41,499 nt of DNA from contig VGPU01000018.1 in the NCBI GenBank assembly GCA_016882525.1, positions 1-41,499 of the forward strand. Direction: 5' to 3'. The DNA is from Cyanobacteria bacterium M_surface_10_m2_119 (lineage in GTDB: Bacteria > Cyanobacteriota > Cyanobacteriia > PCC-6307 > Cyanobiaceae). Below are positions 1-41,499 of the stretch, one piece after another; position 1 is the stretch's first letter, and each line of letters begins with the position of its first letter. Under the pieces are notes generated by a model that worked only from the letters and a program-made list of their open reading frames with translations, did not search any database and had not been told where the DNA came from. Made by a program: the position numbers and the translations under genes.

Positions 1-516
1 GAGCGGATCCTGTTCCTGGGCTCCGAGGTGAACGACGCCATTGCCAACAGCCTGGTGGCGCAGATGCTCTACCTGGATTCGGATGACAACTCTAAACCGA
101 TCTACCTGTACATCAACTCGCCGGGCGGTTCGGTGACCGCCGGCCTGGCGATCTACGACACGATCCAGTACGTCAAATCTGACGTGGTGACCATCTGCGT
201 CGGCCTGGCTGCCTCGATGGGCGCCTTCCTGCTGGGGGCCGGCACCAAGGGCAAGCGTCTGGCCCTGCCCCACAGCCGGATCATGATCCACCAGCCCCTG
301 GGCGGCACCAGCCAGCGCCAGGCCAGCGACATTGAGATCGAGGCGCGCGAAATCCTGCGCCTCAAGGACATGCTCAACCAGTCGATGGCCGACATGACCG
401 GCAAGGAGCTGGCCAAGATCGAGAAGGACACCGACCGCGACTACTTCATGAGCGCCGCCGAGGCGGTGGAGTACGGCCTGATCGACCGCGTCATCGCCCA
501 TCCCACCGAGGCCTGA
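1..516 (+). CDS. clpP: ATP-dependent Clp protease proteolytic subunit ClpP, 5' partial
   Basis: Serine protease subunit that forms the double-heptamer Clp chamber and degrades proteins fed by a ClpA/C/X ATPase in the cytoplasm. The frame is open from base 1, so the window cuts off the first residues; the ATG at base 28 is internal. Visible family marks are YINSPGGSV, the catalytic Ser in GLAASMGAF (about residue 72 of the visible part), the catalytic His in MIHQPLGG and the catalytic Asp in DRDYFMSA. All three triad residues are present, so this is a catalytic ClpP and not a ClpR-type inactive paralog. Stop is TGA. Cyanobacteria carry several clpP copies; I cannot say which this is, although a ClpP next to ilvC and cbiB is a familiar picocyanobacterial order. 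Confidence 0.95.
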
Positions 517-523
517 AGCCCCG

Positions 524-909
524 ATGCCCACCACCCTTGCCGAAGCCGCAGACGCCTTCTACGCCGCGGGTAACCGGCTGCTGGCTGGTGATGCTGATGC
601 CTTCGCCGCTATTTGGTCGGAGGCTGATGACATCAGCCACCTCGGCCTCACCGGCGCGCTGTGCACAGGCCCCGCCGCGGTGATGGCCCATTCGCCAAGG
701 AGGCGGCCATGGGCTTCCAGGGCTCTCTGGTGGCCGATGACCGCCGCATGGTGGAGGGCTCCGAGATGGGCTATCTGGTGTGCATCGAGCGCACCAGTGG
801 CATGACCCAGGCGGGTGAGGCCATTCAGTGCGATATCCCCGCCACCACGGTCTTCCGCAAGGAAAACGGCCACTGGCGGGCCGTGCATCACCACACCGAT
901 CGCTTCTGA
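524..909 (+). pseudogene. NTF2-like (SnoaL/DUF4440-type) protein, one-base frameshift
   Basis: Two frames read as one protein. The first (ATG at 524) gives a start like MPTTLAEAADAFYAAGN and continues through SEADDISHLG to about base 690. The second frame takes over at FAKEAAMGFQGSLVADD and ends RAVHHHTDRF at 909. Adding one base after GTGATGGCCCA (for example giving CAG TTC GCC AAG) restores about 128 residues, the normal size for a cone-shaped NTF2-like fold. Members of this fold bind small ligands or act as cyclases or isomerases; no specific reaction can be assigned. It starts 7 bases after the clpP stop and may share its transcript. Either the gene is broken or a base is missing from the sequence. 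Confidence 0.75.
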
Positions 910-968
910 ACCCATCGGTTTTCAGGCAATCGAGTTGCCTGGATCGTCGGCCGATCCCGCTGCTCCAG

Positions 969-2622
<1,654 letters not shown>

Positions 2623-2643
2623 TCCAGGCGAGCGCCGCAAGCC

Positions 2644-3789
2644 ATGGCTGAGGCGCTGATGCCAACCGGGGTGGGCGTCCTGACGGGGGCCCACCCTGTT
2701 TTGCTGGGCTGGCTGCTGGTGGGGCTGGCCTGCGCCCTCGATCGCCTGGTGGGGGACCCCCGCTGGTGCCCCCATCCGGTGGTGGTGATGGGCTGGTGGA
2801 TCAGCCGGCTGCGGCGCCTGGTGGAACGCTGGGCCGGCGACCAGCCCTGGCGGTTGCGCCTGGGCGGCGGCCTGATCACCGCCCTGCTGGTGGGAGGCAG
2901 CACCGCCGTGGGCTGGGGCCTGGAGCGATTGGCCCTTTCAAGCCTCGGCGCCGGGGGCTGGCGGGGCGGCGGCGGCTTGGTGCTGCTCACCGTGGCCCTG
3001 GCCAGCGCCCTGGCCGGCCGCAGTCTGGAGCAGGCCGTGCAAGCAGTGCTGGAGCTGCTGCCCGAGGCGGGCGATGCCCTGGATCCGGCGCGCCAGCGGC
3101 TGGCCTGGATCGTGGGGCGGGACACCGATCAGCTCGATCGGGCCGGCATTCTGCGGGCCCTGGCGGAGACCGCCAGTGAAAACGGGGTGGACGGCCTGTT
3201 TGCGCCCCTGTTCTGGATGCTGGCGGGGGCAGCCCTGTGGGGCCTCGCCGGCAGCACTCTGGAGCCTGGCACTTTCCAGCCTGGCCCCCTCCAGCCAGGG
3301 TTCCTGGCCCTGCCCGGCCCCCTGGCGCTGGCCTGGGGCTTCAAGGCCGCCAGCACCCTCGATTCAATGCTCGGCTATCGCCGGGGCCGGCTGCGCTGGC
3401 TGGGCACGGCCGGGGCCCGCCTTGACGACCTGCTCGTCTGGCTGCCCTGCCGGCTCACCGCCGCCAGCCTGGCCCTGGTGAGCCCCCAGCCCTGGCGTGC
3501 GGCGGCGGTGCTGGGGCACGCCCTGCGCGATGGCCGCAGCGATCCCTCGCCCAATGCGGGGGTTTCCCAGGCCGCCTATGCCTGGCTGCTGGGGGTGCAA
3601 CTGGGCGGCCTGAACGTCTACGGCGGCGAACCCCGCCCCAAGCCCCTGCTGGCGGCCGGCGGTCGTCCCCCCACGGCCGCGGATGTGCGGCGCATGCTGG
3701 CCCTCAATGCCCGGCTGAGCGGGCTGTGGGTGGCGGCGGCTGGGCCAGGCCTGCTGGCGCTGGTGTTCATCACGAAAACTCTCAGCTGA
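2644..3789 (+). CDS. cbiB: Adenosylcobinamide-phosphate synthase CbiB
   Basis: Polytopic membrane protein that attaches aminopropanol (or its phosphate) to adenosylcobyric acid late in cobalamin (pseudocobalamin in cyanobacteria) synthesis. Family marks are the N-terminal DRLVGDPRWCPHPVVVMG, the ETASENGVDGLFAPLFW loop near residue 180, the KAASTLDSMLGYR motif near residue 235, and DPSPNAGVSQAAYAWLLGV with GLNVYGG toward the C terminus. 381 residues with several hydrophobic segments; the central part has a low-complexity insertion (ALWGLAGSTLEPGTFQPG) richer in Pro and Gly than usual. Start ATG 2644 is 21 bases after ilvC. The same ilvC-cbiB order is known from other picocyanobacteria. Confidence 0.95.
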   Translation: MAEALMPTGVGVLTGAHPVLLGWLLVGLACALDRLVGDPRWCPHPVVVMGWWISRLRRLVERWAGDQPWRLRLGGGLITALLVGGSTAVGWGLERLALSSLGAGGWRGGGGLVLLTVALASALAGRSLEQAVQAVLELLPEAGDALDPARQRLAWIVGRDTDQLDRAGILRALAETASENGVDGLFAPLFWMLAGAALWGLAGSTLEPGTFQPGPLQPGFLALPGPLALAWGFKAASTLDSMLGYRRGRLRWLGTAGARLDDLLVWLPCRLTAASLALVSPQPWRAAAVLGHALRDGRSDPSPNAGVSQAAYAWLLGVQLGGLNVYGGEPRPKPLLAAGGRPPTAADVRRMLALNARLSGLWVAAAGPGLLALVFITKTLS

Positions 3790-3838
3790 TTGCCCCCACC
3801 GCGGCCCATGCCGAAGCTGCGGGCACGTCTGGGGACCC

Positions 3839-4081
3839 ATGCCGATTCGCGAACTGCTGGAAGCCGCTCTCAGTGAGCCGGAGATTGGCTTGACGCCGCA
3901 ATTCCGATGGCACGCCACGCCCGTGGGCATCGCCGCCCTGTGGTGCGCAGGCAGCGCGCCCTCCTCACCGCCGTTTGATGCAGCTCTGCAGGAGGGCCTG
4001 CAGGTGGGGCTCGACCTCAGCCGTGAGGAGCGGGAATTCCACCAGCTCAACTCCGGCCTGGTGCTGCTGTTTCACTCCTGA
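3839..4081 (+). CDS. Small hypothetical protein, 80 residues
   Basis: Not recognised. Soluble-looking protein beginning MPIRELLEAALSEPEIG and ending SGLVLLFHS, with an acidic, charged middle (GLDLSREEREFHQ) and no membrane segment. It lies 49 bases after cbiB on the same strand. Its last 10 bases overlap the end of the broken YciI-like gene on the other strand, a tail-to-tail arrangement. Codon use (GC-rich third positions) is like its neighbours, which supports coding. An ATG at 3808 is in another frame. Confidence 0.5.
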   Translation: MPIRELLEAALSEPEIGLTPQFRWHATPVGIAALWCAGSAPSSPPFDAALQEGLQVGLDLSREEREFHQLNSGLVLLFHS

Positions 4082-4386
4082 ACCAACTGGAGAGCCGGAT
4101 CGGCGAAGACCGGGCTCCATTGGTGCAGGGTCCAGCGCACGCAGCCCTGCTCGATCAGGGGATCCGTGCGCACCAGAGCCTCCGCCTCCGCCTAGGAGGC
4201 CGCTTCGAAGAGCAACATGCCGCTAGCCCCATCGCCGCTGCGGCCCACCCTCTCAGCCCAGTAGCCGCTGGTAGGCCGATGGCCCTGCTGCCGCAGCCGG
4301 GCCAACCAGGCCAGGTGGGCTGGCACCACCTGATCGAAGCGCGCCTTGTCGACGAGCCCTTCCTCCAGCTTCACAAACCAGGGCAT
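4072..4386 (-). pseudogene. YciI-like (YCII-related) protein with internal TAG
   Basis: Reading the minus strand from ATG 4386 gives MPWFVKLEEGLVDKARF, a dimeric alpha+beta-barrel YCII-related protein of about 104 residues. One TAG at 4194-4192 interrupts the frame after GMLLFEAAS. Behind it the same frame continues as AEAEALVRTDPLIEQG and CVRWTLHQWSPVF to a TGA at 4074-4072. The part after the stop holds the conserved DPLIEQG and the C-terminal strand, so this is a continuous gene with one nonsense codon. The lost codon could be CAG, GAG or TGG by a single change. YciI-like proteins have a conserved His-Asp pair but no firmly assigned general reaction. See the finding on in-frame stops. Confidence 0.75.
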
Positions 4387-4536
4387 CCCACCAGCACCGC
4401 CCCCGCAGCGCCCTCGAACCATGACCCCACCACCCTGGCGCACCGCCCTATCTGGCCGCCAACCTGAGCACTTGCACTCACGACTGCAGCCATCGGCGTC
4501 CACACACTGAAGAGAGACCGTCAGGAGGCAAGGAGC

Positions 4537-4647
4537 ATGGAACTGGCGCTGATCGTCCTGATTCCGGCCCTGCTGCTGAGCGGAGTCACGATCAATCTGG
4601 TGGCACGGGCGGAAGCCGAGGTGCTCCGGCGCCATCAACCGCACTGA
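4537..4647 (+). CDS. 36-residue single-span membrane protein
   Basis: Too short for usual gene calling. ATG 4537 follows a good ribosome site (AGGAGGCAAGGAGC directly upstream). The protein starts MELALIVLIPALLLSG, one hydrophobic segment of about 18 residues, then a charged tail (ARAEAEVLRRHQPH). It resembles the small single-helix proteins common in picocyanobacteria, some of which sit in photosynthetic or respiratory complexes; no family name can be given. Its 3' end overlaps the 3' end of the Nif11-type gene on the other strand by 13 bases. Confidence 0.5.
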   Translation: MELALIVLIPALLLSGVTINLVARAEAEVLRRHQPH

Positions 4648-4946
4648 AGGCGGGCCATGCCGAGGGCAAAGGAGCGCGCGAACTGGCGAGACCGGCCTGC
4701 CCAGGGGAGGGCGGGATGCTCGGCTGTCACGGCCAGCAACACGAGGTCGTTGCGGCTGAGCGGGCAATCCGCCGCTGCCGCCAGGGCCAGCAGCGCTTCC
4801 GCATCCCGACACCGCAGGAGGCTCCGCTGAAGGTCGCGGTTGGCATCCAGCACCTCAAGGAATCTCTGAGCTGCAGAGGAGCCGATCACCACAGACAGCA
4901 CAGCTTCCTCAAGTCTCTGCGCTACGGCGGCGCCTGTCGTCGTCAC
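4635..4946 (-). CDS. Nif11-domain small protein with PWxGRxxQ tail
   Basis: 103 residues from a GTG start at 4946. Residues 27-72 match the Nif11 pattern: RFLEVLDANRDLQRSLL, a short helix CRDAEALLALAAAADCPLS, then NDLVLL. Nif11 domains serve as leader regions of some cyanobacterial ribosomal peptides and also occur in proteins of unknown function. After the domain comes ALPWAGRSRQFARSF. The gene at 8718 has the matching FPWHGRPKQKRREF, so the two belong to one subfamily. No double-glycine cleavage site and no Cys/Ser/Thr-rich core follow, so it does not look like a lanthipeptide precursor. The start is uncertain because the ribosome site before GTG is weak. Confidence 0.7.
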   Translation of the reverse strand: MTTTGAAVAQRLEEAVLSVVIGSSAAQRFLEVLDANRDLQRSLLRCRDAEALLALAAAADCPLSRNDLVLLAVTAEHPALPWAGRSRQFARSFALGMARLQCG

Positions 4947-5073
4947 TTGTACTGGAGCCGCGCGTCAGCTCAGGGTTACTGCCTGGCGATGCCGCCGCCA
5001 TCTGCACCGAAACACGGAGAGCCAACGGCCACGACCAGGACACCCCAGCCCGACCATGCCATGTGTATGCGTG

Positions 5074-5096
5074 TATAGTCATAGCAGTGTGTGACT
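5074..5096 (+). promoter_or_regulatory. Candidate promoter and dyad before the sulfur cluster
   Basis: A -10-like TATAGT at 5074-5079 overlaps an inverted repeat AGTCA (5077-5081) and TGACT (5092-5096), just upstream of the ATG at 5105. Related sulfur clusters are controlled by ArsR-type sulfide sensors (BigR family) that bind over the promoter. The arms here are short and no such regulator is in the window, so this is only a candidate site. Confidence 0.25.
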
Positions 5097-5104
5097 GATC
5101 CGCC

Positions 5105-6241
5105 ATGGCCGTTGCAGTGGCGCCCTCCCTCTCCCTTGCCGCCGCGGCCGGCGGGGGGCACCTGTTGTTCCGCCAGCTCTTCGATGCCGATACGGGCACC
5201 TTCACCTATCTGCTTGCGGATGTGGCCAGCCGCCAGGGAGTGCTGATTGATCCGGTGTTTGAGCAGCACGCCCGCGACCTCTCCCTGATCCGTGAACTGG
5301 GGGTGGAACTGGTGGCCAGCGTCGACACCCACGCCCATGCCGACCACGTGACCGGCAGCTGGCTGATGCACGAGGCCAGCGGCTGCGCCATCGGTCTGGC
5401 CGCCGCCGCCGGCGCCGACCACGTGACGCTGCCGCTGGAGCACGGCGATCGGGTGGCCTTCGGCAGTCGCTTCCTCGAGGTGCGCAGCACCCCCGGCCAC
5501 ACCAATGGCTGTCTCACCTTCGTGCTCGACGACCGGTCGATGGCCTTCACCGGTGATGCCCTGCTGGTGCGCGGCTGCGGCCGCTGCGACTTCCAGCAGG
5601 GGAATCCCCACACCCTCTGGGCCTCGATCACCGAGCAGATCTTCACCCTGCCCGACTCCTGTCTGCTCTACCCCGGCCACGACTACACCGGCCGCACCAT
5701 GACCTCCGTGGCCGAGGAGAAGGCCTTCAACGTCCGCCTCGGGGGGGCCGCCACCGAGCGGGACTTCGTGGGTCACATGGAGAACATGAAGCTGCCCCAC
5801 CCCCACAAGATCGCCGAGGCCCTGCCCGGCAATCTGCGCTCCGGAAAACCGCGACAGGCCGACGGCAGCAAGGCCAGCTGGGCACCGCTGCAGCGCAGCT
5901 ACGCCGGCCTGCCGGAACTGATGCCGGGCTGGGTGGCAGACCATCAGAACCAGCTCACGATCCTGGATGTGCGCTCCAGCGAGGAATTCGAGGGGCCGGA
6001 TGGCCGCGTTGCCGGCAGCGTGCTGATCCCCCTGCCCGACCTGGAAGCGCGCGCGGGCACCCTTCCTGCCGACCGTCCCGTGGTGGTGGTCTGCCATTCC
6101 GGCAGCCGCTCCGCCCTGGCCACCCAGCAACTGCTCAAGGCCGGGCGCCACCAGGTGGCCAACCTCCATGGGGGCCTCAGCCGCTGGGCCGCGGAGGGCT
6201 ATCCACTGGAGGGCGCCATGGCCGCAAGGCCGACCGCCTAG
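5105..6241 (+). CDS. Metallo-beta-lactamase fold (ETHE1/Blh-like) fused to rhodanese
   Basis: 378 residues, two domains. Residues about 20-255 are an ETHE1-type persulfide dioxygenase-like fold with the metal site DTHAHADHVTGS, the His in STPGHTNGCL, the Asp in FTGDALLVRGCGRCDFQQGN and the His in LYPGHDYTGR. Residues about 280-370 are a rhodanese domain with DVRSSEEFEG and the active-site loop VVCHSGSRSA, including the catalytic Cys. Such fusions oxidise glutathione persulfide and transfer sulfane sulfur during sulfide detoxification, as in the Blh protein of bigR operons. It is followed on the same strand by a membrane rhodanese and a TauE-like permease, the usual partners. Start ATG 5105; the first 15 residues are Ala-rich. 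It ends in TAG. Confidence 0.93.
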   Translation: MAVAVAPSLSLAAAAGGGHLLFRQLFDADTGTFTYLLADVASRQGVLIDPVFEQHARDLSLIRELGVELVASVDTHAHADHVTGSWLMHEASGCAIGLAAAAGADHVTLPLEHGDRVAFGSRFLEVRSTPGHTNGCLTFVLDDRSMAFTGDALLVRGCGRCDFQQGNPHTLWASITEQIFTLPDSCLLYPGHDYTGRTMTSVAEEKAFNVRLGGAATERDFVGHMENMKLPHPHKIAEALPGNLRSGKPRQADGSKASWAPLQRSYAGLPELMPGWVADHQNQLTILDVRSSEEFEGPDGRVAGSVLIPLPDLEARAGTLPADRPVVVVCHSGSRSALATQQLLKAGRHQVANLHGGLSRWAAEGYPLEGAMAARPTA

Positions 6242-6364
6242 GTCACGCCCTGGATCGCCGGCAGCCCGTTCCCGTGCGGGTTGGCGGCATCGATCACCGA
6301 TCGACTCCTGCTCCGATTCCGCCTCTCCGTCCACTCCCCCCTGCTCTCGAGGCTCACTCCAGCC

Positions 6365-6895
6365 ATGACACCAGCCCCTGCCCAGCGGCGCATCAGCGCC
6401 CACCAGCTGGCCGACCAACTGGCCTAACAGCGCGTGAAGGTGATCGACGTGCGCGAGCCGATGGAATTCGCCAGCGGCCACATCGCCGGGAGCCTCAACG
6501 TGCCCCTGTCGCGCATCACCCAGGCCGATCTCCCCAATGGACCACTGGTGCTGGTGTGCCACAGCGGCAACCGCAGCGCCCAGGCCCTGGCCCAGCTGAT
6601 GCAGCAGGGGCATCCCCATCCCCTGGTGGATCTGGAGGGGGGCATTCCCGCCTGGCAGCAGGCCGGCCTGCCCATGCGCCAGCTGAAGAACGCCCCCCTG
6701 CCACTGATGCGGCAGGTGCAGATCGCCGCCGGCTCCCTGGTGCTGCTGGGCCTGATCCTCGGCACCTGGGTGGCACCGGCCTGGATCCTGCTCAGCTGGT
6801 TTGTGGGCGCCGGTCTGGTGTTTGCCGGCATCAGCGGCTTCTGCGGCATGGCCCGCCTGCTGGCCGCCATGCCCTGGAACCGGGTGAGGCTCTGA
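6365..6895 (+). pseudogene. Membrane rhodanese (YgaP-like, rhodanese + DUF2892) with internal TAA
   Basis: From ATG 6365 the frame reads MTPAPAQRRISAHQLADQLA, then a TAA at 6425-6427, then QRVKVIDVREPMEFASGH in the same frame through the rhodanese domain with active-site Cys in LVCHSGNRSAQ. Two hydrophobic helices follow (SLVLLGLILGTWVAPA and the ILLSWFVGAGLVFAGISG region) and the end is SGFCGMARLLAAMPWN, as in YgaP-type membrane rhodaneses. The stop removes the first helix. Restart at GTG 6434 could still make a slightly shortened protein, so some function may remain. One C-to-T change (CAA to TAA) would explain it. The stop TGA overlaps the start of the next gene (TGATG). Confidence 0.8.
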
Positions 6896-7380
6896 TGGAC
6901 CCCGCCAGCCTGGCCCTGCTGGCGGGCGGGGGCGCCGTGATCGGCTTCCTGCTCGCGGTGCTGGGTGCTGGTGGCTCGATCCTGCTGCTGCCCCTGCTGG
7001 TGAGCGGCGCCTCCCTGCCCACCCGGGAGGCGGTACCGCTCTCGCTGCTGGTGGTGATGCTGCTGGCCCTGGCCAGCGGCACCAGCCTGCTGTTGATCGC
7101 CGTGAATGCCCTGGTGGCGCTGGCAGCCCTGGGCCACTGGCCCGCCGCCAGCCTGCCGCTGGTGGCCCCGCTGCTGGTGGGGGGGGCCATTGGCGCCTCA
7201 GTCGGCCAGCGGCTCGCCCCCCAGCTGAACGACCGGCGCCTGCGCCAGGGCTTCTCCCTGCTGTTGATCAGCTCAGCCCTGCTGAGCGGCTGGGAAGCCT
7301 GGCGACGCCATCAGAACAGCACCCCATCCCCCAGCCCGATCCCATCCCCCGCTCTGCCGGAGATCTCCCGCCCTGGGTGA
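6895..7380 (+). CDS. TauE/SafE-like permease, shortened
   Basis: 161 residues from ATG 6895, overlapping the previous stop. TauE/SafE permeases export sulfite or sulfonates and usually have two homologous halves (about 250 residues, 7-8 helices), each with a GxGGSxxxxPLL motif. Here only one such motif is seen (LGAGGSILLLPLL). It is followed by REAVPLSLLVVMLLAL, then directly by GTSLLLIAVNALVALAAL and VGQRLAPQLNDRRLRQGF, which looks like the end of the second half. The simplest reading is an in-frame internal deletion joining half one to half two. The tail (SPSPIPSPALPEISRPG) is Pro-rich. As written it is probably not a working carrier unless it forms dimers. Confidence 0.65.
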   Translation: MDPASLALLAGGGAVIGFLLAVLGAGGSILLLPLLVSGASLPTREAVPLSLLVVMLLALASGTSLLLIAVNALVALAALGHWPAASLPLVAPLLVGGAIGASVGQRLAPQLNDRRLRQGFSLLLISSALLSGWEAWRRHQNSTPSPSPIPSPALPEISRPG

Positions 7381-7438
7381 CCCCGGCAGACGCCGGTCTG
7401 CATCCCGGAGGCGCCGCAGCGATCGGCAGGAGAGACCC

Positions 7439-7654
7439 TCAGTTGTATTCGCCGGGGATGTCCTGCTTGGTGACAGTGACACGGCCCACCCTCTGGCCCG
7501 AGAAGCGCAGCAGTTCATCCCCGGAGAAGACGTAGCCCAGGGGGGCAGCGATCTGGGCGACGTCATCGGCGGTCGCGGCCGCCTGTACCGCTCGGCGCAG
7601 ACCTTCGTCGGCCTGCATGCGCACCAGGAAGGCTTTCAGCTGATCAAGGGACAT
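7439..7654 (-). CDS. Nif11-domain small protein
   Basis: 71 residues starting MSLDQLKAFLVRMQADEG, then LRRAVQAAATADDVAQIAAP and GYVFSGDELLRFSG: the standard Nif11 arrangement over nearly the whole length. A short basic tail with VGRVTVTKQDIPGEYN follows, without Gly-Gly or a Cys-rich core. In other bacteria this domain is found near nitrogenase genes and as peptide leader, and it is numerous in marine Synechococcus; its role when alone is unknown. It overlaps the start region of the 63-residue ORF upstream by 19 bases, so the two are likely cotranscribed. Confidence 0.85.
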   Translation of the reverse strand: MSLDQLKAFLVRMQADEGLRRAVQAAATADDVAQIAAPLGYVFSGDELLRFSGQRVGRVTVTKQDIPGEYN

Positions 7655-7827
7655 GGCTGGATGGTGCGGCTTCTCAGGAGCTCGGCAACCGCATCCTGAT
7701 CGGCGAGGGCGAGACGCTCAAGCACGAGGGCCAGGTCTGAGGCGGATAGCTCCCCGCTTCCCTCCCAGTGCAGACAGGTGCGCCCCAGGCAGGTGTCGCG
7801 ATCCATTGCGGCGGTGTGATGTTGCAT
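7636..7827 (-). CDS. 63-residue hypothetical protein upstream of nif11-type gene
   Basis: ATG 7827 is preceded by GGGAGGGCGG on the minus strand, a good ribosome site. The protein (MQHHTAAMDRDTCLGRTCLH, then SASDLALVLERLALADQD) has two Cys residues near the start and a helical second half. It is not a recognised family. Its end overlaps the start of the Nif11 gene by 19 bases, suggesting translational coupling. A second ATG at 7806 is possible. Confidence 0.5.
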   Translation of the reverse strand: MQHHTAAMDRDTCLGRTCLHWEGSGELSASDLALVLERLALADQDAVAELLRSRTIQPCPLIS

Positions 7828-7902
7828 CCGCCCTCCCTGGTGTTGCGTCCATGATGGGGCCAAGCCCCTGCGCCCCGCGCCCCCCAAACGGGGGTGCAGC
7901 TG

Positions 7903-8058
7903 ATGCACAACCACCCGCTCTGGATGCTGCTGCCCTGGACGGTGTTTGCCGTGGGCGCCGCCCTGCAGTTCTGGCGCATCACCGGCGCCTTCCGCAGCGG
8001 CGCCAGAGTGCGCCAGAGGCTGGAACGCATCTGGCGAATGGATCAGCCACCGCCGTGA
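7903..8058 (+). CDS. 51-residue membrane protein, hypothetical
   Basis: ATG 7903 to TGA 8058. It begins MHNHPLWMLLPWTVFAVGAA, one likely membrane helix, followed by a basic segment (RSGARVRQRLERIWRMDQ). The GC-rich third positions fit local coding sequence. No family recognised. It lies between two minus-strand small genes. Confidence 0.45.
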   Translation: MHNHPLWMLLPWTVFAVGAALQFWRITGAFRSGARVRQRLERIWRMDQPPP

Positions 8059-8092
8059 GCGGCCGCCCAGGGAGCGGTCTGTATCCGGCCGA

Positions 8093-8239
8093 TCATCGCC
8101 GCAGGGCACTCCAGATCCACCAGCCCACCAGCAGGAGCGCCACCCAGGGGAGCAAGGAGCGGAAGACCAGCAGCACCAGCACGACCACAAGGGCAGACAC
8201 CGCCCCCCGGCGCACCATCGCCTTGGCGTCCTCGGTCAT
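8093..8239 (-). CDS. 48-residue membrane protein, hypothetical
   Basis: Minus-strand ORF from ATG 8239: MTEDAKAMVRRGAVSALVVV, then LVLLVFRSLLPWVALLLVGWW and a short basic end (SALRR). Two close hydrophobic stretches form one or two helices. It is tail to tail with the 51-residue ORF at 7903-8058. Not recognised; composition and helix pattern make it a credible small membrane protein. Confidence 0.45.
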   Translation of the reverse strand: MTEDAKAMVRRGAVSALVVVLVLLVFRSLLPWVALLLVGWWIWSALRR

Positions 8240-8447
8240 GTAGCGCCAGCGGGGCAACAGGGGCATCGGGGCGAGGAATGGACAGCGCGGACCCATCATC
8301 CAGCGTCCCGCATCAGGAAGGCGGGCGCAGGTGAGGCGGACGCAGCACCGGAACACCCATACCGGCTTTATGCATGTTCTGCACCAGGAGGCACGGGGAA
8401 TTGCCTGATGCATCAGGCGAGCAGATACTGCGGCTAGGAATGGCCGC

Positions 8448-8582
8448 ATGGGGGCTGAATTGCGAGCGGCCAGAACTGCCCTCTGTCTCGTTCTGATTCT
8501 TGCCTCCGCAGCCAGCGAACAACTTCTGGGAATCGTCGTCGTCTTCCTGATCTGGCTGATCCTGGAGCTGAGGCTGCCGTAA
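8448..8582 (+). CDS. 44-residue membrane protein, hypothetical
   Basis: ATG 8448 to TAA 8580-8582. MGAELRAARTALCLVLILAS followed by EQLLGIVVVFLIWLILELRLP: two hydrophobic segments with almost no loop. No strong ribosome site is visible. Family unknown. It is the last of four very small membrane ORFs between 4.5 and 8.6 kb. Confidence 0.4.
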   Translation: MGAELRAARTALCLVLILASAASEQLLGIVVVFLIWLILELRLP

Positions 8583-8717
8583 ACCTGCAGCCAACGTCCC
8601 AGAAAGGGGGTATGACCCAGGCAGGCTCTGTCCGTAGGGTTTGTGTGCGCGATCTCCACGTGCCCGCCCGCGTTCGATGCGCACCATCCAGCGGCCTTCG
8701 CCCTGAGCCCCAAGTCC

Positions 8718-9017
8718 ATGGAGAGCCAACCGATACCAACATGGCCCGTCTCCCTTGCCGAACGGGACCGGCGGGTTGCGGCCTTCCTGTGCAAGGCAAG
8801 CACGTCTCCAGAAATCCAGTTCGCCCTCAGAACCTCCGAATCCCTGCAGGAGATTCTCGGAATCACAGCCCGAGCTGGCTATCCGTTGCAGAAAACCGAC
8901 CTGGTGCTCACCTACCGGGACCTGAATCAGCCCTACTTCCCGTGGCATGGGCGACCCAAGCAGAAGCGGAGAGAGTTCATCCACCTCGGCAGCTTCGACG
9001 ACAGGGAGACTGACTGA
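8718..9017 (+). CDS. Nif11-like small protein with PWxGRxxQ tail
   Basis: 99 residues from ATG 8718 (MESQPIPTWPVSLAERD); the frame is open further upstream to 8643. The Nif11-like core is VAAFLCKASTSPEIQFAL, SESLQEILGITARAGYPLQ and KTDLVLTYRD. The segment after it, YFPWHGRPKQKRREFIH, matches the tail of the protein at 4635-4946, so these are paralogs with a shared extra C-terminal motif. No peptide-core features (Gly-Gly, Cys-rich end) are present. It marks the boundary to the lower-GC stretch that follows. Confidence 0.65.
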   Translation: MESQPIPTWPVSLAERDRRVAAFLCKASTSPEIQFALRTSESLQEILGITARAGYPLQKTDLVLTYRDLNQPYFPWHGRPKQKRREFIHLGSFDDRETD

Positions 9018-9197
9018 ATCGCAGCGCCCCTGGGCAGCGGATGTCTTCATCGGATCAGGCCAGCCCTGGATCCTGAGAGGGGACATCAGGGGCCCCAGGC
9101 ATACCGACCTCTGCTGGGAGAACAGCGCGGGCGCGCCGGAGAACAGACGCTGGCCCAAAGGCCCCGAGATTCAGGGTGCGGATCAAACACACAGAGG

Positions 9198-9932
9198 TCA
9201 TTGCCCCTGGACAAGGGCAACCGCCCTGGAAAGGGTGAGGCCCATGAAGTTATAGATGATCAATCCATGCACCAGAACAAGAACCCTTGCCCGTGCCGAG
9301 TTTCCCTGAATCACAGAGTTGCCCGGCGAGAGCAACGAAGAAAAGGAAGCGACGAAATAGTCCAATGGCCGTGGCACGTCGCCCTCGAAATCAAAGCGAA
9401 AGAGCGGACGGCACGCACCCCGAGCCAGCACATCCAAACGCCAGTAGATCCACCCCCACACCAGCAGCGAGAAAGGCAGAAAGAAAAGAAGCTGCTCAAT
9501 CAGAAGGTAGCAAGGTGTGATGTAGTCGAAGACGAGGATGTTCAAGCCCACAAGCTGAGCAAACATCCTTGCAATGATAAGGAGGCCCAGAATATCGAGG
9601 CAGGCACGGGTCCAAAGAGGCGTCTCACGGCAAGCAAGCAAGTACGAAAAGAGCGCCACGAATATTGGAGCAACCACATAGTGAAGACGGTTTACCGAAA
9701 AACCCTGGTAGACAGCAAACGCGGCAAACCATCCCCGAAGGGAGGGCATCGCATCTGCATCAATAACAAACAAGAAAACCTGCAGATACAACAACACAAG
9801 AACCAAAACAAAACAGATCACCTCCCATCGCCTCGAAAGGTAGAGGGATACCGCCGTGATCAGCCGAGACCTCGTCATGGCAGTGCGTTCACGATCATTC
9901 AATATTCTTCTGGGCCACAGGCCCACCATCAA
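9198..9932 (-). CDS. Polytopic membrane protein, weakly ion-channel-like
   Basis: 244 residues with about six hydrophobic segments (for example EVICFVLVLVLLYLQVFLFV near residue 35, LDILGLLIIARMFAQLVGL near 115, LLFFLPFSLLVWGWIYW near 150). The last 60 residues, DYFVASFSSLLSPGNSVIQG, then SARARVLVLVHGLIIYNFMG and LSRAVALVQ, follow the layout of a potassium-channel pore helix, filter and inner helix, but the filter TVGYGD is absent and SPGNS stands in its place. It may be a degenerate channel or another membrane family. Start ATG 9932 has GGAGG 11 bases upstream; ATG 9878 is an alternative. Codon use is less GC-rich than in the flanking core genes. Confidence 0.6.
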   Translation of the reverse strand: MMVGLWPRRILNDRERTAMTRSRLITAVSLYLSRRWEVICFVLVLVLLYLQVFLFVIDADAMPSLRGWFAAFAVYQGFSVNRLHYVVAPIFVALFSYLLACRETPLWTRACLDILGLLIIARMFAQLVGLNILVFDYITPCYLLIEQLLFFLPFSLLVWGWIYWRLDVLARGACRPLFRFDFEGDVPRPLDYFVASFSSLLSPGNSVIQGNSARARVLVLVHGLIIYNFMGLTLSRAVALVQGQ

Positions 9933-10538
9933 TCCCTGAATCGGCCTCCTTCATAATCGTTGTCGCGTGATCCCGAGATCACGCTGCAGCACCCCTTCCA
10001 TCCATCTGCATCTGCCCCTGGCTCGAAGCATCCATCCCCAAGGCCCCAGAAGAGGGCTGGATGCAAGGGCACGAGAAGGCCTGCAAAGAGCCGTCTCACG
10101 CATGAAGCTTCTGAACATGCTGCCACTGCGAACGGGTACGCCATCCCCTGCAATACCAAAGCCAACCACTGCTGCACGCAAGGCAAGATGAGCACGTACC
10201 TCTGTGCTGAGCACCAAGACACGTCTGCCCATTGGCAGGAACGCGAAGAGCCGTCGATTCGCCACGAAACATCACGAAGATAGCTTGCTCAGGCTCTTGC
10301 TGCATTCACAATGAACCAAGCGAAAGCTTCATCGCACTCCTCCATGACGGCGTCATAGTACTTAGATAGCCTGGCCTGAGAGATAGCGATTGGACGCACA
10401 AGGGATTCTCGGCTTGTCACCTTACGACCAAGTACTGGGACAAAGCCAGAGCGGCCAGCACAGCAAGATGAGAGAGACATGACTCGATCCAGCATCAAGA
10501 AGTCGTGCTAGAATCTCATCTACACACAAACGCAGTCA
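9933..10538. other. No credible gene seen
   Basis: About 600 bases with several short overlapping ORFs on both strands, none with a recognisable domain, consistent codon bias or ribosome site. The longest (minus strand 9951-10265 and 10289-10498) look like chance frames; part of the latter, ARLSKYYDAVMEECDEAFAW, reads somewhat protein-like and may be a gene remnant. Confidence 0.4.
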
Positions 10539-10868
10539 TTGAAGAAGCGCAAGCGAGGCCATCCATGGCGTTCCGCTGATTACTGCAAATGGTTTTTGTT
10601 GCAGATGGCAGCCGTCGCGGGAATTGCCGGTAGTGCAATAGCTGTTCCTGTCTTTGCAGCGAGACCGGGAGCAACGTTTCACAAGACTGCGGGCGGCGAA
10701 CAGATCGCAGTTCCCTATGGGGTTCTCATCGCTCCGATAGAAGGCGTGAATTACAACAAAAGCGGTTGGCGCAAGTGGAGATTGGTAGATGGAAGAGGAA
10801 AACCTGTTCAACCATCAACTGCATGGGTCAAATGTTCAATGACAGGTCCGTCGGTTGGTCTGATCTGA
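10539..10868 (+). CDS. Small putative exported protein, 109 residues
   Basis: Reading frame from a TTG at 10539: basic start KKRKRGHPWRSADYCKW, then a hydrophobic stretch QMAAVAGIAGSAIAVPVFAA that looks like a signal peptide with an Ala-x-Ala-like cut site near residue 40, then a mature part of about 68 residues with IAVPYGVLIAPIEGVNY and GWRKWRLVDGRGKPVQP. An ATG at 10608 would leave only a shortened signal. Not recognised as a family. The unusual start codon and the surrounding decay make it uncertain whether it is expressed. Confidence 0.45.
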   Translation: MKKRKRGHPWRSADYCKWFLLQMAAVAGIAGSAIAVPVFAARPGATFHKTAGGEQIAVPYGVLIAPIEGVNYNKSGWRKWRLVDGRGKPVQPSTAWVKCSMTGPSVGLI

Positions 10869-11067
10869 TGTCGACCTCTGCTGGCACCACCTGCACCTGC
10901 CTGCCGGTGGGGATATACAACTAGGAGTGCCCTGAGTCCTCCATCAGCATCCCTATGAAGGCAGAAAACCTAGAAGCCATACCCATCTGATTCCGTGGTG
11001 CCGATTCGGACAGCTGCTGGTGCGGGGGAGTGCCCTGGAACACTTCACTCAGGCCCACCCAGTAGCA

Positions 11068-11262
11068 ATGGCACAAAACAATGCCAGTGCCCCAAGCAGT
11101 TTTGCATCCGCATCAGCAAGGAGCTGATGGAACTCGTCTCTGAGATTCAGGACTCCCGACGCCACACCAAACAAGTCACCAACGCTTGCCGCCATCGTGG
11201 AGGACACCATCCGCTGCCTCGACAACCGTCTAGTGAGCGAGGGTGCCATCAGCGGCAGATGA
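11068..11262 (+). pseudogene. Small ribbon-helix-helix-like protein with two compensating frameshifts
   Basis: Frame A starts MAQNNASAP at 11068 and also supplies the end, NKSPTLAAIVEDTIRCL and then DNRLVSEGAISGR, to TGA 11262. The middle, KQFCIRISKELMELVSEIQD, is in a second frame. Joined, they give about 65 residues of the kind seen in short ribbon-helix-helix or related DNA-binding proteins (basic strand FCIRISKEL, then the helix SPTLAAIVEDTI). Two opposite one-base shifts, one near 11095 and one near 11160, are needed. Without them frame A stops after MAQNNASAPSSFASASARS. Either the gene is decayed or the sequence here is inaccurate. Confidence 0.45.
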
Positions 11263-11278
11263 CCCACATCCCCTACCG

Positions 11279-11623
11279 ATGAAAAAGACCATCCTGACAC
11301 TGGCACTAACAGTAGCTCTCATTCCTCTGACTGCAGAAGCAAAGGAGGCCCGCTGCGTCATCAAGCAGAACGGCAGCGTCGCCTACTCAGGTGCCTGTCA
11401 CTTTGATCTTGGGGAGGGCGGCAGTTTCGCCATCAGACGCCAAGGCAGCACACCGATCCTCCCAAACATCACCGACATCTCCGTGAGCATCGTCTCCACA
11501 GACGTCGCTGAGGTTCGTGGCCTGACCACCGATGGCATCAATTCCCGATGGGGCACTGCGGTGAGGAGCAAGAAAGACCCTGCCTGCTGGACCGGTTCTG
11601 ACTTTGAGATCTGTGCCTACTGA
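11279..11623 (+). CDS. Small secreted hypothetical protein, 114 residues
   Basis: ATG 11279 opens a clear signal peptide, MKKTILTLALTVALIPLTAEA, with cleavage expected after AEA. The mature part has four Cys residues (ARCVIKQ, SGACHFD, DPACWTG, DFEICAY) that could form two disulfide bonds, consistent with a periplasmic or secreted protein. It contains GSFAIRRQGSTPILPNI, a beta-rich pattern. No family name. The stop TGA at 11621-11623 overlaps the ATG of the next ORF (TGATG), so the two form a unit. Confidence 0.65.
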   Translation: MKKTILTLALTVALIPLTAEAKEARCVIKQNGSVAYSGACHFDLGEGGSFAIRRQGSTPILPNITDISVSIVSTDVAEVRGLTTDGINSRWGTAVRSKKDPACWTGSDFEICAY

Positions 11624-12042
11624 TGTCTCTTCCTATTGACCCAGAGGCACTCCAGCAGGTTATTGAGACCAACCCCCAGAAGAGCCAGACTCGTTCAGCA
11701 ACCAAGCATTTCTGAGTCCTGATGCCCTGCTCCAGAGACGGGTGGAGATCTCAAGGCAGAACCAGATGCTGAAGGAGGAGCGCCAGGTGATTGAGGCGGA
11801 ACACTCTGCGGTCTTTGCTCCTGCTGAATTCCGCCATGGTATTCGTACCCCTGGTGACTGGATGCATCGCCAAAGGTCACAAACCTGCTGGGACGACTCC
11901 CCTGAGGTGCGGGATGTCATCAAGAGTGTTCAGCGGCAACCACAGCAGGATGGTCTGGCACAGCCGCTCAACAGCACTGTTCTATGCCTGCTTCAGGAGA
12001 ATGCTGACTCAGGAACAGGAGCAGATTCGAAACACCCGCTGA
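11623..12042 (+). pseudogene. Frameshifted hypothetical protein downstream of secreted gene
   Basis: ATG 11623 reads MSLPIDPEALQQVIETNP and then stops early. Adding one C in the CCCCC run near 11675 leads into EEPDSFSNQAFLSPDALLQR, then RVEISRQNQMLKEERQVIEA and EFRHGIRTPGDWMHRQRS in one frame. The joined start has a natural look with a charged coiled-coil-like segment (SRQNQMLKEERQVIEAE). The 3' end is unclear: the frame stays open to 12401 against the Nif11 gene, while another frame ends IRNTR at 12042, so a second shift is possible. Not a recognised family. I give 12042 as a conservative end. Confidence 0.4.
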
Positions 12043-12281
12043 AGGTGAATGATGGGATTCGTGCTGTCCTCGCCACGCACGAACCACTTCTCCGTGCTCC
12101 CACTCCTCAACAGGGCACAGAAGTCATCAGCGTCTATCAGGATGCCGATGGCAACTGCCAGGGCAACCATCTCATCGGGTGTCGTCGCACCGTAGAACTC
12201 CTCCTCAACCTCTGGATCGCCATCCACCTGGTGACAGAGATGATCCAGCACATCCAGAAGGGGTGGCGAGTCAGCGGTCAT
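12009..12281 (-). CDS. Nif11-like small protein
   Basis: 90 residues from ATG 12281, which has a strong ribosome site (GGAGGT about 8-10 bases upstream). It reads MTADSPPLLDVLDHLCHQVD, then DPEVEEEFYGATTPDEMVAL and AVAIGILIDADDFCALL. The spacing of the two helices and the final DxxDF fits the Nif11 domain, with more acidic residues than the others here. The tail STEKWFVRGEDSTNPIIHLQ has no core-peptide features. It overlaps antisense with the degenerate gene at 11623-12042. Confidence 0.6.
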   Translation of the reverse strand: MTADSPPLLDVLDHLCHQVDGDPEVEEEFYGATTPDEMVALAVAIGILIDADDFCALLRSGSTEKWFVRGEDSTNPIIHLQRVFRICSCS

Positions 12282-12765
12282 TCCGCCACCTCCAAAGACC
12301 CTCCAACGCTACTCAGGCACGGACCCCCTGAAGCATCAAACTTTACAAGGCAAGGGTCAAGGACTCAACGACTTGCGCCGAATCCCAAAGAGGATCAATG
12401 AGTACTCTTGCTACTCGCAACGGCTCCACTTCTCCCATAGCCAAGTTCATTGAGCGGAGTGCTGAAGACACTCCTTCCGAACTGAACCACCCGATTGACC
12501 CTCCGCACCTCAAGACGGGGTATCGGAGAATCCTCAACAGATTTGCTCCGTCTGCGCCCACCCACCTTCAAGGCACGCACTTACGAGTCAGAGTGAGGCA
12601 TCTCAGCAATCCAGCAACACGCGCCCTTGGTCCCACAGCGCATCCAACAACACGCTGGTTGGAGATCCTCGTTTAGAGCAAACGAACCCGGACGACCAAT
12701 CCGCCAAGAACCCAGATCCAGCAAAGGGTCTGGATGAACAAGAACCTTTGAAGAACCCTTGAATA
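12282..12765. other. No credible gene seen next to tRNA-Ser
   Basis: Short ORFs exist on both strands (plus 12398-12676, minus 12343-12580) but neither has a domain, a ribosome site or convincing codon use. The bases just downstream of the tRNA 3' end (12720-12765) contain two copies of a short AGAACC(C/T)TT-like word, possibly part of a weak terminator for the tRNA. Confidence 0.4.
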
Positions 12766-12850
12766 CGGAGAGGGTGGGATTCGAACCCACGGAAGGTTGC
12801 CCTTCAAACGATTTCGAGTCGTTCGCTTTCGACCACTCAGCCACCTCTCC
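12766..12850 (-). tRNA. tRNA-Ser (anticodon CGA)
   Basis: On the minus strand the 5' acceptor GGAGAGG (plus CCTCTCC ending at 12850) pairs with the 3' CCTCTCC before discriminator G at 12766. A class II variable arm, the D-arm GGCTGAGTGGTCG and the T-loop GGTTCGAATCCC are present. The anticodon loop reads ACTCGAAAT, giving CGA, which decodes UCG. Length 85 is right for a tRNA-Ser, and the CCA end is not encoded. It lies downstream of comEC on the same strand; small hairpins (GCACC/GGTGC at 12885-12900 and TCTCTA/TAGAGA at 12928-12947) lie between them. Confidence 0.95.
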
Positions 12851-12951
12851 GGGTGGGGATGCAGATGTTGCTCTGCGGGGTCACGCACCGCTAGGGGTGC
12901 CAGACGCCAGCAGCTCGCAGACCTGAATCTCTAGGACACTGTAGAGAGCGA

Positions 12952-14910
12952 TCAACCCAGGGCCTGGTGCAGGGAGCCGCTGGCACCGCTGGCACGCCAG
13001 CCCGCCGGCCAGTGGGGGCGCCGCTCTCCACTCAGCCACACCTGCTGGGGAGCCCGGGCCCGCAGCCACTGCTGCTCGGCGGCGCGGGGGCGAAAGCCCA
13101 GCCAGAGACCATCGGGCCGGGGACCGCTCGGCTGGTCGCGCCAAGCCCAGAGGGCCTGGCGATCCGGGAGCAATAGCCACTGGCGCTGGCCCACGGCCAG
13201 GCGCACGCCGCGGCTGGTTGCCCCCAGGGGCTCGGCCTGCAGGCCGGGGCTGCGGAGCCGCTGGCCGGGCTGGAGCGGCAGGCTGCCATCGGCGGAAGCC
13301 AGCACCAACCCCGCCAGCTCCTGCCAGCAAACGGGCGGCTCAGGCGCCAGGGGATCGAGCAGCAGGGCCCAGTCAAAACGGGGAACCCCGAGGCCCGTTG
13401 CCAGCTGTCGGGCCTGACGGCAACTGAGGCCATCGGCCTGCAGCGCCACGAGGGCAGCACGGCCCCGATGGCGGGCCAGGAGCAGGTCACGGGAGCCCTG
13501 GTGCACCAGCAGCAGCTGGTCGGCCTGCAGCGCCGCCAGGTGCAGGGCCGCCGCCAGGGCCAGGGCCGCGGGGGCCCAACGGCGCCAGCAGCGCGGCAGC
13601 TGGGGGAGCAGCTGGCCCAGCAGCCCCAGACTGAACAGCAGCACCAGCCCGGGGGCAGGCCGGCCCAGGGTCCACTGGGCCATGGGCAGGGCCGCCACCC
13701 CCTCGGCCAGAGCAGCCAGCAGACCGGCCAACCAGGCCAGGGGCGGCAGCAGCGGGCCCAGCAACGCCGGCAGCAGCAGACTCAGCAGCGCCGCCGCCAT
13801 GGCCCCCAGGGTGAGGGGCGTGAGCAGGGGAGCCGCCAGCAGATTGGCCAGCAGAGCGTAGACCGGCACCACGCCGAAGTGAAACAGCTGCAGGGGCAGG
13901 GTCCAGAGGCAGGCCGCGAGGGGGACGGCCGTGGCCGGCGCCAGCCAGCCCCAGCCCCCCGCCCAGGCCGGCAACCACCGACGCAGCTGCTGCTCGAGGG
14001 GTCCGGCGCTCACCACCAGGGCCGCCGTGGCCACCACGCTGAGCTGGAAGCCGATGGAGACCAGCCAGCGCGGCCAGATCGCCAACAGCCCCACCACCAC
14101 CGCCGTGAGCAGGGCCAGGGGCTGCAGCCGCTGGCCGCACTCCAGCGCGATCAACGCCAGGGCGGCCATGCCGATCGCCCGCAGCACCGAGGGCTGGGGG
14201 CCGGCGAGCAGCAGGAACAGCACCATGCTTCCGGCGAGCAACATCCAGCGGGGCAGGGCGGGCAAGCGCCGGGCCAGGGGGAGCACCGCCCCGAGCAGCA
14301 CGCTGAGATGGAAGCCGGAGGCGGCCAGGGCGTGGGAGAGCCCGGCAGCCCGGAAGGCCTCGCTCACCGCCGGCGGCAGGGGCACGACGGCACTGCCCAG
14401 CACCAGGGCCGCCAGCACCCCGCCGCGCTCGGCTCCGGCGCGCTCGATCAGGGCCCGGGCCAGCCGGCGGCGCAGGTCGGCCACGGGGGTGGCCGGCCGT
14501 TGCAGCACCTGCCAGGACTCCACCTGCAGCTGGCTGGCGGCCTCCTGGCGGCTGAGCCGCTCGCGGGGGCCAGAGAGCAGGGGGTGGGGAGCAGGCTGGG
14601 GGCGGCGCAACGGGCCCTGCACCTCCAGCAGCCAGCCCTCCTGCAGGGGCGGCGCGGGGCAGGGGCTGAACTGCAGGTCGGTGCGGCCGACCGGCAGCTG
14701 CAACAGCGCGGCGCAGCGCTCGCCATCGCCGCGGGGACTGACATCCGCCAGCAACCGGCCCCGCAGCACCTGCTCACTGCCGGGCTGCCGGCGGGCGGGA
14801 TCGCCGGCGGCGGGTTCCAGCGGCTGGCTGCACACCAGGGCAGCCCGCAGCAGCACCAGCGCCAGCAGCGCGGCCAAGAGCAGGGCCACCAGCCCCTCCC
14901 GTCTGCCCAT
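12952..14910 (-). CDS. comEC: ComEC/Rec2 DNA-uptake channel protein
   Basis: Membrane channel that carries single-stranded DNA across the inner membrane during natural transformation. About 652 residues from ATG 14910 (MGRREGLVALLLAALLALVL); an upstream ATG at 14952 is possible. Order: N-terminal membrane helices; a soluble OB-like segment (LRGRLLADVSPRGDGERC); the competence domain with GLSHALAASGFHLSVLLG near residue 205 and many helices; and a C-terminal metallo-beta-lactamase-like region (LLLVHQGSRDLLLARHRG). The C-terminal domain lacks visible HxHxDH metal residues and looks reduced, as in many cyanobacterial ComEC proteins. Ends TGA. Together with the pilin genes at 32-37 kb it suggests a transformable ancestor. 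Confidence 0.9.
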   Translation of the reverse strand: MGRREGLVALLLAALLALVLLRAALVCSQPLEPAAGDPARRQPGSEQVLRGRLLADVSPRGDGERCAALLQLPVGRTDLQFSPCPAPPLQEGWLLEVQGPLRRPQPAPHPLLSGPRERLSRQEAASQLQVESWQVLQRPATPVADLRRRLARALIERAGAERGGVLAALVLGSAVVPLPPAVSEAFRAAGLSHALAASGFHLSVLLGAVLPLARRLPALPRWMLLAGSMVLFLLLAGPQPSVLRAIGMAALALIALECGQRLQPLALLTAVVVGLLAIWPRWLVSIGFQLSVVATAALVVSAGPLEQQLRRWLPAWAGGWGWLAPATAVPLAACLWTLPLQLFHFGVVPVYALLANLLAAPLLTPLTLGAMAAALLSLLLPALLGPLLPPLAWLAGLLAALAEGVAALPMAQWTLGRPAPGLVLLFSLGLLGQLLPQLPRCWRRWAPAALALAAALHLAALQADQLLLVHQGSRDLLLARHRGRAALVALQADGLSCRQARQLATGLGVPRFDWALLLDPLAPEPPVCWQELAGLVLASADGSLPLQPGQRLRSPGLQAEPLGATSRGVRLAVGQRQWLLLPDRQALWAWRDQPSGPRPDGLWLGFRPRAAEQQWLRARAPQQVWLSGERRPHWPAGWRASGASGSLHQALG

Positions 14911-14964
14911 GGCGGTCTCCCGTCTGCTGCAGGATTGCCACGGGCACGCCACGCCCCGGGGCGC

Positions 14965-15156
14965 TCAGAACTGGGGAAGGCGCAGGAGCAGGTCGCAGAG
15001 CTCAGGGCTGGGCAGCTCCTGGCCGAGCAGCGGCGCCACCAACGCCGCCACCGGCCTCAGCCGGCAGGGCCAGATCGCCCGCTCACTGAGGCGGCCGAGC
15101 TGGAAACTCCCCAGCACCAGCACCACCCCCAGCAGGGCGCGCGGAGCCTTGCGCAT
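14965..15156 (-). CDS. 63-residue hypothetical protein upstream of comEC
   Basis: Minus-strand ORF from ATG 15156 (MRKAPRALLGVVLVLGSFQL), with one N-terminal hydrophobic helix followed by GRLSERAIWPCRLRPVAAL and an end LPSPELCDLLLRLPQF. An ATG at 15183 would add nine residues. No family name. It is codirectional with comEC and about 55 bases upstream, so it is possibly cotranscribed. Confidence 0.5.
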   Translation of the reverse strand: MRKAPRALLGVVLVLGSFQLGRLSERAIWPCRLRPVAALVAPLLGQELPSPELCDLLLRLPQF

Positions 15157-15198
15157 GCCGCAACAGCCAACGGACAGCTGCACTGTCGCAGGTGCCCT

Positions 15199-15816
15199 TC
15201 AGGGCAGACGGTGGGCCTCGTACCCCAGGGCCTTCAGGTCCTGCCGGTAGAGACGGGCCAGGCAACAGCGCGTTGCCGGATCCAGGTCGTGCCGGCTGTA
15301 GCGGCTGCCAGAGCGGTTGAGGTGAAGGGAGTCTGCCGCCGGCAACAGGTCGCGATCGAGCAAGCGCAGCAGGGTCTACAGATCCTGCTGGAAGCGCTCA
15401 AACCGGCCGATGAACTGGGGCTGAACCGCCTTGAGCCACTTCATCTGGGGCGTGAAGTGGGCAATCCGGCGCAGGTCGCGCTCTTCGGCCAGCCGCTGGG
15501 CCACCGCCTGCAGATCGGGCTCCCTCTCGAGCAACCAAAGGCGAAAGCGGGCCACTGATCCCAGTGAGGAGCGGCGGCCGTAGCGCTCTTGATGACGCTG
15601 CGCCATGTCAACGCTGTAGTTGCACGCACTGACGAAGCGATCCAGGGGATGGCGCACGAAGGTGAACCGAAACCACTGGGGCCAGTCGGCTGGCAGACCA
15701 CGGATGGCGTGATGGTGGCGCTGGTGGCCATGGCCCAGCAGGCGCTCAATCGTCTGGCCCCCCGTCTTGGGGATATGCACGAAGATCGCCCGGTGTTCAG
15801 GAAGCAGCAGCATCAC
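15199..15816 (-). pseudogene. Sulfotransferase family protein with internal TAG
   Basis: Starts MMLLLPEHRAIFVHIPKTGG at 15816. HIPKTGGQTIE is the PAPS-binding P-loop of the sulfotransferase family 2 / Stf0-like group, and FRFTFVRHPLDRFVSACNY is the second PAPS site. A TAG at 15378-15376 follows FERFQQDL. In the same frame the protein then continues TLLRLLDRDLLPAADSLHLN, then RYSRHDLDPATRCCLARLYR and ends at TGA 15201-15199. Total about 205 codons, a usual length. CAG to TAG is the simplest cause. Such enzymes sulfate cell-surface sugars or small metabolites; the acceptor is unknown. The truncated product keeps both PAPS motifs but loses the C-terminal fifth. Confidence 0.85.
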
Positions 15817-15824
15817 TCACCCGC

Positions 15825-16694
15825 TCAGGCCTTGAGCAGCGGGAAGCCCAGGGCCTCGCGCTCGGCGAGCCAGGCCTCGGCCACCTGGCGGGCCAGGGTG
15901 CGGATGCGGCCGATGGTGGCCGTGCGCTCGGTGACCGAGATCACGCCGCGGGCCTCCAGCAGGTTGAAGGTGTGGCTGCACTTGAGCACGAAATCGAGGG
16001 CCGGGGCGGGGAGGTTCTGGGCCACCAGATCGGCGGCCTCGGCCTCGTAGAGAGCGAACAGCTGCTGCAGCCGCTCGGGGTTGGAGGCCTCGAAGTTGTA
16101 GGTGCATTGGCCCTTCTCGAAGGGGAGCCAGATCTCGCCGTAGGAGCGCTCGCCGTTCCAGCTCAGATCCCAGATGCTCTCTACGTCCTGGAGATACATG
16201 GCCAGGCGCTCGAGGCCGTAGGTGATCTCAATCGACACCGGCCGGCAATCGAGGCCACCGCACTGCTGGAAGTAGGTGAACTGGGTCACCTCCATGCCGT
16301 CGAGCCACACCTCCCAGCCCACGCCCCAGGCTCCGAGGGTGGGTGATTCCCAGTTGTCTTCCACGAAACGGATGTCGTGATCCTTGGCGCGGATGCCGAG
16401 GGCCTCGAGCGAGGCCAGGTAGGTCTCCTGGATGCCGTCGGGCGAGGGTTTGATCAGCACCTGGTATTGGAAGTAGTGCTGGGCCCGGTTGGGGTTATCG
16501 CCATAGCGGCCATCGGTGGGGCGGCGACAGGGCTCCGGGTAGGCCACCGCCCAGGGCTCGGGGCCGATGGCCCGCAGCACCGTGTGGGGGCTCATCGTGC
16601 CGGCGCCCTTCTCGGTGTCGTAGGGCTGCAGGATCAGACAGCCCTGCACCGCCCAGAAGCGGTTGAGGGTGCTGATGATGTCTTGGAAGTGCAC
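15825..16694 (-). CDS. glyQ: Glycyl-tRNA synthetase alpha subunit
   Basis: Catalytic subunit of the bacterial alpha2-beta2 glycyl-tRNA synthetase, charging tRNA-Gly. 289 residues beginning [19 protein letters not shown], with the typical [39 protein letters not shown] and [19 protein letters not shown] blocks (class II motifs). The end is ALGFPLLKA. It is 9 bases downstream of the broken sulfotransferase start, on the same strand. The beta subunit (glyS) is not in the window, as is common in cyanobacteria. Confidence 0.97.
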
Positions 16695-17028
16695 GGCGGC
16701 CCAGGCGCGATGGGAGCGATTCTGCCCAGCGGCCTGTCCTGCACGGCCTCCCGGGGCCAGAGCAGGCCGCCGGAACTGCGGGCGGGATCACCCAGCTCCA
16801 ACACCGGCCACACACTCCAGCCTGGGAGGGCCTCTTCAACGCCGCGCATTTCTGCAGATCCCGCGCAACTGTGCTGCGCGTGGAGTTGTGGCAACGACCC
16901 ACCACAGACTGTGGATTCTTTACGCCAACCAGGCTCCAATCCCCTGGTTTGCGTTGTTGTTGGCCTGGAACAAAAGCTCTGCTGACCGATCCCTGATCGA
17001 GGAGCTGCAGACAGCCCGGCAGCGGGCT
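16695..17028. other. Intergenic, nothing recognised
   Basis: 334 bases between glyQ and menG (both minus strand). It must contain the glyQ promoter. No ORF with convincing codon use, no clear hairpin with a T-run and no known riboswitch pattern was seen. Confidence 0.4.
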
Positions 17029-17733
17029 TCAGGCCACCAGCTCCAGCACCCCCATCAGGCCGGCGGCCAGGGGCCGGTGCCGGGCCTGGCGGAAACCTGC
17101 CTCCAGGGCCAGAGCCTCCTGCTGCCCGCCGCAGGGGAAGCGCTCGATGCTGGCCTCCAGGTAGGCGTAGTGCTCCTCCAAGCCGGCCTGGCGGGCCACG
17201 GGCACCACTACCTGCCGCAGCAGCTGGCGCTGCACCGTGGCCGTGACGCCGCTGGGGCGGTTGAAATCGAGCACGGCGGCGCGGCCACCGGCGCGCAGCA
17301 GGCGCCGCAGCTCCCGCAGGCCGGCGGCCGGATCGGCCAGGTTGCGCAGGCCGTAGGCCATGACGGCACCATCGGCCCATCCCGTCTCCAGGCCGGTGGC
17401 CAGGGCGTCGGCCTGGCGCCACTGCACGGGCAGCCAGGGCTGGCGGGCCGCCCGCTCCGCCGCCAGGGCCAGGGGGGCGGCGGCAGCATCGAGGCCGAGC
17501 ACCAGCCCACCCGGCCGCACCCGCTGGGCCAGGAGCAGGGCCAGGTCGCCGGTGCCGCAGCAGAGGTCGAGCAGGCGCTGGCCCGCCCGCGGATTCACCC
17601 AGGCCAGGGCCTGGCGTTTCCAGAGGCGATGCAGGCCCAGGCTGAGCAGGTCATTGAGCTGGTCGTAGCGGGGGGCGATCGCGTCGAACAGCTCTTCAAC
17701 CGCCGCCGGATCACCCGGGCTAAAGCTGCCCAT
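17029..17733 (-). CDS. menG: Quinone methyltransferase MenG/UbiE family
   Basis: SAM-dependent C-methyltransferase; in cyanobacteria the likely reaction is methylation of demethylphylloquinone, the last step to the photosystem I quinone. 234 residues from ATG 17733 (MGSFSPGDPAAVEELFDAIA); the frame is open upstream but that part is antisense-like. Motifs: PRYDQLNDLLSLGLHRLWKR near residue 25, the SAM motif LLDLCCGTGDLALLLA near residue 55, GLRNLADPAAGLRELRRLL and FDAIAPRYDQLND, the UbiE/MenG signature. The end is GLMGVLELVA. Its start overlaps the preceding small membrane gene by 14 bases. Confidence 0.9.
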   Translation of the reverse strand: MGSFSPGDPAAVEELFDAIAPRYDQLNDLLSLGLHRLWKRQALAWVNPRAGQRLLDLCCGTGDLALLLAQRVRPGGLVLGLDAAAAPLALAAERAARQPWLPVQWRQADALATGLETGWADGAVMAYGLRNLADPAAGLRELRRLLRAGGRAAVLDFNRPSGVTATVQRQLLRQVVVPVARQAGLEEHYAYLEASIERFPCGGQQEALALEAGFRQARHRPLAAGLMGVLELVA

Positions 17734-18094
17734 CCCAGGGGAGGGAGAAGGTCTCGGGCAAGGCGTCGAACTCGGGGCTGGGCTCAGCCTGACTGATCCT
17801 CGCGGGCCTGATCCCCGAGGAGCCGAGGCGGCCCAATGCAAGCTCGGGCCCATGACCAGGACCGGTGAGGGTGAGCACCATCACGGTGGCCAGGCCCACG
17901 GCGGCGGAGCACACCATGCAGCCCGCAAGCATCAGCGAAAACTCCCGGCGATCGTTGGCCGCCTGCATCAACTGCAGTGCCCAGGCCACCAGGGCGATCA
18001 CCGCCACCACCAGCAGGAAGGCAACCAGAGTGGGGAGGGGGTCAGGCAGGGCGGCCACGGGTGCGGAGAGCAGCTGGAAACCTGCTGTGCTCAA
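17720..18094 (-). CDS. Membrane protein of unknown function, 124 residues
   Basis: MSTAGFQLLSAPVAALPDPL, then two membrane helices: LVAFLLVVAVIALVAWALQL and FSLMLAGCMVCSAAVGLATVMVL (residues about 23-42 and 52-76). A hydrophilic tail of about 45 residues (SPEFDALPETFSLPWDGQL) follows. The short loop QAANDRREF between the helices resembles small conserved cyanobacterial membrane proteins, but I cannot name the family. It overlaps the menG start by 14 bases and follows hisF closely (29 bases), all on the minus strand, so hisF, this gene and menG probably form one operon. Confidence 0.65.
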   Translation of the reverse strand: MSTAGFQLLSAPVAALPDPLPTLVAFLLVVAVIALVAWALQLMQAANDRREFSLMLAGCMVCSAAVGLATVMVLTLTGPGHGPELALGRLGSSGIRPARISQAEPSPEFDALPETFSLPWDGQL

Positions 18095-18123
18095 TGTAAA
18101 GGCCGGTAACGGGCGCCGCGCGC

Positions 18124-18915
18124 TCAGCTGAGGGGCCGAATCGGCAGGCCCCGCGCAAGCAAGTCGGCCTTGATCTGCTCCACGGTGAGCACACCGTCAT
18201 GCAGCAGGGAGGCCAGCAAGGCTGCCGCCGCATGGCCGCCCGCCGGGCCCGGCTCCAGGGCCTGGGCGATGTGGTCGATGCAGCCGGCACCGCCGGAGGC
18301 GATCACCGGCACCTCCACCGCATCGGCCACGGCCCGGGTGAGGGGGAGGTCGTAGCCGGCCTGGGTGCCGTCTCCATCCATCGAGGTGAGCAGGATCTCG
18401 CCGGCGCCGAGGGCCACGACCTGCCGGGCCCAGGCCACCGCATCCAGGCCGGTGTTCTCGCGGCCACCCTTCACATACACATCCCAGCCGGCCGGTTTGC
18501 CCCCGGCAGCGGGCCGGGCCCGGGCATCGATCGCCACCACGATGCACTGGCAGCCGAAGCGCTCGGCGCCGCGGGCCACCAGCTCAGGATCGCGCACGGC
18601 CGAGGAGTTGAGGCTCACCTTGTCGGCGCCGGCCCGCAGCAGCTCGGTGATCCCCTCCACACTGCTGATCCCGCCGCCCACGGTGAAGGGGATGGTGACG
18701 GCCTCGGCGGTGCGGCGCACCAGCTCCACCAGGGTGCCGCGGCCCTGGTGGCTGGCGGCGATGTCGAGGAACACCAGCTCATCGGCCCCCGATGCGCTGT
18801 AGCGGCAGGCCAGCTCCACCGGGTCCCCGGCATCGCGCAGGCCCACGAAGTTCACCCCCTTCACCACCCGGCCATCGGCCACGTCGAGGCAGGGAATGAT
18901 GCGCTTGGCAACCAT
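18124..18915 (-). CDS. hisF: Imidazole glycerol phosphate synthase cyclase subunit
   Basis: TIM-barrel cyclase that, with HisH, makes imidazole glycerol phosphate and AICAR in histidine synthesis. From ATG 18915: [20 protein letters not shown], with the catalytic Asp in CLDV, then [50 protein letters not shown] with the second catalytic Asp, and [17 protein letters not shown]. About 263 residues, normal for the family. A small insertion ([20 protein letters not shown]) after VVAIDA is also usual. The open frame upstream to 19005 is not needed. Confidence 0.97.
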
Positions 18916-19052
18916 GGGCGGCGGGCAGACGAGACATCGAGGTGGGGCTGAGCAGCAGCGAGCCGGCCCCAAGCGAGCCTGCAATGGCGGAGGCGGCTCC
19001 TCCACCCAGGACCCACTGGTAAGGTTGCGCCACTTTTCAGTCGCGCCGCCCC

Positions 19053-19268
19053 ATGGCCCAGGCTGCCACGATCAACGTCGGTTCCAAGGTGCGCATCGCC
19101 CGCGTGCGCGACCGCATTCCCGCCGACCTGGTGGAGGCCCTCAAGGCCGACGCCACCGGCACCGTGAAGGGCTTCCGCACGGTGGACGGCAAGGGCATCG
19201 GTGTGGTGGTGGAACTCTCCGGCGGCCAGACCGCCTGGTTCTTCGACGACGAAGTCACCCCCGCCTGA
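19053..19268 (+). CDS. petP: Cytochrome b6f subunit PetP (DUF2862)
   Basis: 71 residues: [20 protein letters not shown], then [39 protein letters not shown] and DDEVTPA. This SH3-like small protein fits PetP, a cyanobacteria- and red-algae-specific peripheral subunit of the cytochrome b6f complex involved in electron-transport regulation. The similar-sized NdhO has a different sequence (no WFFDDE), so NdhO is rejected. It is divergent from hisF and followed within 10 bases by chlG. Confidence 0.85.
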
Positions 19269-19276
19269 GCTCCCCC

Positions 19277-20257
19277 TTGACCAACAGCCCCAACCCCGAG
19301 GCCAGCGCCGGCTCGGCGGCCCGTCAGCTGCTCGGGATGAAAGGTGCCAGCGGCACCAGCAACATCTGGAAGATCCGGCTGCAGCTGATGAAGCCGGTGA
19401 CCTGGATTCCCTTGATCTGGGGCGTGGTGTGCGGCGCTGCCGCCTCGGGCAATTTCGGCTGGTCGCTGCCGGAGGTGGGGGCCTCGATCGCCTGCATGCT
19501 GATGAGTGGCCCGCTGCTGGCGGGCTACACGCAGACGATCAACGACTACTACGACCGCGAGATCGACGCGATCAACGAGCCCTACCGGCCGATTCCCTCT
19601 GGAGCGATCCCCCTGGGCCAGGTGAAGGCCCAGATCTGGATCCTGCTGCTGGCGGGTCTGGGGGTGGCCTACGGGCTGGACCTCTGGGCCGGGCACACCA
19701 CCCCGGTGCTGCTGCTTCTGGCTCTGGGCGGTTCGTTCGTGAGCTTCATCTATTCGGCACCGCCGCTCAAGCTCAAGCAGAACGGCTGGCTGGGCAACTA
19801 CGCCCTCGGCGCCAGCTACATCGCTCTGCCCTGGTGGGCCGGCCAGGCCCTGTTCGGCCAGCTCACCTGGGCCACCGCCATCCTCACCCTCGCCTATTCC
19901 CTGGCGGGCCTGGGCATCGCCGTGGTGAACGACTTCAAGAGCGTGGAGGGCGATCGGGCCCTGGGGCTGCAGAGCCTGCCGGTGGTGTTCGGCATCGAGA
20001 AGGCCAGCTGGATCAGCGCCGGGATGATCGATCTCTTTCAGCTGGCCATGGTTGCCGTGCTGATCGCCATCGGCCAACATTTCGCTGCCGTGCTCCTGGT
20101 GCTGTTGATCGTGCCCCAGGTCACCTTCCAGGACATCTGGCTGCTGCGCGATCCGGTGGCCTTCGACGTGAAGTATCAGGCCAGTGCCCAGCCCTTTCTC
20201 GTGCTCGGCATGTTGGTGACTGCGCTGGCCATCGGCCACAGCGCTCTGGTGACGTGA
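19277..20257 (+). CDS. chlG: Chlorophyll synthase ChlG
   Basis: UbiA-family prenyltransferase that attaches phytyl or geranylgeranyl to chlorophyllide in the thylakoid membrane. The family start SAARQLLGMKGASGTSNIWK places translation before MKGASG; the first usable codon is TTG 19277, 8 bases after the petP stop, with ATG 19337 as an alternative. The first Asp-rich motif is NDYYDREIDAINEPYRPIPS near residue 95, and the second is VNDFKSVEGDRALGLQSLPV near residue 220. There are about eight membrane helices and 326 residues. The frame extends upstream without a stop but is antisense there. The PBP gene follows after one base. Confidence 0.95.
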   Translation: MTNSPNPEASAGSAARQLLGMKGASGTSNIWKIRLQLMKPVTWIPLIWGVVCGAAASGNFGWSLPEVGASIACMLMSGPLLAGYTQTINDYYDREIDAINEPYRPIPSGAIPLGQVKAQIWILLLAGLGVAYGLDLWAGHTTPVLLLLALGGSFVSFIYSAPPLKLKQNGWLGNYALGASYIALPWWAGQALFGQLTWATAILTLAYSLAGLGIAVVNDFKSVEGDRALGLQSLPVVFGIEKASWISAGMIDLFQLAMVAVLIAIGQHFAAVLLVLLIVPQVTFQDIWLLRDPVAFDVKYQASAQPFLVLGMLVTALAIGHSALVT

Positions 20258-20258
20258 T

Positions 20259-22352
20259 GTGAGCCAGGGCGGCAAGCGGCGGCTTCTGCTCATCGGCCTG
20301 CTGGCGGCCGTGGTCGGCGGCGGCGCCGCCGTGCTCCAGTCGACCGTGGTGCGGGGCTTCGATGGCCTCCTACCCGATGCCCGTGGCATCAGCTACTACA
20401 ACCGCCCCGGCACCCTCACGATCCTGGCGGCGGATGGCCAGGTGGTGCAGAAGCTGGGGCCCGTGAGCCGGGAGAAGCTCAGCAGTGGCGCCATCCCGCC
20501 CCTGGTGGAACAGGCCTTCATCGCCGCCGAGGACCGGCGCTTCTACCAGCACGACGGCGTTGACCTCTACGGCATCAGCCGGGCCTTGGTGCGCAACCTC
20601 TCGCGCGGAGCGGTGGAGGAAGGGGCCAGCACGATCACCCAGCAGCTGGCCCGCACCGTCTTCCTCAGCCAGGACCGCACCCTGATCCGCAAGCTGAAGG
20701 AGGCGGCCCTGGCCGGGAAGCTCGAGCGCCAGCTGAGCAAGCGCCAGATCCTCACCGAGTATCTCAACCTGGTGTATCTGGGCTCGAGTGCCTACGGCGT
20801 CGCCGATGCCGCCTGGATCTACTTCTCCAAGACCCCGGCCCAGCTGAACCTGGAGGAAGCGGCCCTGATCGCCGGCCTGCCTCCGGCCCCCTCGGTGTAT
20901 TCACCGCTGGTGAATCCGCAGCTGGCCCTGCAGCGGCGCTCGGTGGTGCTGCGGCGGATGCAGGAAGCGGGCTTCATCACGGCTGCGGAACTGGAGGCGG
21001 CTGAGAGCGCACCGCTGGCCCTCAAACCAGCCGAACCCAAGTATTGGGTGAGCCGGGCTCCCTACTTCGGCAGCTGGGTGCAGCAGGAGCTGGCCCGGGT
21101 GCTGAGCAAGGAGCAGCTGGAGGTGGGCGGCCTCACGGTGCGCAGCAGCGTGAATCTGGCCTGGCAGGAGGAAGCGCAGCGCACGATCAACAGTTACGCC
21201 AGCGGCGCCATGGAGGGGGCCCTGGTGGCGATGGAGCCGGGCACGGGCCAGGTGCGGGCGCTGGTGGGCGGCACCGACTTCAACACCAGCCAGTTCAACC
21301 GGGCCACCCAGGCCCTGCGCTCGCCGGGCTCCACCTTCAAGATGTTCGTGTATGCGAGCGCCCTGAGCGAGGGCATGGTGCCCGAGCGCACCGTGCGCGA
21401 TTCGGCCCGCTGCTTCGCCGGCTACTGCCCGCGCAACTTCGGCAACAGCTACGCCGGCAGCATCACCATGGTGCGGGCCCTGCAGAAGTCGTCGAACGTG
21501 GTGGCCGTGGCCCTGCTGCAGGAGCTGGGCTTCGACAAGGTGATCGCCACGGCCCGCAGCCTGGGCATCGGCGGCGAGCTGGGCAAGTTCTACCCCCTGG
21601 CCCTCGGTGCCGAGGAGCAGACGGTGCTCGACATGACGGCGGCCTATGCCGGCGTGATCAACCGCGGTGTGTACGTGCCGCCGACGCCCTTCGAGGAGAT
21701 CCTCGGGCCCGATGGCGAGCTGCTCTGGAGCCGGCGGGTGGATGGGGCTCCCGGCAAGCGGGCGCTCGACAGCGATGTGGCCGACGCGCTCACCTGGATG
21801 CTGGAGCAGGCCGTGCGGGCGGGTACCGGCGCGGGGGCAGGACTGCCCGATCGCCCCGTGGCCGGCAAGACCGGCACCTCCGAAGGCGGCCGTGACCTCT
21901 GGTTCATCGGTTCGATCCCCCAGCTCACCACGGGCATCTGGCTGGGCTACGACGACGACCGCAAGACCAACAACACCAGCGTGGTGGCCACCTACGCCTG
22001 GAGCACCTTCATGCGGGCGATCACCAAGGGCCTGCCGGTGCAGGCCTTCCCCCCCAAACCAGCCCTGGCTGACACCTGGAAAGCCGGCAAGAAACGGCCG
22101 CCGGCCCCGAGCAGCCGCTGGCAGCCGAACGCGGAGGAACGCCGCGAGCCGGCCGAGGAGCCCCAGTGGCGTCCTGATCCCAACTGGACCCCGGAACCCC
22201 AGCCCAGCGCCCCGGCACCGGCGGCCCCCGAGCCCCCGCCCCAGCCGGCCGCGCCGGCCCCGGCCCCGGCCCCCGAACCGGTGGCACCGCCGCCACCGCC
22301 ACCGCCCGAGCCCCCCTCACCGCCCGAGCCCCCCTCGCCGCCGGGCCCCTGA
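20259..22352 (+). CDS. Class A penicillin-binding protein (PBP1A-like)
   Basis: Bifunctional peptidoglycan glycosyltransferase/transpeptidase, single N-terminal membrane anchor (RLLLIGLLAAVVGGGAAVL). GTG 20259 start, one base after the chlG stop. Glycosyltransferase domain (about residues 50-230): AAEDRRFYQHDGVDLYGISR with the catalytic Glu, EEGASTITQQLARTVF and RQILTEYLNLVYLGSSAYG. Transpeptidase domain (about 310-610): catalytic Ser in SPGSTFKMFVYAS, SSNVVA and KTGTSEGG. The last 75 residues are a Pro/Ala-rich low-complexity tail (repeated PEPP, PAPAPAP and PPPPPPEPPSPPEPPS). That tail lies opposite the 3' end of rsmB. Confidence 0.95.
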   Translation: MSQGGKRRLLLIGLLAAVVGGGAAVLQSTVVRGFDGLLPDARGISYYNRPGTLTILAADGQVVQKLGPVSREKLSSGAIPPLVEQAFIAAEDRRFYQHDGVDLYGISRALVRNLSRGAVEEGASTITQQLARTVFLSQDRTLIRKLKEAALAGKLERQLSKRQILTEYLNLVYLGSSAYGVADAAWIYFSKTPAQLNLEEAALIAGLPPAPSVYSPLVNPQLALQRRSVVLRRMQEAGFITAAELEAAESAPLALKPAEPKYWVSRAPYFGSWVQQELARVLSKEQLEVGGLTVRSSVNLAWQEEAQRTINSYASGAMEGALVAMEPGTGQVRALVGGTDFNTSQFNRATQALRSPGSTFKMFVYASALSEGMVPERTVRDSARCFAGYCPRNFGNSYAGSITMVRALQKSSNVVAVALLQELGFDKVIATARSLGIGGELGKFYPLALGAEEQTVLDMTAAYAGVINRGVYVPPTPFEEILGPDGELLWSRRVDGAPGKRALDSDVADALTWMLEQAVRAGTGAGAGLPDRPVAGKTGTSEGGRDLWFIGSIPQLTTGIWLGYDDDRKTNNTSVVATYAWSTFMRAITKGLPVQAFPPKPALADTWKAGKKRPPAPSSRWQPNAEERREPAEEPQWRPDPNWTPEPQPSAPAPAAPEPPPQPAAPAPAPAPEPVAPPPPPPPEPPSPPEPPSPPGP

Positions 22353-23755
22353 TCGAGGCCTGCAGCAAGCTCTTCGCCGCTGGCGGCGCGCTCCAGCACG
22401 GCTGCAAAAAAGCCATCGCCCGCCTCGCCCGCGCTCGCCCCCCCGGGCCACCACTGGCGGGCACTGCGGAGATGCAGCTGGGGCTGCTCGGCCTGCAGGG
22501 CCGCGATCAGCTCGCCGTTTTCCGCCGGGTGCACCGTGCAGGTGGCGTACACCAGCAGGCCGCCCGGACGCAGCAGCGGCAGCAGGCCCTCCAGCAGGGC
22601 CCGCTGCACCGCCACCAGCTCGGCGATCGCCGCCGGCTCGATCCGCCAGCGGGCATCGGCGTGGCGGGCGAGGGTACCCAGGCCCGAGCAGGGCGCATCG
22701 ATCAGGATGCGGTCGAATGACCCGATCCAGTCGGGGCGCTCCCGCGCCAGTTGGCTGGCATCGGCCACGAGGGGCCGCAGGCTGGTGACCCCCAGCCGCT
22801 CGGCATTGCGCTGTAGGCGCCGCAGGCGGGCCTCGGCGCGATCCACTGCCCAGATCTCGCCTTGATCGCCAATCAGCTCGGCCAGGTGGGTGCTCTTGCC
22901 GCCCGGGGCGGCGCAGGCATCGAGGATGCGCTGGCCCGGTGCCGGCTCGAGCAGGGGGGCGATGCGCTGGGCGCTGCGGTCCTGCACGAACCAGTGGCCC
23001 TCGCCATAGCCCGGCAGCTGGCGCAGGTCGCCCACCCGGCCGCTCAGGCCGATCCCCTGGGGTTCGGGCAGGGGATCGGCGGCCACACCCGCCGCCTGCA
23101 GGGCGGCCAGCACCTGGTCGCGGCTGGCCCGCAGGGGATTCACCCGCAGGTCCAGGCTGGGGGGCCTGTTGCAGCTGGCGGCGAAGGCGTCGGCCCGCTC
23201 GGGCTCCAGCCACTGCAGCAGCCGCTCCGCCAGCCAGGCGGGCAGGGAATGGCGCAGGCCCAGGGCGGTGGCGGGGGCCACGGCCTCCCCCTCCAGCTGG
23301 GGCAGGCCCTGCCATGGCGGCGCACCGGCGGGCAGATCGGCGCGGCGGCGCAGCAGCGCCCGCAGCAGCCCATTGGCCACGGGCGCCAGGCGCCCCAGGC
23401 CGGCCCGCTTGGCCAGCTCCACGGTGGTGTTCACGGCGGCGGCCGCCGGCACCCGCGCGCTGAACAGCAGCTGGTAGCAACCGAGATGCAACAGCCAGCG
23501 CAAGCGGGGGGGCTGGCGTGCGGCCGGCACCTTGCCGAGGGCGTCGAGCCAGGCGTCGAGCAGCCGGCGCTGGCGGATGGCGCCATAGGCCAGTTCCGTG
23601 GCCAGGGCGCGGTCGGCGGGCTCCAGGGGCAGGCGGTTGAGCTCCCGCTCCAGGGCGCCGTCGGCGTAGGCCCCCGCCGCCACCGCCTGCAACACCTGCC
23701 AGGCCAGCTGGCGCGGCGCCAGGCCGATCGGGGCTGCCTCAACCGTCAACCGCAT
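21992..23755 (-). CDS. rsmB: 16S rRNA m5C967 methyltransferase RsmB/Sun-like, with abnormal tail
   Basis: Methylates a cytosine of 16S rRNA using SAM. From ATG 23755 (MRLTVEAAPIGLAPRQLAWQ): N-terminal NusB-like RNA-binding domain (LPLEPADRALATELAYGAIR, VNTTVELAKRAGLGRLAPVA), then the methyltransferase domain with QRILDACAAPGGKSTHLAEL, DAPCSGLGTLARHADARW and the catalytic YATCTVHPAENGELI. The known fold ends near GDGFFAAVLERA (about base 22385). The frame has no stop there and runs about 130 residues further as a Gly/Ser-rich tail, antisense to the Pro-rich tail of the PBP gene, to a TAG at 21992. The real stop may have been lost; the start overlaps the alkyltransferase-like gene by 17 bases. 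Confidence 0.9.
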   Translation of the reverse strand: MRLTVEAAPIGLAPRQLAWQVLQAVAAGAYADGALERELNRLPLEPADRALATELAYGAIRQRRLLDAWLDALGKVPAARQPPRLRWLLHLGCYQLLFSARVPAAAAVNTTVELAKRAGLGRLAPVANGLLRALLRRRADLPAGAPPWQGLPQLEGEAVAPATALGLRHSLPAWLAERLLQWLEPERADAFAASCNRPPSLDLRVNPLRASRDQVLAALQAAGVAADPLPEPQGIGLSGRVGDLRQLPGYGEGHWFVQDRSAQRIAPLLEPAPGQRILDACAAPGGKSTHLAELIGDQGEIWAVDRAEARLRRLQRNAERLGVTSLRPLVADASQLARERPDWIGSFDRILIDAPCSGLGTLARHADARWRIEPAAIAELVAVQRALLEGLLPLLRPGGLLVYATCTVHPAENGELIAALQAEQPQLHLRSARQWWPGGASAGEAGDGFFAAVLERAASGEELAAGLDQGPGGEGGSGGEGGSGGGGGGGATGSGAGAGAGAAGWGGGSGAAGAGALGWGSGVQLGSGRHWGSSAGSRRSSAFGCQRLLGAGGRFLPAFQVSARAGLGGKACTGRPLVIARMKVLQA

Positions 23756-24104
23756 CCTCCAGGGGTGGAACCCACAGATAGCGCCCCAGGGGCAGGCGGC
23801 CCTGGCCGTCCACCGGGATCCCCTCGGCGCGCAGCAGCTCGGCCTGGATCCAGTCGCTGCCCTCCCGGCTGGGGGTGAAGCTGATCTGCCCCCTGGCATT
23901 CACCACCCGCTGCCAGGGCACGTTCGACGGCAGGGGCAGGCGCCGCAGGGCCCAGCCCACCTGGCGGGCACAGCCGTAGGCGCCGATCAGCTCGGCGATC
24001 TGGCCGTAGGTGGCCAGCCGGCCGCGGGGAATGCGGCCCACGGCGGCGTAGACACGCTGGTCAAACCCGGCCGCGGCGGGCAACTCGGAACTCCCAGGTG
24101 GCAT
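23739..24104 (-). CDS. Alkyltransferase-like protein (ATL, MGMT fold without catalytic Cys)
   Basis: 121 residues from ATG 24104: FDQRVYAAVGRIPRGRLATY, GQIAELIGAYGCARQVGWAL, then VPWQRVVNARGQISFTPS. In active O6-alkylguanine transferases the motif is PCHRV; here PWQRV replaces the catalytic Cys with Trp, the hallmark of ATL proteins, which bind alkylated guanine and hand it to nucleotide-excision repair. The DNA-binding RxVGxAL helix is kept. It is the upstream partner of rsmB with a 17-base overlap, so they are cotranscribed. Confidence 0.88.
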   Translation of the reverse strand: MPPGSSELPAAAGFDQRVYAAVGRIPRGRLATYGQIAELIGAYGCARQVGWALRRLPLPSNVPWQRVVNARGQISFTPSREGSDWIQAELLRAEGIPVDGQGRLPLGRYLWVPPLEDAVDG

Positions 24105-24185
24105 CCCCGGCAGGCGCGGCACCGTGAAATCCTGGCGTGGCCGGGCCCGAACGCCCAAAGGTGGCGGATTGATGCGTCGCAGCCG

Positions 24186-24347
24186 ATGTGCAGCACCCTC
24201 ACCCTCGACGCCGATGTGCTGACAACGGCAAAGGTGCTGGCCCGGCGCCAGGCTCAGCGCAACGGCTTGCCCCTTCTGCACCCTCAACCTGGCGGAGCGC
24301 CGATGGATCTGGAGCTGGTGAAGCAACTGCGCGACGAGGCGCCGTGA
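24186..24347 (+). pseudogene. Remnant of a VapB-type antitoxin
   Basis: 53-codon ORF MCSTLTLDADVLTTAKVLAR, then QRNGLPLLHPQPGGAPMDLE and LVKQLRDEAP. The first part matches the ribbon-helix-helix start of VapB-like antitoxins (xTTLTLDDDVLxxAKxLA) and the last part matches their toxin-binding tail (GLPLLPxxPGG...LRDEAP). The linker of about 25 residues normally between them is missing, so this is an in-frame internal deletion. No PIN-domain toxin follows. It lies between the ATL gene and the first DUF4143 ATPase. Confidence 0.55.
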
Positions 24348-24451
24348 CCAGCCCGGACGCCCTTTGCACCGCTCTGATACCGATCTCCTGGCCCTGGAAG
24401 CCCTACCAACAGCGAACTGCCCCTGCCCCAAACTCCCGAGTGCCCCCAATT

Positions 24452-24488
24452 CTGTACATATCCACGATTCAACACGGAATTTGTACAG
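24452..24488 (+). promoter_or_regulatory. Inverted repeat before the first DUF4143 ATPase gene
   Basis: Arms CTGTACATAT (24452-24461) and ATTTGTACAG (24479-24488) match at 9 of 10 positions, separated by 17 bases. The right arm ends 5 bases before the ATG at 24494. The position fits an autoregulatory operator or a promoter-proximal dyad. If it is an operator overlapping the start, ATG 24515 may be the true start. Confidence 0.45.
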
Positions 24489-24493
24489 TCTGA

Positions 24494-25732
24494 ATGCGGG
24501 CAGCGCGCGAACCCATGGCAATACAACCCTCGGCGGCGGACACCTCAGCGACGCTCCTCCCCAGGCACCTGGCACGCACCCTGCAGCGATTGGCTGAGGG
24601 CTTCCCCGTAGTGGCGATCACCGGTCCGCGCCAATCGGGCAAAACCACCCTGGCTCGACAGCTGTTCGCGGAGCTGGCCTACGTGTCGCTGGAGGATCCG
24701 ATCGAACGCGCATTCGCAGAAGACGACCCTCGCGGTTTTCTGGCGCGCTTCCAGGCTGGAGCCGTGTTCGATGAAGCCCAACGCTGGCCCGACCTCTTCT
24801 CGCACCTGCAGCTGCTGGTGGATCAGGAGCGGCAAGCTGGTCGGTTCGTGCTCACCGGTTCCCAGCAGTTCAACCTGATGGCCGGCGTGAGCCAAAGCCT
24901 GGCCGGACGGGTGGGGCTGGCGCGCCTATTGCCCTTAGCCCTGGCCGAACGCCCTGCCACAGACCTGCAGGCCTGGAGTAGTGACGATGCCATCCTGCGG
25001 GGCGGCTATCCGGAACTGCTGAAGCCAGCGCTGCGGCCCCAGGACTGGTTTTCGGCCTACGTGGCCACCTACCTGGAGCGCGATGTGCGCCAACTGGTGC
25101 GGGTGCAGGATCTGAGCCGGTTTCAGCGCTTTCTCCGCCTCTGCGCTGGGCGCACCGGCCAGCTGCTCAATCTCAGCAACCTGGCTACGGAAACCGGCAT
25201 CAGCCAAAGCACAGCCAGCAATTGGCTGGCGGTGCTGGAGGCCAGCGATGTGGTGTTCCGCCTGCCGCCGTACTTCGAGAACTTCGGGAAACGGCTGGTG
25301 AAAACCCCGAAGCTCTACCTGGTGGATTCAGGTCTGGCCTGCTGGCTGCTGGGCATCCACACGCCTGAGAGCTTGGCTCTGCACCCGCTGCGGGGGGCCC
25401 TCTTCGAAACGTTGATCGTGGGCGAGGTGCTGAAGGCGCGGCTGAATCAGGGGCTGGCCCCGGAGCTTTACTTTTGGCGCGACAACCATGGCCTGGAGGT
25501 GGATCTGCTGCTCGCTACCGACAACCGCCTTCAGCCGATTGAGGTGAAATCCGGCCAGACCATCACCCGCGACCTCCTCAAGGCAGCCTGCCGGGCTCCC
25601 AGTGCGATAACGGCACCCTGGCAGACCCCTTGGCTGGTGTATGGGGGCAACGAGAACCAAACGCGCCATGCGGTGGAGGTGATCAGCTGGCAACACATCG
25701 GCGCCCGGCTGAACCCTGGCTGCGCCAGCTGA
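24494..25732 (+). CDS. AAA ATPase with DUF4143 (copy 1)
   Basis: 412 residues. AAA_14-type ATPase: Walker A AITGPRQSGKTTLARQLF near residue 45, Walker B GAVFDEAQRWPDL near residue 95, the sensor RFVLTGSQQFNLM, then SLAGRVGLARLLPLALAE and RGGYPELL. The second half holds a winged-helix-like part (TGISQSTASNWLAVLEASD) and DUF4143, a PD-(D/E)XK-like fold with FWRDNHGLEVDLLLATDN, LQPIEVKSGQT. The E-VDLLL...IEVKSG arrangement keeps nuclease-like residues. These proteins are widespread in accessory DNA and have no agreed function. A paralog lies at 28208. Start ATG 24494 or 24515. Confidence 0.88.
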   Translation: MRAAREPMAIQPSAADTSATLLPRHLARTLQRLAEGFPVVAITGPRQSGKTTLARQLFAELAYVSLEDPIERAFAEDDPRGFLARFQAGAVFDEAQRWPDLFSHLQLLVDQERQAGRFVLTGSQQFNLMAGVSQSLAGRVGLARLLPLALAERPATDLQAWSSDDAILRGGYPELLKPALRPQDWFSAYVATYLERDVRQLVRVQDLSRFQRFLRLCAGRTGQLLNLSNLATETGISQSTASNWLAVLEASDVVFRLPPYFENFGKRLVKTPKLYLVDSGLACWLLGIHTPESLALHPLRGALFETLIVGEVLKARLNQGLAPELYFWRDNHGLEVDLLLATDNRLQPIEVKSGQTITRDLLKAACRAPSAITAPWQTPWLVYGGNENQTRHAVEVISWQHIGARLNPGCAS

Positions 25733-25811
25733 GCCCCACAGCACGCCCACCCTCAGCCAGCTGAAGGCGCTGGCCGAAGCTGGAACCACCCGTTCCGCGC
25801 CTCCCCGCCCG

Positions 25812-26501
25812 ATGCCCCTGCTGCCGCGCCGCTTCGAACGCCTCAAGGCCGTGCTCGATCGGCGCATGGGCGATCTCACGGTGCTGCTTGAGCACGTGGA
25901 CAAGCCCCACAACCTCTCGGCGATCCTGCGCAGCTGCGATGCGGTGGGGGTGCTGGAGGCGCACGCGGTGTGCCTGGCCGGGCGGCTGCCCACCTTCAAC
26001 AGCACGGCCCAGGGCAGCCAGAAGTGGGTGCCGCTGCACCGGCACGATTCCAGCGCCGAGGCGCTGCAGGGGCTCAAGGCCCGGGGCTTCAAGGTGTACG
26101 GCACGATGCTCAGCGACACGGCGGTCGACTACCGCAGCTGCGACTTCACCGGCCCCACGGCCTTCGTGCTGGGGGCCGAAAAGTGGGGCCTCAGCCCAGA
26201 GGCGGCGGCGCTGGTGGATCAGGGAGTGATCATTCCGATGCAGGGCATGGTGCAGTCGCTGAACGTGAGCGTGGCCACGGCGACGCTGCTGTTTGAGGCC
26301 CTGCGCCAGCGCCAGGCGGCCGGCCTGGTGCCCGCGGCGGGCGAGGGGGTGGAGCCGGAGCGCTACGGGCGCCTGCTGTTCGAATGGGCCTATCCCCAGG
26401 TGGCGGCCTGGTGCCAGCGGGAGGGGCGCCCCTATCCAACCCTCGACGCGGAAGGGGCGATCGCCGAGGAGCTGCCGCGCACGCTCAGGCTGCGGTGCTG
26501 A
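25812..26501 (+). CDS. trmH: tRNA (guanosine-18-2'-O)-methyltransferase TrmH
   Basis: SpoU-family knotted methyltransferase that methylates the 2'-OH of G18 in the tRNA D-loop. 229 residues: LLEHVDKPHNLSAILRSCDA (motif 1 with the catalytic Arg), AFVLGAEKWGLSPEAAALVD (motif 2) and IIPMQGMVQSLNVSVATATL (motif 3) are all intact. The C-terminal extension (EWAYPQVAAWCQREGRPYPT) is typical of TrmH. A core gene set between accessory genes, 79 bases after the ATPase gene. Confidence 0.93.
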   Translation: MPLLPRRFERLKAVLDRRMGDLTVLLEHVDKPHNLSAILRSCDAVGVLEAHAVCLAGRLPTFNSTAQGSQKWVPLHRHDSSAEALQGLKARGFKVYGTMLSDTAVDYRSCDFTGPTAFVLGAEKWGLSPEAAALVDQGVIIPMQGMVQSLNVSVATATLLFEALRQRQAAGLVPAAGEGVEPERYGRLLFEWAYPQVAAWCQREGRPYPTLDAEGAIAEELPRTLRLRC

Positions 26502-26510
26502 GGGGGGGGT

Positions 26511-26538
26511 GCTGAAGCGGCGTTGCTGAAGCGGCGTT
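26511..26538 (+). repeat. 14-bp tandem repeat, two copies
   Basis: The unit GCTGAAGCGGCGTT occurs at 26511-26524 and again at 26525-26538, just after the trmH stop. A third, diverged piece (GTGCTGAGG) precedes it. Noncoding; could arise by slippage. Confidence 0.8.
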
Positions 26539-26578
26539 GCCGGATCGGCGCTGCCACCCAGACCGCACGAGCAAGCCG

Positions 26579-26591
26579 CCTTACAGTAAGG
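26579..26591 (+). promoter_or_regulatory. Palindromic operator candidate of the MazEF-type module
   Basis: CCTTACAGTAAGG is a perfect palindrome (6-base arms around a central A), 28 bases before the antitoxin ATG at 26620. AbrB/MazE antitoxins repress their own operon by binding such sites. Confidence 0.6.
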
Positions 26592-26619
26592 AAGCCTTTC
26601 CCATTGGGGTGTCACGGGC

Positions 26620-26871
26620 ATGCAGCAGGCATCCGGGGGCGGGCCACGGGAACTGGCCACGCTCACATCCAAGGGCCAGGTGACCGTGCCCAAGGCCGTG
26701 AGGGAGGCACTCGGACTCCGGCAAGGAGACCAGCTGAGCTGGGAAGTGGAAAACGGCTCAGCCCGGGTGCGGGCGGTGTCACCGCTGGATCTGACCTACC
26801 TCCAAGGCCTGGAGAGCACCCTGCTGGAGTGGAGCAGCCAGGCCGATGAGGAGGCCTTCGGAAATCTGTGA
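26620..26871 (+). CDS. AbrB/MazE-family antitoxin
   Basis: 83 residues with the swapped-hairpin DNA-binding domain ELATLTSKGQVTVPKAVREA then LGLRQGDQLSWEVENGSARV (SpoVT-AbrB type), followed by a toxin-binding tail DLTYLQGLESTLLEWSSQAD. ATG 26620; an in-frame later start is possible at the TLTSKGQ region but no better codon is seen. The stop overlaps the toxin start (GTGA), the usual antitoxin-first order. A palindrome upstream supports self-regulation. Confidence 0.85.
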   Translation: MQQASGGGPRELATLTSKGQVTVPKAVREALGLRQGDQLSWEVENGSARVRAVSPLDLTYLQGLESTLLEWSSQADEEAFGNL

Positions 26872-27236
26872 CGCCACTTGAGGCCCATTCCGTCGTGCTG
26901 GTGCCGTTTCCCTTCACGGATCGCAGCGCACAGAAACGGCGACCGGCCGTGGTGCTCTCCCAGCCCAGCTTTCAGCAAGCCTCAGGCCACGTGCTGCTGG
27001 CGATGGTGACATCCGCCAAACAATCGAGCTGGCCTCTGGATTGGCCCCTTGAGCAGTGGGGATCGGCAGGCCTGCCGCAGCCCTGTCTGGTGCGCTTCAA
27101 GCTGTTCACCCTGGATGCGCGATTGATCCTCAGGGCACTGGGAACATTGCACGCCGAAGATCGGCAAGGCGTGATCTCCAGCCTCGTGCAGCTGCTGGGG
27201 GCTACTCCCCCCGGCCAGCCGCTGCCGAACCACTGA
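26868..27236 (+). CDS. MazF/PemK-family endoribonuclease toxin
   Basis: 122 residues from GTG 26868. It begins AHSVVLVPFPFTDRSAQKRR, matching the MazF/PemK start (xVxVxFPFTDxxxxKxRPAVVLS), then PAVVLSQPSFQQASG, VLLAMVTSAKQ and LPQPCLVRFKLFTLDARLI. Such toxins cut single-stranded mRNA. Its last 35 bases overlap the 3' end of the minus-strand permease gene. Confidence 0.85.
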   Translation: MTPLEAHSVVLVPFPFTDRSAQKRRPAVVLSQPSFQQASGHVLLAMVTSAKQSSWPLDWPLEQWGSAGLPQPCLVRFKLFTLDARLILRALGTLHAEDRQGVISSLVQLLGATPPGQPLPNH

Positions 27237-28065
27237 GCCAGGCCTCCAGCCCCTCCCCGAGGAAGGAGAGGCCGAGCACGAGCACGAACATCGCCAGGCC
27301 GGGGTAGAGGGCGGTCCACCAGATGCCGGTGGGCAAGGCGGTGAGGGCCTGCTGCAGGTCGCCGCCCCACTCGGGGATGGTTTCCGGCAGGCCGAGGCCG
27401 AGGAAGCCCAGGCCGCCGAGCACCAGCACCGCATCGGCGGCGTTGAGGGTGAGCAGCACCGGCACCGAGGTGATCACGTTGCGCAGCAGGTAGCGGCGCA
27501 GGATCCAGAGGGGGCCAGCCCCGAGCGACTGGGCCGCCTCGATGTAGAGCTCGGCCTTCACCTGAGCGCTCTGGTTGCGCACCACGCGGAAGTATTGGGG
27601 GATGTAGACCACACAGAGCGCGGCGGCGGCGTTGGGCAGGCCGCGGCCGAGCAGGAAGGCCAGCACCACCGAAAGCAGCAGCACTGGCAGGGTGTAGAGG
27701 GTGTCCATCAGCAGCACCAGCACCCGGTCGACCCAGCCGCCCAGGTAGCCGCTCGCCATGCCCAGGGGCACGCCCACCACCAGGGCCACCACCAGCGCCA
27801 GCACCACCACCTGCAGGGCCACGCCGCTGGCGGCCAGGGTGCGCACGCACACGTCGCGGCCGAGGCGGTCGGTGCCGCACCAGTGGGCGGGCGAGGGCGG
27901 CGCGTAGATCGGGCTGTCGAGGCCGGCGTTGGGATCTGGCAGCCAGCCCGCCTGCACCAGCAGCGGCGTGACCAGGGCCACCAGCAGGTAGGCCAGCACG
28001 ATCACCACCCCCCAGCGGGCCATCCGGGCCGAGAGGGTGCGGGCGCGGCGAAGCAGCAACAGCAT
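27202..28065 (-). CDS. ABC transporter permease, DppC/OppC type
   Basis: Inner-membrane permease of the dipeptide/oligopeptide/nickel ABC family. From ATG 28065 (MLLLLRRARTLSARMARWGV), with GTDRLGRDVCVRTLAASGVA typical of DppC-type N termini, about six helices, and the coupling-helix EAA loop YIEAAQSLGAGPLWILRRYL. The end is GEGLEAWLSG. About 287 residues. ATG 28125 lies in low-complexity upstream DNA. No partner permease (DppB), ATPase or binding protein is nearby, so it is an orphan. The first 15 bases of the gene lie within a 54-bp repeat found again at 29512-29565. Confidence 0.92.
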   Translation of the reverse strand: MLLLLRRARTLSARMARWGVVIVLAYLLVALVTPLLVQAGWLPDPNAGLDSPIYAPPSPAHWCGTDRLGRDVCVRTLAASGVALQVVVLALVVALVVGVPLGMASGYLGGWVDRVLVLLMDTLYTLPVLLLSVVLAFLLGRGLPNAAAALCVVYIPQYFRVVRNQSAQVKAELYIEAAQSLGAGPLWILRRYLLRNVITSVPVLLTLNAADAVLVLGGLGFLGLGLPETIPEWGGDLQQALTALPTGIWWTALYPGLAMFVLVLGLSFLGEGLEAWLSGSAAAGRGE

Positions 28066-28104
28066 GGCGCCGACCCTACGCAGGGGCAGCGGCGGCGGCA
28101 AGGC
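28051..28104 (+). repeat. 54-bp direct repeat, left copy
   Basis: Identical over 54 bases to 29512-29565 (starts AAGCAGCAACAGCATGGCG, ends GGCGGCGGCAAGGC). It contains the start codon of the ABC permease (minus strand) and its upstream region. A few more matching bases lie on the left side with mismatches. The two copies enclose the second DUF4143 ATPase gene. Confidence 0.95.
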
Positions 28105-28135
28105 AGCTGCCGACGGAAACAGCAACCGACCGCGC

Positions 28136-28162
28136 CAATCATTCGACAGGGTCGAACGATTG
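28136..28162 (+). promoter_or_regulatory. Near-perfect dyad before the second DUF4143 ATPase gene
   Basis: CAATCATTCGAC (28136-28147) and GTCGAACGATTG (28151-28162) pair at 11 of 12 positions around a 3-base loop, 45 bases before the ATG at 28208. It is either an operator or a hairpin; no T-run follows, so it is not a standard terminator. Confidence 0.55.
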
Positions 28163-28207
28163 ACAGGATGCCATCAGACTGGGCCATGGCAGCCGAGCGG
28201 CTCACCC

Positions 28208-29392
28208 ATGGGGGAATGGATTCAGCGCCAGATCGAGCCGCGTCTGCGGCGGCTCGCCGCCACCCGCCCCGTGGTGGTGCTCACAGGTGCGCGGCAGACC
28301 GGCAAAACAGCCCTGTGCCGGCACCTGTTTCCAGACCACCACTACGTGTCGCTTGACCTACCCAGCGAGGCGGCGACCGCCGAGCAGGATCCGGCCCTCT
28401 TTCTGGCCCGCCACCCCCTGCCCCTGTTGATCGATGAGGTGCAATACGCCCCCGGGCTGTTTCGGCACCTGAAGGTGGTGGTGGACCAGGAGCGGCAGCG
28501 AAACGGGGCGATCGTGCTCACGGGATCCCAGCCCTTTGCCCTGATGCAGAACGTGAGTGAGAGCCTCGCGGGCAGGGCTGCCGTGGTGAATCTCCACGGG
28601 CTGAGTCTGGCGGAAATCCTTGGTACAGCCCCGCAGAGCACACTGCCGCAAATCCTGCTGCGGGGCAGCTTTCCCGAGCTGTGGAGCCGACCGGCCATCG
28701 AGGCCGGCGACTTTCACCGCTCCTATGTGAGCACCTACCTGGAGCGCGATCTGCGCAGCCTCCAACAAGTGGGAAACCTGCAGCAATTCGAGCGTTTTCT
28801 GCGGGCCAGTGCTCTTCGCTCCGGGCAACTGCTGAACCGGGCAGAACTGGCCCGGGATGTGGGGATCGCTGCCAGCACGGCCGGGCTGTGGCTTTCGGTG
28901 CTGGAGCGCAGTGGCCTGGTGTTTCTGCTGGAACCGTGGTTCGGCAATGCCGGCAAGCGGCTCAGCCGCAGCCCCAAGCTCTACTGGCGCGACACGGGCC
29001 TGCTCTGCTGGTTGATCGGGATCGGCACGGAGGCAAACCTGCACCGCTCCCCCCTGGTGGGTGCGGTGTGGGAAACGTTTGTGGTGGGGGAGGTGCGCCG
29101 ACAACTGGAGAATGCAGCCTCTGCCGGCACGCTGCACTTCTGGCGCGACCGCAGCAAAGAGGTGGATGTGGTGCTGGAGCGGGGCGGCCGGTTCTGGTTG
29201 GGGGATGCCAAGTGGGGCGAACTCCCCAGCGCCCGAGATGGACTCCGCCTGCGGCAGGTGGCCTCCGAGCTGCCTCCGGGCACCGTGGCCAGCACCGTGC
29301 TGATCTGCCGAGCCCCCCATCGCTTTCCCTTGGGCGAGGGGCTAGATGCCCTGCCCCTGAGCGAGCTCACCTCGCACTGGGGCATCGGCTGA
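28208..29392 (+). CDS. AAA ATPase with DUF4143 (copy 2)
   Basis: 394 residues from ATG 28208 (MGEWIQRQIEPRLRRLAATR). Walker A VLTGARQTGKTALCRHLF, Walker B PLLIDEVQYAPGL, sensor AIVLTGSQPFALM, SESLAGRAAVVNLHGLSLAE, LLRGSFPELW, then a winged-helix-like segment (VGIAASTAGLWLSVLERSG) and DUF4143 with FWRDRSKEVDVVLERG and WLGDAKWGE. Same domain order as the copy at 24494 but clearly diverged; here IEVKSG is replaced by GDAKWG, so the Lys is kept but the motif differs. The gene sits between two copies of a 54-bp repeat and looks inserted. Confidence 0.88.
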   Translation: MGEWIQRQIEPRLRRLAATRPVVVLTGARQTGKTALCRHLFPDHHYVSLDLPSEAATAEQDPALFLARHPLPLLIDEVQYAPGLFRHLKVVVDQERQRNGAIVLTGSQPFALMQNVSESLAGRAAVVNLHGLSLAEILGTAPQSTLPQILLRGSFPELWSRPAIEAGDFHRSYVSTYLERDLRSLQQVGNLQQFERFLRASALRSGQLLNRAELARDVGIAASTAGLWLSVLERSGLVFLLEPWFGNAGKRLSRSPKLYWRDTGLLCWLIGIGTEANLHRSPLVGAVWETFVVGEVRRQLENAASAGTLHFWRDRSKEVDVVLERGGRFWLGDAKWGELPSARDGLRLRQVASELPPGTVASTVLICRAPHRFPLGEGLDALPLSELTSHWGIG

Positions 29393-29511
29393 CTTGAGAG
29401 CCGTGGAGCTGCGCCTCACGCTGGAGTGGCCCAGCGCCGCCAGCCTGATGCAGACGGTTCGCGATGTGCTTCTTGCTCCAAGGGAGACACACCGAGAAGC
29501 TGAGCGCAGCA

Positions 29512-29565
29512 AAGCAGCAACAGCATGGCGCCGACCCTACGCAGGGGCAGCGGCGGCGGCAAGGC
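29512..29565 (+). repeat. 54-bp direct repeat, right copy
   Basis: Identical to 28051-28104. On the minus strand it carries a copy of the permease start codon, but the reading frame after it (LLLLCCAQLLGVSPLEQ) is not permease, so this is an orphan 5' fragment. It lies between the ATPase gene and vapC. Confidence 0.95.
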
Positions 29566-29588
29566 GGCAGCGGGGGGGAGCAGCCGCA

Positions 29589-30056
29589 TCAGCCCTCCAG
29601 CAACTGGAGTTGCAGGCCCTGCTCTCGGAAAATAAGGAAGTCGCGATCCAGGCTGATCAGCCCCCAGCCGCCACTGATGGCAAATGCGGCGAGATAGGCA
29701 TCCATCCAGCGGCGGGGGGAGGACTGATCGAGAGCGCCAAACCTGGCCCAGTACCCCATCAGTTGCGAGGGTTCGCCCACCAGGGCGACCTGCGGCAAGG
29801 CCATCCAGGCATTCAGGGCAACGAGCGCATCGCGATTGGTGACGCCTGCCACCCCATAGGCCCGCTGGATCGCCGGGGTGGAGGCCAGGCGCAGGTAGCT
29901 CTGTTGGGTGGCGCGGCACCAGAGCCAGGGCCACTCCGCCGTTGCCGCCTGCAGCAGGGCCCGCACCTGGGCATGGGCGGGATGGGCCTCAAAGCTGAGG
30001 GCCAGCCAAACGTTGCTGTCGATCAGAGATCCACCAGCGGCCGATGGTCCAGCCAT
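29589..30056 (-). CDS. VapC-type PIN-domain ribonuclease toxin
   Basis: 155 residues. PIN acidic residues: first Asp in GSLIDSNVWLALSFEAHPAH, then the middle region QQSYLRLASTPA, the WMDAYLAAFAISGGWGL helix with its Asp and the LISLDRDF motif with the third acidic site. This is the TA-type PIN subgroup with xSxxWxAL after the first Asp. Such toxins cut RNA (often tRNA or rRNA loops). It overlaps its antitoxin by one base (TGATG type). It is downstream of the 54-bp repeat. The ATG 30056 start includes a short Gly/Ser-rich lead. Confidence 0.88.
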   Translation of the reverse strand: MAGPSAAGGSLIDSNVWLALSFEAHPAHAQVRALLQAATAEWPWLWCRATQQSYLRLASTPAIQRAYGVAGVTNRDALVALNAWMALPQVALVGEPSQLMGYWARFGALDQSSPRRWMDAYLAAFAISGGWGLISLDRDFLIFREQGLQLQLLEG

Positions 30057-30361
30057 CAGATCCGAAGACCTGCTCTGTGGAGGTCGTCGTCGAGGAGAGC
30101 GTCCCGTTCCAGGGCCAGCAGGGCATCGAGATCAGCGGGCGGAGGGGAATCGCCAACCTGCCGGGGAAACAGCGGCATCCCATCCGCAGCGATCCGAACA
30201 GCCGTGGCCTGATCGCCAGCCGCGGCTTCCCGATCGGCCTGCTCGTTGAGGCCCTGGCGGATGTAATCGGCCACCAGCTCCCGGAATGTGCGGCCCTCGT
30301 GGAGAGCACGCTGGCGAGCCGCTTTCACGAGCACGTCGGGGAGATCGATGGTGGTTTTCAT
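30056..30361 (-). CDS. VapB-type ribbon-helix-helix antitoxin
   Basis: 101 residues from ATG 30361: MKTTIDLPDVLVKAARQRAL, then HEGRTFRELVADYIRQGLNE, a standard ribbon-helix-helix DNA-binding domain. It is followed by a linker and a toxin-binding tail (GMPLFPRQVGDSPPPADLDA). The same design (GLPLLP...LRDEAP) is seen, shortened, in the VapB remnant at 24186. The toxin follows directly. A palindrome at 30380-30395 is the likely autoregulatory site. Confidence 0.87.
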   Translation of the reverse strand: MKTTIDLPDVLVKAARQRALHEGRTFRELVADYIRQGLNEQADREAAAGDQATAVRIAADGMPLFPRQVGDSPPPADLDALLALERDALLDDDLHRAGLRI

Positions 30362-30379
30362 CACACCGCTCACCTGGGC

Positions 30380-30395
30380 AACCAGTTTACTGGTT
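30380..30395 (-). promoter_or_regulatory. Palindromic operator of the VapBC-type module
   Basis: AACCAGT-TT-ACTGGTT, perfect 7-base arms around 2 bases, 18 bases upstream of the antitoxin start at 30361 (minus strand). Ribbon-helix-helix antitoxins bind such sites to repress their operon. Confidence 0.65.
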
Positions 30396-30468
30396 TCCTG
30401 GGAATGACCTGGCCAAGCCAGGCGGGCTTGCAAGCCACCGATAACCTGCAGCCAACGGGAATCCAGCC

Positions 30469-31179
30469 ATGGGCACCGCGCGGGTGCTGATCGTCGACGA
30501 CGACCCGGAGCTGCGCCACTTCCTGCGCACGGAGCTGGAGCTGGAGGGCTACGCCTGCAGCGAGGCGGCCACGGGGCAGCAGGCGCTGATGCAGGCGCGG
30601 GGGGAACGCTGGGACCTGCTGCTGCTCGACTGGACCCTGCCCGACTTCAGCGGCGTGGAGCTCTGCCGGCGGCTGCGGGGCACCGACGACCGCACGCCGG
30701 TGCTGATGCTCACCGCCCGCGACGACGTGAAGGAGCGGGTGGAGGCGCTCGACGCCGGCGCCGACGACTACCTCACCAAGCCGTTCTCGATCGAGGAACT
30801 GCTGGCGCGGGTGCGGGCACGGCTGCGGCAGGGGGCTGGGGGCCCGGGGCCAGCGGGCGACCCCCTGCAGCCCCTGCGCCTGGCCGACCTGGAAGTGAAT
30901 CCGGCCAGCCGCGAGGTGAGCCGCGGCGGTGAGCCGGTGGCGCTCACGGGCAAGGAGTTTGAGCTGCTGCAGCTGCTGATCCGCCAGCCCCAGCAGGTGC
31001 ACAGCCGCGCCGCGATCCTGGAGGCGGTGTGGGGCGAGCACTGGGTGGGCGACGACAACGTGCTCGATGTGTATGTGCGCGCCCTGCGCCGCAAGCTGGA
31101 GCGCCCCGGCGCCTCCACCCTGATCCAGACGGTGCGCGGCGTGGGCTTCATGCTCAAGGAGGGCCCCCCGCGGGGGTGA
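30469..31179 (+). CDS. OmpR/PhoB-family response regulator
   Basis: 236 residues: receiver domain RVLIVDDDPELRHFLRTELE, phosphorylation Asp in DLLLLDWTLPDFSGVELC (about residue 54), then VLMLTARDDVKERVEALDAG and DDYLTKPFSIEELLARVRA with the conserved Lys. The C-terminal winged helix is VALTGKEFELLQLLIRQPQQ and VLDVYVRALRRKLE. A transcription factor controlled by phosphorylation. Its partner kinase gene is convergent, ending 12 bases away, instead of following on the same strand. Target genes are unknown; the RppA/ManR-like group is a possibility. Confidence 0.93.
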   Translation: MGTARVLIVDDDPELRHFLRTELELEGYACSEAATGQQALMQARGERWDLLLLDWTLPDFSGVELCRRLRGTDDRTPVLMLTARDDVKERVEALDAGADDYLTKPFSIEELLARVRARLRQGAGGPGPAGDPLQPLRLADLEVNPASREVSRGGEPVALTGKEFELLQLLIRQPQQVHSRAAILEAVWGEHWVGDDNVLDVYVRALRRKLERPGASTLIQTVRGVGFMLKEGPPRG

Positions 31180-31191
31180 ACGGCGGGCGCC

Positions 31192-32541
31192 TCAGATCGG
31201 CCCCAACGGCTTTACAGGCGGCAGCAGCAGCTGGAAATCGGCGCCGCCGCCGGGCACGTCGGCCACCTGCACCTGGCCGCCCATGGCCTCGATGAGCAGC
31301 TTCACCACCGAGAGGCCGATGCCGCTGCCGCGGCTGTCGGAGCGGATGGCGGCGCTGCCCCGCACAAACCGCCCGAAGATCGCCTCGCGCTCATCGGCAG
31401 CCACGCCGGGGCCGCGGTCGCGCACGTGCAGCACCAGCTCACCGGCGGGGCCGGTGCTGGCGGCCAGGGTGATCGGCCGCGGGGCAGGGCTGTATTGCAG
31501 GGCGTTGTCCACCAGGGTGGTGAGGCACTGCTGCAGGCGGTCGGGGTCGCCGATGCCGATCGGCGGCTCGGGGACGGCGGCGCTGCCGGCATCGAACTGG
31601 AGGCGACCGGCGGCCTGGGGGGCCATGCGCTCGTAGAGCTCAAGCAGGGCATCGTCGCCCACGATCAGCCGGCGACGCAGCACCAGGCGGCCGGAATCGC
31701 GGCGGGCGAGGTCGAGCAGATCGCTCACCAGCGTGCCCATGCGGTTGGCCTCTTCGCGGATCAGGAGCAGCGAGGGGGCCAAGGGTGTGGCCTGCTGCTG
31801 GCGCAGCAGCCGCTGGGTGTGGCCTGAGATCAGGGTGATCGGCGTGCGCAGCTCATGGGCCACCCCATCCACAAAGGCGCGCTGGCGCTCCCAGGAAGCG
31901 CGCAGACGCTCCTGCAGGGCATTGAAGGCGGTGGCGATCGGCTGCAGCTCCTCCGGCTGGGCGGCCACATCGATCGCATCGTCGAGTGCGGGAGGCGCCT
32001 GGATGGCGCGCAGCTGGGCAGTGAACTCCTCCAGCGGCTGCACCAGGCCGCGGCGCAGCACCAGCCGCAGCAGCCCGCTGGTGAACAGGCTGGCCACGCC
32101 AGCTGCCACCACCAGCAGCCAGAAGGAGAGCTGCTCCTGCTGCACCGAGGTGCTCACGTTCTGCTCCACCAGCAGCACGGCCCTGCTGCCATCGGCGAGC
32201 GCCAGGGACACCGGGCTGACCAGCCAGGCACCGTCAGCGCTGCGCTGCAGTGCTACCGGATCGGCCTGGGCCGGGGCCTCCCCTGGGGGCAACAGCTCCA
32301 GCGCCAGCCCCGGGCTGAGCACCCCAGCCAGCAAGGCCTCCAGCTGGGGCCGGTTACGGGCACGGCCCTGAACAGCGGCGGCCACCTGCTCCACAAGCTG
32401 GCGGTGACCGGCCTGGCGCTGAACGCCGGCCAGGGCCAGGTTGAACAGCAGCAGCACGCTGTAGCCAGCGAGCACCGCCAGCAGCGAGGTGCTCTGCAGC
32501 CACAGCCGCAGGGGCGAGATGCGCACCATCCAGCGAGCCAC
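31192..32541 (-). CDS. Sensor histidine kinase
   Basis: 449 residues: N-terminal helix (LQSTSLLAVLAGYSVLLLFN), a periplasmic sensor region of about 110 residues, a second helix (FWLLVVAAGVASLFTSGLLR), a HAMP-like part (RRGLVQPLEEFTAQLRAI), H-box FVDGVAHELRTPITLISGHT, N-box LTTLVDNALQYSPAPRPI, G1 VRDRGPGVAADE, F-box IFGRFVRGS and G2 SRGSGIGLSVVKLLIE. The complete set of motifs points to an active kinase. It converges with the response-regulator gene, which is its likely partner. The signal is unknown. Confidence 0.93.
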   Translation of the reverse strand: MARWMVRISPLRLWLQSTSLLAVLAGYSVLLLFNLALAGVQRQAGHRQLVEQVAAAVQGRARNRPQLEALLAGVLSPGLALELLPPGEAPAQADPVALQRSADGAWLVSPVSLALADGSRAVLLVEQNVSTSVQQEQLSFWLLVVAAGVASLFTSGLLRLVLRRGLVQPLEEFTAQLRAIQAPPALDDAIDVAAQPEELQPIATAFNALQERLRASWERQRAFVDGVAHELRTPITLISGHTQRLLRQQQATPLAPSLLLIREEANRMGTLVSDLLDLARRDSGRLVLRRRLIVGDDALLELYERMAPQAAGRLQFDAGSAAVPEPPIGIGDPDRLQQCLTTLVDNALQYSPAPRPITLAASTGPAGELVLHVRDRGPGVAADEREAIFGRFVRGSAAIRSDSRGSGIGLSVVKLLIEAMGGQVQVADVPGGGADFQLLLPPVKPLGPI

Positions 32542-32650
32542 GGCCCCGCTTCTCAGACAATCCTCAGATTCTGCTCAGCCCTGGCTTGTTGGCAGCGCCG
32601 GAGCCCAAGGCCATGCTGACTAGTGACGTTTCAGCCACAGGCTGACCTTC

Positions 32651-33118
32651 ATGACCTCCCGTTTCCAGGCCAGGCTGCTGGCCCAGCGCGCTCTCTTCCA
32701 GCGCCTTCAGAGCTCCAAAGGAATCAATAAGCCAAACGCGGGCTTCACCCTGATTGAACTTCTAGTCGCCATCGTCATCATTGGCGTATTAGCCTCAATA
32801 GCCCTTCCCGCATACCTCAATCAGCAAGGGAGGGCGCGAATTAACGCCGCCCAAAATGCAGCCATGGCCGCAGGAAGAGCATGCGCAGCAGCAACCACAA
32901 CAGGAGACCCCTTTACAACCCCTAACGGAATTGCCTCCACAGGCTGCGCCGCCGGCACACCATCCACATTCACCGCCAGCAATGCTTCATTCGGCACCAC
33001 TACCGCAGCCGTTGCGTCTCTTGGAGCAGGCGGCGATGTTCAACTAACTACTTGCGCGGGCGCAACCGGATGGAACCCAGGCTCACCATCAACCGGTTGC
33101 AACCCCACTCGGTCTTAA
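32651..33118 (+). CDS. Type IV pilin (major-pilin-like prepilin)
   Basis: 155 residues. A long leader of about 31 residues precedes the prepilin peptidase site [20 protein letters not shown] (cut after Gly; mature start Phe; Glu at position 5). The hydrophobic helix continues [20 protein letters not shown]. The globular part is Ala/Thr/Gly-rich with Cys pairs (AACAA-type CAAAT, TGCAAGTP, LTTCAGATGW, TGCNPTRS). Codon use is clearly more AT-rich than its neighbours. It ends TAA, followed by a strong terminator. A second, related pilin lies 100 bases downstream. Pilins of this type form fibres for motility, adhesion or DNA uptake. Confidence 0.92.
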   Translation: MTSRFQARLLAQRALFQRLQSSKGINKPNAGFTLIELLVAIVIIGVLASIALPAYLNQQGRARINAAQNAAMAAGRACAAATTTGDPFTTPNGIASTGCAAGTPSTFTASNASFGTTTAAVASLGAGGDVQLTTCAGATGWNPGSPSTGCNPTRS

Positions 33119-33150
33119 TTAACCGAACCATTTCGCGGCCTCATCCCATA

Positions 33151-33183
33151 CCGGTCACCGCCAAGGCGGCGACCGGCTTTTTT
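33151..33183 (+). terminator. Rho-independent terminator after the pilin gene
   Basis: CCGGTCACCGCC-AA-GGCGGCGACCGG (33151-33176) forms a long GC-rich stem with one mismatch, followed by CTTTTTT. It is placed 33 bases after the pilin stop, so transcription of the second pilin needs its own promoter or read-through. Confidence 0.9.
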
Positions 33184-33214
33184 GGCTTTTTTAATATAAA
33201 TCCAAGCCCACCTC

Positions 33215-33698
33215 ATGAACATTTCCCCTGATAAATACCAACGACATAATCCCCTCCCCACCAAAGCCGACCCTGCCTGCCACAAAATACGCGTCCATAC
33301 ATGGAGGCCCCAGCCATGGATTCACCTTGATTGAGCTGCTAATAGCCGCGATCATTCTTGGCATCCTTTCGTTTACAGCGTTTCCCACATTTCTCAACCA
33401 GCAAGGGAGGGCGCGCATTAGCGCCGCCCAGAACGCAAGCATGGCCGCAGCACGCGCATGCGCGGCAGCAATTACGACAGGAGACGTCTATACAGCACCG
33501 AGCGGTATTACATCCACCAGCTGCGCCGCAGGGGCTCAATTTACTTTCACAGCCAGCAACTCATCATTCGGCACTACAACTGCCGCAGTTTCAACCCTAA
33601 GATCTAGTGGCGACATCGAATTGACAACTTGCGCATCCGCAAATGGTTGGACTGCAGGCACCCCCTCAAGCCTATGCACACCCAACAGGATTCAGTAA
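33215..33698 (+). pseudogene. Second type IV pilin, frameshifted in the leader
   Basis: From ATG 33215 the frame reads [20 protein letters not shown], then [17 protein letters not shown] and stops. One base further along, the frame [20 protein letters not shown] opens and runs to TAA 33698 with a pilin body very like the first ([31 protein letters not shown]). The pilin frame has no ATG or GTG upstream, only an internal TTG inside the FTLIELL motif that would lose the cleavage site. Removing one C from the CCCC run at about 33308 would join the leader to the pilin. It is a duplicate of 32651-33118 that is either decayed or switchable by slippage. Confidence 0.75.
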
Positions 33699-33870
33699 AA
33701 GCTGGCAATTAAAATGCCTCGAAGGATCGCAGATTTTTTCGAGCAAGACTTGCACACTTGACCACAAAGATACTTGGTTGATTACCTCCAGGCCCATTGA
33801 AACTTGCGTCTGGCTTATGGGGCAATCGGCATGCGCTGAGACAATTAAAAGCTCAAGTTTGACAATCCCC

Positions 33871-34893
33871 TCACCCCACCAGCACCGGCGGATCGCGATA
33901 ATCCGCCACCACGCTCTCCAGCTCGTCGCGATTGGCCTCGAGGGCTGCCACGCAGGCGGGATCGAGCTCGCCCTTATGGGCCAGGTCGCGCACCAGCTCC
34001 AGGCCTTCGCTCACCGAAGCGCTGCGGCGGTAGGGGCGGGTGCTGGTGACGGCATCGAACACATCGGCCATGGCCACGATCCGGCCCTCAATCGGAATCG
34101 CCGCGCCGCGAAGGCCGACCGGGTAGCCGGAGCCGGGGAGGCGCTCGTGATGGGTGCGGATGATGTTGGCCATCAGGCGGGTGGCCGGCTGGTCGGGGAT
34201 GCTGTGCTGCCCCAGCAGCTTATGCAGAATCTCCAGCCCCAGCTCCACGTGGGTGCGCATCACCACCATCTCCTCGGAGGTGAGGCGGCCGGGCTTGAGC
34301 AGGATGCCGTCGGGAATGCCGATCTTGCCGATGTCGTGCAGCCGCGAAAACAGGCTGAGCTGCTCGATGAAGGTGGGGCTGAGCTGGTGGCTCTCCGCCA
34401 GCCCCATTGCGATCATCCGGGTGATGCGGCTCACCCGCTCGAGGTGATGGCCGGTTTCGCTGTCGCGCAGGCGGGCGAACTCGTGCGCCACCCCCGTGGC
34501 CTGGCGCAGGGCCTCGAGGGCATCGGCGCCGCTGCGCAGGTTGGTGATGATCAGCTCGGCCAACACCGCCAGGGCCGCCTGCTCCACCGGGGCAAAGGTG
34601 TTGCCGGGCTCGGCCACGCACACGATCCGGTGATCGGCCAGCACCTCGGTGAACAACTCCGCGGCACCCTGGTGCTGCAGCTGACCTGCCGGATCGCCCC
34701 ACAGCTGGGGAGCGGGCTGCTCCCCGCTGGCAGCCGCCTGGCTGTCGAACAACAGCCAGAACTGGCCGTTGCCAGCCTCGGCAAAGCAGAGCAGGCGCTG
34801 CAGATGGGGCACCAGCCCATGGGCGCGCGCCCCCAGCTGATGCAACTGGCTGCGCTGTTGTGGATGGAGCACCGGAACCAAGTGCCCAGCCAA
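33871..34893 (-). CDS. HD-GYP domain protein (cyclic-di-GMP phosphodiesterase family)
   Basis: 340 residues from ATG 34893. The N-terminal half is a possible GAF-like sensor (LLCFAEAGNGQFWLLFDSQA, VCVAEPGNTFAPVEQAALAV). The C-terminal HD-GYP part has DSETGHHLERVSRITRMIAM, SRLHDIGKIGIPDGILLKPG, MRTHVELGLEIL, IIRTHHERLPGSGYP and IVAMADVFDAVTSTRPYR. Most metal residues are kept; the usual HHExxDGxGYP is HHERLPGSGYP, with Pro in place of the Asp. HD-GYP proteins break cyclic-di-GMP and often control pili. It lies at the 3' end of the pseudopilin gene cluster on the same strand, 14 bases after the frameshifted prepilin gene. Confidence 0.88.
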   Translation of the reverse strand: MAGHLVPVLHPQQRSQLHQLGARAHGLVPHLQRLLCFAEAGNGQFWLLFDSQAAASGEQPAPQLWGDPAGQLQHQGAAELFTEVLADHRIVCVAEPGNTFAPVEQAALAVLAELIITNLRSGADALEALRQATGVAHEFARLRDSETGHHLERVSRITRMIAMGLAESHQLSPTFIEQLSLFSRLHDIGKIGIPDGILLKPGRLTSEEMVVMRTHVELGLEILHKLLGQHSIPDQPATRLMANIIRTHHERLPGSGYPVGLRGAAIPIEGRIVAMADVFDAVTSTRPYRRSASVSEGLELVRDLAHKGELDPACVAALEANRDELESVVADYRDPPVLVG

Positions 34894-34906
34894 TTCCGAA
34901 ATAACC

Positions 34907-35492
34907 CTAGGCGCTCGGTTCGGAGCCTAGCCGCGGCGCAGGCAGCTCCAGCACCAGCGGTTGATCGGCCGCCAGCTGGCGCGCCAGGCGCAGCTGGAGC
35001 ACGCCGCTGGTCTGCGCCTCGGCGACAAAACCCCGCCGCTGGAGGCAGGGCATCGATCAACACCCGGTTCTGAGGCGCCGTGCTGGCGAGCTCACCGCTG
35101 AGGCCGTAGGCGGGCCCGCAGCGCATCAGCACCCGCCCGCGCCAGATCGGCGAGGGCGACGCCCCCACCGAATAGGTGATCCCCCCGGCGGGCGTGCCCA
35201 GCTGCAGCACCACCGTGCGCCCCGCCAGCGAGCAGCCCGCCGGCACGGTGAGCGCGGTGCTCGCCCACTGGGCCTGCTGCAGCTCCTGGCGCACCAACTC
35301 CAGGGCCCGCTGGCCCAGCTGGCGCTCGCGCAACAGGCGTCCCAGGGTCTGGGAGGCGCCGCTCTCCACCACCAGCAGCTGCAGCAGCACCGCCGCCAGG
35401 CCGCCGCCGAGCAGCAGGGCGATCAGCAGCTCGGGCAGGGAGAAACCGAGGTGGGGCCGGCGTTTCAGACGGCGTTGCACAACGGAAACCAT
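34907..35492 (-). pseudogene. PilW/GspJ-like minor prepilin, frameshifted near the 3' end
   Basis: From ATG 35492: MVSVVQRRLKRRPHLGFSLPELLIALLLGG, the prepilin site (H-L-G-FSLPE), followed by a body with RQLGQRALELVRQELQQAQW and GGITYSVGASPSPIWRGRVL. After DALPPAAGF the frame runs into unrelated sequence, while another frame continues VAEAQTSGVLQLRLARQLAA and DQPLVLELPAPRLGSEP to a TAG at 34909-34907. The shift lies at the AAAACCCC run near 35027-35034 (plus strand), so one extra base there would explain it. It is part of the minor pseudopilin cluster between the FimT-like gene and the HD-GYP gene. Confidence 0.75.
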
Positions 35493-35511
35493 GGCGATCA
35501 AGGCGTAGAGA

Positions 35512-36051
35512 TCAGAGCGTGGGGTCAGGACGGCAGTGCTCACTGCTGAGGCCGGCAGCGGGCTCGCTGGCGTACTGGCCCAGGCGCAGCACGCCCAGGG
35601 GCAGGGCCAGCACCAGGCAGCGACGCAAGGGCGTGGCCGGGCTGGCCACCACCACCGTGCCGGCATCGATCAAGAGGCCATTGGCCGTGAACCGCAGCGC
35701 CTCCGGCAGGTTGTGGTGCACCTCCAGGGCGGCATGGGTGGCCTCGGCCTCCGCCAGCAGCCCCGCCTCCCCCTCCAGGGGCAGCAGCAGCGGCCGGCCA
35801 TCGCGTAGGGCCCGGTCGCGCCCGCGCTCGATCTCCAGCATGAGGCTGCGGCTCGCCGCCTCCACCCGCATCCGCGCCAGCGCCCCCTGACCGCTCGGCA
35901 ACGCCAGCGCCGCCAGGATCCCGAGCACAGCAACAGCGATCAGCAATTCCGGGAGGCTGAAGGCGGCCCGTGCCTCCCTACATGGGTGGCCCGGCAGCCC
36001 CAGGCGGCGGTGGTTCATACCCATCCCTGCGAATGGGTTCAGGGTTGCCAC
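35512..36051 (-). CDS. FimT/GspH-like minor pseudopilin
   Basis: 179 residues. Prepilin site CREARAAFSLPELLIAVAVL with Ala in place of the usual Gly before Phe, then GILAALALPSGQGALARMRV, the long helix, and a GspH-type body (LMLEIERGRDRALRDGRPLL, GLLIDAGTVVVASPATPLRR, RCLVLALPLGVLRLGQ). Later ATG codons at residues 10 and 12 (MGMNHRRLG) are equally good starts. Minor pseudopilins prime assembly of type IV pili or type II secretion pseudopili. It is 20 bases upstream of the PilW-like gene, same strand. Confidence 0.83.
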   Translation of the reverse strand: MATLNPFAGMGMNHRRLGLPGHPCREARAAFSLPELLIAVAVLGILAALALPSGQGALARMRVEAASRSLMLEIERGRDRALRDGRPLLLPLEGEAGLLAEAEATHAALEVHHNLPEALRFTANGLLIDAGTVVVASPATPLRRCLVLALPLGVLRLGQYASEPAAGLSSEHCRPDPTL

Positions 36052-36070
36052 AGACCAGCAACCGGCCCTC

Positions 36071-36337
36071 TCAGCGGTACACCTGGCTCCGATGGGCGAT
36101 CTGGAGCACCAACACCACCAGTTCGCCGTCCTGGATGTCGCAGATCAGCCGGTAGTCGCCCACGCGGTAGCGCCAAAGTCCCGTGAGGTTGGCGGTCAGT
36201 GACTTTCCCCGCTGCCTGGGGTTCTCAACCTCAAGCACCAGCCTGTTCAAGTACCGCACGAGGATCTGGGCTGAAGAGCGATCGAGCTTCTTGATCTGCC
36301 GCTTTGCGGTCTCAGAGATCCGAAGCGTCCAGGCCAA
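36071..36337 (-). CDS. RelE/ParE-family toxin
   Basis: 88 residues: MAWTLRISETAKRQIKKLDR, SAQILVRYLNRLVLEVENPR, KSLTANLTGLWRYRVGDYRL and ICDIQDGELVVLVLQIAHRS then QVYR. This is the RelE pattern (WRYRVGDYRLICDI and the H-R-xxVY end), a ribosome-dependent mRNA endonuclease. The overlap of 26 bases with the antitoxin gene upstream is usual. The pair sits inside the minor-pseudopilin operon. Confidence 0.93.
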   Translation of the reverse strand: MAWTLRISETAKRQIKKLDRSSAQILVRYLNRLVLEVENPRQRGKSLTANLTGLWRYRVGDYRLICDIQDGELVVLVLQIAHRSQVYR

Positions 36338-36548
36338 GCTCTGTCATCACGTCGTGAAGGCTGTGGGTCTGCTCCTTGCCCGAGCGGACCCGTTCCAGCA
36401 CCGCAGCGCCCAAGTAGGCATCCTCCAGGTCGTCAATGCCTCCTTCAATCAGCTCCCGGAGGTAAAAGGCCTTCGAGCGACCCGTGACCTGAGCGAGCTG
36501 GGCGAGCCGAGCCTCCACAGCTGGATCCAGGCGAATGGAGGTGGGCAT
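36312..36548 (-). CDS. RelB-like ribbon-helix-helix antitoxin
   Basis: 78 residues: MPTSIRLDPAVEARLAQLAQ, VTGRSKAFYLRELIEGGIDD, LEDAYLGAAVLERVRSGKEQ, then a tail THSLHDVMTELGLDASDL. An RHH domain (SIRLDPAVEARLAQLA ... RSKAFYLREL) plus the toxin-binding helix. ATG 36548, antitoxin first. A perfect 12-base palindrome lies 10 bases upstream. Confidence 0.92.
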   Translation of the reverse strand: MPTSIRLDPAVEARLAQLAQVTGRSKAFYLRELIEGGIDDLEDAYLGAAVLERVRSGKEQTHSLHDVMTELGLDASDL

Positions 36549-36558
36549 GCGTTCATCC

Positions 36559-36570
36559 CATCGATCGATG
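36559..36570 (-). promoter_or_regulatory. Palindrome CATCGATCGATG, RelBE-type operator candidate
   Basis: A perfect 12-base palindrome lies 10 bases upstream of the antitoxin ATG, where an RHH antitoxin would bind. Upstream on the minus strand GAATAC could serve as a -10 box. Confidence 0.55.
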
Positions 36571-36590
36571 TATTCACTCTACTGAGCTCT

Positions 36591-37022
36591 TCAGGGAAGC
36601 TCTCCTCCAGGCGGTGCTTCAGCAGGCGGGAGAGCTCCCTCCGAACTGACCTCCGCCTCGGGGGCTCCTTCATCACCCCCCACCCCGCACAAGCCCAGGG
36701 CCGCCGGGTCATACCAGCGCTGGCGCTCGAGGCCGCCGTGCCCCTGCAGCCGCAGGCGCACGCCGTGGCCGTCGCGTGCGAGGGCCGGCAGGTGGGCCAC
36801 CAGCCAGTCGGCAGCAGCCTGGCAATCGGCAGCCACCGGTGTGCCCGCCAGCTGCTGCAGCTGGGCCTGCACCGCCAGCAGTTCGGTTTCCAGGGCGGTG
36901 TGCTGCTGGCGCTGCTGCTCGGCGCGCACGCTCCACTGGCTGCCGGAGGCCCACACCTGCAGTGAGGCGCTGGCGCTGATCGCCAGCACCGTGGCGGCCA
37001 CCAGCAGTTCGGTGAGGTTCAT
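36591..37022 (-). CDS. PilV/GspI-like minor pseudopilin
   Basis: 143 residues starting MNLTELLVAATVLAISASAS: the hydrophobic pilin helix with the Glu (position 5 of the L-T-E motif) but without any leader before it, so the normal Gly-Phe cleavage site is missing and the N terminus looks trimmed. Then ASGSQWSVRAEQQRQQHTAL, QLAGTPVAADCQAAADWLVA and RWYDPAALGLCGVGGDEGAP. The Pro/Glu-rich end is atypical. Its start overlaps the end of the upstream gene by 4 bases (ATGA). Confidence 0.65.
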   Translation of the reverse strand: MNLTELLVAATVLAISASASLQVWASGSQWSVRAEQQRQQHTALETELLAVQAQLQQLAGTPVAADCQAAADWLVAHLPALARDGHGVRLRLQGHGGLERQRWYDPAALGLCGVGGDEGAPEAEVSSEGALPPAEAPPGGELP

Positions 37023-37483
37023 TGCGCCACCTCCGCGGTCGCGCTGCGCAGCCCCAGCTCCTGCACCGCCAGGAGCCGCGGGCTCTCATCGGTGCTGAAA
37101 CGCAGAGCAAAGGCGGCCGCCGGCCCGCCGTCACTGGACTGCAGCAGCAGTTCCGCCAGGCCCTCCCCCTCGGCGCCGGACTGGGGGCGGTAGTGCAGCA
37201 GCTGCCAGCCCTGGTTGCCGGCCACCCCCTGCCGCAACGCCTCAAGCGCGCCCGGCTCTGCGCAAGCGGCCTCGGCCCACTGCGCATCGGCCAGGGGCAG
37301 CAGGCAGCGGTGCTGGCGCTGCAGGGCGCCGGCGAACTGCTGGGCGGCCTCCATCAGCCGGTCTTCCAGCAGGCGGCGGCGCTGCTGCACCACCTGCAGG
37401 CTCCGCCCCTGCAAGGCCAGCGCCTGCAGCGACAGGCTGCTGAGCAACAGCAACAACGACACACTGAACGAGAGCGGCAACAT
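37019..37483 (-). CDS. Pilus-cluster protein of unknown family, 154 residues
   Basis: One N-terminal helix (MLPLSFSVSLLLLLSSLSLQALAL), then a helical, Gln-rich region QVVQQRRRLLEDRLMEAAQQ and a C-terminal part GNQGWQLLHYRPQSGAEGEG, GGPAAAFALRFSTDESPRLL. No prepilin peptidase site. The layout resembles PilX-type minor pilin proteins or their accessory factors. First gene of the minus-strand pseudopilin operon; overlaps the PilV-like gene by 4 bases. Confidence 0.6.
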   Translation of the reverse strand: MLPLSFSVSLLLLLSSLSLQALALQGRSLQVVQQRRRLLEDRLMEAAQQFAGALQRQHRCLLPLADAQWAEAACAEPGALEALRQGVAGNQGWQLLHYRPQSGAEGEGLAELLLQSSDGGPAAAFALRFSTDESPRLLAVQELGLRSATAEVAQ

Positions 37484-37527
37484 CGGGCCACACGCAGGGC
37501 GTGCTCAGGGTTGCCACAGGGCCCACA

Positions 37528-37743
37528 TCACTTCACGAGGGCGTGAGGGATGTTGGGGCTGCGGGGATCGGGCTCCAGGCGCTGGCGCGCCGAGTGAATG
37601 GTGGGGTCCATGTCCTCCATCGGAACACCCCCAAGCAACACGTCGTTGCCCAACACGAGCGGACCCACACAACAGATCCGATCCTGAAAGGCCACCTTCA
37701 CCGGGCCCACATAGGGCACCCGCATGGAACGACCATCGGCCAC
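37528..37743 (-). pseudogene. C-terminal remnant of a clan AA aspartic protease
   Basis: 71 codons from a GTG at 37743: ADGRSMRVPYVGPVKVAFQD, then CVGPLVLGNDVLLGGVPMED and SARQRLEPDPRSPNIPHAL. This matches the second half of the small retropepsin-like proteases (TIGR03698/AF_0612 group: VPYVGPV ... VLLGxxPMEDMD ... NPxSPNIP). The N-terminal half that carries the catalytic DTGA is absent; a stop lies seven codons upstream. It cannot be a working protease as written. It lies between the pseudopilin operon and the GGDEF-EAL gene. Confidence 0.7.
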
Positions 37744-37809
37744 TGAACGCCGGGCTGAGGTTCATCACAACGCTAACCACCGTCAACAGCGTCGCTAGCG
37801 TTTGGGTGA

Positions 37810-39546
37810 ATGTGGGCAGGCATGGGCAGGATGCTGCGGCGCCTTCAGAGCTGGTGGCAGCAGGAATGGCTGGCCTTGGTGCGCAGCGACGGCCGCCGCT
37901 TCGTGGCGCTGCTGGCCCTGGCGGCGGTGGTGGTGCTGGCGATCGCCCACCTGCAACAGACGGGGCTGCAGCTGCTGGCCCTCGCCCTGGTGCTGCTGCT
38001 GGTGCTGCTGCGCCGGCAGCAGGAGCAGGATCTGCGCCTCGATCACACCAGCCATCTGCTCGATGTGCTGCTGGAGCAACTCAGCGGCACCAGCACTACG
38101 GAGCCCAGCAGCGCAGACGCTGTCAGTGGAAGTGGGGACAGCGGTGATCTCCCACAGCGTGACATCCGCCTGAAGGTGAATGCGCTGGCGGTCTTGCTCG
38201 ATCGCCTGCTGCAGACAGCCCACAACCGCAGCCTGGTGGATGAACTCACCCAGCTGCCCAATCGCCGCGCCTTCCTGGAGCAGATCCAGGTGGAATCGGC
38301 GCGGGCACGGCGCTCCAACAAGCCCTTTGCGGTGCTGTTCGTGGACATCGACCAGTTCCGCAGCCTCAACGACACCTACGGCCACGCCACCGGCGACCGG
38401 GCCCTGATCGCGGTGGCGCGCAAGCTCAAAGACACGGTGCGCCTGGGCGACTTCCTGGCCCGCTACGGCAGCGATGAATTCGCGGTGTTGATGGATCTCT
38501 CGGCGATCCGTGAAGCCAACGAGGAAACCCTCAAGGCGAGGGCCTATCAGTTCGCCTCGCGGGTGGTGAGTGCCTTCAACGACATCACCGACCTGGGCAA
38601 CACCAGCCTCGACATCGGCGTGAGCGTGGGCGTGAGCGTGGTGCATCCCGGCGAGACCGACGCCGAGGCGATCCTGCGAAACCTGGACACGGCGATCGTG
38701 CAGGCCAAGGGCCAGAAGCACGAGCGGGTGGCGATCTTCGATGTGAGCAACGCCGCCAGCACCACCACCAGCTTCGACGATTACAAGCTGTTCAGCGAGC
38801 TGAAAGAGGCATTGCGGCAGCGCACCCTGCAGATGGCCTTTCACCCCCTTGTCACCGGCGATGGCCGCTGGTGGAGCCTTGAGGCCCTGGCGCGCTGGCA
38901 ACACCCGGAGCTGGGCTTCATCCCCCCGGATCGCTTCATCGCCATCGCCGAGCGCTAACGCCTGATGCGCGAGCTGGGCGACCTGATCTTCCAGCTCTCG
39001 CTGGAGGGCTTCTGCCAGATCCGCGAGGCCCTGGATCTCCCCGGTCTGCGCCTCTCTGCGAACATCAGCCCCACCCAGCTCAGCGACCCGGATCTGCACG
39101 AGCGTCTGCGGGGCATGCTCCAGGGGGCCGGCCTCACCCCGGAACTGATCACCCTGGAGATCACCGAGGCCTCGATCCTCGAGAGCACACCGGCCACCGA
39201 GGCCAACCTGCAGCAGTTCCGCGCCCAGGGCTATGCCCTGGCCCTCGATGATTTCGGCACCGGCTATTCCTCGCTCAACCTGCTCAACACCCTCCAGCCC
39301 AACGAAATCAAGATCGACAAGTCGTTCGTGATGGCCCTCGGCAGCGACGGCTACGCCGGCCAGATCGTGGCCGTGATCTCCAGCATGGCCAAACACATGG
39401 ACCTCCACCTCGTCGCCGAAGGCGTGGAAGACGCCTCTATCCTCGGCGCCCTCCAGGAGCTGGGCATTCCCCTGTTCCAGGGCTACCACTTCTACAGGCC
39501 AATGCTGCCGGAGGCCTTGATCGCGGAGGGGGAGAAGGGGGGCTGA
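37810..39546 (+). pseudogene. GGDEF-EAL cyclic-di-GMP protein with internal TAA
   Basis: From ATG 37810 (others at 37822 and 37831): two N-terminal helices (FVALLALAAVVVLAIA, LLALALVLLLVLLRRQ), a coiled linker (VNALAVLLDRLLQTAHNRSL), GGDEF domain (VDELTQLPNRRAFLEQIQVE, VLFVDIDQFRSLNDTYGHAT, RYGSDEFAVLMDL) and EAL domain (WWSLEALARWQHPELGFIPP). A TAA at 38956-38958 falls after IAIAER. The same frame continues RLMRELGDLIFQLSLEGFCQ, LRLSANISPTQLSDPDLHER, LEITEAS, ALDDFGTGYSSL and KIDKSFVMALG to TGA 39546. The GGDEF signature is GSDEF, which may be inactive, while the EAL residues are intact. Without the stop it would be a phosphodiesterase of about 578 residues. CAA to TAA is the simplest cause. 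Confidence 0.9.
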
Positions 39547-39711
39547 TTGGGAAGCGCGGGAAGAGCTGAGCCCCTTTCAAAGCAAGGCTACCGGTGATCT
39601 TGACTTTGACGCTTTCAGGCAACTTCACAACTATCAGCTCTACTGAAACAGGAAGAGGGGTAGAGAAAGTCTTCACAGAAGCTGCAGCGAAGCCCCCATC
39701 CACCGCCGCCA

Positions 39712-40614
39712 TCACCCCCCGCGGCGCTCGAGCAGGCGAAAGGGGTCGTAGGCCACGCTGATGGCGAATTCCTCGGCAAACTCCAGCACCCGGCACCAGG
39801 CGCGCTGCTCGCGCAGGATGCCGCGCAGGATCACCGGCGCCGTGGCCTGGGCCAGGGTGATCTCCACCAGGGGCCAACCCACCGAGGCCTGAACAGCGTC
39901 TTCGCGGTAGAGCGGCACCACATCAAGGGCGCCCACGAGGATGCGGCGGCGGCTGGCCTCCCACTGGTAGGGCAGGTCGTAGCGCTCGAGCAGCTCGGCG
40001 GCGAGGGCCCAGCTGCTGCCGTGTTCATCGATGGCGGTGGCCAGGGGCAGACCGCGGGCCTCGATGCTGCTGGCGCGGCGGAACTGCAGGGGCGGCGGCG
40101 CGGGCTGGGGGGCCAGCCCGGGGCTGCTGTCACCCCGGAGGATCTGGCGCACGCGCTCGCGCAGCTGCTCACCGCCGGTGGGCGGGCCGCCCTTTTCCAG
40201 TTGCAGCAGGTCCCAGCGCTCACCGGTGCCGCCCCAGATCACCGGGCCGTAGTTGTCGTGCGCGTCGCGGCCGTCGCGGTTGGCGGCGGCCTCGGCGTGG
40301 GTCATCAGCCGCTGGATGGTGATCTGCTCGGCGCTCCAGCCCCAGCTGCGGGCCACGGCGGCGGCCTCCTGGCAGAGCGCCTCCAGCTGGGACTTGGTGG
40401 GTGGGATCGTCCAGGGGTCGGGCTGGCCGCCCATGCAGGCGCAGCTCAGGGCCACAGCATTGGCGTTGCGGCGCCAGGTGTGGGCGGGCAGGTCGGCGGC
40501 GTAGCTGTGCAGGCGGTGCACCACCCCTTCGCCGCTGATGATCGAGTGATAGAGCCCGCTGCGCACCCAGGTGTAGGGGGTGGCGGCCCAATGCAGATAG
40601 ATCGTGGCGGCCAT
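39712..40614 (-). CDS. N-acetylmuramoyl-L-alanine amidase / PGRP-fold protein
   Basis: Peptidoglycan amidase-type domain: MAATIYLHWAATPYTWVRSG, HSIISGEGVVHRLHSYAADL, LPAHTWRRNANAVALSCACM and ITIQRLMTHAEAAANRDGRD, with His residues placed like the zinc ligands of amidase_2. The ATG at 40614 matches the expected start; the frame extends to 40689 but that adds a poor leader. A low-complexity linker (SSPGLAPQPAPPPLQFRRAS) leads to a C-terminal part of about 110 residues (PLATAIDEHGSSWALAAELL, DVVPLYREDAVQASVGWPLV) that I do not recognise. It may cleave its own or phage-type cell wall. Confidence 0.8.
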   Translation of the reverse strand: MAATIYLHWAATPYTWVRSGLYHSIISGEGVVHRLHSYAADLPAHTWRRNANAVALSCACMGGQPDPWTIPPTKSQLEALCQEAAAVARSWGWSAEQITIQRLMTHAEAAANRDGRDAHDNYGPVIWGGTGERWDLLQLEKGGPPTGGEQLRERVRQILRGDSSPGLAPQPAPPPLQFRRASSIEARGLPLATAIDEHGSSWALAAELLERYDLPYQWEASRRRILVGALDVVPLYREDAVQASVGWPLVEITLAQATAPVILRGILREQRAWCRVLEFAEEFAISVAYDPFRLLERRGG

Positions 40615-40724
40615 CGCCAGCGCTGCGCCCACTGCGTTCTCGGTAGCCACGGGCCTGGCCGCTGGCAAGCAGCGGCAGCAGAGGGTCATGGCTCAAAAAA
40701 CTCACATCAAATTCTCAGAGTTGT

Positions 40725-40762
40725 GAAACCCTTTGCCTTGAAAGAGGTTTCCGGGAATTCCC
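40725..40762 (+). promoter_or_regulatory. Dyad symmetry upstream of the amidase gene
   Basis: GAAACC (40725-40730) pairs with GGTTTC (40746-40751), followed by the 10-base palindrome GGGAATTCCC (40753-40762). It lies in the 212-base gap between divergent genes (amidase and repeat protein). No T-run. Role unknown. Confidence 0.25.
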
Positions 40763-41165
40763 TGGCTTGGAACGATGACCACCGGCCCTGCTCCCACACA
40801 ACTCAGACACAGCACCAGGCTGAACACGCTCCAAAGCCATATTGTTCAGGCAGGTAGTCTAGGTCTGCCCTGGCATCGCTGCTCCTCTTGGTGACACGAC
40901 CATGGCTGAGGAAGTGAACATCGTGCCCCCGTCGGATGAACTGACAGCCGGCAGCACCCAGTCCCAGCTCAGCGCCGAAGCGCTGGAGAACGAACAGCGC
41001 ATGGCTGGCAACCGGCCGGACGCCGATAACTATGAAGCCAGCGCTTCCAGTGACAACCCGCCAGGCGTCACCTTCTTTGGCGATGCCGAGGACAACACCC
41101 CGGTGGAGGAGGGTCCCCCACCGGACATCGGCGTCGGTGTCACCACCCCAGCTCCTGGAACCATT

Positions 41166-41187
41166 CCCCCTAACTCCCCCCTAACTC
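41166..41187 (+). repeat. 11-bp tandem duplication CCCCCTAACTC x2
   Basis: Exact copies at 41166-41176 and 41177-41187. It lies within a coding sequence, and 11 is not a multiple of 3, so it moves the downstream frame. Each copy includes a C5 run, a slippage-prone word. Confidence 0.95.
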
Positions 41188-41353
41188 CAAGGTTGACGAG
41201 TTAGGCGGCGGCGGTGGCGGCGTGCTTGGCGACGGACCAGATCTTCCCGACCTTCTGACCACCCAGCCCCTCGCTCTTGGAGGCCTTGGCGGAGTAGTGC
41301 CTGCGAATGAACCCCCTGAGATTGATGGGTTCACAGCAGAAGCGGGGACGGGC

Positions 41354-41499
41354 ACCGATACCGGCACTGACACCGGCTCAGACACGGGCAGCGATACCGG
41401 CTCGGACACGGGCAGCGATACCGGCTCAGACACGGGCAGTGACACCGGCTCGGACACGGGCAGCGACACCGGCTCCGATACCGGCAGCGACACCGGCTC
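41354..41499 (+). repeat. 12-bp coding repeat, (S/T)DTG, 12 units to the window end
   Basis: Units such as ACCGATACCGGC, TCAGACACGGGC and AGCGATACCGGC, all translating to Thr/Ser-Asp-Thr-Gly in the corrected frame. The last unit is cut by the window. Several synonymous variants alternate, so the array is not a simple recent expansion. The minus strand shows the mirror (SLPVSEPV...), which is not a gene. Confidence 0.9.

Follow-up and report, generated by a model that had tools for sequence, protein, structure and literature searches.

A conserved W-x10-F tail in two Nif11-like proteins and their relatives in one cyanobacterial family

The window, a stretch of 41,499 nucleotides from contig VGPU01000018.1 of Cyanobacteria bacterium M_surface_10_m2_119 (genome G000), encodes two small tail-bearing Nif11-like proteins, P1 and P2, and two further Nif11-type proteins with other C-termini (Table 1). 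The reading frames given for P1 and P2 in an earlier note on this DNA (4635-4946 and 8718-9017), together with their tail positions, were recovered, with one correction: the real start of P1 is probably the GTG at 4889 and not the frame opening at 4946, because the ortholog in genome G006, which is 60% identical, begins with the same GTG-ATC-GG a short way downstream of an in-frame stop. P1 ends in QCG, its cysteine lying just outside the tail. Relatives of P2, with 36-42% identity, were found in genomes G115, G142 and G171. A rough codon-usage gene caller favoured an antisense frame (8316-9158, minus strand) over P2; we gave this call little weight because the caller also got a clear metallo-beta-lactamase/rhodanese gene at 5105 wrong. 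The gene maps of the tail-gene regions likewise come from a rough codon-usage caller, which misplaces genes in this DNA. The stretch around P2 is lower in GC, and a tRNA-Ser gene lies approximately 4 kb away. A third tail-bearing copy is present in the same genome, outside the window (C47:10717-10872).

Table 1. Nif11-type proteins and conserved tails located in the window
Feature	Position	Strand	Remarks
P1, tail-bearing Nif11-like protein	4635..4889	-	84 aa from GTG 4889
P1 conserved tail, LPWAGRSRQFARSF	4668..4709	-	16.5 bits to the tail matrix; best decoy 8.8
Nif11 protein without the W-x10-F tail, ends GEYN	7439..7654	-	Nif11 56.5 bits
P2, tail-bearing Nif11-like protein	8718..9017	+	99 aa
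P2 conserved tail, FPWHGRPKQKRREF	8937..8978	+	33.0 bits to the tail matrix
Nif11-like protein with its own conserved C-terminus, ~W-x-V-x-GE...NPIxHLQxVF	12009..12281	-	relatives in L101, L112 and L120

The two tails, LPWAGRSRQFARSF and FPWHGRPKQKRREF, are identical at 7 of 14 residues. When one tail was shuffled, a single shuffle in 200,000 equalled the P1/P2 tail score, and the score of the full-length alignment was reached by none of 5,000 shuffles. A tail matrix was built from 35 distinct tails, leaving out the members of the window's own genome and the G006 ortholog. It recognised both proteins (33.0 bits for P2 and 16.5 bits for P1, against 8.8 for the best of 415,068 other 16-mers), although this test is not fully independent because the profile that recruited the 35 tails contained P1 and P2 rows. 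By the shuffles and the matrix, the tail likeness to which the earlier note had drawn attention is beyond chance.

We searched 400 genomes of the taxonomic family to which the window's genome belongs, counting as tail-positive those with a match at E<=1e-8. The tail was found in at least 47 copies in at least 37 of these genomes, spread over 9 of the 59 genera, and in a phylum-wide sample at least nine of 386 genomes matched at E<=1e-4, all of them within the same family; because the best 12 or 17 candidates per genome were scored, the copy counts are lower bounds. One match of 24.8 bits (L120), belonging to the type encoded at 12009, was excluded from the family counts. Forty-four of the 47 copies, those of the window and of regions L097-L136, were examined in detail; the other three are one of two in G002 and those of G343 and G055. 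All 44 carry the W-x10-F pattern, usually as [WF]PW...RR.FF, an invariance that is partly built in because the tail profile itself served to recruit the members. The tail is thus conserved, but the motif proposed at the outset, PWxGRxxQxxRxF, proved too narrow, since only its W and F are invariant. The mean majority frequency among these members was 0.53 over 21 tail columns versus 0.46 over 30 columns of the Nif11 core, and 35 of them extend no more than 10 residues beyond the profile match. The tail falls outside all Pfam and NCBIfam models, and the literature searched, largely other than subscription papers, gave no description of it. As a sequence feature, the tail is the mark of a separate Nif11-like subfamily. 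The separate family that the earlier note had suggested, with a search across cyanobacterial genomes as its check, therefore holds at the subfamily level, in nine genera of a single taxonomic family.

The assignment of P1 and P2 to Nif11 stood in part. The Pfam Nif11 profile (PF07862) aligned with a helical N-terminal domain over most of its 48 positions in both proteins, at positions 5-46 in P1 (E 3.2e-4) and 6-44 in P2 (E 0.05), but the scores of 21.4 and 14.3 bits are weak and lie under the cut-off of 23.8 bits, for which reason we call both proteins Nif11-like. Among 24 members, 19 matched PF07862 at E<=0.01 (best 9.8e-11). The subfamily thus resembles this family in its helical N-terminal part and differs from it in the tail, before which the Pfam model stops. 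TIGR03798, the NCBIfam model of RiPP leaders, was matched at E<=0.01 by 17 of the 24 members (best 2.7e-10), so that some members may carry an annotation as peptide precursors; P1 (13.8 bits) and P2 (14.7 bits) both fell under its curated cut-off of 32.3 bits.

AlphaFold2 models, both based on seven sequences, were examined for P2 and for a relative. The P2 model is of moderate confidence (mean pLDDT 72.9), with four helices ahead of the tail, while in the model of the relative (pLDDT 88.6; blocks at 88-90) the tail forms helices at residues 65-69 and 71-79. These predictions suggest that the tail is probably folded and not a peptide product. Neither model had a PDB fold match in Foldseek at E<=0.001, and a BFVD fold search returned nothing at the same threshold. 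The subfamily profile matched the Nif11 leader of MppE, a RiPP leader from Moorena (PDB 9zn4; E 1.2e-4, positions 2-51), with no sequence match to the tail part. MppE also gave the best row of a second-look structural comparison (Z 3.7 over 61 residues, with unrelated rows tied at 3.0-3.5), and since this alignment reaches model residue 76, the tail helices may be equivalent to the last part of a normal leader. TAL effector repeats formed the top PDB rows of the profile; their matches span about 30 residues, within which no single stretch passed by itself, and were taken as a repeat artefact. Hha/YmoA were discarded as solved relatives, the profile matching them only at E 0.6-0.96.

Alternatively, the tail could be a short core peptide, for example one modified at its tryptophan, borne on a Nif11 leader, with its maturation enzyme encoded at another site of the genome. 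Prochlorosin precursors may be encoded far from their enzyme, which would fit such an arrangement, as would the TIGR03798 matches. There is also precedent for bromination of a C-terminal tryptophan under the guidance of a proteusin leader (PMC10286304). Peptidase_C39 matches were found in 21 of the 37 tail-positive genomes and LANC_like matches in 5. They were, however, no more enriched there than in 43 tail-negative genomes (22 and 5, respectively), which had no match at E<=1e-8, were hand-picked from the same genera rather than drawn at random, and include two (G190 and G134) with weak partial tail matches in the phylum-wide search. Bromination of the tail was rejected, as no Trp halogenase was detected at E<=1e-10 among the best candidates (up to 17 per genome) of the 80 genomes, and none of these three enzymes was found in the window's genome. 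As to the check that had been put forward, co-occurrence with maturation enzymes or transporters, no enrichment with the tail was seen for LanC-like proteins, C39 or Trp halogenase. The tails themselves also speak against a core: cysteine is absent from all 44 of the 16-residue tails (though L110, L117 and L123 have one directly before the tail), GG occurs between the profile start and the Trp in only 2 of the 44 members, the tail is helical by prediction, and its conservation at least equals that of the Nif11 columns, as opposed to prochlorosin cores, described as non-conserved (PMC10783134). The subfamily therefore shares a Nif11-like leader part with the TIGR03798/N11P prochlorosin precursors, but differs from them in its Cys-free tails, in the lack of GG in 42 of 44 members and in the lack of LanC-like or C39 enrichment. 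On these sequences and models, and for the enzymes searched, the tail bears little resemblance to a cleavable core, in agreement with the earlier note, and we consider a matured peptide quite improbable.

The members could also be what is left of Nif11 precursors after loss of the core, now drifting in genomic islands as selfish or decaying cargo. The patchy occurrence (at least 37 of 400 genomes) is consistent with this, as are the lower-GC setting of P2 near the tRNA-Ser gene and a dN/dS of 1.08 for one pair (L115/L121). However, dN/dS ranged from 0.09 to 0.43 in 13 of the 14 computed pairs, not all of them independent (the P2 pair was saturated), and the tail has been retained across nine genera; decay of this kind is very improbable. 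A phage or plasmid origin was rejected: P2 had no tblastn match among phages and plasmids, and two scans of IMG/VR gave 4 (alignment A5) and 26 (alignment A4) pattern hits, among which tblastn showed no relative. Two unnamed PHROGs families each had a single match among 24 members, at best E values of 3.7e-5 and 6.4e-4.

The neighbourhoods of the tail genes vary and differ between subgroups. In 6 of 41 regions, the tail gene has a LysR-like gene no more than 1 kb away, co-directional in some and divergent in others, and of three LysR-like proteins tested, two passed the LysR_substrate cut-off and none matched an HTH family. LysR-like relatives at E<=1e-10 were present in 28 of the 37 tail-positive versus 23 of the 43 tail-negative genomes, a difference that may reflect genome size. 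These data would fit accessory co-regulators that work with an adjoining regulator, such as a LysR-like one, in genomic islands. A precedent is Unk10 from CA4, a chromatic acclimation island of marine Synechococcus, which PMC3877281 presents as a Nif11 protein of 107-118 aa and unknown function, with AraC-type regulators in the island; we liken it to the tail subfamily by description, not by sequence. Against such a pairing, no LysR-like gene was found within 1 kb in 35 of the 41 regions or beside either tail gene of the window (the two matches in its genome lie on contig C19), the six regions stem from five genomes of three genera, and the regulator match contains stop codons in G238 and G302. 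We regard a partnership with an adjoining regulator as rather unlikely. It is a narrower form of the explanation that we favour.

That explanation, towards which we lean with some confidence, is that P1 and P2 are two paralogs within an unnamed picocyanobacterial subfamily of small Nif11-like proteins that stand alone, putative uncleaved adaptors or co-regulators encoded by accessory genes. In these proteins the W-x10-F tail follows a Nif11-like part, most members ending within about 10 residues, and the tail is predicted to form short helices against the Nif11 bundle, so that the whole would be one small globular protein. In peptide pathways, the Nif11 fold is the part recognised by maturation enzymes. 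Here it may simply provide a binding module, the tail occupying the place of the leader-to-core joint and its conserved Trp, Arg and Phe completing the fold and a binding face. The product would act inside the cell, being neither cleaved, modified nor exported, and would be encoded by an accessory gene that genomes acquire and lose. Since the conserved tail is probably folded and not a peptide product, both proteins likely do another cellular job, with a role outside peptide production.

More speculatively, and with a small chance of being right, the Nif11 fold may have passed from a peptide-maturation handle to regulatory adaptors in picocyanobacteria, with subgroup-specific folded tails serving adjoining systems (LysR-like regulators, phycobilisome genes and polysaccharide loci) and Unk10 as a possible relative in kind. 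If the tail is indeed folded and has no linked maturation genes, some of the peptide precursors counted to date would not be precursors. The subfamily would then also offer a limited, testable group of proteins with which to address the role of Nif11 proteins outside peptide pathways.

The other two Nif11 proteins of the window do lack the tail, as first noticed, and end instead in GEYN (7439) and in the conserved end of their own group (12009). The 7439 protein fits the 'group F' Nif11 peptides, which end in GEYH/N and whose C-terminus is named a mostly conserved core peptide in Arias-Orozco 2023 (PMC10783134). As described there, group F resembles the tail subfamily in having a Nif11 part and then a conserved C-terminus, but its C-terminal sequence differs from the W-x10-F tail. 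The relatives of the 12009 protein in L101, L112 and L120 are 64-73% identical to it, and the type was found in 11 of the 80 genomes. A genome-wide link with the tail was rejected (5 of 37 tail-positive versus 6 of 43 tail-negative genomes). At four places, namely the window, L101, L112 and L120, a 12009-type gene lies approximately 5.5 kb or less from a tail gene.

Both tail-bearing Nif11-like proteins named in the earlier note, P1 and P2, were confirmed as open frames with their tails as given, on contig C18 of the 2.62 Mb genome. For P1, GTG 4889 is probably the start codon, giving 84 aa, because the ortholog in genome G006 keeps this GTG and has a stop codon shortly upstream. A rough gene caller favoured an antisense frame over P2, and made a similar miscall at the clear enzyme gene starting at 5105.

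Tail-bearing proteins and genes near tail genes
Feature	Position	Strand	Remarks
P1	start GTG 4889	-	probably 84 aa, by ortholog comparison with G006
P2	8718-9017	+	99 aa open frame with tail
Metallo-beta-lactamase/rhodanese fusion, then rhodanese with YgaP-like membrane part	within 5105-7380	+	adjoins P1
Short membrane protein (MHNHPLWMLLPW...)	7894-8055	+	relatives near tail genes in regions L105 and L121
~145-aa protein with Cys pairs (FCPKH...FCPxCG)	L112 7197-7625; L120 6650-7090; L101 8211-8516; L102 3915-4355		directly after tail gene

The similarity of the two tails exceeds chance: 7 out of 14 residues are identical, and 1 in 200,000 shuffles equals the score. The full-length alignment scored above all 5,000 shuffles, and the region preceding the tail is likewise related (1 in 5,000 shuffles equally good). 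A matrix built from 35 distinct tails of other genomes assigned 33.0 bits to P2, 31.5 to the third copy in the genome and 16.5 to P1, against 8.8 for the best decoy among 415,068 other 16-mers, a test that is not fully independent because those 35 tails were recruited with a profile including P1 and P2.

The proposed search of cyanobacterial genomes used this recruiting profile (A3), which covers the C-terminal half. It recovered three copies in the window's genome and at least 47 copies in at least 37 out of 400 same-family genomes, spanning at least 9 of 59 genera (E<=1e-8). In a phylum-wide sample (386 genomes, 142 genera), at least nine matched at E<=1e-4, all from the same family among the matches listed. 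The genome is taken to be picocyanobacterial, as the five named relatives recovered by a protein search are assemblies of Synechococcus or other cyanobacteria. All 44 members studied have an invariant Trp and, 11 residues downstream, an invariant Phe, partly because members were recruited by the A3 tail profile. Other tail positions are less strict (Pro before Trp, 77%; first Arg, 89%; second Phe, 77%), and the mean majority frequency is modestly higher in the tail (0.53) than in core columns (0.46). Within the P2 subgroup (n=4), 12 out of the 20 invariant columns are located from Tyr66 onward, in a stretch that reads YRx[LF][ND]x[PE][FY][FW]PWxGxPxQxRRxFxHxG. A further Nif11 protein of this genome (L007, G000:C4:73495-73626; profile E 0.41) ends in SWIGNCQLWRGYLQPG, perhaps a degenerate tail.

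In a phylogeny of 81 alignment columns, P1 grouped with G006 (100/97), P2 with copies of genera g45 and g10 (99/96) and the third copy with one from genus g6 (100/100); the P1 and P2 groups joined at 90/82, below firm support. These separate groupings indicate that the three copies are different, older members rather than recent duplicates, a pattern that, on these 81 columns, fits either transfer or loss. The dN/dS ratio was 0.09-0.43 in 13 out of 14 computed pairs (P1 and its ortholog, 0.39; the outlier L115/L121, 1.08), indicating purifying selection in P1's pair and most others. The P2 pair was saturated, and purifying selection on P2 is suggested only through its kept protein similarity.

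On present evidence, the tail is probably not a peptide core, in agreement with the earlier note. None of the 44 members has a Cys in the 16-residue tail, and 42 of them show no GG from where the profile match begins up to the Trp; a Cys lies directly N-terminal to the tail in three members, and P1 ends in QCG. AlphaFold2 predicted tail helices at 65-69 and 71-79 in a relative, L139 (7 sequences; mean pLDDT 88.6, these blocks at 88-90), and at 81-90 in P2 itself (mean pLDDT 72.9). As for the suggested co-occurrence with maturation enzymes or transporters, LanC-like, C39 and halogenase genes were not enriched with the tail: LANC_like matched in 5 out of 37 genomes with it versus 5 out of 43 without, Peptidase_C39 in 21 out of 37 versus 22 out of 43, and Trp halogenase, among the matches listed, in none of the 80 at E<=1e-10. 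The window's genome has no match to these three. Against this reading, the RiPP leader model TIGR03798 recognises 17 out of 24 members (E<=0.01, with a lowest value of 2.7e-10); such matches are expected, since the Nif11 part is common to both, and automatic annotation may therefore mislabel some members as peptide precursors.

The Nif11-like part and the tail are predicted to form one compact fold. The protein would most likely serve as a small adaptor, its tail completing the fold and supplying a binding face. In NHLP, another long leader family, passages of PMC12455567 describe a folded leader contacting its enzyme; such a surface may serve other partners. The solved Nif11 leader PDB 9zn4 matches the tail-family profile in sequence (E 1.2e-4), while structural comparison gives a weak match, at Z 3.7 on a par with unrelated entries. 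A possible regulatory role is suggested by LysR-like genes, found no more than 1 kb from a tail gene in 6 out of 41 regions (L101, L102, L106, L111, L112 and L128), and by the Nif11 protein Unk10, which passages of PMC3877281 place in the chromatic acclimation island.

The family is not explained by any single gene context. The ~145-aa Cys-containing protein directly follows the tail gene (-4 to 6 bp) in 4 out of 41 regions, and a Pfam search of its L112 copy gave no family above the cut-off. Other neighbours, identified by Pfam for some and by similarity for the rest, are phycobilisome proteins (two in L131, one tested in L132), ParA-like or polysaccharide-type chain-length proteins (L103, L104, L108), GroEL (L110, L117, L123), ClpC-like ATPases (L133, L135) and a permease pair (L122). 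In L131 and L132, a tail gene of the WIW subgroup is divergent from the phycobilisome-protein genes. The P1 locus is partly conserved in G006; the genes beside P1 at 5105-7380 are likely a sulfide or persulfide set. The last of them encodes a membrane protein that resembles, by eye, a sulfur-compound exporter. In Prochlorococcus MIT9313, according to passages of PMC2784084, Nif11 genes adjoin transposases in an island and four out of five respond to nitrogen stress.

The Nif11 domain is already known. Group F Nif11 proteins, as presented in passages of PMC10783134, carry a different conserved C-terminus (GEYH/N), and the window's protein at 7439 fits that group. Pfam and NCBIfam yielded no model specific to the tail, PHROGs no family common to the members, and the literature searched no description of this tail; we file the tail-bearing group as a new form within known Nif11 proteins.

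The protein at 12009-12281 (-) belongs to another Nif11-like group, one with a distinct conserved C-terminus (approximately W-x-V-x-GE...NPIxHLQxVF), present in 11 out of 80 genomes; a gene of this type lies about 5.5 kb or less from a tail gene in four places. GC content is lower at 8001-12000 (two bins of 2 kb, at 0.596 and 0.556) than elsewhere in the window (0.60-0.76), and a tRNA-Ser (12765-12851) lies 0.8 kb past this stretch, which is possibly a decayed island. A conserved ribbon-helix-helix-like frame at about 10995-11279 seems, by eye, broken relative to L101, L112 and L120.
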